Below, one piece after another: positions 1 through 64,000 of a DNA stretch of 64,000 nucleotides. The notes beneath the pieces are model-generated. The model saw only the letters and a list, made by a program, of their open reading frames with translations, was not told where the DNA came from and did no database searches. The position numbers and the translations under genes were made by a program. Every line of letters begins with the position of its first letter. Within the stretch, counting starts at the first letter, position 1. This DNA comes from Pseudovibrio exalbescens (GTDB taxonomy: Bacteria; Pseudomonadota; Alphaproteobacteria; Rhizobiales; Stappiaceae), in assembly GCF_028737195.1 (NCBI RefSeq), contig NZ_JAQZAJ010000007.1, positions 124,001 through 188,000 of the forward strand. The letters run 5' to 3'.

Positions 1-146
1 CGGTCCGGTTTTCTGATGGCGCGGAAGTGTTGCTCCGCCGCCCCGGCCAAGGGGCAATTTCGGCGCTGAGCTGGGACAAGGCAGGTCTGCGTCTGGCATT
101 TGGCACGGAAGAGGGCGCTGCCGGGGTCATCACGATCAACGACTAG
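1..146 (+). CDS. C-terminal fragment of a WD40-repeat protein (5' end outside window)
   Basis: The reading frame is open from the window edge (first full codon at 3) to a TAG at 144-146. It encodes about 47 residues, including SALSWDKAGLRLAFGTE, which has the pattern of a beta-propeller blade (Ser-x-x-Trp with a following LAFGTE strand). Alphaproteobacterial WD40-repeat proteins commonly end this way. Only the tail is present, so function cannot be assigned. The DUF2937 gene follows 29 bases downstream on the same strand and could be co-transcribed. Confidence 0.55.
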   Translation, partial: VRFSDGAEVLLRRPGQGAISALSWDKAGLRLAFGTEEGAAGVITIND

Positions 147-175
147 TGCCAGAACATTCTGGCGAAGGGGGATAG

Positions 176-697
176 ATGGGGATAGCTCGAACAATGGCAC
201 TTGCGGTGGCGTTGTTCAGCGCGACCGCTACCTCCCAATTGCCAGAATTTTCTCAGCAATACCGCCAGCGTTTGGGTGGCGCGATCGATGCGTTGGAACG
301 AATAAAACTGTCATTTTATGAAGATGCCAACGCATTTGGGATGACGGTTCAAGCAGCCTTGGCGCAGATGCGCGAAAACGGCGATGCGTTTGTGGTGGCG
401 CGGGCGCAGAGCATGGAGCAGGCCTTTGACCGGCTCGAGAGCCTGAAAGCACAACAGGCGGCCATGCAGGAAGCTGGGAGCTTGCAACGCATTCTGGTTT
501 TGGTCCGTTCCCACGATCCCGAGTTATCCTCCTCGGCCTGGTCTGATTTCGAGCCGGCTATCCCCGTCACTCAAGAAGCGCTTATCATTGGTGGTTTTGG
601 ATTTCTCATAGGCTATAGCCTGTTTTATGGCGGCGTTGGCCTTGGCAAGGCAGGCCGCAAACGCTTGAAGCGCCGCAAGGTGAAACAGGCGGCGTGA
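176..697 (+). CDS. DUF2937 family membrane protein
   Basis: This 173-residue protein has an N-terminal hydrophobic segment (about residues 3-20), followed by PEFSQQYRQRLGGAIDALER, the hallmark of DUF2937. A mostly helical, probably periplasmic middle follows, then a second hydrophobic segment near residues 139-157 and a basic C-terminus (RKRLKRRKVK). The topology therefore looks like two membrane anchors flanking a soluble helical part. The ATG at 176 has a strong ribosome site (AAGGGGG) just upstream. The family has no known function. Identification is by recalled family pattern; function is unknown. Confidence 0.75.
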   Translation: MGIARTMALAVALFSATATSQLPEFSQQYRQRLGGAIDALERIKLSFYEDANAFGMTVQAALAQMRENGDAFVVARAQSMEQAFDRLESLKAQQAAMQEAGSLQRILVLVRSHDPELSSSAWSDFEPAIPVTQEALIIGGFGFLIGYSLFYGGVGLGKAGRKRLKRRKVKQAA

Positions 698-739
698 GTT
701 TAAGCACCGGGCGGAGCAGCCGCGAAAGTTGGAACGAGT

Positions 740-2332
740 ATGTTGGAAACAGTTGCATCAATGCATGGGATGGTGACGGCCCCCCACAAACTGGCGTCGG
801 AAGCGGGCAGTGAAGTCTTGAAGGCTGGAGGCACGGCACTGGATGCCATGATTGCCGCCGCTTCCACCATTGCTGTTGTCTACCCGCATATGAACCACCT
901 TGGAGGGGACGGGTTCTGGCTGATTGCCGAGCCGGGCCGCCCGCCGAAGATCATCGAGGCATGCGGTGCTGCAGGTAGCCGGGCAACCATTGCAGCCTAC
1001 AACGCCAAGGGCTATGGCGAGATACCGGCGCGTGGCCCCCATGCCGCCCTTACCGTTGCGGGCGCTGTAGGCGGTTGGCAGCTGGCGCATGAAATCGCGG
1101 CTGAACTGGGCGGCGGGTTGCCGCTGCGCGATCTGCTGGCCTTTGCCATTGATCACGCCAAGTCCGGCTATGCGGTTTCCAAATCTCAAGCGGCGCTGAC
1201 CCGAGAAAAGCTTGGAGAGCTTAAAGATCAGCCCGGTTTTGCCGATGTGTTCCTGGAGGACGGCAAGCCGCCTGAAGTGGGTTCCTTGCAGAAACAGCGG
1301 CAACTGGCGCAGACGCTGGACTATCTGGCCAACAGTGGATTGCATGAGTTCTACAAAGGAGACGTTGGACAGGCTATCGCGGCGGACCTCGAGAAAATTG
1401 GATCGCCCGTGGTGCATGACGACCTGCGCAGCTATGAGGCGCGTCTGAAGAGCCCGCTTTCTCTGAAGACAAAAGACGGCACGCTGTTTAACGCGCCGCC
1501 GCCCACGCAGGGATTGGCTTCGCTTTTGATCCTGGGCCTTTATGAGCGCATGAATGTGGATCGTCTGGAGAGCCCGGAGTATTTTCATGCCTTGATCGAG
1601 GCGACAAAACGGGCCTTCATTGTGCGTGATGAACACATAGCGGATCCGTGGATAATGTCTGCTGATCCGAAGGACTACCTCAAGCCGGAGTGGCTGGACA
1701 AAACGGCCTTCGAGATTGACCGCAAACGCGCGTTGCACTGGCCACATGAAGCGGGGGCGGGAGATACGGTCTGGCTTGGGGCGATGGATGCCAAGGGGCG
1801 CAGTGTCTCCTACATCCAGTCTGTGTTCTGGGAGTTCGGGTCTGGCTGCGTGCTGCCGCAAACGGGCATCCTCTGGCAAAACAGGGGGGCGAGCTTCAGC
1901 CTTCATCCGGAAGCGCTGCGGGCGTTGAAACCGGGTCGCTTGCCATTCCACACGCTGAACCCGGCCATGGCCCGGCTTGATGACGGCCGAACGCTTGTTT
2001 ATGGCACCATGGGCGGCGACGGCCAGCCGCAAACGCAAGCTGCTATCTTTACCCGCGCGATCCACGGCAAAATGGATCCGGCTGAGGCGCTGGACGCACC
2101 CCGTTGGTTGTTGGGGCGCACCTGGGGCTCGGATGTGACCTCGGTAAGAGTTGAAAAGCGGTTTGATGAAGATGTTCTGCTTGCGCTGCGGCGTTTGGGG
2201 CATGACATTGAAATTCTTGAAGAGCCGTATTCTGACGTGATGGGACATGCGGGCTTGATCCTGCGTGGGGCCAATGGTGAGATGCGGGGCGCACATGACC
2301 CGCGGTCTGACGGCGCCGCAGTTGCAGCCTGA
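740..2332 (+). CDS. Gamma-glutamyltransferase family protein (Ntn hydrolase)
   Basis: This 530-residue protein is collinear with gamma-glutamyltranspeptidases, which hydrolyse or transfer the gamma-glutamyl group of glutathione and related compounds. The N-terminal half carries the LASEAGSEVLKAGGTALDA and HLGGDGFW blocks. The nucleophile Thr that becomes the new N-terminus after self-cleavage is most likely Thr343 (GDTVWLGAMD). The small-subunit block GTMGGDGQPQ is also present. No obvious Sec signal precedes the catalytic domain, so it may be cytoplasmic, as in many alphaproteobacterial paralogues that act on other amides. The LysR gene starts 32 bases downstream on the same strand. Family assignment is firm; the substrate is unknown. 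Confidence 0.88.
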   Translation: MLETVASMHGMVTAPHKLASEAGSEVLKAGGTALDAMIAAASTIAVVYPHMNHLGGDGFWLIAEPGRPPKIIEACGAAGSRATIAAYNAKGYGEIPARGPHAALTVAGAVGGWQLAHEIAAELGGGLPLRDLLAFAIDHAKSGYAVSKSQAALTREKLGELKDQPGFADVFLEDGKPPEVGSLQKQRQLAQTLDYLANSGLHEFYKGDVGQAIAADLEKIGSPVVHDDLRSYEARLKSPLSLKTKDGTLFNAPPPTQGLASLLILGLYERMNVDRLESPEYFHALIEATKRAFIVRDEHIADPWIMSADPKDYLKPEWLDKTAFEIDRKRALHWPHEAGAGDTVWLGAMDAKGRSVSYIQSVFWEFGSGCVLPQTGILWQNRGASFSLHPEALRALKPGRLPFHTLNPAMARLDDGRTLVYGTMGGDGQPQTQAAIFTRAIHGKMDPAEALDAPRWLLGRTWGSDVTSVRVEKRFDEDVLLALRRLGHDIEILEEPYSDVMGHAGLILRGANGEMRGAHDPRSDGAAVAA

Positions 2333-2364
2333 GGCGAAAGCCCAGGGGACACTTGGAGATTGGA

Positions 2365-3303
2365 ATGGACTCGATTACCCGCATTCGTTGCTTCTTGAAG
2401 GTTGTCGAAAAGGGAGGCTTCTCTTCGGCAGCGCGTGACATGGGGCGGTCGAAAGCGCTGGTTTCCAAGTACGTTGGTGAGCTGGAAGATGAACTGGGTG
2501 CCCGCCTTTTGAACCGCACAACGCGCCAGATTTCTCTGACCGAAGTGGGGCAGGCCTACTACCGCGAGGCGGGCGAGTTATTGCAGCGGTTTGATGACCT
2601 GAAGAACTCCATTCAGCAGGACCATCAAGAGGCGCGTGGCTTGCTGCGCGTATCTGCCCCGCGCTCCATGGGTGACTTTCTGGTGACGCAAGCGATGATC
2701 GACTTCCTTGCTGAACACCCGGAGGTTCGCGTGGAGCTGCATCTGGATGACCGCTTCGTGGACATCGTGGAAGAGGGCTTTGATGTTGCCATTCGCGTGA
2801 CGGAGCTGACAGATTCCAGTCTGATCGCCCGTAAGGTGCGTGACTTCAAGACAGTGGTGTGTGTGCGTCCTGACCTTTTGGAAAGGTATGGCGAGCCGCA
2901 GCACCCCTCTGAGCTTGCCAAGGTGCCATGTGTCATCGACACCAACTACCGCAACAAGTCAAACTGGGGCTTTGAGGGGCCGGACGGGAAACTGTCAGTT
3001 GCGGTGAAAGGGCCGATCGAGGTGAACAGCGCCGTGACTGCCCGTCAAGCAGCGCTGGCGGGGCTTGGGTTCTTGCGCACGCCGGAGCTGTTCGTTGGCA
3101 AGCAGCTGCAGACTGGGGAACTTGTTCCGGTGCTTGAAGACTACCTGCGCGGCGATCTGGGCATCTACGCGGTGTATCCGCACCGACGTCACCTTTCCGG
3201 CAAAGTGCGGGCCTTCGTGGATTATCTGGTGAAGTGGTTCAAGGACTACGACAAGAAAAATGCTCCCCAACCGGTAGCGGCTGAGGAGCAGACCACGGCG
3301 TGA
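2365..3303 (+). CDS. LysR-family transcriptional regulator
   Basis: The protein has an N-terminal winged helix-turn-helix (residues 1-60: FLKVVEKGGFSSAARDMGRS, then LGARLLNRTTRQISLTEVG) and a periplasmic-binding-like effector domain (about 90-300). The ATG at 2365 is preferred because GGAG lies 6 bases upstream; a TTG at 2353 in the same frame overlaps that site. The protein belongs to the large group of LysR proteins that sense small organic ligands. It follows the gamma-glutamyltransferase gene closely in the same direction, so it may regulate that gene or the divergent and convergent neighbours; this is inference. Confidence 0.9.
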   Translation: MDSITRIRCFLKVVEKGGFSSAARDMGRSKALVSKYVGELEDELGARLLNRTTRQISLTEVGQAYYREAGELLQRFDDLKNSIQQDHQEARGLLRVSAPRSMGDFLVTQAMIDFLAEHPEVRVELHLDDRFVDIVEEGFDVAIRVTELTDSSLIARKVRDFKTVVCVRPDLLERYGEPQHPSELAKVPCVIDTNYRNKSNWGFEGPDGKLSVAVKGPIEVNSAVTARQAALAGLGFLRTPELFVGKQLQTGELVPVLEDYLRGDLGIYAVYPHRRHLSGKVRAFVDYLVKWFKDYDKKNAPQPVAAEEQTTA

Positions 3304-3312
3304 TGCCGGAGG

Positions 3313-4392
3313 TTAGCCAGCTGCGTTCAAGCGCTCCAGTGCGATCTCATCCGCAACAACGCTGGTTGGGCGCTGTTCCTCATCGGCGCGATTGAAGATG
3401 GCTGTCAACGTGTCGCCAATGGCAAGCGTCTTGGCACGGACCTCGGTATCGTCGTCCCCGGCTTTGGCGATTGCAACGGAAATGACACCGCCTGCATTGA
3501 TGACGTAGTCGGGCGCGTAGAGCACCCCACGGTCCATGAGCGCGATGCCATCAGTCGGTGTCTTGAGCTGGTTGTTGGCCGCGCCAGCGATGACGGTCGC
3601 CTTGAGCTCCGGAATGGTGAGCACGTTGAGCGTGGCACCTAATGCGCAGGGTGCATACACATCTGCGTCAGCGGAATGGGCATGGCGCGGGTCGATGGGG
3701 GTTGCGCCAAACTCAGCAACAGCGCGCTCCACATTGGGTTTGTGAATGTCGGAGACAATGAGCTGGGCACCGTGGGCATGCAGGTGGCGGCACAGACCGT
3801 AGCCGACGTTGCCAAGGCCCTGAACAGAGACGCGCAGACCTTTGAGACTGTCGGTTTTCAGCTGGTGCCGGACCGCCGCTTGAAGGCCGACGAAAACACC
3901 AAGAGCGGTGTAAGGGGAGGGATCGCCAAGGCCTCTTGCCTTGGTGCCGCGGGCATGGTCTGTCTCGGCGGCGATGATTTCCATGTCGCTTGCTGTAATG
4001 CCCACATCTTCAGCGGTGATGTAACCACCTGCAAGGCGGTCGACATGCTTGCCAAACGCGCTGAGCAGTTCCGGCGTTTTTTGCGTCTTTGGATCTGCGA
4101 TGATGACCGACTTGCCGCCCCCCAGCGGCAGACCGGCAAGCGCGTTCTTATACGTCATGCCTTTGGAAAGGCGGAGCGCATCGGTCAGGGCTTCACGGTT
4201 CGAATGATACCCCCACATGCGGCAGCCTCCCAGTGCCGGGCCGAGGCGGGTGTCGTGAACAGCGATGATGGCGCGCAGGCCTGAGGCGGCATCATGCGCG
4301 AAAACCACCTGCTCATGGCCGGAAAACTCCGGGTGATCAAAGGTGGTTGATGACTCGTCCAGTGTTACAGATTGTGCCAAAGGGGCGTTCAT
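3313..4392 (-). CDS. Leucine/Glu/Phe/Val dehydrogenase family protein
   Basis: This 359-residue NAD(P)-dependent amino-acid dehydrogenase resembles leucine dehydrogenase (reversible oxidative deamination of branched-chain amino acids to keto acids). Visible motifs are the substrate glycine-rich segment GPALGGCRMW (residues 51-60), the catalytic-lysine loop GLPLGGGKS (Lys94), AEDVG, and the Rossmann motif VQGLGNVG near residue 190. It ends 9 bases from the LysR gene, convergently. Leucine versus phenylalanine or valine specificity cannot be read here. A keto-acid product would fit the TakP-like TRAP transporter downstream, but that link is speculative. Confidence 0.85.
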   Translation of the reverse strand: MNAPLAQSVTLDESSTTFDHPEFSGHEQVVFAHDAASGLRAIIAVHDTRLGPALGGCRMWGYHSNREALTDALRLSKGMTYKNALAGLPLGGGKSVIIADPKTQKTPELLSAFGKHVDRLAGGYITAEDVGITASDMEIIAAETDHARGTKARGLGDPSPYTALGVFVGLQAAVRHQLKTDSLKGLRVSVQGLGNVGYGLCRHLHAHGAQLIVSDIHKPNVERAVAEFGATPIDPRHAHSADADVYAPCALGATLNVLTIPELKATVIAGAANNQLKTPTDGIALMDRGVLYAPDYVINAGGVISVAIAKAGDDDTEVRAKTLAIGDTLTAIFNRADEEQRPTSVVADEIALERLNAAG

Positions 4393-4619
4393 TTTTTCCT
4401 CCCGAAAATGAACTGGAATGCTATGTGAGAATGGTAATGCAAGCGACTAGCAAAATTCGGTCGAATTTCCGCTTTGTTTAGATTTGGTCGAATAAAAGAT
4501 TCCCGTGTTTACGCGTAAGGGGAATTATATATCTTCCTGTTTGCGAGAAGACGCGTCTTGTTCTTGCCGCGTTTTTGAGTGAGTAATGTTGTAACGAAAA
4601 TACTTGGGGCAACGGTACC

Positions 4620-6680
4620 GTGAACTCACTGCTGCGATGGGCACTGCCCGCGCTTGTTTCCTCCTGTTTGGTGGCGCCGGGGGTGGCTCTGGCGCACCCG
4701 CACGTGTTTGTGCAGGCCAAATCCGAACTCGTGTTTGACGATGCGGGCTATCTGACGGCAATCAATCACAAATGGCTCTTTGATGACCTCTACACAGCCT
4801 TTGCCATTCAAGGGCTTGATGCCAATGGCGATGGCAAACTGGACCAGGATGAACTGAGCGAACTTGCTTCGGTCAATGTGCAGGGTCTGGAAGAGTTTGG
4901 TTACTTCACGTTTGGCGATGACACCAAGGTGGAGATGGACTTTGTGCAGCCGCATTCGGAATGGATGCGCATGCAAACAGAGGCCTTTGACACCTATTGG
5001 CTGATCTCCGAGGAAGAAAAGCGGGCGATTGCCGAAGACATTGCCGCCGGGCGCGATGTGCAGGTGCCGGACACGGTTTCCATGGTGGAGTTGAATTTCA
5101 CACTGCCCCTGAAAGAGCCCCTGTCCTCCGAAAACGTGCTGACGATTGATGTGTATGATCCGACATACTACGTCGACTACCAATGGGCGCCGGGCACTGC
5201 GGTGACACTGAAGAACGCTCCGGGCGCATGTGATGTGGAGCTGGTGCATCCACCTGAGCTGGACATGGCGGCGGCGGCCCAACTGGCTGCCATCGGCGCG
5301 GATGTGCGAAACGTTCCGCCGGAGCTGCGCAGCCTGACGGAAACGCTGGTGAACCAGGTGATCGTTACCTGTGGTGATGCCGCAGCGGCGGTGGCTGAAG
5401 CGCCAAAGACCGCGACCGAGCTGCTTGACGGACAGGAGGCGATCTCCTCCATGATGTCCGGCAGCCCTTCCGTTTCTCTCACCGAACTTGCAGCGGAGGC
5501 TGAGGCGGCCACGCCCACAGCCCCTTCCGAGGCCAACGTTGATGCGGCTGTAGCGGATGGCACAGCGCCGGGTGTCAATGGCCACGGCACTGGGTTGTGG
5601 TCACAGGCCATGGGGGCGATTGCCCATTGGCAGAACGTTTTTTATCGCGAGCTTACAAGCTACCTGCGTCAGTTCCGGTCTTCACCTGAGGCGGGCTTGT
5701 GGCTGATGCTGATCAGCTTTGCCTATGGCGTGTTCCATGCAGCAGGCCCCGGGCATGGCAAGGCCATCATCTCTTCTTATGTGGTGGCGGATGAGCAGAC
5801 GTTGAAGAAGGGCATCATCCTGTCGTTCCTTTCTTCCATGGCGCAGGCCGTTACCGCGATTGTGCTGGTGGGCGGCGCAGGTGTCGCCTTGAGCCTGACC
5901 AGTATCGCCATGACGCAAACCACCAGATGGTTCGAAGTTGGCTCATACGCGCTGGTGTTTGGTCTGGGCCTATGGATGGTGTGGACCCGCATCTTGCGCC
6001 CCTTGATCCCTGCGGATGTCCGCCAGGCCCTGACAGAGACGAGCTGCGGTTGCGGCCAGTTTGAAACCAAAGACTTCGACTACGAGGAATACCGCCGTAG
6101 CCATGCCAAGCCGGCGCAGGCCACCACGGCCACCAAGGAGCTGGAACTGGAAGGTGCGGAACAGTCTCATGCTGCCCCTGACCATGGGCACACCCATCAC
6201 CATGGGCAAGGCCATAGCCATGATCACAAGCCTCACAGTTGTGGGCATGAGCACCACCACCATGATCATCATCATGCACATCATCACCACGATCACGGTG
6301 ATGACTGTTGCGGCCATTCCCATGCGGCGGATCCTTCCGAGTTGAAAGACGTGAAGCTGAACATTTGGAGTGCCTGGTCCATTATCGTAGCCATCGGGCT
6401 GCGCCCATGCACCGGTGCCTTGATCGTGCTGGCCTTTGCGCTGTCACAAGGCATGATCTGGGCTGGTATTGCTTCCACGCTTGTAATGGGTGTGGGGACC
6501 GGCATTACCGTTGCTGTGATCGCCAGCCTCGCGGTACTTGCAAGAGATACGGCCTATCGGATCTGGGGCAGCTCTTCGCGTTCCGGCGCGGTGGTGCGAC
6601 GCAGTTTCGAGGTGGCTGGTTCGCTGTTTGTCTGCGGTATTGGCGGGGCATTGTTCTTTGCAAGCGTGGGGTGGTATTGA
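4620..6680 (+). CDS. DUF1007-NicO (RcnA-like) fused metal transporter
   Basis: This 686-residue protein fuses two families. Residues 1-25 are a signal sequence. Residues 25-210 are a DUF1007 periplasmic domain starting AHPHVFV and containing an EF-hand-like loop, DANGDGKLDQDE. After an Ala/Thr-rich linker, residues 345-686 are a NicO/RcnA nickel-cobalt exporter domain with the hallmark HAAGPGHGKAIISSY. A roughly 60-residue loop contains dozens of His plus Cys and Asp residues, typical of metal sensing or chelation in this family. The second half resumes with GLRPCTGALIVLAFALSQG. Start is GTG; GGGG lies about 10 bases upstream. The exported metal could be Ni, Co or Zn. A weak Zur-like site lies just upstream. 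Confidence 0.85.
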   Translation: MNSLLRWALPALVSSCLVAPGVALAHPHVFVQAKSELVFDDAGYLTAINHKWLFDDLYTAFAIQGLDANGDGKLDQDELSELASVNVQGLEEFGYFTFGDDTKVEMDFVQPHSEWMRMQTEAFDTYWLISEEEKRAIAEDIAAGRDVQVPDTVSMVELNFTLPLKEPLSSENVLTIDVYDPTYYVDYQWAPGTAVTLKNAPGACDVELVHPPELDMAAAAQLAAIGADVRNVPPELRSLTETLVNQVIVTCGDAAAAVAEAPKTATELLDGQEAISSMMSGSPSVSLTELAAEAEAATPTAPSEANVDAAVADGTAPGVNGHGTGLWSQAMGAIAHWQNVFYRELTSYLRQFRSSPEAGLWLMLISFAYGVFHAAGPGHGKAIISSYVVADEQTLKKGIILSFLSSMAQAVTAIVLVGGAGVALSLTSIAMTQTTRWFEVGSYALVFGLGLWMVWTRILRPLIPADVRQALTETSCGCGQFETKDFDYEEYRRSHAKPAQATTATKELELEGAEQSHAAPDHGHTHHHGQGHSHDHKPHSCGHEHHHHDHHHAHHHHDHGDDCCGHSHAADPSELKDVKLNIWSAWSIIVAIGLRPCTGALIVLAFALSQGMIWAGIASTLVMGVGTGITVAVIASLAVLARDTAYRIWGSSSRSGAVVRRSFEVAGSLFVCGIGGALFFASVGWY

Positions 6681-6752
6681 CGCCGGTTGGCCGGCCCGTA
6701 CTCTGAAGTACTCATTGTTTCAGGGGCGCTTTGCAGAATCATCAAAACATGG

Positions 6753-6785
6753 AGCCGCGTAGATTTCTGCGCGGCTTTATTTTTT
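6753..6785 (+). terminator. Rho-independent terminator after the NicO fusion gene
   Basis: A 7-bp perfect GC-rich stem (AGCCGCG at 6753-6759 pairing with CGCGGCT at 6770-6776) is followed by TTATTTTTT. It lies 72 bases after the stop codon. Confidence 0.85.
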
Positions 6786-7443
6786 GCCCTAGTAAAATGG
6801 AATGAGCAGAAGCGACGATCAACTTGATGCGAAAACTATAACTCGGAACAATTCATAGATGAAACGCTAAGAAAACCGAGAAAAACTAGGATTAATATAT
6901 CAGATAAGGGGCTGGGTTGTGTTTGTCATTTTGTTTTGACTTTTCCACGCCGCCTGAGGTTGGTCGATTTTTGCCCTTGCTTTAGCCGGATCACTGTTTA
7001 GGTCTTCCGTGTGGCTGGGTCATCTATCTGAAATATATCATATTTTTACCGTAGTGGAATGTTTTTGATAGTTGCGCGAAGTAGGGTGAAGACGATCATA
7101 TTGTTAGGCTTTTCATTTTGCTGATTGAAACAATAATAACGAAAAATCGAATTTATCATTTCAATAATTACAATTGATGCCGTAGCGTTAACTATTGTCT
7201 TCCTCCTGCGTAGCCTATAAATATCAATTAGTTATGATACTTTAATGCGACCAAAGTTGGGTGGGGGAAGTGCGCCCGGATGAGTAATTAATTTGGCCAA
7301 TGGGGATTGGTTTTCCTTGTGCCGCCCTGCATCATGGGGTTTATAAGGAAAATGACATAGTGCCTAACCGGGTCGCTTGAGGGAGGTGGGCACGCGTCAA
7401 CTATCGAACGAACTGTTTGATTGACTTCGTGGGAGGAGTATTT
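6786..7443. other. Gene-free AT-rich intergenic region upstream of the TRAP operon
   Basis: No open frame with coding character is seen on either strand. Bases 6800-7260 are much richer in A and T than the flanking genes and contain runs such as AACAATAATAACG. The 3' end is likely the leader of the TRAP operon; it includes a possible GTGCC/GGCAC hairpin (7360-7364 with 7389-7393). I could not pick a convincing promoter. The length and composition fit a complex regulatory region or degraded DNA. Confidence 0.5.
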
Positions 7444-8535
7444 ATGGACCGCCGTAGTTTTCTTAAAAATGCAGGTCTTGCCGCCGGTGCAACCGCTGGT
7501 GCTGCTACACTAGCCGCTCCAGCACTTGCACAGGACAAGCGTGAGCTGACCATGGTCACCACCTGGCCAAAGAACTTTCCAGGTCTGGGAACCGGGGCAC
7601 AGCGCGTGGCTGACCGCATCACCGCCGCATCCGACGGCCGCCTTACCGTAAAGCTGTTTGCAGCTGGTGAGTTGGTTCCGGCATTCGAGAGCTTTGACGC
7701 CGTTTCCAGTGGCACTGCCGACATGTATCACGGCGCCGACTACTACTGGCAAGGCAAGCACAAGGCTTTCAATTTCTTCACTGCCGTTCCTATGGGACTG
7801 ACAGCGAACGAACTGGATGCCTGGATCAACATTGGCGATGGTCAGGCTCTGTGGGATGAGCTTGCTGGTCGCTTCAATGTGAAGCCATTCATGGCAGGCA
7901 ACACCGGCCTCCAGATGGGCGGCTGGTTCAACAAGGAAATCAACACACTGGAAGACCTGAAGGGTCTGAAGATGCGTATGCCGGGTCTTGGAGGCGAAGT
8001 GCTTCGTCGTCTGGGTGCCACTGCTGTTGCATTGCCAGGTGGTGAAATCTTCCCAGCGCTTCAGTCTGGTGCGATTGACGCAACCGAATGGGTGGGTCCA
8101 TGGAACGATCTGGCATTCGGCTTCTACAAGATTGCCAAGTTCTACTACTACCCAGGCTTCCACGAGCCAGGCTCTGGTTTGTCCTGCGGCATCAACGGCG
8201 ATGTCTGGAACAGCTTCTCTGAAGCAGATCAGGCACTGGTACGCGATGCGTGTCTTGCAGAGAACAACTACATGTTCTCCGAGTTCAACTACAACAACGG
8301 TGCGGCTCTCGACACGCTCATCAACAAGCACAACGTGCAGCTCAAGCAGTTTACACCAGAAGTGTTTGACGCCATTGCCGGTGTCTGTGAAGAAGTGGTT
8401 GCTGAAGTGGCTAAGGAAGATGAGCTGTCTCAGCGCATTTACGACAGCTACATCAAGGCCCGCAAGGACATTGGTGGCTGGGTGAAGATCTCTGAAGGTT
8501 CTTACCTTGATGCCCGCGAGCGCGTGACTGGCTAG
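7444..8535 (+). CDS. TRAP transporter solute-binding protein (DctP, TakP-like)
   Basis: This 363-residue periplasmic binding protein has a twin-arginine signal (DRRSFLKNAG, then AAPALAQ cleavage near residue 26), consistent with folded export. The sequence follows TakP, the 2-oxoacid-binding protein: FAAGELVPAFESFDAVSSG, GNTGLQMGGWF, LKMRMPGLGGEVLRRLG, ATEWVGPWND and YYYPGFHEPG. The ATG at 7444 follows GGGAGGAG by 5 bases, so the in-frame TTG at 7417 was not used. It is the first gene of a dctP-dctQ-dctM operon. The ligand is likely a 2-oxo acid or similar monocarboxylate, by family resemblance only. Confidence 0.92.
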   Translation: MDRRSFLKNAGLAAGATAGAATLAAPALAQDKRELTMVTTWPKNFPGLGTGAQRVADRITAASDGRLTVKLFAAGELVPAFESFDAVSSGTADMYHGADYYWQGKHKAFNFFTAVPMGLTANELDAWINIGDGQALWDELAGRFNVKPFMAGNTGLQMGGWFNKEINTLEDLKGLKMRMPGLGGEVLRRLGATAVALPGGEIFPALQSGAIDATEWVGPWNDLAFGFYKIAKFYYYPGFHEPGSGLSCGINGDVWNSFSEADQALVRDACLAENNYMFSEFNYNNGAALDTLINKHNVQLKQFTPEVFDAIAGVCEEVVAEVAKEDELSQRIYDSYIKARKDIGGWVKISEGSYLDARERVTG

Positions 8536-8560
8536 TTCCTTCAGCTTCTGTTGAATTTGA

Positions 8561-8590
8561 GGCTTCCCGCCGCAGGGTGGGGAGCCTTGT
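8561..8590 (+). terminator. Intercistronic hairpin between TRAP binding protein and permeases
   Basis: GGCTTCCC (8561-8568) can pair with GGGGAGCC (8579-8586) with one G-U, followed by TTGTCC. Its position, just after the binding-protein gene and before the permease genes, suggests partial termination or 3'-end protection, keeping the binding protein in excess. That role is inference. Confidence 0.5.
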
Positions 8591-8689
8591 CCTCCAGGGG
8601 GGAGGCCCTAACAATTCACGAGTTGTCCGGGGGCACGTTCGGGGACGGGTCGGACGCATTCCATGGGCAGCGGCTAACAAGAGGCGGAA

Positions 8690-9226
8690 ATGCGCGCCCT
8701 ACTCAATATAATTACCTCATTAAATAGTGGCATTGGCCGGGCAAGCGCCTGGCTGACCTTGGGTATTGTGCTGGTCCAGTTCACCGTTGTGGTGATGCGG
8801 TATGTGTTTGGCATCGGCTCCATCTGGATGCAGGAATCCATTACTTACATGCACGGCTTCATGTTCATGCTGGCTGCGGCCTACACCTTGAGCGTGGATG
8901 GCCATGTGCGGGTGGACATCTTTTATCGCGAGGCCGACCCGCGCAAGAAGGCGTGGGTGGACCTGCTCGGGTCGCTGTTTCTGTTGTTGCCGGTGTGCGC
9001 AACGATCATCTTTGTTTCTTGGGACTATGTTGCTGCATCCTGGGCGATCCTTGAAGGCTCGCAGGAAACCTCCGGAATTCAAGGGCGCTATCTCTTGAAG
9101 AGCGCCATCATTGCGTTTGCGGTGATGATGGGGTTGCAGGGTATTGCAATTATCTGCCGATCTTTACTGGCCATTGGAGGCGACAAGGTCGCGCTCAAGA
9201 GTTTCAAGAGTGTGGGAGTGGAATAA
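8690..9226 (+). CDS. TRAP transporter small permease (DctQ)
   Basis: This 178-residue membrane protein has four predicted helices. It carries the DctQ signature WMQESITYMHGFMFMLAAAY and VDGHVRVDIFY. It forms the small membrane subunit that pairs with DctM. The ATG at 8690 follows GAGGCGGAA. It ends 6 bases before dctM, so translation is probably coupled. Confidence 0.9.
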   Translation: MRALLNIITSLNSGIGRASAWLTLGIVLVQFTVVVMRYVFGIGSIWMQESITYMHGFMFMLAAAYTLSVDGHVRVDIFYREADPRKKAWVDLLGSLFLLLPVCATIIFVSWDYVAASWAILEGSQETSGIQGRYLLKSAIIAFAVMMGLQGIAIICRSLLAIGGDKVALKSFKSVGVE

Positions 9227-9232
9227 AACATA

Positions 9233-10813
9233 ATGGACGGTTTGCTGCACACTCTTGATATTTTCATGTTTGCTGCCGCCTGTATCTTGCTCATGGCGGG
9301 TTTTCCGGTCGCGTTCACGCTAGCCGGTGTTGCACTGGTATTTGGCCTGATCGGCACCATGTTCGGCGGTTCGATGACGCTTGGTGCCATTCCGAGCCGC
9401 ATCTTCGGCACGATGACCAATGAAACGCTGATCGCGGTTCCCCTGTTCATTTTCATGGGCGTGATGCTGGAGCGGTCTAAGGTTGCGGAAGAACTGCTGG
9501 AGACCATGGGGCGTTTGTTTGGCCGCATGCCGGGTGGTCTTGGTATTGCAGTGTCGGTGGTGGGCGCGTTGCTTGCCGCTTCCACCGGTATCGTTGGCGC
9601 GACCGTGGTAACGATGGGGCTTTTGTCGCTGCCTACCATGTTGCGCAACGGCTACAGCCCGCGTCTTGCCTGTGGGTCCATTGCGGCTTCAGGCACCTTG
9701 GGGCAGATCATCCCGCCTTCAATCGTGCTTGTTTTTCTGGCTGATCAGCTTTCCAACGCCTATCAGACCGCGCAGCGCGAAATGGGCAACTGGTCTCCGG
9801 AACCCTTTTCCGTGGGTGACCTGTTCGCAGGGGCGCTCTTGCCGGGTCTTGCGCTCGTGGGCCTTTACATCACCTACCAGCTTTTTGTTGCGTTTACCCA
9901 GCCGCACAAGTCACCGCCTATGAAGGTGGATGCGGACAATGCGCCGTCACTCAGTCAGGTTCTGCACGCCCTGATCCCGCCGATCGGCCTGATCGTTGCC
10001 GTGCTCGGCTCTATTCTGGCGGGTATCGCCACGCCGACCGAAGCCGCAGCGGTGGGCGCTATCGGTTCAATTCTGCTCGCCGGGTATCGTTTGCACGAGG
10101 AAAAGCCATGGCCAATTTATGCTGCCGTTCTGGCACTGATTGCGCTGCTCGTCTTGACGAGCACAATGGACCTTCGCATTGCCCGGAACCAGATTCCGAC
10201 GACTGACATGGTGGGCATCGTGGTGGCAGGCATTTTGACGGCGACGCTGACCTTCGGCGTGGTCGTCTCCCTTGCACGCGTGCTTCGGGACAAGGTTCTG
10301 GTCCCCGTCATGCAATCCACCACGCAGATTACCTGCATGGTTTTTGTCATCCTGATTGGTGCCACTTTCTTCTCCCTGATCTTCCGTGATCTTGGCGGTG
10401 AGGAAATGGTGCACGAGCTGCTCACGGGCATTCCAGGGGGCTCACTGGGGGCGATCATCGCTGTCATGCTGATGATGTTTGTTCTTGGCTTCTTCCTGGA
10501 CTTTCTTGAAATTGTGTTCGTGGTGGTGCCGCTTGTGGCGCCGGTGCTGTTGCAGTTGCCAATGCCAAACGGCGATCCCATGAGCCCTGCATGGCTTGGG
10601 GTGATGATGGCTGTGAACCTGCAGACGTCGTTTTTGACGCCGCCGTTCGGGTTTGCGTTGTTTTATCTGCGCGGTGTGGCTCCGGCGACGGTGAAGACCT
10701 CGGACATCTATTGGGGTATCATCCCATTCGTGTTCATTCAGATCCTGATGCTGGTTCTGCTGTGGTTTGTGCCTGCGATTGCCACGTGGTTGCCACAGGT
10801 TATCTATGGGTAG
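9233..10813 (+). CDS. TRAP transporter large permease (DctM)
   Basis: This 526-residue membrane protein has about 12-14 helices. DctM motifs are visible: the N-terminal FMFAAACILLMAGFPVAFTLAG, GAIPSRIFGTMTNETLIAVPLFIFMG, LGQIIPPSIVLVFLADQ, GIATPTEAAAVGAIGS, and NLQTSFLTPPFGFALFYLRG at the end. It carries the ion-coupled translocation path of the transporter. The region around residues 290-360 is longer than in many DctM proteins and adds hydrophobic segments, a feature seen in the large-permease subgroup linked to TakP-type binding proteins. It is the last gene of the operon and is followed by a terminator. Confidence 0.92.
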   Translation: MDGLLHTLDIFMFAAACILLMAGFPVAFTLAGVALVFGLIGTMFGGSMTLGAIPSRIFGTMTNETLIAVPLFIFMGVMLERSKVAEELLETMGRLFGRMPGGLGIAVSVVGALLAASTGIVGATVVTMGLLSLPTMLRNGYSPRLACGSIAASGTLGQIIPPSIVLVFLADQLSNAYQTAQREMGNWSPEPFSVGDLFAGALLPGLALVGLYITYQLFVAFTQPHKSPPMKVDADNAPSLSQVLHALIPPIGLIVAVLGSILAGIATPTEAAAVGAIGSILLAGYRLHEEKPWPIYAAVLALIALLVLTSTMDLRIARNQIPTTDMVGIVVAGILTATLTFGVVVSLARVLRDKVLVPVMQSTTQITCMVFVILIGATFFSLIFRDLGGEEMVHELLTGIPGGSLGAIIAVMLMMFVLGFFLDFLEIVFVVVPLVAPVLLQLPMPNGDPMSPAWLGVMMAVNLQTSFLTPPFGFALFYLRGVAPATVKTSDIYWGIIPFVFIQILMLVLLWFVPAIATWLPQVIYG

Positions 10814-10840
10814 CGCGAGCCGCCGAAATACCTGAGAAAA

Positions 10841-10868
10841 GGCGTGGGGGTAGCTCCGCGCCTTTTTC
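10841..10868 (+). terminator. Rho-independent terminator of the TRAP operon
   Basis: The stem GGCGTGG (10841-10847) pairs with CCGCGCC (10856-10862) with one G-U, followed by five T. Confidence 0.85.
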
Positions 10869-10925
10869 ATATCTGCCCTAAGCCGATAATGCGCGAGGGC
10901 TTGTGCTTCCAGAGGAGGCCTTGTG

Positions 10926-11306
10926 ATGATTACACCGATATATGCTGCAATACTGGCCCTGTTTTATGTGTGGCTTTCCATGCGCGTCATTCAAATGCGC
11001 CAGAAGGCGCGGGTATCTCTGGGGGAGGGCAACAGCAAGCAGCTTCTAAGGCGGCTGCGCATTCACGGGAATTTCGCGGAATACGTGCCCTTTGCGTTGC
11101 TTTTGATCTTGCTGGTGGAGTTGAGCGAGATGCCAGATTGGAACGTTCATGCGCTGGGCGGATTGCTGATCGTGTCCCGAACGCTGCATTTCATCGGCTT
11201 GAGCCGGGAGAAAGACGTTAATGCCTTTCGTGTGCTTGGAATGGTGGGCACATTTACAGTGCTTTTGCTTGGCGCATTGGCTTGTCTGGTGCCCGATTTC
11301 TTCTGA
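10926..11306 (+). CDS. MAPEG family membrane protein
   Basis: This 126-residue, four-helix membrane protein has the MAPEG pattern: an N-terminal TPIYAAILALFYVWLSMRVI helix, a basic stretch, then HGNFAEYVPFALLLILLVEL, GGLLIVSRTLHFIGL and a final hydrophobic helix. MAPEG proteins include glutathione transferases and peroxidases of membranes. The NFAEYVP motif contains the usual glutathione-site residues. A GTG at 10923 directly precedes the ATG; AGAGGAGG upstream fits either. The gene sits alone between two terminators. The biochemical activity is unknown. Confidence 0.8.
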   Translation: MITPIYAAILALFYVWLSMRVIQMRQKARVSLGEGNSKQLLRRLRIHGNFAEYVPFALLLILLVELSEMPDWNVHALGGLLIVSRTLHFIGLSREKDVNAFRVLGMVGTFTVLLLGALACLVPDFF

Positions 11307-11319
11307 TCAGTGCGGACAA

Positions 11320-11348
11320 AAGAAAAGGGCCCCGAAAAAACGGGGCCC
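11320..11348 (-). terminator. Terminator hairpin of the small minus-strand gene
   Basis: A perfect 8-bp stem (GGGCCCCG at 11327-11334 with CGGGGCCC at 11341-11348) has a 6-base loop. On the minus strand it is followed by TTTTCTTTT. The plus strand lacks a T run, so it mainly serves the minus-strand gene. Confidence 0.7.
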
Positions 11349-11388
11349 AGCTTGGTTGGGAGACTTGGAGGTCTGTTCTTGATTGCCT

Positions 11389-11703
11389 CTACATGCCCTG
11401 TTGCAGCAGGACAGAGAGTTGTTTGGCTTCATGCCTCACCTCGGTAACGGAAGCCGAGGCACCAGAAGCTGGGTTGAAGCTGAAAGGCCGATCCTGCTTT
11501 TGGGAGGACGGGGAATGCGCAGTGCTTTCGACCTTCAGCTCGTATTTGGCGTTATGGACAGGCAACTCTGGGGTGGCGGTGCCTGCTTTCGCAACAACTA
11601 GCCCGGCAGTGAGGAGCAGTGCACAACCGATCAGGGGAGAACCGAGTGTGCGGACAGCAGAGGGGAGAGCTGTTTTGAAGAGCGGGATGCTGGACCGTCT
11701 CAT
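11389..11703 (-). CDS. Small hypothetical membrane or secreted protein
   Basis: This 104-residue protein was not recognised. It has a basic N-terminus, one hydrophobic segment near residues 22-41 (LIGCALLLTAGLVVAKAG) and then a polar, Ser/Gln-rich tail. That layout suggests a single membrane anchor or a signal sequence with an exported tail. The gene is supported by AAGGAG 7 bases before the ATG and by a clear terminator just after the stop on the same strand. No enzyme motif is visible. Confidence 0.6.
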   Translation of the reverse strand: MRRSSIPLFKTALPSAVRTLGSPLIGCALLLTAGLVVAKAGTATPELPVHNAKYELKVESTAHSPSSQKQDRPFSFNPASGASASVTEVRHEAKQLSVLLQQGM

Positions 11704-11933
11704 TGTTCGCTCCTTTCTGCTGGGCTATGAGAACCATAATAAGAAAACCGCAGGCATCTGCTGTGATCCGTGTCACGATAAATCCGGTTTTTATTTTAGG
11801 GATTGATCTGAAACGAAGTCTTCACGCGCAGGTGATTTGAAGCGCTGCGTATATGGGGTGTGTTTACTTGCTTTTTAAGAGGGTGAGTAGCTTCTATTAT
11901 GTATGACAGGCATGATGGACGTGCATAGATCAG

Positions 11934-12680
11934 CTAGGTGATCCATCGCACATCTGCGGTAAGCATGTATCCTGAACCGTAAACGGTGCGAATGAGTGCG
12001 CCGGTGTCACTGCTGTTGAGTTTTTTTCGGATGCGGGAGATGCGGACGTCGATAGAGCGGTCCATGCTTTCATCGTTGCCGCCGTATTCCAGCAGTTGAT
12101 CCCGGGAAAGGACCCGGCGGGGAGCGGAGAGCAGCGCCTGCAGGAGAACGGACTCACCGGTGGAGAGAAAGCTCTCTTCGCCCTGCGGGGTGCGGAGCAG
12201 GTGGGAGTCTGGCTCAAACTGCCAGCCTGCAAATTGCGCCCGGCGTTTGCCAGCCTCCGTTTTGGGCGCGGTCGGGGTTGCGCGGCGCAGCAAGGACCGG
12301 GCTCTGGCGACAATCTCCCGTGGGTCGAAAGGCTTGCACACATAGTCATCTGCGCCGAGTTCCAGGCCTATGACGCGGTCAGACGCATGGGTGCGGGCAG
12401 ACAGGACGAGGATCGGGACAGAGGTCTTTTCGCGGATGCGCTCGATCAGCGCCATGCCATCAATATCGGGCAGACCCAGGTCAATGATGAGCATTGCCGG
12501 GGGGGTGTCCGCAATGGCGTTGTAAGCCTCATGCCCCGCATGGAAGATGGCCGTCTGGAACCCATAGGATTGCAAGGTGTCGCTGAGAAGGGCGCAAATC
12601 TCTACCTCGTCATCCACCAGGTAGACGAGCGGCTGGCCCCTTGAGAGCTGGCGGGTCTTTGCGGCGTCTTCGGCCATCAT
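11934..12680 (-). CDS. OmpR-family response regulator
   Basis: The protein has a receiver domain (residues 18-130), with acidic pocket DDE at 23-25, phospho-acceptor Asp67 in LIIDLGLPDIDG and the switch Lys in CKPFDPRE. A C-terminal winged-helix DNA-binding domain follows (about 145-245, with ESVLLQALLSAPRRVLSRDQL and SIDVRISRIRKKL). It is translationally coupled to the upstream sensor kinase by a 4-base overlap (ATGA, 12677-12680). The pair diverges from the CoA-ligase/Liv transporter operon, so it is a natural candidate regulator of that operon. Confidence 0.92.
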   Translation of the reverse strand: MMAEDAAKTRQLSRGQPLVYLVDDEVEICALLSDTLQSYGFQTAIFHAGHEAYNAIADTPPAMLIIDLGLPDIDGMALIERIREKTSVPILVLSARTHASDRVIGLELGADDYVCKPFDPREIVARARSLLRRATPTAPKTEAGKRRAQFAGWQFEPDSHLLRTPQGEESFLSTGESVLLQALLSAPRRVLSRDQLLEYGGNDESMDRSIDVRISRIRKKLNSSDTGALIRTVYGSGYMLTADVRWIT

Positions 12681-14644
12681 GACAGGATCTCCAAAAGGGC
12701 TGAGCTCAAAGTGGCCTCATCAAAAGGCTTTCTCAAAATTCTGAGGTTGCGGGGAATTTTTACTGGTGTTTCAGTATTGTACCCGGTCATCAGTATGATT
12801 CCTATGCCTGACTTCTCGTTGGCTATCTGGTTAGCCAGTTCAATTCCGTTCAAGCCTTCGGGCATGATGATATCGGAAAGAAGGCCGCGCACTTCTGGAA
12901 GGGTGCGCACCAGTTCCAAGGCATCCCGGCCATCTTCTGCAAGGATCGCAGAAAAACCGAGGGCTGAGACTTGCTCGGTGAGAATGGCGGCGAGATCCGG
13001 CTCGTCCTCCACGATGATGATAAGCTCGCCATGCCCCACACGCCGGGCTGTCGTGCCGGTGGGCCGGGGGAGCGGTTGGTCGGTGGTCTTGGCAAGAAGG
13101 GGCAACAGGATCTGGACGCGGGCGCCGCTGCGATCCTCCCGGTTGCTGATGCGAACAGTGCCGCCTGCCTGTTTTGCAAAGCCATAGACCATGGAGAGCC
13201 CAAGGCCGCTGGAGTTGCCGAAGGTCTTGGTGGTGAAAAACGGCTCGAAGGCCTGCTTCAGCGCGCCGTCGGAAAGGCCCGCGCCTTCATCCAGAACCTC
13301 CAGCTCCGCATAGTCGCCGGCGGGGAGGTTGAGGACTTTCGCTGTTTCGCCGCTCAGATTAACCGCGCTTAAGGTGACCGTCAGCGCTCCGCCGCCGGGC
13401 ATGGCATCCCGTGCGTTGAGGGCCAAGTTGACCACAGCGTTGTCGAAGAGTGTCGGGTCGACAGCAGCCATCAGCGGCTCAGAAGGCAGGTTGAACTGCA
13501 CCTTGATGCCTTTGGGCAGAGAGCCCTCTACCAGTTGTTGAGCGTGCTGCAAGGCCCTGCACAGCTGCGTGGGTTGATGTTCTTGGGAACCGCCGCGGGC
13601 GAAGGCAAGCAAGCGCTTGGTGAGGTCGGCCCCCCGGTTGGCCGCTTGCAGGATGGGCCGTGTATAGCGCTCGACCTCGTCATGGGCCAACGGACCTTGC
13701 GCCGCCTTGCGGTTCAAACTGAGGCCGTTGCCGATGATGATGGAAAGCAGATTGTTGAAGTCATGAGAGAGCCCGCCCGTAAGCTGGCCAACGGCTTCCA
13801 TGCGCTGGGATTGCAACAGCCGGTTTTCGCTTTCCTTTTGTTCTGAAGCATCAATGGACAGCACAAAACAGCCCAGGCAACGGCCATCCGCTGTGCGGTC
13901 CGGCACCAAGGTGGAGCGCATGGTGATATGCTCGCCCTTGCGGTTGGTGCGGGCGTACTCGAAGTTGACCACCTGACCGGACAGGGCCTTTTCGATGATC
14001 GGGCCCATGCGGGCAAAAAGATCGGTACCAACGACAGTTTCGACGGACTTGCCCATGATTGAAGCGGGGGTGTGGTCAAACCACACGGCGTAGGGGGCGT
14101 TGGCGAAGCGGTAAACCGGTCCGGGCGCGATGTAACAAACCAGCGCGGGGATGTTGTCTGTGACGAGGCGCAGCCAGTCCTCACTCTGCTGCAAGGCGCG
14201 GGTGCGCTCTTGAACGGTGCGTTCCAGTTGCTGCTGGTGCTGTCGTTCGCGCGTGACGTCGGTGTAGGTGGTGACGAACCCACCATTAGGAAGCGGGCCG
14301 CCCCGAATCGAAATGATCTGCCCGCTGGGGCGTTTGCGTTCAAACGCATGGGGCTCGAACCGGGCAGCTCGTTCGACACGCCGCGAGATTTGCGCTTCGA
14401 TATCGCCGTCACCGTATTCGCCTCTCTCCGCATTTACCCTTAGGAATTCAGAGAGATGCGTTCCTCTTGCTTGAAGCCTGTCGGGGAAGTCCAGCATCTC
14501 GAAGAGGATGCTGTTTGCGGCCACGAGGCGCAGATCTGCATCAAACACACTGAAACCCTGGTTGATGTGGTCCAGAGATGCCTGAAGCAGGTCTAACTGC
14601 GAGACTTCCGTTGTGCAGTCGCTCACTCTTCTAGAATTCGTCAT
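12677..14644 (-). CDS. PAS-domain hybrid sensor histidine kinase
   Basis: This 655-residue soluble sensor has no transmembrane segments. In order it carries a PAS-7-like domain (13-130, DHINQGFSVFDADLRLVAAN), a coiled coil, a second PAS domain (155-270), a HisKA dimerisation segment with phospho-acceptor His294 (GLSHDFNNLL), an ATPase domain (NLALNARDAM, DEGAGLS and GLGLSMVYGF boxes) and a C-terminal receiver with Asp in LLSDIIMPEGLNG. A hybrid kinase feeding a separate OmpR regulator suggests either a phosphorelay variant or receiver-mediated feedback. The signal is probably intracellular. Confidence 0.92.
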   Translation of the reverse strand: MTNSRRVSDCTTEVSQLDLLQASLDHINQGFSVFDADLRLVAANSILFEMLDFPDRLQARGTHLSEFLRVNAERGEYGDGDIEAQISRRVERAARFEPHAFERKRPSGQIISIRGGPLPNGGFVTTYTDVTRERQHQQQLERTVQERTRALQQSEDWLRLVTDNIPALVCYIAPGPVYRFANAPYAVWFDHTPASIMGKSVETVVGTDLFARMGPIIEKALSGQVVNFEYARTNRKGEHITMRSTLVPDRTADGRCLGCFVLSIDASEQKESENRLLQSQRMEAVGQLTGGLSHDFNNLLSIIIGNGLSLNRKAAQGPLAHDEVERYTRPILQAANRGADLTKRLLAFARGGSQEHQPTQLCRALQHAQQLVEGSLPKGIKVQFNLPSEPLMAAVDPTLFDNAVVNLALNARDAMPGGGALTVTLSAVNLSGETAKVLNLPAGDYAELEVLDEGAGLSDGALKQAFEPFFTTKTFGNSSGLGLSMVYGFAKQAGGTVRISNREDRSGARVQILLPLLAKTTDQPLPRPTGTTARRVGHGELIIIVEDEPDLAAILTEQVSALGFSAILAEDGRDALELVRTLPEVRGLLSDIIMPEGLNGIELANQIANEKSGIGIILMTGYNTETPVKIPRNLRILRKPFDEATLSSALLEILS

Positions 14645-14890
14645 ACGTTAGTCTACCGGCGGATGAATTAAGTTATTGCATTCTTTGGTTGTTGCGGTGC
14701 AGCTGAAACAATTCGTAATAATCTTCTCATATTGGCGAAATGAAAGACTACTAGCCTTTATGCTAAACATTTGATCGGAGGCCACTTTGCAAGAGGGAGA
14801 CTTGCAAAAAACGCCAATGGGCGGCGGCTTCCCTAGAGGATTAGAAGAACTGAAAAGCTGGCAAACAGCTGAAGCATTCTGGGAGGAACG

Positions 14891-16873
14891 ATGGCTGAGC
14901 CGCCTGTCAATGGTGGGGACACCTTTCCGAAGATCTTGTTCTACAACGCCCGCGTGTATGGCCAACGCCCTGCCGTGCGTGAGAAGGACTTCGGCATCTG
15001 GCAAACCTGGACTTGGGCTGATGTGCTGGAGGAAGTGCGCGCCCTGTCCTTAGGGTTGAAGCAATTGGGCTGCGTTGCGGGCGACAAGGTTGCCGTGATC
15101 GGCGCCAACCGGCCGCAGCTCTATTGGTCCATGGTGGCCGTGCAGGCCCTGGGAGGGGTGCCTGTTCCGCTTTATGCGGACTCGATCGCTGAAGAGATGG
15201 CGTATGTGCTCAACCACGCTGAGGCCAGATTTGCCGTCGTCGAGGATCAGGAACAGGTCGACAAGGTTCTGGAAATCTCCGGCGAACTGAACCAGATGGA
15301 GCACATCCTCTACGATGATCCAAAGGGCCTGCGTGACTATGACCGCAAACGCCTGAGTTCCATCAAGCATGTTCAAGAAATCGGCGCTCAGATGCTGGCA
15401 GCAGACCCGCTGCTGGAACAAAGGTGGCGTGAGGAGGCAGAACAGGTCGCTGGCGGGGATGTGGGCGTCATGCTTTACACCTCCGGGACCACCGGTCGCC
15501 CGAAGGGCGTGATGCTGACCTATGACAATCTCATCATTTCCGCGCGGAATGCCAACGAGTTCGACCATCTGGACCATACTGAAGATGTGCTGGCGTATCT
15601 GCCGATGGCATGGGTAGGCGACCACGTGTTCTCGTTGGCGCAGGCTTATTGTGCTGGCTATTGCGTGAACTGTCCGGAAAGCATGGAAACCGTGCTGACG
15701 GACCGCAAGGAAATCTCACCGACATACTTCTTCGCGCCACCTCGCGTTTTTGAGGGGCTTTTGACCCACGTGATGGTGCGCATGGAAGATGCCAGCAAGA
15801 CCAAGAAAAAGATGTTCGAGTACTTCCTTGGCGTTGCAAACCGGGTGGGTGAAGACATCTTGAACGGCGAGAAGGTGAGCTTAAAGGATCGCCTGCTTTA
15901 TGTGCTGGGTGAGTTCTTCGTCTATGGGCCGCTGAAGAACCAGATGGGCTTTTCGCGCATCAAGGTGGCTTACACGGCCGGTGAGGCGATTGGGCCGGAG
16001 ATCTTCAAGTTCTACCGTTCCATGGGCCTTAATCTGAAGCAGCTTTACGGCCAGACGGAATCGTCTGTTTACATCACCAGCCAGCCGGATGGGGAGATCT
16101 ATCCGGACACGGTGGGCGTGCCGTTCAAGGATGTGGAGATCAAGATCGCCGAAAATGGCGAGGTGCTTTACCGGTCGCCGGGCTCGTTCAAGGCGTACTT
16201 CAAGAATGAGGAAGCAACCGCCAGCACAAAGGATGCCGAGGGCTGGGTGAAGACCGGGGACGCGGGCATCTTTCTTGAGAACGGTCACCTGAAGATCATC
16301 GACCGTGCGAAGGATGTTGGCAAACTGACCAATGGGGCGATGTTTGCGCCCAAGTACCTGGAGAACAAGCTCAAGTTTTTCCCAAACATCAAGGAAGCGG
16401 TGGCCTTTGGTCATGAGCGCGACTTCGTGTGTGCGTTCATCAACATCGACCTGATTGCCGTTGGCAACTGGGCGGAGCGCAACAACATTGCCTATGCCTC
16501 CTATCAGGAGCTGGCCGCCCACCCCAAGGTCTATGACATGATCAAGGAGAATGTGGAGCAGGTGAACCGGGATTTGGCGAAAGAGCCCATGATGGCCGGA
16601 TCGCAGATCTCCCGTTTCCTTGTGCTGCACAAAGAGCTGGATGCGGACGATGGCGAACTGACCCGGACACAGAAAGTGCGCCGCACTTTCATCGCTGACC
16701 GCTATGCGCCGCTTATCGAAGCGTTCTACGACGGCTCCACTCACAAGCACGTGGTGACGGAAATGAGCTTTGAAGACGGCCGCAAAGGCACGATCAAGGC
16801 GGATGTGGAGATCCGGGATCTGGCCGTTTATCCGCCAGAGGGCGCTGGAGCCTATCAGGAGGCAGCAGAATGA
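14891..16873 (+). CDS. AMP-dependent acyl-CoA synthetase (long-chain type)
   Basis: This 660-residue adenylate-forming ligase activates a carboxylic acid to its CoA thioester through an acyl-AMP. Visible motifs are the P-loop YTSGTTGRPKGVMLTYDN (near residue 198), YGQTESS, GWVKTGDAGIF and the late RDKDVGKL-like segment (DRAKDVGKL). The size and the C-terminal extension match long-chain ligases found with Liv-type transporters. The ATG at 14891 follows GGGAGGAACG. It overlaps the first ABC gene by 4 bases (ATGA), so uptake and activation appear coupled. The substrate could be a fatty, aromatic or cyclic acid; the sequence does not tell. Confidence 0.88.
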   Translation: MAEPPVNGGDTFPKILFYNARVYGQRPAVREKDFGIWQTWTWADVLEEVRALSLGLKQLGCVAGDKVAVIGANRPQLYWSMVAVQALGGVPVPLYADSIAEEMAYVLNHAEARFAVVEDQEQVDKVLEISGELNQMEHILYDDPKGLRDYDRKRLSSIKHVQEIGAQMLAADPLLEQRWREEAEQVAGGDVGVMLYTSGTTGRPKGVMLTYDNLIISARNANEFDHLDHTEDVLAYLPMAWVGDHVFSLAQAYCAGYCVNCPESMETVLTDRKEISPTYFFAPPRVFEGLLTHVMVRMEDASKTKKKMFEYFLGVANRVGEDILNGEKVSLKDRLLYVLGEFFVYGPLKNQMGFSRIKVAYTAGEAIGPEIFKFYRSMGLNLKQLYGQTESSVYITSQPDGEIYPDTVGVPFKDVEIKIAENGEVLYRSPGSFKAYFKNEEATASTKDAEGWVKTGDAGIFLENGHLKIIDRAKDVGKLTNGAMFAPKYLENKLKFFPNIKEAVAFGHERDFVCAFINIDLIAVGNWAERNNIAYASYQELAAHPKVYDMIKENVEQVNRDLAKEPMMAGSQISRFLVLHKELDADDGELTRTQKVRRTFIADRYAPLIEAFYDGSTHKHVVTEMSFEDGRKGTIKADVEIRDLAVYPPEGAGAYQEAAE

Positions 16874-17694
16874 ACATGCTCGTAACACCTGAAACACGTT
16901 CCAACGCGGCGACCACGGCAAAAGAACCTGAGGTTCTTCTCGACCTTGAGAACGTGTCCTTGTCCTTCGGCGGTGTGAAGGCGATCACAAACATCTCCTT
17001 CAACATCATGAAGGGGGAAATCCGCGCCATCATTGGCCCGAACGGTGCTGGCAAGACCTCAATGCTCAACGTGATCAACGGGTTCTACCAGCCACAGGAA
17101 GGCAAAATCACCTTCAACGGCAAGACCCGCCGGTCCATGAAGCCGCATCTGGCAGTGTCTCAGGGCATTGCACGCACGTTCCAAAACGTGGCGCTGTTCA
17201 AGGGCATGTCGACGCTGGACAACATCATGGCCGGTCGCGCGACGCGCATGAAGAGCAGCATGTTCTGGCAGATCCTCTACTACGGTCCGGCGCGCAACGA
17301 AGAGATTGAGCACCGCAAGAAGGTGGAGGAAATCATCGACTTCCTCGAAATCCAGCATATTCGCCGCACGCCCGTGGGCAAGCTGCCCTATGGCCTGCAA
17401 AAGCGGGTGGAGCTGGCGCGTGCGCTGGCAATGGAGCCGGACCTTCTGCTTCTGGATGAGCCCATGGCGGGCATGAACCTGGAAGAGAAGGAGGACATGA
17501 GCCGCTTCATTCTGGATGTGAATGACCAGCTTGGCACCACGATTGCGCTGATCGAGCATGACATGGGCGTGGTGATGGATCTTTCCGACCGCGTTGTGGT
17601 GCTGGACTACGGTCGCAAGATTGCCGACGGACCTCCGGAAGAAGTTCAAAGTAATCAAGAAGTTATTGATGCCTATTTGGGCGTTTCGCACTGA
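16870..17694 (+). CDS. ABC transporter ATP-binding protein, LivG type
   Basis: This 274-residue ATPase has Walker A GPNGAGKTS, a LivG-like signature region (KLPYGLQKRVELARALA), Walker B LLLLDEPMAGMN and the switch His in IALIEHDMGVVMD. It belongs to the branched-chain amino-acid type of importers, which also take up aromatic and other organic acids. The gene starts inside the stop codon of the CoA ligase and precedes the permease genes. Confidence 0.93.
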   Translation: MNMLVTPETRSNAATTAKEPEVLLDLENVSLSFGGVKAITNISFNIMKGEIRAIIGPNGAGKTSMLNVINGFYQPQEGKITFNGKTRRSMKPHLAVSQGIARTFQNVALFKGMSTLDNIMAGRATRMKSSMFWQILYYGPARNEEIEHRKKVEEIIDFLEIQHIRRTPVGKLPYGLQKRVELARALAMEPDLLLLDEPMAGMNLEEKEDMSRFILDVNDQLGTTIALIEHDMGVVMDLSDRVVVLDYGRKIADGPPEEVQSNQEVIDAYLGVSH

Positions 17695-17709
17695 GGCCTG
17701 GGGGGAACC

Positions 17710-18669
17710 GTGGAAATTTTTTACGATGTACTGATTGACCCGTTCGTGCAGATGGTGGAAGCGCCGGATTTTCTGTTGCAGGTCTTGTGGGAGGGACTTG
17801 TTTCAGGGGTGCTTTACGCCCTAATCGCACTGGGTTTCGTGTTGATCTTCAAATCCTCGCGCATCTTCAACTTTGCCCAAGGCATCATGGTGGTGTTCGC
17901 CGCGCTGACCCTTGTAGGCCTTCATGAAAATGGTGTGCCTGCGTGGTTGGCCGTGCCCTTGACCCTTGGGGTGATGTATGTGCTTGCCGTTGGCGTGGAA
18001 CGCGTTGTGCTGCGCCCGCTGGTGGGCCAGCCGGACATCATCTTGTTCATGGCGACCATTGGTGTGACCCTGTTCCTGATCGGCTTTGGCGAATTCGTCT
18101 TTGGCGGTGAGAACAAGGTGATGATCACCGAAGCGCTGGGCATTCCTACAGGTGCTTTCGAGTTCTACCCGTTTGATGGTTTCTTGCTGATTGAGCAAAA
18201 GGACCTGACGGCTGTGATCATGGCAGTTCTGCTGGTGATTGCGCTGATCACGTTCCTGAACCGTTCGTCTATGGGCCGTGCGATCCGTGCACTGGGGGAT
18301 GACCACCAGGCGGCCCTTTCCGTCGGGATTTCCCTCTCAACCATCTGGGTAATTGTCTGGTTTATTGCCGGGGTGATTGCGCTTGCGACCGGGGTGGTCT
18401 GGGGTGCCCGTGCGGGGGTCTCGTTCGCACTGGAAGTGATTGCCTACAAGGCTCTGCCGGTTCTCATGCTGGGAGGCCTGGAATCCGTCGCAGGTGCCAT
18501 CGTGGGTGGTTTGGCCATTGGCATTCTGGAAAAGCTCTTCGAGATCTACTGGGGGCAGCCGTTCCTTGGTGGCAACACGGAGACTTGGTTTGCCTTCATT
18601 CTTGCGCTGCTTGTGCTGTTGTTCCGTCCGCAAGGGCTGTTCGGCGAGCGCATCATTGAGCGCGTGTAA
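17710..18669 (+). CDS. ABC transporter permease, LivH type
   Basis: This 319-residue membrane protein has about eight helices and the LivH pattern: LWEGLVSGVLYALIALGFVLIFKSS, FNFAQGIMVVFAA, GRAIRALGDDHQAALSVGIS (the ATPase-contact loop) and LGGLESVAGAIVGG. Start is GTG with GGGGGGA 4 bases before it. It is the third gene of the operon. Confidence 0.93.
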   Translation: MEIFYDVLIDPFVQMVEAPDFLLQVLWEGLVSGVLYALIALGFVLIFKSSRIFNFAQGIMVVFAALTLVGLHENGVPAWLAVPLTLGVMYVLAVGVERVVLRPLVGQPDIILFMATIGVTLFLIGFGEFVFGGENKVMITEALGIPTGAFEFYPFDGFLLIEQKDLTAVIMAVLLVIALITFLNRSSMGRAIRALGDDHQAALSVGISLSTIWVIVWFIAGVIALATGVVWGARAGVSFALEVIAYKALPVLMLGGLESVAGAIVGGLAIGILEKLFEIYWGQPFLGGNTETWFAFILALLVLLFRPQGLFGERIIERV

Positions 18670-18681
18670 GGAGGGCTGACA

Positions 18682-19758
18682 ATGCTTTACAGAACTTCAG
18701 GGCAGTTCAAGACCTCTTACGAAAGCGATCAGGCGCTGTTTCCTGTCAAACAGGATGCCTGGCTCTTGATGGTCATTCTGGTGGCGGCCTACGTGGTGTT
18801 CCCGCTGACCGCTTCGGAATTTACTTTCAAGGCCCTGCTTGTGCCGGTGCTGATCTACTCACTCGCGGCCATGGGGCTCAACATCCTCACTGGCTTTGCG
18901 GGACAGCTTTCATTGGGCACTGCAGGCTTCATGGGGGTTGGTGCTTATGCTTGCTACAAGCTTACAACCATCTTTCCGGAGATGAACGTGCTTGTGGCAC
19001 TGGCGCTGTCGGGTTTGTTCTCGGCCGCGGTGGGGGTCGCGTTTGGGCTTCCATCGCTACGGATCAAAGGCTTCTATCTGGCGATTGCCACGCTGGCCTC
19101 GCAGTTCTTTCTGGTGTGGCTCTTCGAGAAGTGGGCATGGCTTTACAACTACAACGCCTCCGGCGCCATTGAAGTGCGGACCATGGAGTTCTTCGGGATC
19201 GTGGTGACCGGCCCTACCGCTTCACCCGTGACGCAGTACTACTTCGTGCTGGCTGTGGTGACCATCATCTGCTTTGCCATGATCAACCTGACGCGGGGCC
19301 GCTATGGCCGCATGTGGAAGGCTGTGCGTGACATGGACATTGCAGCGGAACTGGTGGGTATCAACCTGATGCGCGCCAAGCTGACCGCCTTTGCCGTGAG
19401 CTCCTATGTGGTTGGCATTGCGGGCGCACTGCTGGTGTTCTTCTGGAAAGGCGCGGCGGAACCAAACCTTTTCGATATTCCGCTGAGCTTCCAGATCCTG
19501 TTCATCGCCATCATTGGCGGCCTGGGCAGCATTCTGGGCAACTTCCTCGGAGCGATCCTGATTGTGGCGCTGCCGGTGGTGTTGAACGTGCTGCCGGAGA
19601 CCCTCGGCATCAGCATCAACTCTGCGACCATGGAACATGTGAACGACATGATCGTGGGCGCGCTGATCATCATGTTCTTGATTGTTGAGCCGCACGGGCT
19701 GGCGCGCTTCTGGGCGCTGATCCGCGAGAAGCTCATCATTTGGCCTTATCCGCACTGA
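18682..19758 (+). CDS. ABC transporter permease, LivM type
   Basis: This 358-residue membrane protein carries the LivM core: LNILTGFAGQLSLGTAGFMGVGAYACY, LRIKGFYLAIATLA, GRMWKAVRDMDIAAELVGIN (coupling loop) and IIGGLGSILGNFLGA. A hydrophilic N-terminal extension of about 25 residues precedes the first helix. The ATG follows AAGGAGG. It pairs with the LivH-type permease 12 bases upstream. Confidence 0.93.
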   Translation: MLYRTSGQFKTSYESDQALFPVKQDAWLLMVILVAAYVVFPLTASEFTFKALLVPVLIYSLAAMGLNILTGFAGQLSLGTAGFMGVGAYACYKLTTIFPEMNVLVALALSGLFSAAVGVAFGLPSLRIKGFYLAIATLASQFFLVWLFEKWAWLYNYNASGAIEVRTMEFFGIVVTGPTASPVTQYYFVLAVVTIICFAMINLTRGRYGRMWKAVRDMDIAAELVGINLMRAKLTAFAVSSYVVGIAGALLVFFWKGAAEPNLFDIPLSFQILFIAIIGGLGSILGNFLGAILIVALPVVLNVLPETLGISINSATMEHVNDMIVGALIIMFLIVEPHGLARFWALIREKLIIWPYPH

Positions 19759-19830
19759 TCTAAAACGCGAAAACGCAGGATCTGACGGAATGGCATCTCC
19801 GGTTGGAGGATCGGAAAAGTGGAGGAGAGA

Positions 19831-21144
19831 ATGACTAAATTTTCCAAAATCGGCGCCATGCTCGCCGCTGGAGGTCTGGCTCTTGGCGTTGGCGTGACAA
19901 GCGTCGCTGCAGAGACCATGTATACCCCGAACATGTCCTATCGCACCGGACCGTTTGCAGCGACTGGCATTCCGCTGATGAACGGCCAGCGGGACTATGT
20001 GAACATGCTCAACGCCCGAGACGGTGGTGTTGGCGGTGTCATGGTTGACTTTGAAGAGTGCGAGACCGGCTACAACACCAACAAGGGTGTTGAGTGCTAC
20101 GAGAAGACCAAGGCAAACGCCATTGTGACCCAACCATGGTCTACCGGTATCACTCTGCAGGTGCTGCCGCGTACCAATGTGGATCGTATTCCAATTCTGG
20201 CTCCGGGCTATGGCTTCTCGCCAATGTCTGACGGTGAGACCTTTGCATGGGCCTTCAATCCGCCGGTGTCCTATTGGGACGGGGCGTCCATGATCATGAA
20301 CTACATCAGCGATGGTGACATGAACTCGCTGGAAGGCCAGAAGATCGTGCTGCTGCACCTGGACCATCCATTCGGCAAAGAGCCGCTGCCGCTGCTTGAG
20401 AAGTACGCTGAGCAGTACGGCTTTGAGCTGGTGCCGGTGCCGGTTGGTCTGAAGGAAATGCAGAACCAGTCAGCCCAATGGCTGCAGATCCGCCGCGAAC
20501 GCCCGGATTGGGTTGTTATGTGGGGCTGGGGCGCAATGAATGCCGGCGCTCTGACAGAGGCAGCGAAAACCCGCTTCCCGATGGATAAGTTCGTGGGCGT
20601 GTGGTGGTCCGGCTCTGATGATGACCTGCTTGCGCTGGGCGACAAGGCCAAGGGGTACAAGTCCATCAGCTGGAATGCACCGGGCAATTTCCCTGTCATC
20701 GACGAGATCAAAACCCATGTGGTTGATGCCGGTAACTCCATGATCGAAGACGCGTCTGACATGGACAAGATCTTCTATCAACGCGGTGTTGTGATGTCGA
20801 TGTTCCTGACTGAAGCGATCAAGACGGCGCAGAAGCATTTCGATGTGGGTGCCGTCAACGCCGAGCAGCTGCGTTGGGGTCTTGAGAACCTCAACATCAC
20901 TGAGGAGCTGCTCAGTGAGATTGGCATGAGTGGCATGGTTGCTCCATTCCAGATGAGCTGCACCAACCATACCGGTCACGGCGGTGCTTGGATGCTTGAG
21001 TGGGATGGCGCGAAGTTCGTTCAGGCGAGTGATCTCCTGAAGCCTGACCGGGCCTCCATTGAGCCTCTTGAAAAGGAAAAGGCCGCTGAATACGCGCAGA
21101 ACAACGCGCCTTGGCCGACGCGTGACAGTCTGCCTTGCGAATAA
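19831..21144 (+). CDS. ABC transporter substrate-binding protein (Liv-type, periplasmic)
   Basis: This 437-residue periplasmic-binding protein has a Sec signal (cleavage near SVAAETM, about residue 26). The mature part contains the type-1 binding fold of Liv proteins (MNYISDGDMNSLEGQKIVLLHLDH, KEPLPLLEKYAEQYGFELV, RPDWVVMWGWGAMNAGAL). It is longer than typical LivJ/LivK proteins and has several Cys (GEC-like pairs ECETGYNTNKGVECYE), typical of the subgroup linked to acyl-CoA ligases. The ATG at 19831 sits right after GGAGGAGAGA; a GTG at 19819 was discarded because it overlaps that site. Confidence 0.9.
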   Translation: MTKFSKIGAMLAAGGLALGVGVTSVAAETMYTPNMSYRTGPFAATGIPLMNGQRDYVNMLNARDGGVGGVMVDFEECETGYNTNKGVECYEKTKANAIVTQPWSTGITLQVLPRTNVDRIPILAPGYGFSPMSDGETFAWAFNPPVSYWDGASMIMNYISDGDMNSLEGQKIVLLHLDHPFGKEPLPLLEKYAEQYGFELVPVPVGLKEMQNQSAQWLQIRRERPDWVVMWGWGAMNAGALTEAAKTRFPMDKFVGVWWSGSDDDLLALGDKAKGYKSISWNAPGNFPVIDEIKTHVVDAGNSMIEDASDMDKIFYQRGVVMSMFLTEAIKTAQKHFDVGAVNAEQLRWGLENLNITEELLSEIGMSGMVAPFQMSCTNHTGHGGAWMLEWDGAKFVQASDLLKPDRASIEPLEKEKAAEYAQNNAPWPTRDSLPCE

Positions 21145-21163
21145 GGCACACTTAGCGACAGCT

Positions 21164-21188
21164 GCACCGGGTGGTTTTCACCCGGTGC
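21164..21188 (+). other. Strong intercistronic hairpin after the substrate-binding protein gene
   Basis: A perfect 10-bp stem (GCACCGGGTG at 21164-21173 with CACCCGGTGC at 21179-21188) has a 5-base loop. No T run follows, so it is more likely to protect the 3' end of the upstream transcript or slow decay than to end transcription. Confidence 0.6.
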
Positions 21189-21229
21189 CCATAACCCAAA
21201 GCAACACAGGGCAGGTCGGGAACAGGAAG

Positions 21230-22084
21230 ATGACAGCAAGCGCACACGCGACGCAGACACCGGCGGGACAACAGGATGTGACAGAGACCATTCTGTCCGT
21301 GAACAACATCGAAGTGATTTATGATCACGTGGTTCTGGTGCTCAAAGGCGTTTCCCTGACAGTGCCCAAAGGCGGCATCGTGGCGCTGCTGGGTGCCAAC
21401 GGCGCGGGCAAGACGACGACACTGAAAGCCATTTCCAACCTGTTGCAGGCCGAACGCGGTGAAGTGACCAAAGGCTCCATCGAGTTCCATGGCGAACAGG
21501 TGCAGGCGCTTTCGCCCAACGCGCTGGTGCGGCGGGGCTGCATTCAGGTGATGGAAGGACGCCACTGTTTTGGCCACCTCTCCATTGAAGACAATCTATT
21601 GACCGGAGCTTACACCCGAAAAGACGGTTACCACGAGGTGCGCCGTGATCTGGAGATGGTCTATGAGTACTTCCCGCGCTTGAAAGAGCGCCGATCTTCG
21701 CAGGCGGGCTACACATCCGGCGGCGAGCAGCAAATGTGTGCGGTGGGCCGTGCCCTGATGAGCCGCCCGGAGATGATCCTTCTGGACGAGCCTTCCATGG
21801 GGTTGGCACCGCAGCTGGTGGAGGAAATCTTCGAGATTGTGAAGAAGCTCAACAAGAACGAGGGTGTGTCCTTCCTTCTGGCGGAGCAGAACACCAACGT
21901 GGCGCTGAAGTACGCCACCTACGGCTACATCATGGAGGCCGGTCGGATCGTGCTGGACGGTGAGGCATCAGCCTTGCGGGAAAACGAGGACGTGAAGGAG
22001 TTTTACCTTGGTGTCGGCGGGGAAGGGCGCAGGTCTTTCCGCGATGTGAAGCACTATAAACGCCGCAAGCGCTGGCTCGCCTAA
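21230..22084 (+). CDS. ABC transporter ATP-binding protein, LivF type
   Basis: This 284-residue ATPase has Walker A GANGAGKTTT, the signature TSGGEQQMCAVGRAL, Walker B MILLDEPSMGLAP and the H-loop replaced by Gln (LLAEQNTNV), as usual in LivF. A polar N-terminal tail of about 20 residues precedes the domain, and a basic C-terminal tail (KHYKRRKRWLA) extends it. The ATG at 21230 follows AGGAAG; longer in-frame starts overlap the binding-protein gene and were rejected. It completes the five-part transporter. Confidence 0.92.
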   Translation: MTASAHATQTPAGQQDVTETILSVNNIEVIYDHVVLVLKGVSLTVPKGGIVALLGANGAGKTTTLKAISNLLQAERGEVTKGSIEFHGEQVQALSPNALVRRGCIQVMEGRHCFGHLSIEDNLLTGAYTRKDGYHEVRRDLEMVYEYFPRLKERRSSQAGYTSGGEQQMCAVGRALMSRPEMILLDEPSMGLAPQLVEEIFEIVKKLNKNEGVSFLLAEQNTNVALKYATYGYIMEAGRIVLDGEASALRENEDVKEFYLGVGGEGRRSFRDVKHYKRRKRWLA

Positions 22085-22187
22085 GGGAAGTAATCCACGT
22101 TTTAAACCGGATGACGCTTGTGTCTGTATTGAGGTTCAATCGGAAAGCTCAGAGACTCTCTGGCAGAGGGACAGATCGGAGATTTCG

Positions 22188-23177
22188 ATGAAAATACTCA
22201 CGCAGATCGCAATGGCGACAAGCACGAGTCTGATGGCCGCACAGGCCGGGGCACAAATCCCGTTGGATGGCTATTTCATCGCGGAAGATGTGTGTCCTGC
22301 TTACCAATCGCTTCGCAAGGAAACCAATCCGGGTTCCGTTTATGTGGAGCAGGGACGGGCCTACCATGTGGTGGCCAAGAACAAGGCTGAGGCGACCCAT
22401 TTTCTGGTGCGCATCGAGGGCGCTGACCCCGAACAGCGCTGGGTTCCGGTGGCCTGTGGCATTCGAACGGTGGTTGTTGAGGATGACGGACGGTTTACGC
22501 CGATCTCCGGCCCGGCAACCGGGAAATCGGACTATGTGCTGGCGGTGAGCTGGCAGCCGGGTTTTTGCGAAACACGGCCTGACAAACTGGAGTGTCAGAC
22601 GCAGACAAGCATGCGGATTGATGCGGAGAATTTCTCGCTGCATGGCTTGTGGCCACAGCCACGCAGCAACGTCTACTGCGATGTGCCAAGAGGCTATCGT
22701 CGGTTGGCAGAACAAGGCCATTGGGATGAGCTGCCCTCACTGGAGCTGAGTGAGGATACAGCGCGCACCCTTGGCCACATCATGCCCGGTGTTGCCTCTC
22801 ATCTCGATCGGTATGAGTGGGTAAAGCACGGCACCTGTTTCGGTCCGGATGCGGAAGCTTACTATCGCGAGTCCATCAACTTGCTGGCGCAGGTGAACCT
22901 GTCCGGTGTGCGGGATTTGTTTGTTCGCAATCTGGGTGACTATGTGGGCGGAGATGAAGTCCGCCGGGCGTTTGACACCGCCTTTGGTCCGGGGGCTGGA
23001 GACCGCGTGTCTCTGGTCTGCGCTGAAGATGGTGGGCGCACCTTGATCACGGAACTGCGGGTCAACCTTGCTGGTGATCTGGAGTTCGGCATGCCGCTGA
23101 GAGACTTGCTGAAAGCGGCGCCAAAGGCAAAACCGGGATGTGATGGCGGCGTGGTCGACGTCGTGGGGCTGCAGTAA
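22188..23177 (+). CDS. Secreted ribonuclease T2 family protein
   Basis: This 329-residue exported protein has a signal sequence (residues 1-21, MAAQAGA) and both active-site blocks of RNase T2: CAS I FSLHGLWPQ near residue 150 and CAS II YEWVKHGTCFG near residue 210, each with its catalytic His. These enzymes cleave single-stranded RNA through a 2',3'-cyclic phosphate. An N-terminal region of about 100 residues (Cys-rich, VEQGRAYHVVAKNKAEATHF) precedes the domain. CGGAG lies 6 bases before the ATG. It is embedded between the transporter ATPase and the second CoA ligase on the same strand, an unexpected place for a nuclease. Confidence 0.88.
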   Translation: MKILTQIAMATSTSLMAAQAGAQIPLDGYFIAEDVCPAYQSLRKETNPGSVYVEQGRAYHVVAKNKAEATHFLVRIEGADPEQRWVPVACGIRTVVVEDDGRFTPISGPATGKSDYVLAVSWQPGFCETRPDKLECQTQTSMRIDAENFSLHGLWPQPRSNVYCDVPRGYRRLAEQGHWDELPSLELSEDTARTLGHIMPGVASHLDRYEWVKHGTCFGPDAEAYYRESINLLAQVNLSGVRDLFVRNLGDYVGGDEVRRAFDTAFGPGAGDRVSLVCAEDGGRTLITELRVNLAGDLEFGMPLRDLLKAAPKAKPGCDGGVVDVVGLQ

Positions 23178-23187
23178 AACAGCTCTT

Positions 23188-23228
23188 CTCATCATCCCCT
23201 GGGGGCGGAGCTTTCTGCCCCCGATGAG
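23188..23228 (+). other. Hairpin between RNase T2 and CoA-ligase genes
   Basis: GGGGGC (23201-23206) pairs with GCCCCC (23217-23222). An outer CTCATC/GATGAG pair (23188-23193 with 23223-23228) is separated by a one-sided bulge. It has no T run; the function is unclear (attenuation or RNA processing). Confidence 0.45.
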
Positions 23229-23251
23229 ACTGAAAAGGCCAGGAGGGGATG

Positions 23252-24493
23252 ATGAACCCACAGCACTTCGATGAGCGTGAAACACGCAGTCCCGAGGCAC
23301 GAGAAGCCGAGCTTTTCGCGCGGTTACCTGAATTGATCGCCCATGCCTTGGAAACGGCAGAGGGTTGGCAAGAGCATTTGGCAGGCATTGACCCTGCTTC
23401 TGTAACGAGCCGTGAAGCGCTTGGAAGCCTGCCGGTTTTGCGCAAGTCGTCGCTCCTTGAAGCGCAGGAAAAGCGTCCGCCGCTCGGAGGGTATACCACC
23501 GTTGCGCCAACCGCCTTTGAGCGTGTTTTCATGTCGCCCGGCCCGATTTGGGAGCCGCAAGCGGGCGGGAGCGACCCATGGGCTGGCGCCCGCGCGCTTT
23601 TTGCAGCAGGTGTGCGCCCGGGGGATCTGGTCCACAACGCCCTGTCCTATCACATGACGCCCGGCGGGTTCATTCTGGATTACAGCGCCCGCGCGATGGG
23701 CTGCACCGTGTTTCCAGCGGGCATTGGCAACACGGATTTGCAGGTGCAGGCCATGGCAGCGCTGAAGCCAAAAGCCTACACGGGCACACCGGACTATCTG
23801 AAGGTCATCATGGACCGAGCTGAGGAGCTGGGTGTTGAGCTTGGCTTTTTGAAGCTGGGCCTGGTGTCCGGTGGTGCGCTTTATCCATCCTTACGTGAGG
23901 AGTATGCCCGCCGCGGCGTTAAGGTGAGCCAGTGCTACGCGACCGCAGATCTTGGAGTGATTGCCTATGAAAGTGAGGCCATGGAAGGCATGGTGATCAA
24001 CGAGGATTACATCGTTGAAATCGTGCGTCCGGGAACAGACGATCCTGTCGCACAAGGGGAAGTGGGGGAACTGGTTGTGACCACGCTCAACAAGGACTAC
24101 CCCTTGATCCGGTTTGCGACCGGAGATCTTTCCGCCGTGCTGCCGGGCGTATCATCTTGTGGGCGCACCAACATGCGTATCAAAGGCTGGATGGGCCGGG
24201 CCGACCAACGCACCAAGGTGAAGGGCATGTTTGTTGACCCGGCACAGGTGGCGCGGGTGAAAAACGCCCATGCGGAGATTCGCAGGGTGCGCCTTACGGT
24301 GTTGCGCCAAGGGGAACAGGACCACATGGAGCTTTCCGTGGAAACAGAACAGGCTGATGGCGGGCTGGATGCGCGCATTCAGGCGTCGCTGCGTGAGCAT
24401 ACCGGCCTTTCTGGCAGCGTGAAGCTGGTTGACGTCGGGTCTTTGCCCAACGATGGCAAAGTGATTGCAGACGAGCGCCCCATAGACAACTGA
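23252..24493 (+). CDS. Phenylacetate-CoA-ligase-like adenylate-forming enzyme
   Basis: This 413-residue protein follows the PaaK/CoF-like branch of adenylate-forming ligases: a variant P-loop FMSPGPIWEP, LSYHMTPGG, YTGTPDYLKVIMDRA, SQCYATADLGVIAYE (the acidic acyl-AMP motif), GELVVTTLNKDYPLIRFATGDL and the hinge GRADQRTKVKGMFVDP. It is in the size range of that family. It presumably makes an aryl- or acyl-CoA thioester. The ATG at 23252 is preferred over the adjacent ATG at 23249 because of spacing to AGGAGGGG. As last gene of the operon, it gives a second activation step beside the long-chain-type ligase. Confidence 0.82.
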   Translation: MNPQHFDERETRSPEAREAELFARLPELIAHALETAEGWQEHLAGIDPASVTSREALGSLPVLRKSSLLEAQEKRPPLGGYTTVAPTAFERVFMSPGPIWEPQAGGSDPWAGARALFAAGVRPGDLVHNALSYHMTPGGFILDYSARAMGCTVFPAGIGNTDLQVQAMAALKPKAYTGTPDYLKVIMDRAEELGVELGFLKLGLVSGGALYPSLREEYARRGVKVSQCYATADLGVIAYESEAMEGMVINEDYIVEIVRPGTDDPVAQGEVGELVVTTLNKDYPLIRFATGDLSAVLPGVSSCGRTNMRIKGWMGRADQRTKVKGMFVDPAQVARVKNAHAEIRRVRLTVLRQGEQDHMELSVETEQADGGLDARIQASLREHTGLSGSVKLVDVGSLPNDGKVIADERPIDN

Positions 24494-24503
24494 GTTGGTG
24501 AGG

Positions 24504-24522
24504 CGGAGCGCTGCTCCGTTTT
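24504..24522 (+). terminator. Terminator of the CoA-ligase/Liv operon
   Basis: CGGAGC (24504-24509) pairs with GCTCCG (24513-24518) around a 3-base loop, followed by TTTT, 10 bases after the stop codon. Confidence 0.7.
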
Positions 24523-24644
24523 ACACCAGTCATTAGTTTTAGCGGGTTACCAATAAGTTTTTCTGACTTGCGACCGGTTGTGCTCTCGTCAAAAAAGCAT
24601 TTAAGCCTATGTAAGCTACGTGTTTTTATGATGATGGGTGCACA

Positions 24645-25718
24645 ATGGTCGCTGAGATGGAAGCATTAGAAAAAGAACGGCCCGCTGAGGGGCAAATTCC
24701 GCATGTGAAGGACCATCCGCCTGTAAAGTTCGGCCAGGTTGGTGTGCTGCTGGTGAATTTGGGTACTCCTGACGGGACTTCCTATTGGCCGATGCGGCGC
24801 TATCTGGCCGAGTTTTTGACCGACAAACGCGTCATCGAGTGGCCCAAGCTGCTGTGGTACCCAATCCTTTACGGGATCGTGCTGTCCAAGAGGCCGCAAA
24901 AGTCCGGTAAGGCCTATGAGGAAATCTGGAACAAGGAGCTGGACGAAAGTCCGCTGCGAACCATCACACGCAGCCAATCTGACCAACTGGCTGAGAGCTT
25001 TGGAAAAGAGTTTCCCAATGTGGTTGTGGATTGGGCCATGCGCTATGGCAACCCCTCCATCAAATCACGGCTTGCCAACCTGAAAGAACAGGGCTGTGAC
25101 CGCATTCTGGTGTTTCCGCTTTACCCGCAGTATGCAGCGTCCACAACGGCGACGGTGAACGACGAAGTGTTCCGCGCGCTTATGGAAATGCGCTGGCAAC
25201 CCGCGATCCGCACGGTGCCGCCGTACCATGACGACGAAACCTATGTGGATGCCCTAGCGGAATCGGTGAAGCGCAAGCTTTCTGAGCTGGAACACGAGCC
25301 GGATGTGGTTCTGACTTCGTACCACGGCATTCCGCAGAGCTATTTCAAGAAGGGCGACCCCTATCACTGCCACTGCATGAAGACCACGCGGTTGATGCGT
25401 GAGAAGCTGGGCTGGGACAAGGACAAACTTCGAGTGACATTCCAGTCCCGTTTTGGGCCGGAAGAGTGGTTGCAGCCTTACACGGACAAGACGGTCGAGA
25501 AGCTGGCCCAGGATGGCGTCAAGCGCATTGCGGTGATGGAGCCGGGTTTCGTCTCCGATTGTTTGGAAACGCTTGAGGAAATTGCCGGCGAGGCTGCGGA
25601 AATCTTTGAGGAAAATGGCGGTGAGGAATTCACCCATATCCCATGCCTCAATGACAGCGATTTGGGCATGAAGGTGATCGAGACAGTTGTGCGGCGGGAG
25701 CTGCAAGGCTGGGCCTGA
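24645..25718 (+). CDS. hemH: Ferrochelatase
   Basis: This 357-residue enzyme inserts Fe(II) into protoporphyrin IX, the last step of haem synthesis. Visible blocks are GVLLVNLGTPDG, the substrate-lip segment YLAEFLTDKRV, FPLYPQYAASTTATV, the active-site SYHGIPQSYF, FQSRFGPEEWLQPYTD and PGFVSDCLETLEEI. Cys residues in YHCHCMKT, SDCLE and IPCLND match positions used for a [2Fe-2S] cluster in some alphaproteobacterial ferrochelatases (inference by position). A hydrophilic N-terminal tail of about 30 residues is present. It is monocistronic with a terminator. Confidence 0.95.
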   Translation: MVAEMEALEKERPAEGQIPHVKDHPPVKFGQVGVLLVNLGTPDGTSYWPMRRYLAEFLTDKRVIEWPKLLWYPILYGIVLSKRPQKSGKAYEEIWNKELDESPLRTITRSQSDQLAESFGKEFPNVVVDWAMRYGNPSIKSRLANLKEQGCDRILVFPLYPQYAASTTATVNDEVFRALMEMRWQPAIRTVPPYHDDETYVDALAESVKRKLSELEHEPDVVLTSYHGIPQSYFKKGDPYHCHCMKTTRLMREKLGWDKDKLRVTFQSRFGPEEWLQPYTDKTVEKLAQDGVKRIAVMEPGFVSDCLETLEEIAGEAAEIFEENGGEEFTHIPCLNDSDLGMKVIETVVRRELQGWA

Positions 25719-25742
25719 ACCAGCGTATTTACCAAGTTGTGG

Positions 25743-25779
25743 CGTCTGCAATCGGAAAGCGGTTGCAGGCGTTTTTTTT
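25743..25779 (+). terminator. Rho-independent terminator of hemH
   Basis: CGTCTGCAA (25743-25751) pairs with TTGCAGGCG (25763-25771) with one G-U, followed by eight T. Confidence 0.9.
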
Positions 25780-25838
25780 GTCTTGAATTGCGTGTAGGGT
25801 GCCTCCGGAAAAATACGCTGCGTTAGGGGCAAGCTACA

Positions 25839-26819
25839 ATGGACGTTCTTGGAATTAACATAACCCTCCTTATTCTGGTTGGGTTGATCATCCTCGTAAT
25901 TTTGGCGGGTGTGAAGACTGTGCCGCAGGGCTTCAACTATACAGTTGAGCGTTTTGGTAAGTATCGCACGACGTTGAAGCCCGGCCTAAACCTGATCATC
26001 CCGTTCCTGGATCGCATCGGTCACAAGCTGAACATGATGGAACAGGTGCTGGACGTGCCTGCACAGGAAGTCATCACAAGGGACAATGCTACGATCACGG
26101 CAGATGGCGTGACATTCTATCAGGTTGTGGACGCAGCGCGCGCGGCCTACGAGGTTCTTGGTCTGCAGAATGCAATCTTGAACCTGACCATGACCAATAT
26201 CCGTAGCGTTATGGGATCCATGGATCTTGATGAGCTGTTGTCCAACCGTGACACGATCAACGCTCAGCTTTTGCGCGTTGTAGACGCTGCGGCTGAGCCA
26301 TGGGGCGTTAAGGTGACGCGCATCGAGATCAAGGATATCAATCCGCCTGCTGATCTCGTGGAAGCGATGGGACGCCAAATGAAGGCCGAACGTGAAAAAC
26401 GCGCGGCTATTCTGGAAGCTGAAGGTGACCGTCAGGCCGAGATCAACAAGGCGGAAGGTGTGAAGCAGTCACTCATCCTTGAAGCTGAAGGTCGCCAGCA
26501 AGCTGCGTTCCGGGATGCTGAAGCGCGTGAACGTCTTGCGGAAGCCGAAGCAAAGGCAACAGAGCTGGTATCCAAGGCGATTGCCGAGGGTGACATGGGT
26601 GCCGTGAACTACTTCATTGCCACCAAGTATGTTGAAGCCTTTGGTGAACTTGCCAAGTCTCCAAACCAAAAGACCATCATGATGCCAATGGAGGCCTCTT
26701 CGCTGATTGGTTCTCTTGGCGGTATTGCAGAGATCAGCAAGGACATCTTTAATGAGCAAGCACGTGAGGAACGCCGCCGCGCACGCTCTGTGCCGAATGT
26801 CGGTTCCTCCGAGGAATAA
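25839..26819 (+). CDS. SPFH/band-7 (stomatin-like, QmcA-type) membrane protein
   Basis: This 326-residue protein has one N-terminal transmembrane helix (residues 7-24). The band-7 domain follows ([22 protein letters not shown] to about residue 190). The long Ala/Glu-rich coiled coil is around 190-250 ([20 protein letters not shown]), with a short tail. Such proteins form large membrane rings and scaffold microdomains or protease complexes. The partner NfeD-type gene follows 8 bases downstream, the usual pairing. Confidence 0.92.
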
Positions 26820-26827
26820 AGAAGCTC

Positions 26828-27280
26828 ATGCGTGATATCGTTGACTATCTTGGACCCTACACTTGGTGGGTTCTTGGGTTGATCCTCCTGGGGCTGGAAA
26901 TCATAGCCCCGGGGTTCGTGTTCTTGTGGTTCGCCATTGCTGCCATGATGGTTGGCGTGCTCGCCATGTTCGTGGACCTGACCTGGCAGTGGATGGTGTT
27001 TCTGTTCGGCGTTCTTTCGCTGACAACGTTGATTGTCGGCCGTAAGTGGGCTTCAAGCCGCTCCAAGAATGAAGGCGATGAGATGCTCAATCAAAGGGGC
27101 AGCCGCTATATTGGGCGCACCTTCATCTTGCGCGCGCCGATCGAGCAGGGGCAAGGCTCACTCAACATCGATGATACGGTGTGGCGGGTGCGCGGACCGG
27201 ACTTGCCAGAGGGCACCTTGGTCAAGGTGGTGCGCATTGAAGGCGTTTCTCTGGTCGTGGAGGAACCCAAAGCGACCTGA
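26828..27280 (+). CDS. NfeD-like membrane protein
   Basis: This 150-residue protein has two or three membrane helices (residues 13-70: WWVLGLILLGLEIIAPGFVFLWFAIAA). A C-terminal OB-fold domain follows (GSRYIGRTFILRAPIEQG...VWRVRGPDLPEGTLVKVV). This is the short NfeD form that partners with stomatin-type proteins. It converges with the motB-like gene with only 7 bases between stops; no clear terminator is seen between them. Confidence 0.9.
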   Translation: MRDIVDYLGPYTWWVLGLILLGLEIIAPGFVFLWFAIAAMMVGVLAMFVDLTWQWMVFLFGVLSLTTLIVGRKWASSRSKNEGDEMLNQRGSRYIGRTFILRAPIEQGQGSLNIDDTVWRVRGPDLPEGTLVKVVRIEGVSLVVEEPKAT

Positions 27281-27287
27281 GGTCTGA

Positions 27288-28142
27288 TCAGGGCTGATAA
27301 TCCTGAGGCAAAGGCGGTTCTTCTGCCATCAACAGCACGGAAATACGACGGTTTGCGGCCAGAAAGGGGTCGTTGGGAAAGAGGGGCTCGGTATCCGCTT
27401 TGCCAACGACCGAGTGAATGCGATCTGATGGCAGACCACTCTCAGTCAAGATGTGCTGAGCCGCATTGGCGCGACCAGTGGACAGATCCCAAAGGCTTGC
27501 CGCGTTGGAGCGGGCGGTGTAGCCGGACGTGGTGTGACCTGTGACGCGGATGCGGTTTGGCATCTGCGACAGGACCGGGGCCATCTTGGCAAGCAGACGG
27601 CGCGTGATCTCATAGGGGTACTTGGAGCCCTCCGGGAACATGGAGCGGCCTTCCTGATCGACAATCAGGATGTTCAAGCCTTCTTCGGTCTCTTCCATGA
27701 TAATATTGCTGGAAAGCTCAGTGATTTCAGGCATTTCCTGAAATGCTTGGCGCAGTGAAACCGCCGCGGTAGCAAACTGGCGCGGCTTTTCCACGTCCGT
27801 TTCTTCTACACTGTGGGTGTTCGCTTCCGGCCCCTGCTTTCTGCGTTGCATGTGGGAGACCGTGGCAAAATCCGCATCACGCAGCTCTTCCAGAAGAGAG
27901 GCGTCCTTCATGTAATCACGAAGCGGAACACCATCGAGTTCGATGATGCCGGTACGCTTGGACTCCTGCTTGATGCCGAAGGCATCGCGGATGGAGCCAG
28001 CAACCACTTGCAGCTTTTGTTGGTCCTGCACCGAGAATGAGATGATAAGCACGAAGAAGCAGACAAGCAGGGACATGAGGTCAGCAAAGGTAAGCAACCA
28101 TGAAGGGGCGCCGCCGTCTTCTGCTTTCTTTCTGCGTGCCAT
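27288..28142 (-). CDS. MotB-type stator protein (OmpA-like peptidoglycan anchor)
   Basis: This 284-residue protein has a basic N-terminus and one helix containing the ion-binding Asp in SWLLTFADLMSLLVCFFVLI. A plug and linker follow, then a C-terminal OmpA-like domain (about 150-275, VTGHTTSGYTARSNAASLWDLSTGRANAAQ). This is the standard MotB layout of the flagellar stator. It lies 21 bases downstream of the MotA partner. No flagellar structural genes are in the window, so this may be a stand-alone or second stator set. Confidence 0.88.
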   Translation of the reverse strand: MARRKKAEDGGAPSWLLTFADLMSLLVCFFVLIISFSVQDQQKLQVVAGSIRDAFGIKQESKRTGIIELDGVPLRDYMKDASLLEELRDADFATVSHMQRRKQGPEANTHSVEETDVEKPRQFATAAVSLRQAFQEMPEITELSSNIIMEETEEGLNILIVDQEGRSMFPEGSKYPYEITRRLLAKMAPVLSQMPNRIRVTGHTTSGYTARSNAASLWDLSTGRANAAQHILTESGLPSDRIHSVVGKADTEPLFPNDPFLAANRRISVLLMAEEPPLPQDYQP

Positions 28143-28163
28143 GAAAGCCTGATCCTTCCCGCG

Positions 28164-28934
28164 TTAGGCGGCCTGTTCCATAAACTCTTCGCGGTGATGT
28201 TCTGGCATGTAGGCCAGCAGCATTTCGCGGATCAGGGTTGGGCTCTTGTTGTCCCGGATCTGCAGTACACCGTCTATGATGAGCGTCTGGTTCAGCTCTT
28301 CCATATCGAACTTCGCGTCCAGCTTGTCCACGATTGGCAAGCAGAAGACGTTTGCGATCACGGAGCCATAAAGTGTTGTAAGAAGCGCGATTGCCATGGA
28401 TGGGCCAATGGTCGACGGATCGTCCATGGTTGCCAGCATCTGCACGAGGCCAACCAGGGTGCCGATCATGCCAAAGGCTGGGGCGGCTTCCCCGAGTGCC
28501 TTGTAAACGCGTTTGCCTTCTTGAAGACGTGTCAGGTACAGATCGCGCTCTCGTTCCATGGAGCTGCGAATGTGATCATGCTCATAGCCATCCGCGATGA
28601 ACTGAATGCCTTTGGTGAGATAGGGATCTGAAACTTCAGCGGTTTCAAGACCGAGTGGGCCTTGCTTGCGCACGATATCCGCCAGATTGGCAATTTCTTC
28701 GATCAGGTCGCGGGGCTGCACGTTCTTGTGCGTGAACGCTTCCTTGCCGCCAAGCACGAAGGCACGGGCGATGCCGGACAGCGGAAAACGCACCAGTGTC
28801 GCTGCCATGCCGCCACCAATCACGATGAGGATCGAGGGCAGGTCAATGAACTGGGAAAAACTGCCGCCGATAAAGATCGCGATAGCAATAACCGCGCCTG
28901 CAGCAATGATGCCGATTATGGTTGCGAGATCCAT
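28164..28934 (-). CDS. MotA/PomA-type stator protein
   Basis: This 256-residue membrane protein has four helices. MotA/PomA hallmarks are visible: the N-terminal pair of helices (IGIIAAGAVIAIAIFIGG, SILIVIGGGMAATLVRFP), the cytoplasmic loop with Arg and Glu residues (RERDLYLTRLQEGKRVYKALGEAAPAFG) and the helix-3/4 region GMIGTLVGLVQML ... AIALLTTLYGSVIANVFCLPI. The overall pattern is closer to the Na+-type PomA than to the H+-type E. coli MotA, but ion choice is not certain. It forms the ion channel of the stator with the downstream MotB-type protein. Confidence 0.88.
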   Translation of the reverse strand: MDLATIIGIIAAGAVIAIAIFIGGSFSQFIDLPSILIVIGGGMAATLVRFPLSGIARAFVLGGKEAFTHKNVQPRDLIEEIANLADIVRKQGPLGLETAEVSDPYLTKGIQFIADGYEHDHIRSSMERERDLYLTRLQEGKRVYKALGEAAPAFGMIGTLVGLVQMLATMDDPSTIGPSMAIALLTTLYGSVIANVFCLPIVDKLDAKFDMEELNQTLIIDGVLQIRDNKSPTLIREMLLAYMPEHHREEFMEQAA

Positions 28935-29104
28935 TCGTGAGCCCTGTTGAGACCTGTGCTTGTCTACTTCGGCTCAGACTACGCGATTTATGACTAATCA
29001 ATTCCTAATGAAACTAGAATTATTGCTTGCGAAGTTTACCAATTCACATCTGTGTAGAAGGTCGGAAAGAGGGGCGCGCCCTGTTGGATAGCGCTGTTGT
29101 GCGC

Positions 29105-29137
29105 ACAAAAAAAAGCCGGGAACATGTCCCGGCCTTT
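29105..29137 (-). terminator. Terminator of the arabinose-5-phosphate isomerase gene
   Basis: GCCGGGA (29115-29121) pairs with TCCCGGC (29127-29133). On the minus strand the stem is followed by a run of eight T (A run at 29107-29114). Confidence 0.85.
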
Positions 29138-29153
29138 CGAACACTCATTGTGA

Positions 29154-30167
29154 TCACGCAGCGCCAATGCGCAGCAAATCGTGCAAGTGGACGATGCCCA
29201 CCGGGCGAGAATCCTCGACCACAAACAAGGCGGTGATGGCCATGGAGTTGATCATCTCCACGGCAGAGGCCACCAGCAGATCACCCGTGATGGTCTTGGG
29301 ATCTTCTGTCATGATTTCCTCTACGGCCTTGTCGAGGAAGTCAGAGGAGATGTGGCGGCGCAAGTCACCATCTGTGATGATGCCCTTGAGCTGACCAAGT
29401 TCATTGACGATGCCAAGCACGCCGAAGCCTTTTTGCGTCATGAGCACAATCGCTTCACGCATGGAGGTGCCGAGCTTGGCTAGTGGCATGGTGTCGCCGC
29501 CATGCATGACATCGCGTGCATGCTGCAGGCTGGCCCCTAGGCGGCCACCTGGATGGTAGACCTTGAAGTCCTGTGCGGTGAAGCCACGTGCTTCGAGCAG
29601 AGCGATGGACAGGGCATCGCCAATGGCAAGCTGCAGCAGCGTGGATGTGGTTGGTGCGAGCCCATGCGGGCAGGCTTCTTCAACTCTTGGAAGCGCCAGA
29701 ACAATGTCGCTTGCCTTGCCGAGCGCACTGTCCTTCTTCGACGTGATGGAGATCAGCGGCACGCGGAAGCGGCGTGTAAAGGCAATGAGGCTTGCCAATT
29801 CCTGTGTCTCGCCCGACCAGGAGATGGCGATGACCACATCATCCTCAGTAATCATGCCGAGGTCGCCGTGGCTGGCTTCGCTGGCATGCACAAAAAAGGC
29901 TGGTGTGCCAGTGGATGCCAGTGTGGCGGCAATTTTGGTGCCGATAATCCCGCTCTTGCCGATGCCTGAAATGATGACGCGACCGGTGGACTTGGCGATG
30001 GTCTCAATGGCGCGCGTAAAAGGCGCGGACAGACCATTGCCAAGTGCAGCGCTTAGCGCCTGCAGTCCTGTGATTTCGGTTTGGATGGTGCGCTCAGCGG
30101 AGAGCAGCCAGTCTTCGGAGGGCGTTACAATTCGCTCTTCGTGCTTTTGAAAAGAAGGCATGTGCAT
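29154..30167 (-). CDS. kdsD: Arabinose-5-phosphate isomerase (KpsF/GutQ/KdsD family)
   Basis: This 337-residue protein converts ribulose-5-phosphate to arabinose-5-phosphate, the first step to Kdo of lipopolysaccharide. It has a SIS sugar-isomerase domain (residues 35-190: GRVIISGIGKSGIIGTKIAATLASTG, EASHGDLGMI, AISWSGETQEL, LPRVEEACPHGLAPTTST) and two CBS domains (about 215-335: MREAIVLMTQKGFGVLGIV, IITDGDLRR). Either ATG at 30167 or at 30161 could start it; neither has a strong ribosome site. The following outer-membrane barrel gene diverges from it. Confidence 0.92.
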   Translation of the reverse strand: MHMPSFQKHEERIVTPSEDWLLSAERTIQTEITGLQALSAALGNGLSAPFTRAIETIAKSTGRVIISGIGKSGIIGTKIAATLASTGTPAFFVHASEASHGDLGMITEDDVVIAISWSGETQELASLIAFTRRFRVPLISITSKKDSALGKASDIVLALPRVEEACPHGLAPTTSTLLQLAIGDALSIALLEARGFTAQDFKVYHPGGRLGASLQHARDVMHGGDTMPLAKLGTSMREAIVLMTQKGFGVLGIVNELGQLKGIITDGDLRRHISSDFLDKAVEEIMTEDPKTITGDLLVASAVEMINSMAITALFVVEDSRPVGIVHLHDLLRIGAA

Positions 30168-30401
30168 GGTTTATAGGCCCCTCAGGCAAACGCTTAGGCA
30201 TCGAAATTTTGGGAACGTGCAGCAAGGCCTGAAATATCGCACCTTCGCGCTGATATGTTCAAGGCCGGAGTTTCATTACCAAAAAATAAACGGGAAAACA
30301 AATGGAGTGACTACTGAGTTTTCAAGGGAGCGTTAACCATAATGCCGCAAAAGTTGTATGTGGTTTTTTAGGAAGCGCAGCTGCGGCTGTGGATGGTTTG
30401 A

Positions 30402-31865
30402 ATGCATCGGTGCTGGGTCGCGTTGATCTATACTCTCTGTTTTGGTGTTTCAACGCCTGCGGCTTTGGCGCAGAGTGCGAGCGATCCGCTGCGCGGTTCA
30501 CTTTCTGCCGATGCTGAGGTCATTGGTTCTGAACAGGAATTGAATCCGGCGGCAGCAGCGGGTGGCGCTCAAGGGGATGTCAGCGCTCTGCGCCCGACTT
30601 CCCGGGAGGGTGCGCTGGCCAAGGCTCGCGTTGGCGCCCGTGCTCCCCGATTCTCCGAGCGGCTTTCTGCAGCGCAAGCACGTGCAGGTGGTGGTGCCAC
30701 AGAAGATCCACAGTCTGGGATATTTGATGGCGAAACACAGCGGGACCGGCCGGAGCGCCAGCGAGTCGGACGATTTGTCGTGGTTCCGAACCTGACCTCA
30801 GGGACGGGCTGGACCGACAACGCCGCCAAGACCGCAGGAGGGGAGGCCGACGGCTTCTACTCTGTTGAGGGCGGTTTGGATGCTCGGTCAGACTGGTCAC
30901 GCCATGAGTTGGCCTTGAGCCTGCGCGGAAGTTATCAGGCGTTTTTCGAGGATGGTGATAACAACACGCCGCAATTTTATGCTGCTACGGATGGCAGGGC
31001 GGATCTTTCGGAACAGACACAGATCCTGACGCGAGGCACTTACAGTTTCACACGTGAGGCCCGTTCCTCAGCAGAAAACACGGTGACGACTGGACGAACA
31101 GCCAGTCGGCAGGAGTTTGGCGGTTCAATTGGTGTGCAGCGCCGTGTTGGCGTTGTTGGTGCTACCGCCTCAATTGAAGTGGACCGCACTTTGTATGGTG
31201 CCGAGGCGAGCTCTGATGACAGCACCCGAAACAACACCGTTTTCAGCAGCACCTTGAGGCTGGAAAGTCAGGGCGGAGGGGTTCTGGGAACCTTTGTTGA
31301 AGCGGGCGGGCTCCTGCGCCGCTATGACGATGAGTGCGCACCGGGTTCAATCGATTGTGTGGACCGTGACGCTCATGGCTACCAGATCCGAGGCGGCATC
31401 ATGATTGACCGCGGCCCAAAGCTTGCCGGAGAACTCGGTCTCGGGTGGCGACGGGAGACGCCGGAGGACGATCAGCTAAGTGATTTGAAGGGGCTGCTGG
31501 TAGATGGCTCTCTGGTTTGGTCGCCGAGCCGACGCGATACAGTCACCTTTGGCGCCCAAACAGGCTTTGAAGCCTCCAGTCTTGATGGCGCGACGGGATC
31601 ATTGCTCTACTCCGGATCTCTGGCCTATGCCCATCAGTTCACGGAGGATCTGGTAGGGGACGTCGGTGCGGCATTTTCCTATCGTGAGTACGAGGGCATT
31701 GCTCTTGATGAGCGAGATTTCAGTTCCACCGTTGGACTGACCTGGGCGTTCTCGGATTTTGCAGCGCTTGAAACCCGGTACACCTTCGAAGCGTTTCGAA
31801 GCTCTGAACCGGGGCGCGATTATGACAGCAGCACCATTGAGGCGGGCTTGAGATTAAGGCGGTAG
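30402..31865 (+). CDS. Outer-membrane beta-barrel protein (BBP2-like)
   Basis: This 487-residue exported protein has a signal sequence (residues 1-23, STPAALAQ). A low-complexity Ala/Arg/Gly-rich region of about 100 residues follows. The rest (about 130-487) is made of alternating amphipathic strands such as HELALSLRGSYQAFFEDG and VGLTWAFSDFAALETRYTFE, ending in an aromatic/Arg strand. It matches the putative beta-barrel porin 2 type common in alphaproteobacteria, sometimes near polysaccharide genes. The proximity to kdsD may be meaningful for the envelope but is not proof. The substrate is unknown. Confidence 0.7.
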   Translation: MHRCWVALIYTLCFGVSTPAALAQSASDPLRGSLSADAEVIGSEQELNPAAAAGGAQGDVSALRPTSREGALAKARVGARAPRFSERLSAAQARAGGGATEDPQSGIFDGETQRDRPERQRVGRFVVVPNLTSGTGWTDNAAKTAGGEADGFYSVEGGLDARSDWSRHELALSLRGSYQAFFEDGDNNTPQFYAATDGRADLSEQTQILTRGTYSFTREARSSAENTVTTGRTASRQEFGGSIGVQRRVGVVGATASIEVDRTLYGAEASSDDSTRNNTVFSSTLRLESQGGGVLGTFVEAGGLLRRYDDECAPGSIDCVDRDAHGYQIRGGIMIDRGPKLAGELGLGWRRETPEDDQLSDLKGLLVDGSLVWSPSRRDTVTFGAQTGFEASSLDGATGSLLYSGSLAYAHQFTEDLVGDVGAAFSYREYEGIALDERDFSSTVGLTWAFSDFAALETRYTFEAFRSSEPGRDYDSSTIEAGLRLRR

Positions 31866-32046
31866 TTTTGCCTGAAGATCTGTCTCTTATTCTTCTGGTT
31901 GTTCCATGAAAACTCTGAAAACCAGAGGTTTTCCACTTAAACAAATATGCGGTGACATGTTTTAGCCAAGCTTTATGGGCCAATTTTCGACACGAGTTTG
32001 GCGTAAAGTTTCGCTTAAATCTGATGAAACCAAAACGGAGACTTTA

Positions 32047-33264
32047 GTGAGGCGACTAATTCGCAAGGCGCTGATCGGCCTAACACTGCTATTCACTGTA
32101 AACGCCGGGTCAGCCTGGGCTGATGCGGGTTTTGATCGCTGGGTTCAGGGCTTCTGGCCGGAGGCCCGCAAGGCCGGGATTTCCCAGAACCTCTATGTGG
32201 ACGTGTTCCGTGGCATGACGCCTGATCCGGACGTGATCCGCAAGGCGGAAGACCAGCCCGAGTTTACCCGCGCCATTTGGCAGTATCTGGACTCAGCCGT
32301 ATCCGACAAGCGTATCGAAAACGGCCAGCGTATGCTCGACGAGTGGGGCGGATGGCTTGATCAGATCGAAGCTCGGTATGGTGTCAGCCGTTACGTTGTG
32401 GTGGCCATTTGGGGCATGGAAAGCTCCTACGGTCAGGTGCTTGATAACCCGAAAATCGTCAAGCATACGATCCGCTCGTTGGCGACACTGGCCTACAAGG
32501 GCGGCAAACGCTCCCGCTTTGGCCGTACCCAGCTGATTGCTGCGCTCAAGATCTTGCAGAATGGGGATGTCACCCACGGCGATATGGTGGGTTCCTGGGC
32601 CGGTGCGATGGGGCACACCCAGTTCATTCCAACCACTTATCTTGCGCATGCTGTAGATGTGACAGGTGATGGACGCCGCGACATCTGGAATACCATTCCC
32701 GATGCTTTGGGATCGACGGCGGCTTATCTGCGCGATTCAGGATGGAACACAGGTAAAACATGGGGCTATGAGGTCAAGCTTGCTCGCGGCTTCAACTACA
32801 CGCTGGCGGATATGAAGACCAAGCGGACACTGGCACAGTGGTCCCAACTTGGCGTGCAACGTGTTGGTGGCCGAGCCTTTCCTCGGCCGTCTGACAAGGC
32901 GATGTTGTATCTGCCTGCAGGCGCCAAGGGGCCAGCCTTCTTGATGCTGGATAACTTCCGGGTCATCAAGCGCTACAACAACGCCAATGCCTATGCTTTG
33001 GCAGTGGGCCACTTGAGTGACCGACTGATGGGCTTTGGGGAGTTCTCCTCTTCTTGGCCACGCGGAGATCGCCCGCTGAATCTTCAAGAACGCTCGGAAG
33101 TGCAACGCCTTTTGAACCGTGGCGGCTACTCTGTTGGAAAAGTTGATGGCAAAATTGGCCCCAACACCAAGAGAGGTGTGATGGCCTACCAAAAGTCGCG
33201 GGGCATGACCCCGGATGGATACGTTTCGCTTGACTTGTTAAGTCGCTTGAAACGAGACTTCTGA
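32047..33264 (+). CDS. Lytic murein transglycosylase, MltB/SLT_2 type with PG-binding domain
   Basis: This 405-residue exported enzyme cleaves peptidoglycan glycan strands with formation of 1,6-anhydro ends. GTG 32047 is chosen: GGAG lies 6 bases upstream and the protein then starts with a clean signal sequence (RRLIRKALIGLTLLFTVNAG, cleavage near AWA). The catalytic Glu is in VVAIWGMESSYGQ. The SLT_2 core includes SWAGAMGHTQFIPTTYL and DVTGDGRRDIWNTIPDALGS. A C-terminal peptidoglycan-binding_1 domain (about 340-405: VQRLLNRGGYSVGKVDGKIG) follows. The neighbouring SGNH gene starts about 70 bases later and is probably functionally linked. Confidence 0.92.
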   Translation: MRRLIRKALIGLTLLFTVNAGSAWADAGFDRWVQGFWPEARKAGISQNLYVDVFRGMTPDPDVIRKAEDQPEFTRAIWQYLDSAVSDKRIENGQRMLDEWGGWLDQIEARYGVSRYVVVAIWGMESSYGQVLDNPKIVKHTIRSLATLAYKGGKRSRFGRTQLIAALKILQNGDVTHGDMVGSWAGAMGHTQFIPTTYLAHAVDVTGDGRRDIWNTIPDALGSTAAYLRDSGWNTGKTWGYEVKLARGFNYTLADMKTKRTLAQWSQLGVQRVGGRAFPRPSDKAMLYLPAGAKGPAFLMLDNFRVIKRYNNANAYALAVGHLSDRLMGFGEFSSSWPRGDRPLNLQERSEVQRLLNRGGYSVGKVDGKIGPNTKRGVMAYQKSRGMTPDGYVSLDLLSRLKRDF

Positions 33265-33333
33265 TAGGACTTGCTCCGGCCACCGTTTCGGCGGGGCCGA
33301 AGGAACCTGTAGAAGTTGGCTGGATTTGTTGTG

Positions 33334-34461
33334 ATGCGTCATAGCGTGGTGTTTAAAGTTCTTGCATTGGCCCTGTGCTTTGCCGTTGCAGAACCCATTT
33401 TGATAACCGAGGCGCATCACGCCTACGCTCAAAGCCGCGAACGCGGGTCTTCGGGTGGGGGCTTCTTCTCCAAGCTGTTTGGCGGGATCTTCAAGCCGAA
33501 GCAGCAGACCAGAGAGCGCAAGATAAAACAGCGCTCACCTTCCCGAACAACCAAACGGCGCAGCACCCGGCCAACCCAAAGGGCGGCCCCGGTTGCCCCT
33601 CAGATCAATGAGGAACCGAAAAACGACGACGCCAAGGTGTTGCTTGTTGTCGGAGATGATCTGGCGGGAGGGTTGGCAGATGGCCTGCGGGCTGTATACG
33701 CCAAGACGCCGTCCATTCGCGTCAAGAAGCTGGTTTATCCCAGCACCGGACTTGTGCAAGACAAGTCGCCAGATTGGCCGGAGGATGTTTCCAAGACATT
33801 GGCGCTGGAAGATGTGGGGCTGGTTGTTGTCTCGCTTGGTGCCAAGGACGACGCGGGTATTCGCTTTGGTGAGCAGGAGGTTGCTTTCCAGTCTCCCGAG
33901 TGGATGAAGCAGTATCGCTTTCGCGTTGCTTCGCTGGTCGCTTCAATTCGCAACGAGCAGCTTCCCATGATCTGGGTGGGACTCGCTCCAGCCGAAGACT
34001 ATTTAAAAACAGCGAATTACAGCCTCATAAATGACCTTTACATGGAACAGGTTGAGCCGTCCGGTGGTATCTTTGTGGATATCTGGGATGCATATCTGGA
34101 TGAAAATGGGGTCTACACGAGCCACGGGCCGGATATTAACGGCAAGCGGACCCGGCTCCGTTCCCGCGATGGTGTATTTTTTACATGGGACGGCTACCGG
34201 AAGATGGCCTTCTTCGTGGAGCGGGAGATTGCGCGGGTGTTCGGCAGCGCGAGTGCCTTCATCTTCGAGGGGGTCAAGGATGACCCCAACTTCATGGTGC
34301 TTACGGGTCGGCTAACTTCCCCGGAAACAAAGCTAATTTCCAATTCTGATGAAAAACAGAAACCTGTTCCCGGAACAGCGCAACACAAGCTGACGGTATC
34401 TGGTGCCGACCTTCCTAACGTTCCGGGACGTGTTGACGAGAACCGTTGGCCCATTTTCTAA
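33334..34461 (+). CDS. DUF459/SGNH-fold exported protein
   Basis: The protein has a signal-like hydrophobic N-terminus (VVFKVLALALCFAVAEPILI) and a basic low-complexity stretch (about 45-85, rich in Arg, Thr, Gln). An SGNH hydrolase-type domain follows, with VLLVVGDDLAGGLADGL (block I, where Asp takes the usual Ser position), VVVSLGAKDDAG, PMIWVGLAP and RDGVFFTWDGYRKMA (block V with Asp but not the usual His). Because the canonical catalytic Ser and His are not clear, it may be a non-hydrolytic or divergent member. A TTG at 33316 is an alternative start. Its position after a transglycosylase suggests a role at the cell wall or in polysaccharide modification. Confidence 0.75.
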   Translation: MRHSVVFKVLALALCFAVAEPILITEAHHAYAQSRERGSSGGGFFSKLFGGIFKPKQQTRERKIKQRSPSRTTKRRSTRPTQRAAPVAPQINEEPKNDDAKVLLVVGDDLAGGLADGLRAVYAKTPSIRVKKLVYPSTGLVQDKSPDWPEDVSKTLALEDVGLVVVSLGAKDDAGIRFGEQEVAFQSPEWMKQYRFRVASLVASIRNEQLPMIWVGLAPAEDYLKTANYSLINDLYMEQVEPSGGIFVDIWDAYLDENGVYTSHGPDINGKRTRLRSRDGVFFTWDGYRKMAFFVEREIARVFGSASAFIFEGVKDDPNFMVLTGRLTSPETKLISNSDEKQKPVPGTAQHKLTVSGADLPNVPGRVDENRWPIF

Positions 34462-34591
34462 GATTGCTGATTGGAATTAATCCAAAAGTAGTTGTACGTA
34501 AGTCCATTTTACCAACCTAAATAAATGGAGCGTTTACGTTATTTCGCGCATGATCCGGGGCAGTGATCTTAAAATATCAGGAATGCGCGAA

Positions 34592-35917
34592 ATGCCGGCC
34601 GAAGAATCGAGCGTTTTTCAGTTTTCGATTGTTGGAAAGTTCGTTTTGATCGTACTGCTTGCTCTGGCCATTATGGCGGGTGGTACTCTGTTTTCCTTTC
34701 ACAACATCTACAGTGCGCTGACTGAATTTTCGAGTGATGGAAGAGGCCTTGGTGGGCCCGATGAGGCAAGTGCTCTCATCATCGACCAGCTGTTGTTCAT
34801 TGCAGCTGCCTGTACGCCTGTTGGACTTGCGTTCATGGCGCTGGCTGTCTGGCTGGGCCGAGGTATCATGACCTCGCTCAATCAGCTGCAACATGATCTG
34901 GACGGGTTGGCTGATGGCAAGCTGGACACGCCGATCTCGGGCACCAAGCGCGGTGATGAGATTGGCGATATCGCGCGCTCTGTGGCAACTTTCCGCGTGA
35001 TCCTGCGTGAAAAGGCTGAGGCGGATGCCAAAGCACATATGGAGCACGAGCTGAAAGTTGCCGAAGAGCGTCAGCAGGCGTTGGCGTCCGTTGCGGTAAA
35101 CTTCGAGCAGACGGTTGGCGGGGTCATCTCTGAGCTGCTCGAGATCAGCACCACTGTGGAGCAGCGCTCCAAGGAACTCGATGAAAGCGTTCATCATGCA
35201 GCAGAGATCATGTCTTCGTCTCGGGTGGCCGCAAAGACAACGCAGGACTCAGTGAGTGACATCGTTGAAGCCGCAAGTGAGATCTCCACTTCGTCGAACA
35301 GCATCGGTACCGAGATGGAGCAGGCAGCAGGCTTTGCCCGCGAAGCGGTGAACCATGTGGAAGCGACTGACGAAATTGTACGCCGACTTGCAGAAAGCGG
35401 GAAAGCGATTGGCGAAGTGATCGCGTTGATCGATCAGATCGCAGGGCAGACCAATCTTCTTGCCTTGAACGCGACCATAGAGGCTGCTCGAGCCGGAGAG
35501 GCTGGACGAGGCTTTGCCGTGGTCGCCAGTGAGGTGAAAACGCTTGCTGGTCAAACCTCAAAGGCGACGGAAGAAATTGCGAGCCAGGTGGAATCTGTCC
35601 AAGCGGTGGCAGATCAGGCCGTTGGGGCTATTGGTTCCATTGGTGAGACGATCAAGAAGATCAGCCGCATTTCCGAGAACATCAACGCATCTGTTCATGG
35701 CCAACGGCAGGCGACGGAAGACATTTCTCGCAACCTTGGCAGCGCTCACGATACCGCGCGCCGTGTCGCCCATGACATGGATGGCTTGGGTGAAAGCTAC
35801 AATGGCACCAAGAGTGCGTCTTCTGATCTGCATGTCGTTGCAGGCCAGCTCGGCTCTGTTTCGCAGGAGCTGCGCGGCGCGGTCTCAAACTTTTTGCAAA
35901 CAGTGAAGGCGGCTTAG
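34592..35917 (+). CDS. Methyl-accepting chemotaxis protein without periplasmic ligand domain
   Basis: The protein has two membrane helices (about [21 protein letters not shown] and [22 protein letters not shown]) separated by only some 32 residues, so no classical sensory domain. A HAMP domain ([20 protein letters not shown]) and the signalling coiled coil with the hairpin tip [20 protein letters not shown] and [19 protein letters not shown] follow. A start at ATG 34592 has AGGA about 9 bases upstream; ATG 34550 and 34583 are alternatives in frame, giving up to 455 residues. It may sense membrane or intracellular conditions, or respond to energy state. No CheR-binding tail is evident. Confidence 0.88.
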
Positions 35918-35953
35918 GCGGTCTGACAGTCGTCGACGCTTCGGCAATTGAAA

Positions 35954-35987
35954 AGGGCGCTGGGAAGAACCCAAGCGCCCTTTTTTG
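35954..35987 (+). terminator. Bidirectional terminator between the chemoreceptor and gltD
   Basis: GGGCGCT-GGG (35955-35964) pairs with CCC-AAGCGCCC (35970-35980) with one bulged A, followed by six T; an A run precedes it, so it can also serve gltD on the minus strand. Confidence 0.85.
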
Positions 35988-36009
35988 CATGTCTGGTCTG
36001 GTGCCGTGC

Positions 36010-37443
36010 TCAGCGCGGCAGATCGGATGATCCTGTCAGGAACTCGTCGATGGAGCGAGCAGCCTGGCGGCCTTCGCGGATCGCCCAAACCACCAAAGAC
36101 TGTCCTTTGCGGACATCGCCAGCGGCGAACAGACCCGGAATGCTGGTCTTGTAGTCTTCCGTGTTGGCTTTCACGTTGGTGCGTGCATCCAGCTCCAACT
36201 TGTCTCCGGCTTCCTTGATGTAGGTGTTCAGCTCAGGTCCTGAGAAGCCGATCGCTGCCAGCACAAGGTCTGCCTTGAGGATGAATTCAGTGCCTTCAAT
36301 TGGCGCGCGCTTTTCGTCAACGCGGGCGCACTTTACACCGGTGACGTTGCCATCCTCATCGCCGATGATCTCCAGCGTTGCGGCCTGAAACTCACGTTCT
36401 GCGCCTTCCGCCTGAGAGGAGGAGGTGCGGAACTTGGTCGGCCAGTACGGCCAGAACGCAAACTTGTCTTCCTTGACCGGAGGAACCGGGCGGATGTCCA
36501 TTTGCGTTACTGACAGGGCGCCCTGTCGGAAAGAGGTGCCCACACAGTCTGATGCGGTATCACCACCACCGACAACCACCACATGCTTGCCGCCAGCCCA
36601 GTACGGGGTCTCGTGGGAGACGTCCTCACCACCAACACGGCGGTTCTGCTGAACGAGGAATGGCATTGCGTACATGGCCCCGTTCAGATCCATTCCAGGA
36701 ATCTGTGGGTCACGTGGGCGCTCTGCACCGGCACACAGCAAGGTTGCATCATGACGGTCGTGGAGTTCTTCGAGCGTTACATCCTTGCCGATCTCGCAGT
36801 TGTAGTGGAAGACAACGCCTTCCGCTTCCATCTGCTCGACACGGCGATCGATGTAGTGCTTTTCCATCTTGAAGTCAGGAATACCGTAGCGCATCAGGCC
36901 GCCTGCGCGGGGCTCGCGTTCATAAATGTGCACGGTGTGGCCTGCACGTGCAAGCTGTTGACCTGCGGCCATACCTGCAGGACCGGAGCCGATGATGGCG
37001 ACAGTCTTGCCGGTCTTGTGGGCTGCCGGTTCTGGCTTGATCCAGCCTTCCTTGTAGGCACGGTCGGCGATGGCCTGTTCCACGGTCTTGATTGAGACCG
37101 GGACGTCTTCAAGGTTCAAGGTGCACGCTTCTTCGCAAGGTGCCGGACAGATGCGACCGGTGAACTCCGGGAAGTTGTTGGTGGAATGCAGGTTGCGAGC
37201 TGCCTCTTCCCACTCACCGTTGTAAACAAGGTCGTTCCAGTCCGGAATCTGGTTGTTTACAGGGCAGCCGGTGGGGCCGTGACAGAACGGAATACCGCAA
37301 TCCATGCAGCGCGCAGCCTGACGGCCCACTTCCTGTTCAGGAAGTGGAACGGTGAATTCGCGGAAGTGACGAATGCGGTCCGATGCCGGCTGGTACTTTT
37401 GCTCCTGCCGATCGATCTCCAAAAAGCCAGTTACTTTTCCCAT
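36010..37443 (-). CDS. gltD: Glutamate synthase (NADPH) small subunit
   Basis: This 477-residue flavoprotein passes electrons from NADPH to the large subunit for glutamate synthesis from glutamine and 2-oxoglutarate. N-terminal Cys clusters for [4Fe-4S] centres are visible ([32 protein letters not shown]). FAD- and NADPH-binding Rossmann motifs follow ([34 protein letters not shown]). The end has [19 protein letters not shown]. It lies 9 bases downstream of gltB in the same operon and ends at a shared terminator. Confidence 0.96.
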
Positions 37444-37452
37444 TGTCTTCCC

Positions 37453-40400
37453 TTATTCCGCTGCTGCCAGACCCATACGCGCTGCTTCCATTTCCTTGAG
37501 CGCGCGGCGGTATTCAACAGGCATGACCTTCACAAATTTTGGACGCCATTCCTGCCAGTTGTCGAGGATCTCCTTGGCTTTGGATGAACCGGTGTACTTC
37601 ACGTGGTTCTCAAGGACGCCGCGCAGACGCTCATCGTCGTGACGCGTCATGTCCGCTGAAATGTCCACCCGGCCCTTGTGCTCGATGTCACCGCCGTGAT
37701 GGTGGAGTTTTTCAAGCAGGTCGTCTTCCTCTGTCACTGGTTCGATGTCGACCATCGCCAGATTACAGCGCGAAGCGAAGGCGTTGTCTTCGTCCAGAAC
37801 ATAGGCCACGCCGCCGGACATGCCCGCAGCGAAGTTGCGGCCGGTCTGACCAAGAACGACAACCACACCGCCGGTCATGTACTCACAGCCGTGGTCGCCA
37901 ACGCCCTCCACAACGGCGGTCGCGCCGGAGTTTCGAACCGCAAAACGCTCACCGGCAACACCCCGGAAGTATACCTCGCCTCCAGTTGCACCGTAGAGCA
38001 CAGTGTTGCCCACGATGATGGAGTTTTCAGGAATGATGCGTGTATCTTCTGGTGGGCGTACAATGATGCGGCCACCACACAGGCCCTTGCCAACGTAGTC
38101 ATTGGCATCGCCCTGCAGATCCATGGTTATGCCTTTAGACAGGAATGCACCAAATGCCTGGCCAGCCGTACCTGACAGGGAAATGTGAATGGTGTCGTCC
38201 TTCAGACCCTTCGCACCATAGCGCTTGGCCACTTCACCGGAGAGCATTGCGCCAGCTGAGCGGTCTACACTGCGGATTTCGGCCGGGAAGCTGACGGCTT
38301 CCTTTGTTTCCAGCGCCGCGGCTGCATTGGCGATCAGCTTGCGGTCCAGAATGTCCTCAATCGGGTGGCTCTGGGTTTCGCTCCAACGGCTCTGTTCCGG
38401 TGTCGCATCAGGACGGTAGAACAGGCGTGAGAAGTCGAGGCCCTTTGCCTTCCAATGGTCAATGGCATCGCGCTTGTCGAGAATATCGGAACGACCGATG
38501 ATCTCGTCGAGCGAGCGATAGCCGAGGGCAGCAAGCAGGGAACGCAACTCTTCTGCAACGTAGAAGAAGTAATTGATCACGTGCTCTGGAGTGCCCTTGA
38601 AGCGCTTGCGCAGAACGGGGTCCTGCGTTGCAATGCCGACCGGACAGGTGTTGAGATGACACTTGCGCATCATCAAGCAGCCTGCTGCGATAAGCGGTGC
38701 CGTGGAGAAACCGTACTCATCAGCACCGAGAAGAGCACCAATGAGAACGTCTCGGCCAGTGCGCAGACCGCCATCCACCTGAAGGGCCACACGAGAGCGC
38801 AGGCCGTTCAGAACCAGTGTCTGCTGGGTTTCTGCAAGGCCCATTTCCCATGGCGAACCGGCATGTTTGATGGAGGTCAGCGGGGATGCTCCTGTACCGC
38901 CGTCATAACCGGAAACGGTGATGTGGTCCGCACGTGCCTTTGCCACACCTGCTGCAACGGTGCCGACACCCACTTCTGAAACCAGCTTGACCGAGATGTC
39001 TGCAGTCGGATTCACGTTCTTGAGGTCGTAAATCAGCTGAGCCAGATCTTCGATCGAATAAATGTCGTGGTGCGGTGGTGGGGAAATCAGACCAACGCCA
39101 GGTGTTGAGTGACGCACCTTCGCAATGACAGCATCGACCTTGTGGCCCGGCAACTGCCCACCTTCACCCGGCTTCGCGCCTTGCGCCACCTTGATCTGGA
39201 TCATGTCGGAGTTGACCAGATATTCGGCGGTCACGCCAAAGCGGCCGGAAGCGACCTGCTTGATGGCAGAGCGCTCTGGGTTTGGAGAGCCGTCCGGCAG
39301 TGGGGTGAAGCGCTCAGGCTCTTCGCCGCCTTCACCGGTGTTTGACTTGCCGCCTAGCCTGTTCATGGCCACTGCCAGCGAGCTGTGTGCTTCGCGGGAG
39401 ATGGAGCCGAACGACATGGCACCGGTGGAGAAACGCTTAACGATGTCGTGGGCAGCTTCCACCTCGTCAACGTTGATTGGGCGACGGCCCAGCTCCTCAG
39501 CGGTCTTGATGCGGAACATGCCGCGAATGGTGTAGCGGCCGGTTTCCTCGTTAATCTGCTTTGCAAACTCGAGGTACTTTTCCGGCAAGTTGTTGCGAAC
39601 CGCATGCTGCAACGTTGCGATGCTGTCTGGGGTCCACATGTGGTTTTCACCGCGAACGCGATAGTTGTAGTCCCCGCCAACGTCCAGAGAACGGCGCAGA
39701 ACCGGAATGTCATCGAACGCAGCGCGCTGACGCATGACGGTTTCTTCAGCCACTTCCTGAAGGCCGATGCCTTCGATGGTGGTGGCGGTGCCGAAGAAGT
39801 ACTTTTCGACGAAAGCAGAGTTCAGGCCAACGGCGTCAAAGATCTGCGCGCCGCAGTAGGACTGATAGGTGGAGATGCCCATCTTCGACATGACTTTCAG
39901 CATGCCTTTGTTGATGGACTTGATATAGCGTTCAACGACTTCGAACTCGTCCACCTCTTCCGGGAAATGCATCTCGGAGTGCATGGAGCGCAGAGTTTCG
40001 AAGGCGAGGTAAGGGTTGATTGCCTCTGCACCGTAGCCAGCCAGAACGCAGAAGTGGTGTACTTCACGTGCTTCACCGGTTTCCACCACAATGCCAACGG
40101 AAGTGCGCAGACCCTTGCGGATCAGGTGGTTATGAACCGCTGCGGTTGCGAGCAGGGCTGGGATTGCCAGACGCGCGCGTGAAACCACACGGTCTGACAG
40201 AATGATGATGTTGTAGCCGTTGTGAACGGCTTCTTCAGCGCGCTCACAAAGGCGCTCCAGCGCCTTTTCCATCCCTTCCGCACCGTTGTCGGTGGAGTAG
40301 GTGATGTCCAGCGTTTTGGTTTGGAACTGATTGTCGGCCATGTCGCCAATGGCACGGATCTTTTCAAGATCTGCATTGGTGAGGATCGGCTGACGCACTT

Positions 40401-42183
40401 CCAAGCGCTTGGAGGTGGCAAGGCCTTCCAGATCGAACAGATTCGGGCGCGGGCCAATGAACGAGACTAGGCTCATCACCAGTTCTTCACGGATCGGGTC
40501 GATCGGCGGGTTGGTCACCTGCGCGAAGTTCTGCTTGAAATAGGTGTAAAGCAGTTTTGACTTGTCAGAGAGCACAGAGACGGGTGTGTCCGTGCCCATG
40601 GAGCCAAGCGCTTCCTGACCGACTGTCGCCATCGGCTGCATGAGCAGCTTGATGTCTTCCTGCGTGTAGCCGAAAGCTTGCTGACGATCGAGCAGGGTTT
40701 CACCCGCGACAGGGGCGCGTTCGCGTACTGCTGGCAGGTCCTCTAGTACGATCTGCGTGCGGTGAACCCAGTCTTTATACGGGTTCGCCGTAGAAAGCTC
40801 GCGCTTGATGTCTTCATCAGAGATGATGCAACCTTTTTCAAGGTCGATCAGCAGCATCTTGCCTGGCTGAAGCCGCCATTTCTGAACGACCTTTTCTTCA
40901 GGAATGTCCAGTACGCCAACCTCTGAGGACATCACAACAAAATCGTCATCAGTCACGATATAGCGAGCAGGGCGCAGGCCGTTACGGTCCAGCATGGCGC
41001 CGATCTGGCGGCCATCGGTAAATGCAACAGCGGCAGGGCCATCCCATGGCTCCATCAGTGCCGCGTGGTACTGGTAGAACGAGCGGCGGTTCTCGTCCAT
41101 CAACGGATTGCCAGCCCAAGCCTCAGGGATCAGCATCATCGCTGCATGAGACAGGGAGTAGCCACCCATCACGAGGAACTCGAGCGCGTTGTCAAAGCAC
41201 GCCGTATCGGACTGACCCTCGTAGGAGATCGGCCAGAGCTTGGAAATGTCGTCACCGAACTTGGGCGATGACACGGAAGCCTGACGCGCTGCCATCCAGT
41301 TTACGTTGCCACGCAAGGTGTTGATTTCACCGTTGTGGGCAACCATCCGGTATGGGTGGGCCAGATCCCAAGACGGGAAGGTATTGGTTGAAAAACGTTG
41401 GTGCACCAGTGCGAGAGCAGACGTGAAACGCTCATCGCGCAGGTCATCATAGTAAGCGCCCAGCTGGTAGGCCAGGAACATGCCCTTATAAACGATGGTG
41501 CGGCTAGAGAACGACACAATGTAGAAGCCTTTGTCTACAGCATCGGATTGGGCGCGCACCTGGTTGGAGATCACCTTTCGGGCAATGAACAGGCGACGCT
41601 CCAGAGCCATGTCGTCTGTGTCAACATCCTCGGAGGTGACGAACAGCTGGCGGGAGACCGGCTCTGTTGCGGCAATGTCTGGCGCTTTGGAAAGAGAAGA
41701 GTTGTCGACCGGAACATCGCGCCACCCGAGGATCGTCAGTCCTTCCTTGGCTGCGCAGTCGGCAATAATTCCCTCGCACTTGGCGCGCAGAGCATCATCT
41801 TGCGGCAGGAAGAAGAAGCCAACGCCGTATTTATCTGCGTCTGGTAGCTTGAAGCCGAGCTTTTCTGCTTCTTCCTTGAAAAAGTCGTGCGGGATCTGTG
41901 TGAGCATACCTGCACCGTCGCCCATGAGCGGATCGGCACCTACAGCGCCACGGTGGGTCAAGTTCTCAACGATCTGAAGACCGCTCTTTACAACGTGATG
42001 GGACTTCACACCCTTCATGTTGGCAATGAAGCCAACACCGCAGGCGTCGTGTTCCTTGGCTGGGTTATAAAGGCCCTTCTCGGCGGCAGTGCGGAGAGTG
42101 TCCTTAACTGTGCCTGTTGTGGCACGGGTCACTGTTTTCTGGCCCCCACTAATATGCACCGTCTGTCCTCCTGTCCTCGCCAT
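37453..42183 (-). CDS. gltB: Glutamate synthase (NADPH) large subunit
   Basis: This roughly 1576-residue protein makes two glutamates from glutamine and 2-oxoglutarate. An N-terminal propeptide of about 47 residues precedes the amidotransferase nucleophile Cys ([13 protein letters not shown]). The class-II amidotransferase domain, central domain, FMN/3Fe-4S domain ([37 protein letters not shown]) and C-terminal beta-helix domain ([24 protein letters not shown]) follow in order. Start choice: ATG 42183 has GAGG 6 bases upstream; a GTG at 42159 has AGGAGG and would give a propeptide of 39; GTG 42195 is also in frame. Family and role are certain. Confidence 0.96.
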
Positions 42184-42195
42184 AATCGGCCTCAC

Positions 42196-42826
42196 TTTCA
42201 GTCACTCTCTGCGCAAGCAGAGTCAGGTCTATCGTTCGGGTCGCGTACTCCAATGACGCGGCTCGTTCGAAGCCCAGGCACTTGTGCCACGGATCTGTCG
42301 AATGAAGAGCGTTCCTCTACGCTGTTGTAGGGACACCCTGATACGGAGTTGCCTCCGACCTCTTAACGCTTAGCCAACTATAACGCATTGCGATATGTCG
42401 GCCTGCAGGAACTTTTTCTCAGTTCCCTCTCTGGTTTTATGCTTCATTAAATATAGCGCATTCAGTTTTCTCAAGAAAACGTGAGCAGCGTGTGACGCTA
42501 CATTATAAGGGACAGTAGTCCTGTCCTATCCGAAGCTGGCGAAAGATGCCAGATTTCTTAATCTAGAGCAAGCAAGAAGTTCTGCCCAAAGGTTGCAGTT
42601 CTTTCAATGTTTTTGCCGAATTTGTCGAATTCGCATTGGCGGCTAAAGATAATCGCAACAATCTTTCTAAAGGCTGCTCACGCGTGCGAAGAACTTTCTT
42701 TTCTGCGTCCGCTCAAGTGATTGTAACGGGCCTTTGATTTCCTGTTGAGCGGGAACTTCGTCACAGTCCAGTTGCGAGCGGGAAAGATCTTCCTGCGATC
42801 CGACAAGATTAACTAGGAGAACCCCC
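42196..42826. other. Intergenic region between gltB and the bufferin operon
   Basis: This 630-base region holds the divergent upstream sequences of gltB (minus) and bufA (plus). No convincing gene is seen. Small inverted repeats are visible: CTCTGC-GCAA-GCAGAG at 42207-42222 in the gltB leader, and GGACAG-TAGTC-CTGTCC near 42511-42527 mid-region. The long gltB leader suggests post-transcriptional or nitrogen-responsive control, but no known riboswitch class was recognised. Confidence 0.5.
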
Positions 42827-43126
42827 ATGAGCAATAAAGGTGTATCCGCAGCAGTTCTGGCTGGCGCGGTTGCTGCTGCCGTCATTTCCGTAAACGCGCC
42901 GACTGCGGCGTATGCTCAGGCAAAAGAAAAGTGCTACGGCGTTTCTTTGGCTGGCGAAAACGACTGTAAGGCCGGTGCTGGTACCACCTGCGCAGGGACA
43001 TCCACCGTTGACTACCAAGGCAATGCATGGACGCTGGTTCCAAAGGGCACTTGCGAAACCATGGAACTGCCGGGCGGCCGCCAGGGGTCACTGACCGAGT
43101 TGGATCGCGATAATCCAGAGGCATAG
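42827..43126 (+). CDS. bufA: Bufferin-type precursor peptide (DUF2282, BufA1-like)
   Basis: This 99-residue peptide has a Sec signal (residues 1-30, ending TAAYA). A mature region of about 69 residues carries four Cys at 36, 47, 55 and 76 in the DUF2282 frame [18 protein letters not shown] and TTCAGTS, then [14 protein letters not shown]. That family was recently shown to be the precursor of bufferins, copper-chelating peptides whose Cys are modified to heterocycles by a DUF692 enzyme. AGGAGA lies 6 bases before the ATG. It heads a four-gene operon. Family membership is clear; the modification in this organism is inferred. Confidence 0.9.
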
Positions 43127-43204
43127 TCACTAGCGATGCTTCGAGGCGGTTGTCGTGATGATGGGCGGCTGCCTCCGGAGCCTCTTTGAACACCGGAGGG
43201 TCTC

Positions 43205-44089
43205 ATGTCTCAGAGCGAAAGAATCAGCGCGACAGTTCCTGCGGGCGCGGGGCTCGGCTTGAAAGCCGACCACTATGCCCAGATTCTGGAGACGAAACCG
43301 GCCCTGGGTTTCTTTGAGGTCCATGCCGAGAACTACATGGGGGCTGGCGGACCTCCGCACGCCTATCTGGAGGCCATCCGTGCGCGCTACCCGATCTCGC
43401 TTCACGGTGTTGGTCTGTCCATTGGCGGCATGCAGCCCCTCAACAAAGACCATTTGCAACGGGTGAAGCAGGTTCACGACCGTTATCAGCCGGGCTTGTT
43501 CAGTGAGCATCTGGCTTGGTCTTCGCATCAGCCAGCCTATTACAATGACTTGTTGCCGCTGCCTTACACGGAAGAGACCTTTCAGCGTGTTGCTGACCAC
43601 ATTGATGAGGTACAGCAGGTGCTGGGCCGACAAATGCTGCTGGAAAATCCATCCACCTATGTCCTTTTTGAAGACAGCGTCATAGAGGAAACCGACTTCC
43701 TGATGCGCGTGGTCGACAAGACCGGCTGCGGTTTGCTGCTTGATGTAAACAATGTTTTTGTGTCGGCCACCAACTCGGGCCGATCCGCTTCGGAGTATCT
43801 GGCGTCGTTTCCCGTTGAACATGTGGGCGAAATACATCTGGGCGGTCACGCCCCGGATGAAGATGAGCAAGGCCATCCTCTGCTCATAGATGCACATGAC
43901 CGCGAAGTTGCCGATCCGGTTTGGCATCTCTACCGTGCTGTGATCGACCGCGTTGGTGCCGTGCCGACCTTGATCGAGTGGGATGCCGAGGTGCCCGCTT
44001 GGGAAGTGCTTTATGCCGAAGCCCAACGGGCTCAAGCCATTTTGACCCAGCGCCAGAAGCAGGGAGCGTCCTATGCCCAGGTCAGCTGA
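43205..44089 (+). CDS. bufB: Multinuclear non-haem iron oxidase (DUF692, BufB-like)
   Basis: This 294-residue TIM-barrel enzyme belongs to the MNIO family, which modifies Cys residues of precursor peptides using two or three iron atoms and O2. Metal-ligand blocks are intact: [70 protein letters not shown] and [10 protein letters not shown]. It follows bufA by 78 bases, in which the start has GGAGGGTCTC. It overlaps the next gene by 17 bases, which argues for coupled translation with its partner. Expected reaction: oxidation of precursor Cys to thiooxazole-type rings. Confidence 0.93.
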
Positions 44090-44846
44090 GCAGGTGCTTG
44101 CGTCCTTCTCCGGAAATTTGACGCGTTCAGACTTCTTGGTGCCAACCGGCCTTGTTGGACGGGACGGTGAAACGTCGCAACGCCGGTTTGAGGTTTACAG
44201 AAACAACGTCTTGAGCAGCCTGAGTGCCGCGCTTGCCGCTAATTTCCCCGCGATTCAACGTTTGCTAGGTGAGGAATACTTCAAGGCACTTGCGGTGGAG
44301 TTTGTTCGGCAATCGCCGCCCACCCAGCCTGTTCTTTCTGAGTATGGAGCAGACTTTCCAGAGTTCGTGCGGAGTTTCCCGCCTTTGGCTGACTACCCCT
44401 ATCTTGGTGATGTTGCCTCTTTGGAGTGGGTATGGCTGAAGGCCTACCATGGCGCAGAACTGGCGGTGACCGCTGCCGAGCAGTTGAAAGAGGTGGCAGG
44501 TGAACGCCTCAATGAAGTGAGATTTAAGGTGCATCCAACCGCGTCCTCGGTGATCTCACAGTTTCCAATCTATGAAATCTTCAAGGTGAACCGTGATGGG
44601 GCTGCTGCCACCCCGGTGGCGGGCGGCGGCCAAGGCGTGCTTGTGGTGCGCCCCGGCATGCATGTTGTTGTTGAGCAGGTTTCACCTGAGACCCTCTTTC
44701 TTTTTGAGCAGTTGAAACAAGGCGTTTCCCTTGGTGCAGCCGCAGAAGCCGGTCTCTCACAGTTTCCGGGGTTTGATCTCGGAAGTTGTCTGTCGTCACT
44801 ACTTCAGACGGGCGCGCTCGCTCAGGTCCTGATGGCTGATACTTAA
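44073..44846 (+). CDS. bufC: DUF2063 partner protein (BufC-like, RRE-type)
   Basis: This 257-residue protein starts with the DUF2063 domain (about 1-90: [51 protein letters not shown]). A C-terminal mixed domain follows (about 110-257, [17 protein letters not shown] ... [23 protein letters not shown]). In bufferin and related MNIO systems this protein is the partner that helps bind the precursor to the oxidase. It overlaps bufB by 17 bases. The older annotation as DNA-binding is not supported by motifs I can see. Confidence 0.9.
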
Positions 44847-44868
44847 CGCATAATCGCAGGAGGGCATT

Positions 44869-45453
44869 ATGTCTGGAATCATCTCACCCTTGGTGAGCAT
44901 CTACACGGGTATTTTTGGTGCGATTGAGCGCGCTGCAGGCGATTGGTTCCTTGGGCTTTTGGCGCGTGTGGTGTTTGCCAGTGTGCTGTTTGGCTACTTC
45001 TGGAACTCTGCACTGACCAAGATCAGTGATGGTCTTCTCGGGTTTCTCACTCCCACAACGGGGGCTTATGCGCAGATCCTGCCTCAAATCACCGAAGCAG
45101 CCGGATATGATGTGAGCCAGATTGCTTTCTTTCCATATGGTCTGATCGTCCTCATGGGAACGTGGGCCGAGTTTGTCCTGCCAGTGCTGGTGGTGATCGG
45201 GCTCTTCACGCGCGGAGCCAGTCTGGCCATGATCGGGTTCCTTATTGTGATGACCTATGTGGACATCACGGGCCATCATGTGGACATGGGCACCATTGGC
45301 GGTTTCTTTGACAACGCGCCAAACAGCGTGATTGCCGATCAGCGTGTCATGTGGGGCTTCCTGCTGCTTTATCTCGTCATTCGCGGCCCGGGTTTGTTGT
45401 CTGTTGATGGCCTACTGGGCAAACGGACGCAACCTACTGAAAAACTGGCCTAA
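44869..45453 (+). CDS. DoxX-family membrane protein of the bufferin operon
   Basis: This 194-residue membrane protein has about four helices and DoxX motifs (ARVVFASVLFGYFWNSALTKI, ELVLP-like AEFVLPVLVVIGLFTRGASLA, DITGHHVDMGTIGG). DoxX proteins are common last members of MNIO/DUF2282 operons and are thought to provide redox or membrane functions; that role is not established. The start follows AGGAGGGC 6 bases upstream and lies 22 bases after bufC, so it is probably co-transcribed. Confidence 0.85.
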   Translation: MSGIISPLVSIYTGIFGAIERAAGDWFLGLLARVVFASVLFGYFWNSALTKISDGLLGFLTPTTGAYAQILPQITEAAGYDVSQIAFFPYGLIVLMGTWAEFVLPVLVVIGLFTRGASLAMIGFLIVMTYVDITGHHVDMGTIGGFFDNAPNSVIADQRVMWGFLLLYLVIRGPGLLSVDGLLGKRTQPTEKLA

Positions 45454-45514
45454 TGATGGCCTCAGAGTGCAAGATTTGGCTTGCCTCGCGCACCAACGCT
45501 GGTATGCGTAGGTC

Positions 45515-46546
45515 ATGATCTTTTCGAGTGATAACTGGGCTGGTGCCACGGACGCCGTGATGGCGGCTTTGGCCCGCCATACGAGTGGATTTGCGCCTGC
45601 TTACGGTGTGGATCCGCTGAGCCGCTCCATTGAAGCGAAGTTCAACGAGGTTTTTGAGCGCGAAGTGGCCGTTTTTCTGGTTTCCACCGGAACAGCAGCC
45701 AACTCTCTTGCCTTGGCTAATTATGCCAAGCCGGGTGGAGCCGTTTTCTGCCACGAGGAATCGCATATCGTGGTGGATGAGTGCGGGGCCCCTGAGTTCA
45801 CGACTGGTGGCAACAAGCTGTTCGGCATTGCAGGTGAACATGGCAAGATCAATGCGGCCTCTTTAGCAAAGGCGCTGACAGCCATTCCTGAGGGCGTGGT
45901 GCACCACGGTCAGGCCTCTGCGGTTTCCATTACCCAGGCGACCGAAATCGGAACGCTATATACCCCGTCGGAAATCGCTGCGATTAATGAAGTGGCCAAG
46001 AGCCGCGGTCTGCCTTTACACATGGATGGTGCCCGCTTTGCCAATGCACTGGTGTCATTGGACATCAGCCCAGCGGAAATGACCTGGAAGCAGGGCGTGG
46101 ATGTGCTCTCTTTCGGCGCAACCAAGAACGGGTGTTGGTGCGCTGAAGCGGTGGTGTTTTTCAATCCGCAGGATGGCGCAGGTTTTGAGTATCTGCGTAA
46201 GCGGTCGGCCCAGCTTTTCTCAAAGAGCCGCTTTATCTCCGCACAGTTTGAAGGTTATTTCGAGGACGACAACTGGTTACAAACAGCGCGCCATGCCAAC
46301 GCTATGGCCGCGCGTCTTGCTGAAGGCCTGAAGGCTGCAGACGGTGTTGATCTGCCGGTTTGGCCACAAGCGAACGAGGTGTTCCCAATCATAAGCCGAG
46401 CCAAAGCCGCTGAGCTTCAAAAGGCTGGCGCGGGATTCTATGAGTGGCCAGCGGAAGGCTTGCCGGAGGACCGCCAGATGATCCGCCTGGTAACAAGCTT
46501 TGCGACAACGACCGGTATGGTCGACGAGTTCATCAGCTTGCTGTAG
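45515..46546 (+). CDS. Low-specificity threonine aldolase (beta-eliminating lyase family)
   Basis: This 343-residue PLP-dependent enzyme cleaves L-threonine or L-allo-threonine to glycine and acetaldehyde. Fold-I features are visible: VSTGTAANSLALANY (PLP-phosphate side), CHEESHIVVDECGAPEF, LHMDGARFANALVSL (Asp pairing with PLP) and the Schiff-base Lys in LSFGATKNGCW. The C-terminal half has SKSRFISAQFEGYF. The Trp/Cys after the Lys loop is family-typical. It is followed by a strong terminator. The gene is not obviously part of the bufferin operon (61 bases after DoxX). Confidence 0.9.
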   Translation: MIFSSDNWAGATDAVMAALARHTSGFAPAYGVDPLSRSIEAKFNEVFEREVAVFLVSTGTAANSLALANYAKPGGAVFCHEESHIVVDECGAPEFTTGGNKLFGIAGEHGKINAASLAKALTAIPEGVVHHGQASAVSITQATEIGTLYTPSEIAAINEVAKSRGLPLHMDGARFANALVSLDISPAEMTWKQGVDVLSFGATKNGCWCAEAVVFFNPQDGAGFEYLRKRSAQLFSKSRFISAQFEGYFEDDNWLQTARHANAMAARLAEGLKAADGVDLPVWPQANEVFPIISRAKAAELQKAGAGFYEWPAEGLPEDRQMIRLVTSFATTTGMVDEFISLL

Positions 46547-46570
46547 CGGATTGCATTCGTTACGCAAAAA

Positions 46571-46596
46571 AACGGTCCCTTATGGGGCCGTTTTTT
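46571..46596 (+). terminator. Rho-independent terminator of the threonine aldolase gene
   Basis: ACGGTCCC (46572-46579) pairs with GGGGCCGT (46584-46591) with one G-U, followed by five T; an A run lies on the other side. Confidence 0.85.
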
Positions 46597-46698
46597 GTTG
46601 GAAAGTCGGGAGGGGGAAAGCGCCCCGCAGGGGAGAATACGGGGCGCTTCGGAGAGGTCTGACCAATTGGGGGAGGAAGTCAGACTTGGGAACGGTTG

Positions 46699-47169
46699 TT
46701 AGTGCGATGTGTTCGCAGGACTGCCTTCGATCTGCTTCACTTCATCGCGCGGAGCTGTCTTGATGTCGATCTTTCGTGGCTTCATCGCCTCTGGGAGCTC
46801 ACGAACAAGATCGATATGCAAAAGGCCGTGTTCCAAAGAAGCGCCGACTACTTTCACATACTCAGCAATTTGGAAGCGACGTTCAAAAGCGCGCGAGGCG
46901 ATGCCCCGATATAGAACTTCCCGATCATCAGCTTCTGGTGCTTTTTCACCAGAGATGGTGAGTGCGTGCTCCTTGGCTTCGATGCTGAGTTCTTCCTCAG
47001 TGAAGCCCGCGACGGCCATAGTAATCCGGTAGGCGTTCTCGCCGGTGCGCTCAATGTTGTATGGGGGATAGGCTGAGCTCTGTTCACCTGTCGCTGTGTC
47101 CAGCATGGAAAACAGGCGGTCAAAACCGACGGTGGAACGATAGAGTGGGCTCAAATCAAAATGACGCAT
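46699..47169 (-). CDS. Small heat-shock protein, Hsp20 family
   Basis: This 156-residue protein has an alpha-crystallin domain (about 35-125: YPPYNIERTGENAYRITMAV, SIEAKEHALTISGEK, RFQIAEYVKVVGASLEHGLLHIDL). N- and C-terminal segments are typical of class A rhizobial Hsp20 (IbpA-like). It is an ATP-independent holdase. Start ATG 47169 is preferred: AGGA lies 7 bases upstream and forms part of a ROSE-type hairpin; a longer start further up is not supported. An RpoH-like promoter lies about 130 bases upstream of the start. The C-terminal tail beyond residue 125 contains KPRKIDIK, an IxI-like element. Confidence 0.93.
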   Translation of the reverse strand: MRHFDLSPLYRSTVGFDRLFSMLDTATGEQSSAYPPYNIERTGENAYRITMAVAGFTEEELSIEAKEHALTISGEKAPEADDREVLYRGIASRAFERRFQIAEYVKVVGASLEHGLLHIDLVRELPEAMKPRKIDIKTAPRDEVKQIEGSPANTSH

Positions 47170-47295
47170 AATCTTGTCCTCTTTCGAGCAACGGACATGG
47201 GTCGCCGCATGCGCGCACGATCCGCGTTTCATATTTGCAATCAACCCGTTATGGCGATGACTGCGGTTTAATGCAGGCCCGTATTGGCGCCTGTG
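47170..47295 (-). promoter_or_regulatory. hsp20 leader with ROSE-like RNA thermometer hairpin
   Basis: On the minus strand the sequence at 47192-47176 can fold as GTTGCTC-GAAA-GAGGAC. The pairs are G-C, U-A, U-G, one unpaired G, then C-G, U-A and C-G closing a GAAA loop. The AGGA of the ribosome site is locked against UUGCU, with the extra G that defines ROSE elements (anti-SD UYGCU with one bulged G). It is 7 bases from the ATG. Upstream leader bases (about 47193-47295) are GC-rich and could give further stems. By family knowledge such hairpins melt at heat-shock temperature and free translation. Confidence 0.75.
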
Positions 47296-47301
47296 AACTA
47301 G

Positions 47302-47329
47302 AGATAGTTAGGCACAATTGGGTTTCAAG
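47302..47329 (-). promoter_or_regulatory. RpoH (sigma-32)-like promoter for hsp20
   Basis: On the minus strand CTTGAAA (47329-47323) is followed after 17 bases from the CTTG by ACTATCT (47308-47302). The alphaproteobacterial RpoH consensus is CTTG, 17-18 bases, CYTATNT. Only the first base of the -10 element deviates. Predicted start is near 47295. Confidence 0.6.
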
Positions 47330-47474
47330 AGGGGGACTTCATACCTTTCAGATTCGTAGTGAACGCGCCTTGCCAATTAGGTGAATGATCCATGAACAAG
47401 CGCTTCGGAACGGGTTCAGGCGGACCTGGCTATGGTGATTCCATCATTGATCAACAACGGATCGGAGGATCGCC

Positions 47475-47840
47475 ATGCTTAAGACCAAAATGACCGTAGC
47501 TGCTGGTGCACTCTTGATGGGGCTGGCTTTTTCTGGCGCCTCAGCACAGGCAGGAAACTGGGTTGTCACCACGGGGAACGGCCCGGCCGGATATGCAGCG
47601 CCGCAGCACCTGATCCATCAGGTACACAAGGTGCATAACCCCTACGGATGCCGGATGAGCCGGAAGGAAGTACGCCGCAGCCTACGCCATAAAGGGTTTC
47701 GGAAAATTGAGTTCGTCCGCGATCGCGGAGACAGGTATGTGTTTTTTGCGCGTAACCACCACCGTCAAAAAGTCCGCCTTGTCGTGAGTGCCTACCATGG
47801 CGAAATTCTGCGCTACAAGGTACGCGGGCGGTGGCGCTGA
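47475..47840 (+). CDS. Small secreted hypothetical protein (PepSY-like?)
   Basis: This 121-residue protein has a Sec signal (residues 1-26, SGASAQA) and a basic, His/Arg-rich mature part with RRSLRHKGFRKIEFVRDRGD and VRLVVSAYHGEILRYKVRGR. The alternating pattern, including a final strand after SAYHGEIL, resembles small PepSY-like exported proteins of Hyphomicrobiales. CGGAGGATCGCC precedes the ATG. Function is unknown. The family guess is weak. Confidence 0.65.
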   Translation: MLKTKMTVAAGALLMGLAFSGASAQAGNWVVTTGNGPAGYAAPQHLIHQVHKVHNPYGCRMSRKEVRRSLRHKGFRKIEFVRDRGDRYVFFARNHHRQKVRLVVSAYHGEILRYKVRGRWR

Positions 47841-47951
47841 AACCCATGGATGTATGCGCTAAAGAGGGTGCATCCCTATTGATTATGGGTTGCACCTGCG
47901 CTCGTAGCGGGGCTATCACCTAAACTTCACGTGTGGTGTGGCGGGGCATTT

Positions 47952-48890
47952 ATGCAGCTTTACTCGATTGACGGCATTGCAGTGCCGGAAGGGGCGACTT
48001 CGGGCCTTTTGAAGATGGATGATGGCATCCAGCTGCGATGGGCCAGGTGGGCACCCACCGGCAACGGCATTAAGGGAACGGTGACCCTTGTTCAGGGCCG
48101 TGCAGAGTTCATTGAGAAGTACTTTGAAACAATTGAAGAGCTGCGTTCTCGAGGTTTTTTCGTTCTAACCTACGATCTGCGCGGACAGGGCGGTTCGGAT
48201 CGCCTCCTCAAGAACCGGCACAAGGGGCACGTCAGCAGCTTGCAGCGCTATGTGGACGATCTGCATGCGGTGCTCGACAACCTGGCGCTGTCTGACCTGC
48301 CAGGACCGCACTATTTGCTGGCGCATTCAACCGGCGCAGCCATTGTCATGACCGCAAACCAACGTCTGCGCACGAAGATCGATCGAGCGGTGCTGTCGTC
48401 TCCATTCGTCGAGCTGCCCATGAACCCCGCGCTGCTTTCCATGGCCCGGGCGCTTGCGGTCGGGTTGGTCGCGGTCGGCATGGGGGGATACTATGTTCCC
48501 GGCGGCAAGAACTGGCAGCCTGACGCCTATGAAGGCAATGTGCTTACTGCGGACCGCACCCGCTTTGAGCGCGGGCAGAAGTATTTGGCCGAGTTTCCGG
48601 ATCTACAGTTGGGCTCGCCAACACTTGGCTGGTTTTGGACCGTCAGCAGAGCACTGAAAAAGTTCCAAAAACCGAATTTTGGATTGGACTTTGCGTTACC
48701 TTCTCTGGTGCTTACGGCAGGTGCAGACAAGGTTGTTTCATCGAGCGCAACAGACGCATTGTGCAGGACGGCTCCCGTGATGGGCCACATTGAAATCCGC
48801 GGCGCGAACCATGAGATTTTGATGGAACGCGACCCCTACCGTGAGCAGTTCTGGGCCGCGTTCGATGCGTTTATTCCGGGAAGCGCGTGA
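47952..48890 (+). CDS. Alpha/beta hydrolase (lysophospholipase/monoglyceride-lipase type)
   Basis: This 312-residue hydrolase has the Hydrolase_4 pattern: oxyanion region VTLVQGRAEFIEKY, VLTYDLRGQGGSDR, the nucleophile elbow LAHSTGAAIV (Ser), an Asp in LVLTAGADKVVSS and the catalytic His in IRGANHEILMERD. ATG 47952 is favoured: GGCGGGG lies about 6 bases upstream; GTG 47931 is an alternative. Likely role is ester hydrolysis in lipid turnover. It converges with the histidinol-phosphatase-like gene with no space. Confidence 0.85.
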   Translation: MQLYSIDGIAVPEGATSGLLKMDDGIQLRWARWAPTGNGIKGTVTLVQGRAEFIEKYFETIEELRSRGFFVLTYDLRGQGGSDRLLKNRHKGHVSSLQRYVDDLHAVLDNLALSDLPGPHYLLAHSTGAAIVMTANQRLRTKIDRAVLSSPFVELPMNPALLSMARALAVGLVAVGMGGYYVPGGKNWQPDAYEGNVLTADRTRFERGQKYLAEFPDLQLGSPTLGWFWTVSRALKKFQKPNFGLDFALPSLVLTAGADKVVSSSATDALCRTAPVMGHIEIRGANHEILMERDPYREQFWAAFDAFIPGSA

Positions 48891-49694
48891 TCATGCTTCC
48901 GGCGGGACGTCGCTAAGGCGTTTCAGAAGCTTGTCGTGGAGGCGTGGATCGCCAGAGGCCAGCACCCGGCCTCCTTCACTCGCCTTTCCGCCTGTCCAGT
49001 TGGTGACAACGCCGCCAGCACCCTCAATGATCGGGATCAGGGGCAGGATGTCGTAGATCTGAAGCCCACTCTCAATGACCGCGTCACATTGGCCCGCAGC
49101 AACCATGGCGTAGCCATAACAGTCTGTGCCGTATCGGATGAGGCGTGCTTCTTCCTCAATGGCATCAAAGTAGGGGCGCTCTGTTGTGGTGAAGAGGGCG
49201 GGTGTGGTTGTCATCATGATGGCGCTGCTGATGTCTTCGCAAGCGCGTGTGCTCAGCTTTCGACTGCCCAATGGGCCTCGGTACCAAGAAGCCTCTCCCG
49301 TGCCCCAGTAGCGCTCTGCGTTGTAAGGTTGGCTTAGCATGCCAAGCGCCGGCTCGCCATTGGTGCGCAGGCCTACGAGGGAGCCCCAAAGCGGAATTCC
49401 GGTGATGAAGGCGCGCGTGCCATCAACGGGATCCAGCACCCAGACGTTTTCCGCTGTGTCCTGAACGCGGCCATGCTCTTCGCCAATGATCCCGTGATCC
49501 GGATAATGCGCTGCAATCAGGGCGCGGATGGCTTCTTCTGCGGCCTTGTCGGCGATTGTTACCGGATCAAATCCGCCCTCAAGCTTGTTGTCGACTTCAT
49601 ATGCGGAGCGAAAGTGCTTCAGTGTTTCCTTGTCGGCAGCGTCGGCAAGCTGGTGCAGAAACTCTGTCAGGTCTTTTGTGTTTTGTTGGGTCAT
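48891..49694 (-). CDS. hisN: Inositol-monophosphatase family protein, histidinol-phosphatase type
   Basis: This 267-residue Mg-dependent phosphatase has the IMPase motifs GIIGEEHG (metal Glu), WVLDPVDGTRAFITGIP and the second metal Asp in YDILPLIPIIEGAGG. The variant around RAFITG and the size resemble HisN, the monofunctional histidinol phosphatase of alpha- and actinobacteria, rather than inositol-type SuhB. That specificity is inferred. The start could also be GTG 49703. Its upstream side faces the mmgR-like sRNA, which in Rfam was originally named after suhB-like neighbours. Confidence 0.82.
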   Translation of the reverse strand: MTQQNTKDLTEFLHQLADAADKETLKHFRSAYEVDNKLEGGFDPVTIADKAAEEAIRALIAAHYPDHGIIGEEHGRVQDTAENVWVLDPVDGTRAFITGIPLWGSLVGLRTNGEPALGMLSQPYNAERYWGTGEASWYRGPLGSRKLSTRACEDISSAIMMTTTPALFTTTERPYFDAIEEEARLIRYGTDCYGYAMVAAGQCDAVIESGLQIYDILPLIPIIEGAGGVVTNWTGGKASEGGRVLASGDPRLHDKLLKRLSDVPPEA

Positions 49695-49877
49695 AAGGCG
49701 CACTTTGGGCTGGTGAACGTGAAGCGCAGCCTAGCGGGGTTGCCCGGCCTTAACAATCACGTTTTGTGGAAAAGCCATTGATGTGCCAAAGGTTTCACGG
49801 TAGTGGCCGGGTGCATAGCGTGCGTCTCAGCGGCGGCGAGGAACCCCGCGGAATTAGGGGTTCTCCTTAGGTTCTAA

Positions 49878-49907
49878 TTGACTTTGCTGCGATGCAATGT
49901 TGATATT
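49878..49907 (+). promoter_or_regulatory. Promoter of the mmgR-like sRNA
   Basis: TTGACT (49878-49883) is followed after 18 bases by GATATT (49902-49907). An inferred start lies near 49913. Within and around it the sequence TTTGCTGCGATGCAATG is a partial repeat of GTGCAGTGCAATC, resembling the conserved promoter block of the mmgR family. Confidence 0.5.
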
Positions 49908-49912
49908 GTGCA

Positions 49913-49995
49913 GTGCAATCAGCTTGGTTGCGCACCGCCCTCCTTGGGCGTTTCCTCCCTAGACTTAAGGCCGCCGTTGTTGGCGGCCTTTTTTT
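49913..49995 (+). ncRNA. mmgR: Small RNA, MmgR-like (Rfam suhB/mmgR family)
   Basis: A transcript of about 83 bases is predicted with three stems. Stem one is GTGC...GCAC at the 5' end (49913-49935) with AATC/GGTT continuing it. Stem two is CGCCC-TCCTT-GGGCG (49936-49950). The open stretch TTTCCTCCCTAGACTTAA offers an anti-ribosome-site CCTCC. Stem three is the terminator GGCCGCC-GTTGTT-GGCGGCC followed by seven T (49969-49995). Layout, size and the CCTCCCTAGACTT block fit MmgR, an Hfq-binding sRNA of rhizobia that limits polyhydroxybutyrate storage. Identification rests on recalled consensus and needs a covariance search. Confidence 0.72.
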
Positions 49996-49997
49996 GT

Positions 49998-50936
49998 CTA
50001 CTCCGCAGCCAGTGGATGGGCACCGAGTTCCCCGGCGTCGAGCCGGGTCAGTTCTCGAACGAACAAGCCAAGACTGCGACGAACCGCGGAAAAATGCGGT
50101 TTTGGGGTGAGCGTTTTTTCGTCCATGTACAGGCCTCGGTTGATCTCGATTTGCAGTGCATGAACGTTGCGGTCCGGACGGCCATAATGTTCAGTAATGA
50201 AGCCGCCTGCATAGGGTAGGTTGCGGCTGACGGAAAAGCCCATGGTTTCCAGGATTTCCGTGGCGCGCTCCGTGATCGCTGGATCACAACTGGACCCAAA
50301 CCGATCTCCGAGAATGAAGTCGGTCTTGACCATGTTGCCGTTGGCATGAGTTGTGGAAGGCATGGAGTGACAGTCAATGAGTATGGCGGCACCATAGAGC
50401 TGGCGCACGCGAGCAAGGGTGCTGCGTACAGCCATGTGATAGGGGCGATAGAGCGTCTCAATACGCTCCATGCCCTCTTCCATGGGAATGCGGTGCCGAT
50501 AGATTTCCTTGTTGTCGTTGACAATGCGCGCGATGGTGCCCAAGCCGCCAGCTACGCGCAGTGAGCGCGTGTTGACGTAGCTTGGAAGCTTGCCCTCGAA
50601 CATCTTGGGATCGAGCTCGTAAGGCTCCCGATTCACATCAAGGTAAACCCGCGGAAAATTAGCAGCGATGAATGGCGCGCCAAGGCTGACGGCGTCCTTG
50701 TAGAGATGATCCACAAAGGCATCTTCCGAACTGCGAATTTCACGCTGGTCAAGGCGAGAAGAATTAACAAAGTCAACGCGGTAGTTGCGCCCCGAGTGGG
50801 GCGAATTGAACACAAAAGGAACCTTGGGTTCCATTGCGTTCTCAATAGTGAAAGGAGGTACGAAGGCGTGGGCGTTGCCCGTATCAGCGTAGCCCTGAAC
50901 GAGGCGCATATGGTGGTCTTCGAAAATCTCTCCCAA
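49998..50936 (-). CDS. N-formylglutamate amidohydrolase family protein
   Basis: This 312-residue hydrolase releases formate from N-formylglutamate, the last step of one histidine-degradation route. Characteristic blocks are FVFNSPHSGRNY (metal His), EDAFVDHLY, INREPYELDP-like VNREPYELDPKMF, ILIDCHSMPS and NLPYAGGFITEHYGRP, ending with LQIEINRGLYMDE. The TTG at 50936 has AAGGAG 8 bases upstream; an ATG at 50909 is a shorter alternative. It is separated from cpdR by a divergent gap; adjacency of these two genes is conserved in Hyphomicrobiales. No other hut genes are in the window. Confidence 0.88.
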   Translation of the reverse strand: MGEIFEDHHMRLVQGYADTGNAHAFVPPFTIENAMEPKVPFVFNSPHSGRNYRVDFVNSSRLDQREIRSSEDAFVDHLYKDAVSLGAPFIAANFPRVYLDVNREPYELDPKMFEGKLPSYVNTRSLRVAGGLGTIARIVNDNKEIYRHRIPMEEGMERIETLYRPYHMAVRSTLARVRQLYGAAILIDCHSMPSTTHANGNMVKTDFILGDRFGSSCDPAITERATEILETMGFSVSRNLPYAGGFITEHYGRPDRNVHALQIEINRGLYMDEKTLTPKPHFSAVRRSLGLFVRELTRLDAGELGAHPLAAE

Positions 50937-51124
50937 GCCTTGAGCTCCTTACTCTATTGATTTTCTCAGCACAGACTATGTAGTGTCCACACGAGAAGTT
51001 CCAGTCGTTCTCTGAACTCAGTATTTCTTGAGTCCAGTAAAATGTTATAGGAATTGGAAGTATGTGCCGCCAATCCAGTGATTGGTAGGCCTAAAAAGGT
51101 CTTGGAGCGAAACGGTTGACACCC

Positions 51125-51484
51125 ATGTCACGAATCCTGCTTGCAGAAGATGATAATGATATGCGCCGATTTTTGGCCAAAGCGTTGGAAAAGGCGGGCC
51201 ACGACGTTGTGTCCTTCGATAACGGCATGAGTGCATATGAGCGGATTCGGGAAGAACCGTTCGCGTTGTTGGTGACGGACATCGTGATGCCCGAGATGGA
51301 CGGCATTGAGCTGGCGCGCAAGGCAACACAGCTGGATCCGGACCTGAAGGTCATGTTCATCACCGGATTTGCCGCTGTCGCGCTCAACCCTGATTCAAAG
51401 GCGCCTAAGGATGCAAAGGTGCTGTCAAAACCCTTCCATCTCCGTGATTTGGTTCAGGAAGTGGAGCGTATGCTGGCGGCCTGA
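51125..51484 (+). CDS. cpdR: CpdR single-domain response regulator
   Basis: This 119-residue receiver-only protein matches CpdR, which in Caulobacter primes ClpXP for degradation of PdeA and other cell-cycle proteins when unphosphorylated. Visible are the acidic pocket LLAEDDNDMRRFL, phospho-acceptor Asp52 in LLVTDIVMPEMDG, and the very conserved FITGFAAVALNPDSKAPKDA and VLSKPFHLRDL ends. The ATG at 51125 matches family length; a TTG at 51116 has better spacing to GGAG and would add three residues. Its presence, with GapR and a CtrA-type box in the window, points to the CtrA cell-cycle network. Confidence 0.93.
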   Translation: MSRILLAEDDNDMRRFLAKALEKAGHDVVSFDNGMSAYERIREEPFALLVTDIVMPEMDGIELARKATQLDPDLKVMFITGFAAVALNPDSKAPKDAKVLSKPFHLRDLVQEVERMLAA

Positions 51485-51531
51485 ATTTTCCCCACCCGTG
51501 TGGAAATGAAGCCAGAAATTGAAATTAGACC

Positions 51532-51560
51532 TTGCGTGGTCCCGAGATTCCTCTTATACG
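51532..51560 (+). promoter_or_regulatory. Candidate promoter of tRNA-Val
   Basis: TTGCGT (51532-51537), 17-base spacer, TATACG (51555-51560), about 60 bases before the tRNA. Confidence 0.45.
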
Positions 51561-51619
51561 CCTTTCCACCGCAGCGGTGACGCTGTTGGGCAGGCCTCCA
51601 GGAGGTCTTGAAGAGTTTA

Positions 51620-51694
<75 letters not shown>

Positions 51695-51888
51695 TTCTTC
51701 GCCAGAGTTGATTTCTCAATTCTAGCGGACTTGCCCTAAAAGTTCATACCTGCGCAGCTCAAGAGATTGAGATTTGGCGCGGATGACTGTAAGGGGTTTC
51801 ACCGAAGGCGTTCTTACGTCTTTTTTCGTTGGCGGATCGTGCTAGGTCAGGATCCCGAAAAGGCAATATCCCGACCGGGGACAGGACA

Positions 51889-52014
51889 ATGAAGATTAAG
51901 AATTCTCTTAAGGCACTCGCAGGCCGTCATCGTGATAACCGTATGGTTCGCCGTCGCGGTCGCGTTTACATCATCAACAAGAAGAACCCTCGCTTTAAAG
52001 CACGTCAGGGTTAA
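51889..52014 (+). CDS. rpmJ: 50S ribosomal protein L36 (type B)
   Basis: This 41-residue protein [20 protein letters not shown]... is the YkgO-like L36 form, which lacks the zinc-binding Cys of the classical form. It ends NPRFKARQG, as in other alphaproteobacteria. The ATG at 51889 follows AGGACA; the longer in-frame ORF upstream is not needed. It is the usual form in this class, so it is not a sign of zinc stress here. Confidence 0.95.
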
Positions 52015-52086
52015 GGGTTTCGGGCTATATGCCCGGTGCCAATTCTAAGAGTTGATTGCCGCATTTCGGAAGTGTAGTCTTCTGGA

Positions 52087-52866
52087 ATGCGGCTTTTTGC
52101 GTATTCAGGTTGCTGCCTTGCAGCCCTGATCTCAGTTTCAAGTCTGACCGTGGCCACAGCTGGTGAATGTGCCTTCCAGCAGTCCTTCACCGATTCTCTG
52201 GCGCAGTCTCAACCTGCCTCCTTCGCTTCAAAACATTTTTTTGTTCCCGTTCAGCTGACCGACCCAAACTTGGATCCGCCCTCCATGGACGATTTGGAGA
52301 GTTTTCCCGAGGCCGATGAGTTGCCGGACGGCGATGCATATGGCGGCAGTCAGTCCGGGTCGGAGGATGAAGCCTCACGTGCCCATGGCGGTGCGCTGGA
52401 CAAGTTGTTTGTGGAGCTTGGACAAGCGACCGATGTGGATGAGGCGCGTGTGTTGTCAGCGCGCATTCAGCAGCTGATGCTGCTTTCCGGTAGCCATACG
52501 GTGGACCTTCTCATGCACCGTGCCTCCCAGGCGATGCGGTTGGAGCAGTATGGGTTAGCGCTTGATCTGCTGGATGCTGTTGTTCGACTGCGCCCTGCCT
52601 ATGCAGAGGGCTGGAACCGAAGGGCGACCGTGCATTACCTGCGTGAAGACTTCGGCCAGTCGCTGTCTGACATCGAACAGGTGCTCCGGCTGGAGCCTCG
52701 CCACTTCCCCGCTTTGACCGGTCTGGGGATGATCTTGCGCAGGATGGAGCAAGACAAGAAGGCGCTGGAAGTCTATGAGCATGTTCTTTCCATCAATCCT
52801 ATGCTGGAAAGCGCTCAGGAGGCTGTCAGGGAGCTGAAACTGGAAATGGAAGCCGACGAGATCTGA
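52087..52866 (+). CDS. Exported TPR-repeat protein
   Basis: This 259-residue protein has a short hydrophobic N-terminus (GCCLAALISVSSLTVATAG, signal), an acidic low-complexity region (about 60-105) and then three TPR-like helical repeats (about 130-250: YGLALDLLDAVVRLRPAYAEGWNRRATVHYLREDF, QSLSDIEQVLRLEPRHFPALTGLG, KKALEVYEHVLSINPMLESA). TPR arrays mediate protein contacts. Partner and role are unknown. It lies in a fixed context with L36 in related genomes as far as I recall; that is not checked. Confidence 0.8.
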   Translation: MRLFAYSGCCLAALISVSSLTVATAGECAFQQSFTDSLAQSQPASFASKHFFVPVQLTDPNLDPPSMDDLESFPEADELPDGDAYGGSQSGSEDEASRAHGGALDKLFVELGQATDVDEARVLSARIQQLMLLSGSHTVDLLMHRASQAMRLEQYGLALDLLDAVVRLRPAYAEGWNRRATVHYLREDFGQSLSDIEQVLRLEPRHFPALTGLGMILRRMEQDKKALEVYEHVLSINPMLESAQEAVRELKLEMEADEI

Positions 52867-52980
52867 CGATCTTAAGGTGCTCTCCAGGGGCGCCTCTGGC
52901 GTCCTGTTGTGTTCTGCGGCATTTGTTGTTTGGTGTCGCGTTCAATGAAGACTGCAATCTCAACGCAAGACTCGTGAGTG

Positions 52981-53014
52981 AAAACCAAAAGGCCCACAGC
53001 AGAACTGCGGGCCT
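52981..53014 (-). terminator. Terminator of the pyk operon (minus strand)
   Basis: GGCCC-A-CAG (52991-52999) pairs with CTG-C-GGGCC (53005-53013) with an A-C mismatch, and T-rich sequence follows on the minus strand (A run at 52981-52990). Confidence 0.65.
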
Positions 53015-53053
53015 TTCGTCGATCTAAACCGATTAAAATTCAGATCAAAAATA

Positions 53054-54481
53054 TTATTTCTCGTCGCCTACAAAAGCGATGCGCAGCATATTGGTGGAAC
53101 CTGGGGTGCCGAATGGAACACCTGCGGAAACGATAATACGCTGACCTTCAACTGCTACGCCTTCCTGGCGAGCGAGCTGACATGCACGGTCGATCATGGT
53201 TTCTTCGTTGCTTGCATCTTCGTTGGCCACGCAGTGCAGGCCCCAACCGATGGTCAGGCGACGTACAATACGCTTGTCCGGAGAGAAGGCAATGATTGGC
53301 TTTTCTGGACGCTCACGAGAAGCGCGCAGTGCGGTTCCGCCGGAAGCCGTGTAGCAAACGATTGCAGCGAGATCGAGCGTTTCAGCCACTTGGCTTGCTG
53401 CAGCTGTGATTGCGTCAGCGCCGGTTGCTTCTGGCTCGGTGCGCTGTGCGTGGATGATCCCACGGTACAGGCTGTCCTGCTCAACTTCTTCTGCGATGCG
53501 GTTCATGGTGGAAACCGCTTCAACCGGGAAGTCTCCGGCTGCAGATTCTGCAGAGAGCATCACGGCGTCAGCGCCTTCGAACACAGCAGTTGCAACGTCG
53601 GACACTTCTGCGCGCGTTGGAACTGGTGCAGTGATCATGCTTTCCAGCATCTGGGTTGCCACAACAACTGGCTTGCCAGCGCGGCGACATGCGCGGATCA
53701 TGCGCTTCTGCAGGCCAGGAACCTGTTCCAGAGGCATTTCTACACCAAGGTCACCACGGGCGATCATGATTGCGTCAGACAGCTCGATGATTTCATCGAG
53801 GCGCTCGATAGCCTGTGGCTTCTCGATTTTCGCCAGAACACCAACCTTGCCCTTTGCAACGCTGTGTACTTCCGCCAGATCTTCTGGACGCTGTACGAAG
53901 GACAGTGCAACCCAGTCAACATCGGTATCGAGTGCTGCAACAAGGTCCTTACGGTCCTTTTCGGTGAGCGCACCAACAGGGATTTCAGTGTCAGGAACGC
54001 TGACGCCCTTGCGGTTGGAGAGCTTGCCGCCAACTTCAACTGTGGTTTCACAGCGGTCAGATGCTGCCTTCGTGACGCGCAAGCGGATCTTGCCGTCGTC
54101 GAGCAGCAGGCGGTGGCCAACTTCAAGGCTTCCGAGAATTTCCGGGTGAGGCAGATGAACGCGGGTTACATCGCCTGGAGTTGGATCGTCGTCGAGAACG
54201 AAGGAAGCGCCGTTTTCCAGCATTACCTTCTGATCACCTTCAAAGGTGCCGACGCGGAGTTTTGGACCTTGAAGGTCTGCAAGGATGCCGATTGGGCGAC
54301 CGACTTCCTGTTCCACTTCACGGATCCGCCCAACCAGATTGTTGAGGATCTCATGACTGGAGTGGCTCATGTTGATGCGGAACACGTCCGCGCCAGCCTG
54401 CCAAAGCTTTTTGATCGTCTCTTTGTCTGAAGAGGACGGGCCGAGAGTTGCGAGGATTTTCACCCGTCTATTGCGCTTCAT
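53054..54481 (-). CDS. pyk: Pyruvate kinase
   Basis: This 475-residue glycolytic enzyme makes pyruvate and ATP from phosphoenolpyruvate and ADP. Motifs are complete: KILATLGPSSSD, FRINMSHSSHE, GILADLQGPKLRVG, the catalytic-Lys segment VLAKIEKPQAIERLDEI, MIARGDLGVEMPLEQV and VATQMLESMI, with the C-terminal regulatory domain (about 350-475). It overlaps the upstream DUF1036 gene by 4 bases, so the two are translationally coupled. Confidence 0.97.
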   Translation of the reverse strand: MKRNRRVKILATLGPSSSDKETIKKLWQAGADVFRINMSHSSHEILNNLVGRIREVEQEVGRPIGILADLQGPKLRVGTFEGDQKVMLENGASFVLDDDPTPGDVTRVHLPHPEILGSLEVGHRLLLDDGKIRLRVTKAASDRCETTVEVGGKLSNRKGVSVPDTEIPVGALTEKDRKDLVAALDTDVDWVALSFVQRPEDLAEVHSVAKGKVGVLAKIEKPQAIERLDEIIELSDAIMIARGDLGVEMPLEQVPGLQKRMIRACRRAGKPVVVATQMLESMITAPVPTRAEVSDVATAVFEGADAVMLSAESAAGDFPVEAVSTMNRIAEEVEQDSLYRGIIHAQRTEPEATGADAITAAASQVAETLDLAAIVCYTASGGTALRASRERPEKPIIAFSPDKRIVRRLTIGWGLHCVANEDASNEETMIDRACQLARQEGVAVEGQRIIVSAGVPFGTPGSTNMLRIAFVGDEK

Positions 54482-54963
54482 CGTCCACCTGTTCCTTGCT
54501 CTGTCGGTTCAGTCAGCTGGACCGTCCAGCTGCTCTGTTCGCCTGTGTCTATTTCAAAGAAGCCTGCGCGTTCGTAGCCACGAGCTACGCAGTCTTCGAT
54601 CCCACGAATGGTGAATTCTTTTTGGCGTACACACATGAATGCCTGTCCGCCCCATTCGCCGATCTTATCGTTTTCTGCAGCGTAAATGTAATAGTATCGT
54701 GACTGTAGATCACCCGGAACGAGGGTCTCGCAGCTGTTTTTGGAGAGGTTCCACCAGCCTTCAGTCACCCACTCCGAGCTGTCACGGTACCCGATTGCTA
54801 TGCTTACGGTGTCGTCGGTCTTGTTACATAACCGAAGATCAGCAAATGCTGGCGGCGCGAAAACGAAGAGGATCGCCCCCAGTAGGACAGCCTTGAGTTC
54901 GAATGCTCCGACAAACATGCTCAGTGCAAGGCCGGATAAACGTTTGGTTTTAGACAGTCTCAT
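54478..54963 (-). CDS. DUF1036 family exported protein
   Basis: This roughly 161-residue protein has a signal or anchor helix (residues about 22-42, LKAVLLGAILFVFAPPAFA). The DUF1036 domain follows: LRLCNKTDDTVSIAIGYRDSS, WVTEGWWNLSKNSCETLVPGDLQSRYYYIYA, FMCVRQKEFTIRGIEDC. Conserved Cys pairs suggest disulfides outside the cytoplasm. The start is uncertain: ATG 54963 is used; a longer frame runs to 55029. The linkage to pyk (4-base overlap) is typical of Hyphomicrobiales. Function is unknown. Confidence 0.85.
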   Translation of the reverse strand: MRLSKTKRLSGLALSMFVGAFELKAVLLGAILFVFAPPAFADLRLCNKTDDTVSIAIGYRDSSEWVTEGWWNLSKNSCETLVPGDLQSRYYYIYAAENDKIGEWGGQAFMCVRQKEFTIRGIEDCVARGYERAGFFEIDTGEQSSWTVQLTEPTEQGTGGR

Positions 54964-55298
54964 AACAATCTTTACAGCTACAATCGGCAGTTTAATGCTT
55001 ATTGTTGAGCGCCTTGTCAATGTGACCACGCAGGGTCACGCCCCATAAACAAGACGGTAGACACAGGTCCTTGAGCAGCTAGATCTTCGCAAGAACCATA
55101 AGAGCGTTTTGGCCACACAAAAGAGGCATGAAAATGTCTTTTCATTCGCCCGGTTCAAGCGACTATTTTTTAAGCAAGGACATACAATTTACAGTCGAAA
55201 TTTCGTTAAATTCGCGGCGGTGGCATTTGCACCGAACCGCAGGAAAACGAGGTCTCGACTGCTTATTTATGCTGTGGGAGAGGGTCCTTGATCAAGAT

Positions 55299-55330
55299 AA
55301 AAAAACCAGACCAAATTGGGGTATTGGTCT
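55299..55330 (-). terminator. Terminator-like hairpin on the minus strand
   Basis: AGACCAA (55308-55314) pairs with TTGGTCT (55324-55330). Read on the minus strand, the stem is followed by GG and seven T. No minus-strand gene is recognised upstream of it. Confidence 0.45.
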
Positions 55331-55419
55331 AAAAAGCCGCTGTCATATATGATGACTGTGAGGTTTTACAGTGCTCTAGTGGCGAGCCGTCAAAGAAGTT
55401 CATCTCCAAAGCAATTAGT

Positions 55420-55434
55420 TTAAACAGTGTTTAA
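55420..55434. promoter_or_regulatory. Candidate CtrA box (TTAA-N7-TTAA)
   Basis: The sequence TTAAACAGTGTTTAA is a perfect match to the CtrA half-site pair TTAA-N7-TTAA and at the same time an inverted repeat with a single central base. It is followed 20 bases later by TTGACA. CtrA binding is inferred from the consensus only. Confidence 0.4.
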
Positions 55435-56092
55435 TGTGTATTCGCGCTCTTTTTTTGACATGTGGCGGCAGTGAGATGTCAATGATTTTCCAGTTAATGC
55501 GCCGACCAGTCACCTGCAATTTTTGAGTGGGGGAAAACAATGTTGGTTTCGGGGCAGTTTACGTCAACGTTGCTTGCGTTGGCGGTGAAATGTGGCAGCA
55601 GCATCTTTCGAAATATGGCAGCGAACCATTGTGTGCGTTTGAATACTTAACGCGCGAATTTGTCACGGGAAATTTCGTTTTGGCGTGAAAACGGCCTGTT
55701 CTTCGGCTGAAAACGCCAAAAAAGGTTTAGTTGTGCGACTCACTTCCGCTGAGGCTGTTAGAGGCGTTTTGAAGGCTGGGGTTGCCAGCCGAAACCGTCG
55801 GTCTCCGCAATGCTGTCGTGACGGTTGGCTGCTACGCCTTTGCAATGCCAGAGGGCTTGGGGGGCGCTGTTATGGACAAGAGGCCGTAGGGCGAGTCTTT
55901 TGCCACACAGCTATAAGGAAAGAGTTAGGCGGGACCGATGCCTTTGTTTTGTGCCTGAAGCCGTTGGCGCAATGAAGTTGGGACAACCTGTGTACCTCGG
56001 GTATGAAGGTCAGAGCGTTGTTGACCCTATGGCTTAGTTCTGGCAGCTACGGGGCACACTATTTTTCAGCGACCAACATTGGGGATTCTTGC

Positions 56093-56350
56093 ATGGTTGA
56101 CACTGGCGGTGTTGCTGCAGACCAGCTGCGTGCCTTTATCGAGCGCGTCGAGCGACTTGAGGAAGAAAAGAAGGTTATCGCAGACGACATCAAGGACGTT
56201 TATGCGGAAGCAAAGGGCAATGGCTTTGATGTGAAGGTCATGCGCAAAATTGTTTCCCTGCGGAAGCGTAAGCCACACGAGCGCGAAGAAGAAGAAGCCA
56301 TCATGGATCTCTACCTCCACGCTCTGGGTATGGCGGGGCCGGCTGACTAA
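56093..56350 (+). CDS. gapR: GapR nucleoid-associated protein (DUF2312)
   Basis: This 85-residue protein matches GapR, an alphaproteobacterial protein that binds overtwisted, AT-rich DNA ahead of replication and transcription. The DUF2312 sequence is complete: [40 protein letters not shown] and [20 protein letters not shown]. The ATG at 56093 has GGGGA 7 bases upstream and gives the family length; an upstream in-frame start would add 30 unrelated residues. It is followed by a strong bidirectional terminator shared with the DUF882 gene. Confidence 0.95.
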
Positions 56351-56374
56351 GGTCGCGCTCGAAGGACGAAGATA

Positions 56375-56405
56375 CAAAAAACGGCCCCGCGGGGCCGTTT
56401 TTTTT
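56375..56405 (+). terminator. Bidirectional terminator between gapR and the DUF882 gene
   Basis: A perfect inverted repeat ACGGCCCC-GC-GGGGCCGT (56381-56398) is flanked by A and T runs, so it works in both directions. Confidence 0.95.
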
Positions 56406-56423
56406 GACTAATTTTACGGCAAC

Positions 56424-58007
56424 TCAGTTCGCAGAGGCTCTCTTGAGGAACTTCACCGCCTGGCCTGCGAACTGCGCATTGACCTGCGCTGCAGGGCGCT
56501 TTGCAAAGTCGTTGGCGACGATTGAGTTTACTGGTGCGATCAGGCCATCCAGATGCATCTGATTGGGATGATAGAGATAAGCCAGCTGCCAATTGCGGGC
56601 TGTTTCATCCTGTCCGAGCATAACAGCCTTTGAAGGGGCTGGGCGATCAATGAACTTTGCCAGAGGGTCCTTCATGTGGCCGGAAACGGATGCCGTTGTT
56701 TGCGGCGCTGTCGAGGCGGGTGGCAATAGCGCATTGAGAGAGGACTTTGGCAGCGCGCCGTTAGGAGCTGCGTCATTAGTTGGCGCATAGGCCGCAAGCT
56801 GGATGTTGTTCGGCTTGGAGGCTGGGGTGTCCCCAGCAAGGGCCGCAATCGCATCTACAGCATCACGCGGTGTGCGCGGAAGGGGGACGGCCACCTGAGG
56901 CTCGGCGCTTGCCACCTGAATGGCTTGAATTGGCTTGCCGCGCGGCTGAATGGTGATCGGTGCAGCTTCAGCGAGTCCTGTCGTCGCTTCAGCGGGAATT
57001 TCTGTCTCCGGCTTGGCGTGAGGCAGGGCAGAGGCGAGGGCGAACTCTTCAGCTGTCGGCTCTGGCTTAGCGGGTGCCGGTGCCTCGGCCACAGCAGGTG
57101 CTGCTGCAACAACAGTCTTGGGCGCGGGAACAGCAGTTACAGGATCAGGCCGAGCACTCGCCACGGCGCGTGTGGGATTGTTGCTCCGAGTGCTTGGTGT
57201 AGCGCCCTCGTCTTCGTCGTTATCTGTAAACAGGCGAGCGAAGAAGTTGCCACCCCCACTGCTGCGTTCGCTGCTTGAAGAGCGCGAGCTTGCAACGGCG
57301 GTGCGGCTGCCACCGCTGTCACGGCGTTTGATTTCTGCCAGAGCGACCTGATACCCCTTCATGGGCTTGCCGTCGCTTGGGACGTGAATGGTCTTGCCAT
57401 CCGGGAATACCTTGGCCAGTTCGCGGCGCGACATGCGCGGCCAGTGACGGACGGAGCCGGTATCCATGTGAACGAATGGGGTGTTGGAGCGCGGGTAGTA
57501 TCCGACGCCACCTACATGCTGGCGCAGCCCGAGGGCGCGCAACTTCGCCGGGCTGACGCCAGGGATGAAGAAATCCATGGCATGCCCCTTGGTGTGCTGG
57601 CTGTTTTTGGCCACGCCACGGGAGCGGCTGCGGAGCATGTTGTTTGTCTTCAACGAGCGATAGGCGGAGACAACGTGAATGTACTCATTGGTGCGCGCCT
57701 TGCGATAGACCTCCCAAACCAGATCGAACAGCTCGGGATCCATGTTGGTCGGTTCGTTGCGGCGCCAGTCACGCAGAAAGTGGTTCAGCTGCTTCAAACC
57801 GGACTGCACGTAGCGCCCGTTTCTTTTGAAGGTGATTTCCGCGCGTTCTTTGGTGTGGGTATTGTAGAGCTTCAGACTGCGAGTTTCCGCGCTGGCATCG
57901 GATGCAGTGGCTGCAACGAGCGCGCAAAACGCCAGGGCCGTCAAAAAAGCTTGGCACCCCAGTTTCGCAATAAAACCCCTAGACCCGAATGCAGATCGGT
58001 TACGCAA
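56424..58007 (-). CDS. DUF882 (M15-type) exported peptidase-like protein
   Basis: This roughly 527-residue protein has a signal sequence (residues about 15-40, ATASDASA). A DUF882/peptidase M15 domain follows (about 45-200), with zinc-site residues in SRGVAKNSQHTKGHAMDFFI (His and Asp) and FVHMDTGSVRHW (His). A long Ala/Pro/Ser-rich C-terminal region of about 300 residues is likely disordered or cell-wall-spanning. Family knowledge suggests a D,D-carboxypeptidase-like role in cell-wall remodelling. The start codon is TTG by length and has only a weak ribosome site, so the N-terminus is uncertain. It is downstream of an L,D-transpeptidase gene. Confidence 0.85.
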   Translation of the reverse strand: MRNRSAFGSRGFIAKLGCQAFLTALAFCALVAATASDASAETRSLKLYNTHTKERAEITFKRNGRYVQSGLKQLNHFLRDWRRNEPTNMDPELFDLVWEVYRKARTNEYIHVVSAYRSLKTNNMLRSRSRGVAKNSQHTKGHAMDFFIPGVSPAKLRALGLRQHVGGVGYYPRSNTPFVHMDTGSVRHWPRMSRRELAKVFPDGKTIHVPSDGKPMKGYQVALAEIKRRDSGGSRTAVASSRSSSSERSSGGGNFFARLFTDNDEDEGATPSTRSNNPTRAVASARPDPVTAVPAPKTVVAAAPAVAEAPAPAKPEPTAEEFALASALPHAKPETEIPAEATTGLAEAAPITIQPRGKPIQAIQVASAEPQVAVPLPRTPRDAVDAIAALAGDTPASKPNNIQLAAYAPTNDAAPNGALPKSSLNALLPPASTAPQTTASVSGHMKDPLAKFIDRPAPSKAVMLGQDETARNWQLAYLYHPNQMHLDGLIAPVNSIVANDFAKRPAAQVNAQFAGQAVKFLKRASAN

Positions 58008-58067
58008 ATCAAACTCGCTTTCTTGCGTTTGAATAAATGAACAATTAGCCCCAACTGTTCATTTAAA

Positions 58068-58102
58068 GGCAGACAGGTTAATGAGCATTTACCCTGTTTG
58101 CC
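58068..58102. repeat. 10-bp inverted repeat upstream of the DUF882 gene
   Basis: GGCAGACAGG (58068-58077) pairs with CCTGTTTGCC (58093-58102) with one G-U; the loop TTAATGAGCATTTAC matches a near-consensus CtrA pair TTAA-N7-TTAC. It lies 60 bases before the presumed start of the DUF882 gene. Either an operator or an RNA structure is possible. Confidence 0.45.
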
Positions 58103-58137
58103 TTCAGATTTGAGTAGTGTCCGGTGCGCAACATTCC

Positions 58138-58167
58138 AAGAAAAAACGGCCTAATTGCAGCGGGCCG
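58138..58167 (-). terminator. Terminator of the L,D-transpeptidase gene
   Basis: On the minus strand CGGCC (58167-58163) pairs with GGCCG (58151-58147) and is followed by TTTTTT (A run at 58141-58146). Confidence 0.65.
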
Positions 58168-58234
58168 TGGATATTTATTACATATACCCTAGCGTAAACG
58201 TTGAGTCGTGTCTGTGGGCTTCTGTGGATAAAGT

Positions 58235-59887
58235 TTATTGAGAAAGCCCAAGTGCCTCAATTGTCTTGTCGTTGTGACCATAAACATCCGGCCGCCTCTG
58301 TAGGTTGCCGTTCTCATCCACAAATGCCGTAAAGTAGGTGATGTGGATTGGGATGGTCTTTTCCAGGTTTACCTGCTTCTGTTTCCCGCCCAACATGCTT
58401 CTGATCTTGTGACCTGTCAGCGAAGGTTGTTGTGCCATCAGCGCGTCTGCGAACTCAAACGGGTTCTGAACCCGTACGCAGCCATGGGAGAAGGCGCGGG
58501 CGGAGCGGCGGAACAAGGATTTCGACGGCGTATCGTGCAAGTAAACGTTATGTCGGTTGGGGAACATGAACTTGATGTCTCCCAGAGCATTACCGGTGCC
58601 TGGGCGTTGCCGGATACGCAGTTGCTTGAAGGTCACGCCATCCCAGTTAACACGGCTTGGGTCCACCACCTTGCCGCGGGACAGAATCTCGTAGTTGCCT
58701 CTCATAAGGTAGGCCTGCGGGTTGCGGCGCAGTTCCGGCAAGATCTCCTTGGACGCGATGGAATACGGCACATTCCAATAGGGATTTACAATCACGTGGT
58801 TCATGACGTCCGAGAAGATCGGCGTCATATGCTTTTTCTTGCCGACCACCACACGGGTTTCATGCAGGGTGTGTTGGTCCCGTTGCAGACGAACCATGAA
58901 CTCCGGGATGTTGACCATGAGATGGGTTTCGCCCAAATCGCGGGGCAGCCAGCGCCAGCGTTCCATGTTGGCAATGACATCATGAATTGGGTTGCCTGAA
59001 ACCGTTGCATTTATTGCCAGCAATGTACGCGGGCCTACAACGCCATCATCATTCAGGCCGTTCTCGCGCTGAAAGGTTTTGACGGCTTCTTTCAGCTCTG
59101 AGGTAAAGCGTTCCTCGTCTTCAGGTAAAAGGGCCGACACCTCCAACCGTTGGCGCAAAAGCGACACACGTTTCCCAGTTGAACCGAGCTTGAGCAGCTT
59201 GCCTTCCGGCACAACGACCACCTCGCGTTCTTCATGCTGTTGCGCACGCAGGAGCTTGAGTTGCTGCTTTAGCGCTTGATAGCCCGCATGGGGTGGGTTG
59301 AACGCTGCCATCACCTGGGCTGTCAAAGTGGTGCGATGGATATTCTCCAATGCCATCACGGGATCAGGGCGAGAGGGCTCTACGCTGATGGATTTCGAGA
59401 TGTTGCCTGGAACAACGCGGCCTGACTGAGCATCTTCTGCATAGGTCAACACTGATTGTGTCAGAGTGAAGTCTGCACGGGCAATTTGCTCAGCGGTGGC
59501 GAGTCGGTCTTGATTGAAAGTTTCGAGCGGGGTGGGATAGTTGGCCGGGTCGAGACCATCCTCATCTGCCCGGTGCAAGAACGCGATGATTTCTCTGGCG
59601 TCTTGCGTCAGCTCTCCGTTGCGGATCCAGGCGGCCTGAAAGCCCCGGCGTTCGTAGAACAGTTCGGCAGCGGCACGATCCCTTTTCTGGCGGAAATTCA
59701 GATGGGCAGTATTCTCGTGGAATGCATGTCTGATCGCCTTTTGAACGGGGCTTTGCATGATGACCACATGCGTGCTGTCCTGAGGCCAGACATGATCAGC
59801 GATTGCTGCAACCGCCTGTGTGGTTGCGCTGCTCAACGCAATGGTGGTGCCCAGCACCAACGCCCGAACTACTGCTGTACGCTGCAT
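58235..59887 (-). CDS. L,D-transpeptidase (YcbB/LdtD-like, murein)
   Basis: This 550-residue exported enzyme makes 3-3 cross-links in peptidoglycan or attaches proteins to it. It has a signal sequence (about residues 1-28). An N-terminal scaffold domain follows (LFYERRGFQAAWIRNGELTQDA, LHRADEDGLDPANYP). A peptidoglycan-binding_1 segment is near 235-310 (VSLLRQRLEVSALL, FQRENGLNDDGVVGPRT). The YkuD catalytic domain (about 340-520) has VVVGKKKHMTPIFSDVMNHV and the active-site Cys in RAFSHGCVRVQNPFEF. Size and domain order match LdtD. The ATG has GCGGGA upstream. The gene precedes the DUF882 peptidase in the same direction but a terminator separates them. Confidence 0.93.
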   Translation of the reverse strand: MQRTAVVRALVLGTTIALSSATTQAVAAIADHVWPQDSTHVVIMQSPVQKAIRHAFHENTAHLNFRQKRDRAAAELFYERRGFQAAWIRNGELTQDAREIIAFLHRADEDGLDPANYPTPLETFNQDRLATAEQIARADFTLTQSVLTYAEDAQSGRVVPGNISKSISVEPSRPDPVMALENIHRTTLTAQVMAAFNPPHAGYQALKQQLKLLRAQQHEEREVVVVPEGKLLKLGSTGKRVSLLRQRLEVSALLPEDEERFTSELKEAVKTFQRENGLNDDGVVGPRTLLAINATVSGNPIHDVIANMERWRWLPRDLGETHLMVNIPEFMVRLQRDQHTLHETRVVVGKKKHMTPIFSDVMNHVIVNPYWNVPYSIASKEILPELRRNPQAYLMRGNYEILSRGKVVDPSRVNWDGVTFKQLRIRQRPGTGNALGDIKFMFPNRHNVYLHDTPSKSLFRRSARAFSHGCVRVQNPFEFADALMAQQPSLTGHKIRSMLGGKQKQVNLEKTIPIHITYFTAFVDENGNLQRRPDVYGHNDKTIEALGLSQ

Positions 59888-60001
59888 TTACTGTCCCGCT
59901 TTTCAGCAACTCACCTGTCAATGTTGCCCCACATTGACAGGCCAAACTTTTCTGGAAATTACCAGTTGAAACCCTTTTTTAATCTATCGTTAGGGTAGTT
60001 T

Positions 60002-61528
60002 TCAAGCCGCACTCTTGTCATCAAGGCCGTATTCCTTGAGTTTTCGGTAGAGAGTTGAGCGCCCAATGCCCAATCTCTTGGCCACTTCCGTCATGCGGCC
60101 GCCGTAGTGGCTGATGGCAAGGCGGATGAGCTCAAGCTCGGCATCTTCAAGCGTACGTACATGACCATGGTCATCAATTGAGCGCATGAAACCGAACGGC
60201 GCGGTTGAGCTGTCAAATGCGCTGCGGGCTTCGGTGCGGATGAACTCTTGATCCTGCAGATCTTCCTGGCTCACGGTACCGCTACGGCCCATCTCGTGGC
60301 CGCCGATGAGTGTCTGTCTGTCTGTTTCCGGTTTTGGCGGTGCGGTGACCTGCACGATTTGCGGGAAGTCTTCGCAGGTCAGCAAAGAGCCATCGCACAG
60401 AACCACTGCACGATAAACGGCGTTTTCCAGCTGGCGGATGTTGCCGGGCCAGTCATAGCTTTGCAGCATCTGAACCGCCCTTGGTTCAATGCCGGTGACA
60501 TGCGGCTTGCTTTCTTCCGCAGCAAAGCGGGCGACAAAGTAGCGAACAAGGCTTGGAATATCTTCCAAACGGTCACGTAGCGGCGGGATCCAGATAGGGA
60601 AGACGTTGAGACGATAATACAAGTCTTCACGGAACTTGCCTTCCTTCACCTGATCCAGCAGGCGTCGGTTGGTGGCAGAGATCAGGCGGAAATCCACCTT
60701 GATCGGTTTGCGAGAGCCAACGGGATCGACTTCGCCTTCCTGCAGGGCGCGAAGCAGCTTGACCTGAACATCGAGGGGAAGCTCACCGACTTCATCGAGG
60801 AACAGCGTGCCGCCACTTGCTTCCTGAAATTTGCCGATGTGGCGATCAACCGCGCCTGTAAATGCCCCTTTTTCGTGGCCGAAGAGAATAGACTCAACCA
60901 AGTGATCGGGGATGGCACCGCAGTTCACGGTGATGAATGGTTTTGACTTGCGGTCGCTGGTGCCTTGGATGGCGCGTGCGATCAATTCCTTACCAACACC
61001 GGATTCCCCTTCAATAAGGATAGGGATGGTGGAGGATGCCGCTTTCTCCCCTAGCCGCAGAACGCGGTCCATGGTTTCGGAGCGGGTAACAATGTTGTTG
61101 AAGGTCAGTGTGCCAGTGGTCTGGCTATGAATACGGGTGAGCTCATCCTCTAGTGCAGAGACCTTCAGCATGTTGCGAATGGAGACTTCCAGTCGCTCTG
61201 GGCTTACAGGCTTCACGACGAAGTCCTGCGCCCCTGCACGCATGGCTTTGATAACCGTGTCGATGCCGCCATGGGCCGTTTGCACAATGACGGGTATCTT
61301 GCTTTTGGCTTCACGCAGCTCGGTGAGCACAGTGATGCCGTCCACCTCCGGCATGACCAGGTCCAGAATGACAAGATCAAACTCGGTCGCCTTGGCCCCT
61401 TTGAGCAAGGCAAGTGCCTTAGCGCCATCGGAAGCCGTTTGGGACTTGTAGCCGAACCGCTTTACAGCTTCTTCCAAAAGTCTGCGTTGGACTGGATCAT
61501 CATCGACAATCAGAATTCGGCCACTCAT
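60002..61528 (-). CDS. Sigma-54-dependent response regulator (NtrC family)
   Basis: This 508-residue activator has a receiver domain (1-125) with Asp56 in LVILDLVMPEVDG. The AAA+ domain (about 140-390) carries Walker A EGESGVGKE, the sigma-54 contact loop KGAFTGAVDRHIGKF, GGTLFLDEVGELPL and YYRLNVFPIWIPPLRDR. A C-terminal Fis-type helix-turn-helix (AISHYGGRMTEVAKRLGIGRSTLYRKL) completes it. GAFTGA is intact, so it should activate RpoN promoters. ATG 61528 is chosen because AGGTGG lies 7 bases upstream. The cognate kinase is not in the window; the target is unknown. Confidence 0.94.
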   Translation of the reverse strand: MSGRILIVDDDPVQRRLLEEAVKRFGYKSQTASDGAKALALLKGAKATEFDLVILDLVMPEVDGITVLTELREAKSKIPVIVQTAHGGIDTVIKAMRAGAQDFVVKPVSPERLEVSIRNMLKVSALEDELTRIHSQTTGTLTFNNIVTRSETMDRVLRLGEKAASSTIPILIEGESGVGKELIARAIQGTSDRKSKPFITVNCGAIPDHLVESILFGHEKGAFTGAVDRHIGKFQEASGGTLFLDEVGELPLDVQVKLLRALQEGEVDPVGSRKPIKVDFRLISATNRRLLDQVKEGKFREDLYYRLNVFPIWIPPLRDRLEDIPSLVRYFVARFAAEESKPHVTGIEPRAVQMLQSYDWPGNIRQLENAVYRAVVLCDGSLLTCEDFPQIVQVTAPPKPETDRQTLIGGHEMGRSGTVSQEDLQDQEFIRTEARSAFDSSTAPFGFMRSIDDHGHVRTLEDAELELIRLAISHYGGRMTEVAKRLGIGRSTLYRKLKEYGLDDKSAA

Positions 61529-61746
61529 ACTCACCCACCTGTGTACTCAGTAGTTTTGCACTTTTGCTGTGCCATTGCGGGTCATCTTGCGGCGAGTTTA
61601 GTAAATAAATTGCACTCGATAGCTAGGGGATGCCTCAAAAGATGGCGTTGCAACCTCAGGAAATGAGGTCATATTTAAGAAACTCTTGCCGCGATCTCAT
61701 AAGCTCGGCACTTCATGGTTAATCAAGAACCTAAAACGGACATCTA

Positions 61747-63600
61747 ATGCCTTACCTGACCGCCTCGAAATTCCAAATGGTTTCAAACGCTTCCTCTGCT
61801 GAAGGGGGTGCTGCAACCGACCTTGGAAACCTTCCTCGTTGGGATCTGACAGCCCTCTATCCCAGCATGGAGGATGAGAGCGTTCAGAAAGACCTGGCTC
61901 GGTGTCAGGCGGAAAGCGAGGCCTTCGAAGCGGCCTACAAGGGTAAACTCGCTGAGATTACCAAGCGGTCCGGTGCGGAACTGGCAGCAGTCGTCAAGGA
62001 GTACGAGGCACTTGAAGACCTCATGGGGCGCATCGCTTCGTTCGCGGGGCTTTGCTACACGGAGAACACCACGGATCCCAAGCGCCAAAAGTTTTATGGC
62101 GATGTGCAGGAAAAACTAACGGCCGCCAGTGTGCATCTGCTGTTCTTTGGGCTGGAGTTAAACCGCATCGATGACGCCGTATTGGATGCCGCCGCTCAGG
62201 ACCACACACTTTCCTACTACAAACCGTGGTTGGACGACATCCGGAAGGAGCGTCCGCACCAGCTGGACGACAAGATCGAGCAGTTGTTCCATGAAAAGCA
62301 TGTATCTGGCGCGGCGGCGTGGAACCGGTTGTTTGATGAGACGATTTCTTCCTCCCGGTATGAAGTTGACGGGCAGGAGCTTTCCATTGAGCCAACCCTG
62401 AACCTTCTTCAGGATGCCGATCCTGAAAAGCGTAAAGCCGCAGCGCAGGCACTTTCCAAGACCTTTGCCAAGAACCTCAGTACCTTCACGCTGATCACGA
62501 ACACCTTGGCCAAAGACAAGGAAACCTATGACCGCTGGCACAAGTTTGAGGATGTAGCTGACAGTCGCCACCTTGCTAACCGGGTAGAGCGCGATGTTGT
62601 TGATGCGTTGGTGAAGGCTGTGCGGGAGGCCTATCCGCGGCTCTCCCATCGCTATTACGCCATGAAAGCGAAGTGGCTGGGCGTTGACAAGATGAATTTC
62701 TGGGATCGCAACGCGCCTCTGCCCAAAGCTGACAACCGACTGATCACATGGGACGAAGCACAGCATACCGTATTGACGGCATACTCCAAGTTTTCGCCCG
62801 AGCTATCCGCGATTGCCAAGCAATTCTTCGACAATAACTGGATTGATGCGCCTTCTGTGCCAGGTAAAGCGCCGGGTGCCTTTGCCCATCCAACGGTGCC
62901 AAGCGCGCACCCCTATGTGTTGTTGAACTATCAGGGCAAGGTGCGTGATGTCATGACGCTGGCTCACGAACTGGGACATGGTGTGCATCAGGTGCTTGCT
63001 GGTCCTAACGGAGCGCTAATGGCGCCTACGCCATTGACACTGGCGGAAACCGCCAGCGTCTTTGGCGAGATGCTAACCTTCCGTGATCTGCTTGATGGTG
63101 CAGAAAGTGCTGAGAAGAAACGCATCATGATCGCTTCTAAAGTGGAGGACATGATCAACACCGTGGTGCGTCAGATCGCGTTCTATTCTTTTGAGCGAAA
63201 GGTTCATGAAGAACGCCGTCAAGGCGAGCTGACCTCCGAGCGCCTTGGTGAGATCTGGATGGAAGTTCAGGTTGAAAGTCTTGGGCCCGCCATTGATCTT
63301 GAAGGCGGCTACGAGCACTACTGGACCTACATCCCGCATTTCATCCACTCGCCGTTTTATGTTTATGCCTATGCCTTTGGCGACTGCCTCGTGAACTCGC
63401 TTTATGCAGTCTACGAGGAGGCTGAGGAAGGCTTCCAAGAGAAGTATTTCAATCTTCTCAAGGCGGGTGGCACAAAGCACCACAGTGAACTGCTGGCACC
63501 TTTCGGGCTTGATGCCACAGACCCGACCTTCTGGCAGAAGGGTCTCAGTGTCATTGAGCGCCTCATCGATGAACTGGAAGAGATGGATCAGGCGAGCTGA
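61747..63600 (+). CDS. pepF: Oligoendopeptidase F (M3 family)
   Basis: This 617-residue zinc metallopeptidase degrades short peptides in the cytoplasm. The zinc motif is present: VMTLAHELGHGVHQVL with the third ligand Glu in LAETASVFGEMLTF. The N-terminal helical domain (about 30-210, AVVKEYEALEDLMGRIASFAGLC) and GYEHYWTYIPHFIHSPFYVYAYAFG match PepF. ATG 61747 is used; ATG 61780 is an alternative. No signal sequence. It is monocistronic, divergent from the sigma-54 regulator and followed by a strong terminator. Confidence 0.94.
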   Translation: MPYLTASKFQMVSNASSAEGGAATDLGNLPRWDLTALYPSMEDESVQKDLARCQAESEAFEAAYKGKLAEITKRSGAELAAVVKEYEALEDLMGRIASFAGLCYTENTTDPKRQKFYGDVQEKLTAASVHLLFFGLELNRIDDAVLDAAAQDHTLSYYKPWLDDIRKERPHQLDDKIEQLFHEKHVSGAAAWNRLFDETISSSRYEVDGQELSIEPTLNLLQDADPEKRKAAAQALSKTFAKNLSTFTLITNTLAKDKETYDRWHKFEDVADSRHLANRVERDVVDALVKAVREAYPRLSHRYYAMKAKWLGVDKMNFWDRNAPLPKADNRLITWDEAQHTVLTAYSKFSPELSAIAKQFFDNNWIDAPSVPGKAPGAFAHPTVPSAHPYVLLNYQGKVRDVMTLAHELGHGVHQVLAGPNGALMAPTPLTLAETASVFGEMLTFRDLLDGAESAEKKRIMIASKVEDMINTVVRQIAFYSFERKVHEERRQGELTSERLGEIWMEVQVESLGPAIDLEGGYEHYWTYIPHFIHSPFYVYAYAFGDCLVNSLYAVYEEAEEGFQEKYFNLLKAGGTKHHSELLAPFGLDATDPTFWQKGLSVIERLIDELEEMDQAS

Positions 63601-63632
63601 TCAAACGCTCGTAAATTTCTTTATTGTTAGCC

Positions 63633-63668
63633 AAGGCTCCGCATATGCAAAAGTGCGGAGCCTTTTTG
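63633..63668 (+). terminator. Rho-independent terminator of pepF
   Basis: AGGCTCCGCA (63634-63643) pairs with TGCGGAGCCT (63654-63663), followed by five T. Confidence 0.9.
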
Positions 63669-63679
63669 TTGCAACTTGG

Positions 63680-63716
63680 CCCTTGATAATTTATACGTTG
63701 TATAAATTATCAAGGG
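63680..63716. repeat. Perfect 17-bp inverted repeat at the start of the DHFR-like gene
   Basis: CCCTTGATAATTTATAC (63680-63696) and GTATAAATTATCAAGGG (63700-63716) are exact reverse complements around the 3-base centre GTT. The right arm contributes the AGGGAG ribosome site of the next gene. It can act as an operator for a dimeric regulator; as RNA it could also hide the ribosome site. Confidence 0.75.
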
Positions 63717-63724
63717 AGCCCCGA

Positions 63725-64000
63725 ATGACGACAGGTCACGTTTACATAGCCCAATCTTTGGATGGCTACATCGCACGTCCTAACAACGAGATGGACTGGC
63801 TGCTGCGCTACAACAAGGAAGGCGAGGACCATGGGTTTGACGACTTTATCAAGCGCATGGATGGGCTCATCATGGGCAGCAACACCTTCAAGACCGTTTT
63901 GAGTTTTGAAGGCGAATGGCCCTACTACATGCCCGTGTTCGTTATGAGCAAGTCCCTGACGGATGCGGACGTCCCCGAGCATTTGCGCGATCGCGTTTGG
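63725..64000 (+). CDS. Dihydrofolate-reductase-family protein (3' end outside window)
   Basis: 92 codons of an open frame begin at ATG 63725, after AGGGAG. The sequence MTTGHVYIAQSLDGYIARPN, NEMDWLLRYNKEGED, MDGLIMGSNTFKTVL and EWPYYMPVFVMSKSLTD matches the RibD C-terminal/DHFR-family group that reduces flavin or pterin-type substrates, not true folate DHFR. Such genes often follow small HTH regulators. Because the gene runs off the window, its length and domains cannot be checked. Confidence 0.85.
   Translation, partial: MTTGHVYIAQSLDGYIARPNNEMDWLLRYNKEGEDHGFDDFIKRMDGLIMGSNTFKTVLSFEGEWPYYMPVFVMSKSLTDADVPEHLRDRVW

Follow-up and report, generated by a model that had tools for sequence, protein, structure and literature searches.

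A complete Buf1 bufferin operon of Pseudovibrio exalbescens shares a three-half-site promoter element with msrP

The window analysed here, a 64,000-nucleotide stretch of the Pseudovibrio exalbescens genome, contains a unit of four genes, all of them intact, full-length and located on the forward strand. The first gene, bufA (42827–43126; 99 aa), encodes a Buf1 (DUF2282) bufferin precursor (Pfam DUF2282, E = 1e-25). It is followed by bufB (43205–44089; 294 aa), encoding an MNIO bufferin maturase (Pfam MbnB_TglH_ChrH, E = 3e-107; NCBIfam MNIO_BufB, NF050167, 392 bits against a cut-off of 310); bufC (44073–44846; 257 aa), encoding the DUF2063 partner of the maturase (PF09836, E = 1e-23); and bufD (44869–45453; 194 aa), encoding a DoxX-family membrane protein with several hydrophobic segments. 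The DoxX match is barely above the threshold (PF07681, 24.7 versus 23.6 bits); such matches were found in 39 of the 57 relatives' loci with bufB. The genes bufB and bufC overlap by 17 bases (44073–44089). The composition of this operon, including the overlap, agrees with that given in an earlier note on this DNA. For the metal-ligand motifs of the maturase, which the note had described as intact, an alignment of 58 sequences shows 31 H/D/E/N/R/C/Y positions conserved to at least 97%.

The precursor contains cysteines at positions 36, 47, 55, and 76, as claimed earlier, and exactly four cysteines are present in the bufA products of 78 of 80 relatives. It begins with a Sec-type signal sequence, as judged by eye. 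Cleavage after AYA (residue 30), also placed by eye and without a predictor, fits a mature peptide of 69 residues, the approximate length proposed before. The AlphaFold model of the precursor (mean pLDDT 63.8) is too weak for inspecting the disulphide.

The following features of the Buf1 type, whose core cluster was defined in PMC12452194, were identified at this locus: a DUF2282 precursor with four conserved cysteines; a BufB-family maturase; a DUF2063 partner; the A-B-C gene order; and a DoxX protein. Other MNIO systems were rejected. Namely, the BufA2 model of Buf2 bufferins scored 22.9 bits versus a cut-off of 60, and the precursor has four cysteines, not six or twelve; no EGKCG motif of the Oxazolin type occurs in its 99 residues; and the MbnB equivalog of methanobactin synthesis reached 57.7 bits versus a cut-off of 325. 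The HvfB/HvfC models also scored below their cut-offs. On this basis, the locus is classed as a complete bufferin operon of the Buf1 type; within this described family it is an ordinary case.

The genome of P. exalbescens encodes one MNIO protein and one DUF2282 protein. The closest named relatives are Pseudovibrio, Roseibium, Labrenzia, and Pannonibacter, and DUF2282 is present in 47 of 61 related genomes. One genus of the family lacks it in all four sampled genomes. Among the relatives retrieved, most have gltB divergently upstream of the operon; in many of the wider loci, a threonyl-tRNA-synthetase-like gene, recognised by eye, takes this place. Since the gltB-adjacent position is conserved across the family, the operon appears to be old and vertically inherited, and horizontal acquisition is not favoured. 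An origin from plasmids was rejected as well, the plasmid matches being partial and only 60–80% identical.

No copper-specific genes were found among the ORFs scanned in the window, as the earlier note had stated. The sole metal-transport gene seen there encodes a NicO-type nickel/cobalt transporter fused to DUF1007 (4620–6680, forward strand). Elsewhere in the genome, a copper P1B ATPase gene adjoins that of CueR, which scored above its cut-off (copA-cueR, C21:182585–184847), and two further copper-type ATPases are above the cut-off.

Footprinting upstream of bufA revealed a conserved block amid diverged sequence, here GTAACGGGCCTTTGATTTCCTGTTGA (42723–42748). The window contains this block once, against an expectation of zero from shuffles, and the genome likewise contains it once when up to three mismatches are allowed. 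It includes a three-half-site element, TAAC-N6-TTGA-N7-TTGA (42724–42748, forward strand), which is presumably a regulator site. Its general form is T(C/A)AC-N6-(G/T)T(G/T)A-N7-(G/T)T(G/T)A, in which the (G/T)T(G/T)A half-site was loosened after the msrP sites described below were known. When 30 related bufA promoters were compared with these half-sites, 25 of them showed gaps of 6 and 7 bases, a count in which related genomes are not independent samples. Only one of 71 other gap pairs tested on the bufA and msrP promoters gave a match, and that a single one. A -10-like hexamer, CACAGT (42762–42767, forward strand), is located 13 bases past the last half-site. Of 26 bufA sites, 12 have the pattern (T/C)ANNNT at this distance, against 0–2 at other offsets; the hexamer was picked post hoc and is a candidate, not a mapped promoter.

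In 80 further loci, the dyad TCAC-N6-GTGA occurs upstream of bufA at about 130 times its density in the rest of the same loci; other dyad gaps gave enrichments of 0- to 10-fold. Most of these sites are centred 80–120 bases before the bufA start codon. Rhodobacteraceae also have a dyad with this N6 gap. The bufA promoters of this family often carry two tandem dyads, and GTGA-N11-GTGA is enriched in them, which suggests that more than one dimer may be bound. Nine other bufA-like matches in the P. exalbescens genome were dismissed, as they do not rise above the level of the reversed control; the two that scored on the matrix described below lie inside genes or on the wrong side. An Rfam scan detected no RNA element near the operon. 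Further along the window, an Rfam match to the suhB/mmgR sRNA was found at 49930–50004 (forward strand, 64.5 bits). A weaker three-half-site-like match (score 15.4) at 49757, about 170 bases upstream of it, is probably due to chance.

The dyad scan of 14 Rhodobacteraceae genomes returned a site before msrP in one Loktanella, and the dyad precedes many of the msrP genes fetched from 50 genomes. In P. exalbescens, msrP, coding for the periplasmic methionine-sulfoxide reductase, is located outside the window (C20:101806–102786; MsrP model, 419.7 bits versus 207). The element with fixed gaps of 6 and 7 bases precedes msrP in 14 of 22 family members, including P. exalbescens. Here, the site reads TCAC-TCGAGG-TTTA-CTTGAGT-GTGA, with one deviating half-site (TTTA), 78 bases before the start codon. 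At msrP, the -10-like hexamer comes 14 bases past the last half-site. Because the looser half-site form was chosen after the msrP sites had been seen, a matrix provides the fairer test of this sharing. The matrix was trained solely on the relatives' bufA sites, with the P. exalbescens bufA site left out. It recovered the three-half-site element before msrP in most Stappiaceae, P. exalbescens included, with p ≤ 0.002 in 16 of 22 msrP promoters. No score as high as those of the msrP sites occurred in a background scan of 253 kb, both strands counted. In one genome of the genus Pseudovibrio, DUF2282 is absent and the msrP element is still present. The promoter element shared by bufA and msrP suggests that the two may be co-induced when metals or oxidants stress the envelope. 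With its four frames intact, and with residues and promoter maintained throughout the family, the bufferin operon is extremely unlikely to be a silent relic.

The four-gene bufferin unit of Caulobacter is sigmaF-dependent (PMC3511200). For P. exalbescens, control by sigmaF was rejected because NrsF was not found in the genome and a pattern scan detected no sigmaF-type site (GTAACC-N16-CGAA) upstream of bufA. Sites of this type are common where NrsF is present: among ten genomes in which NrsF matched strongly, nine have GTAAC-N15/16-CGAA near bufA, one mismatch allowed. The P. exalbescens genome yielded just six Sigma70_r2 matches, including one typical ECF gene followed by a ChrR-like anti-sigma gene. 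This RpoE-ChrR type pair, together with the similarity of GTAAC-N16-TTGA in the conserved block to the sigmaF site, might indicate that the block is a promoter for an alternative sigma factor and not an activator site. We regard this as quite improbable, given the absence of NrsF, the presence of three half-sites with helical spacing and dyad symmetry, and the position of the -10-like hexamer further downstream. Moreover, in most of the nine genomes with both NrsF and a sigmaF-type site, the TCAC-N6-GTG dyad is kept as a separate feature upstream of that site.

An activator site is the reading of the block that we prefer. No recurring regulator gene was found among the neighbours of the operon in 80 loci. 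The sole OmpR-type regulator gene in the window (11934–12680) scored below the cut-off for heavy-metal regulators (113.5 versus 279.2). Our best guess is a regulator of the OmpR family, because the core geometry of the element equals that of the CusR/HprR box of E. coli; this geometry is what hints at both the type of regulator and the direction of control.

By analogy with the characterised relatives, the following mode of action can be proposed. In the cytoplasm, BufB together with BufC would convert Cys47 and Cys55 into thiooxazoles by oxidation. The modified precursor would then be exported by Sec and its signal peptide removed, a disulphide would form between Cys36 and Cys76, and mature BufA of about 69 residues would hold excess periplasmic copper, with BufD as a putative inner-membrane accessory. 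These steps are modelled on the product known for the family, in which the two central cysteines are converted to thiooxazoles, the outer cysteines form a disulphide, and copper is chelated (PMC12452194; PMC13097082). The three half-sites, adjacent to the -10-like hexamer, would be bound by an activator that drives both the bufferin operon and msrP, with transcription not depending on sigmaF; a CusR/HprR-type response regulator of the OmpR family is the most likely candidate. Taken as a whole, a Buf1 operon for a copper-holding peptide, controlled by a non-sigmaF activator shared with msrP, is in our opinion the likely reading of this locus.

The operon may also be a bufferin operon whose main task is not copper but gold, silver, chromate, cadmium, or oxidant envelope stress. 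The sigmaF-controlled genes of Caulobacter respond to chromate and cadmium, relatives in Legionella and Cupriavidus respond to gold, and the element common to msrP points to oxidant stress. Copper binding and protection are, however, the best-supported functions of the bufferin family, and we consider a main role other than copper rather unlikely.

The operon alone is one more among thousands of known bufferins. The shared element outweighs it, as it connects copper trapping by a peptide with the repair of oxidised methionines in the periplasm of lineages that lack the known regulator. Full-text literature searches retrieved neither a description of the box itself nor a link between bufferins and msrP outside sigmaF. 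The element offers a concrete lead on the physiological role of the operon, and its 25-base site could serve as bait for the missing regulator. Bufferin and MsrP are most simply seen as a conserved periplasmic regulon whose control lies with sigmaF in certain lineages and with a different regulator, possibly an OmpR-family one, in others. We lean, with some reserve, towards a general form of this idea: in Alphaproteobacteria without sigmaF/NrsF, a single conserved regulator, possibly similar to CusR/HprR and encoded away from its targets, would control a small bufferin and MsrP periplasmic stress regulon via the three-half-site element, the pair being kept while the regulator differs by lineage.

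The closest known counterpart of the operon is the Buf1 system of Caulobacter vibrioides, CC3254–CC3257 (CCNA_03363–03366). Its families, DUF2282, DUF692, DUF2063, and DoxX (PMC3511200), occur in P. exalbescens in the same order, as the earlier note had recognised, and both precursors are of the Sec-exported type with four cysteines. This parallel is one of genes; the chemistry and copper role are taken from relatives. Copper induces the Caulobacter bufferin genes, and mutation of sigF renders the cells sensitive to copper (PMC8224329). Bufferins and msrPQ belong there to one sigmaF regulon, and bufferin and msrP are also the pair of targets of the Pseudovibrio element. The control differs: the Caulobacter operon is under sigmaF/NrsF, whereas P. 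exalbescens lacks NrsF, has another cis element, and shows no msrQ ORF of at least 120 aa within about 1 kb after msrP. In E. coli, msrPQ is copper-induced through CusSR at the box CATTACAAAATTGTAATG (PMC9302797). The Pseudovibrio element differs from this box in its half-sites, in the added third half-site, and in having no linked regulator gene. The AC-N6-GT dyad geometry is common to both systems, with the E. coli core TTAC-N6-GTAA corresponding to TCAC-N6-GTGA, but the GT is not kept in P. exalbescens itself, where the right half-sites of the dyads are TTGA (bufA) and TTTA (msrP). The Pseudovibrio element, like the CusR/HprR box before hiuH-msrPQ with its copper and oxidant control, precedes msrP.
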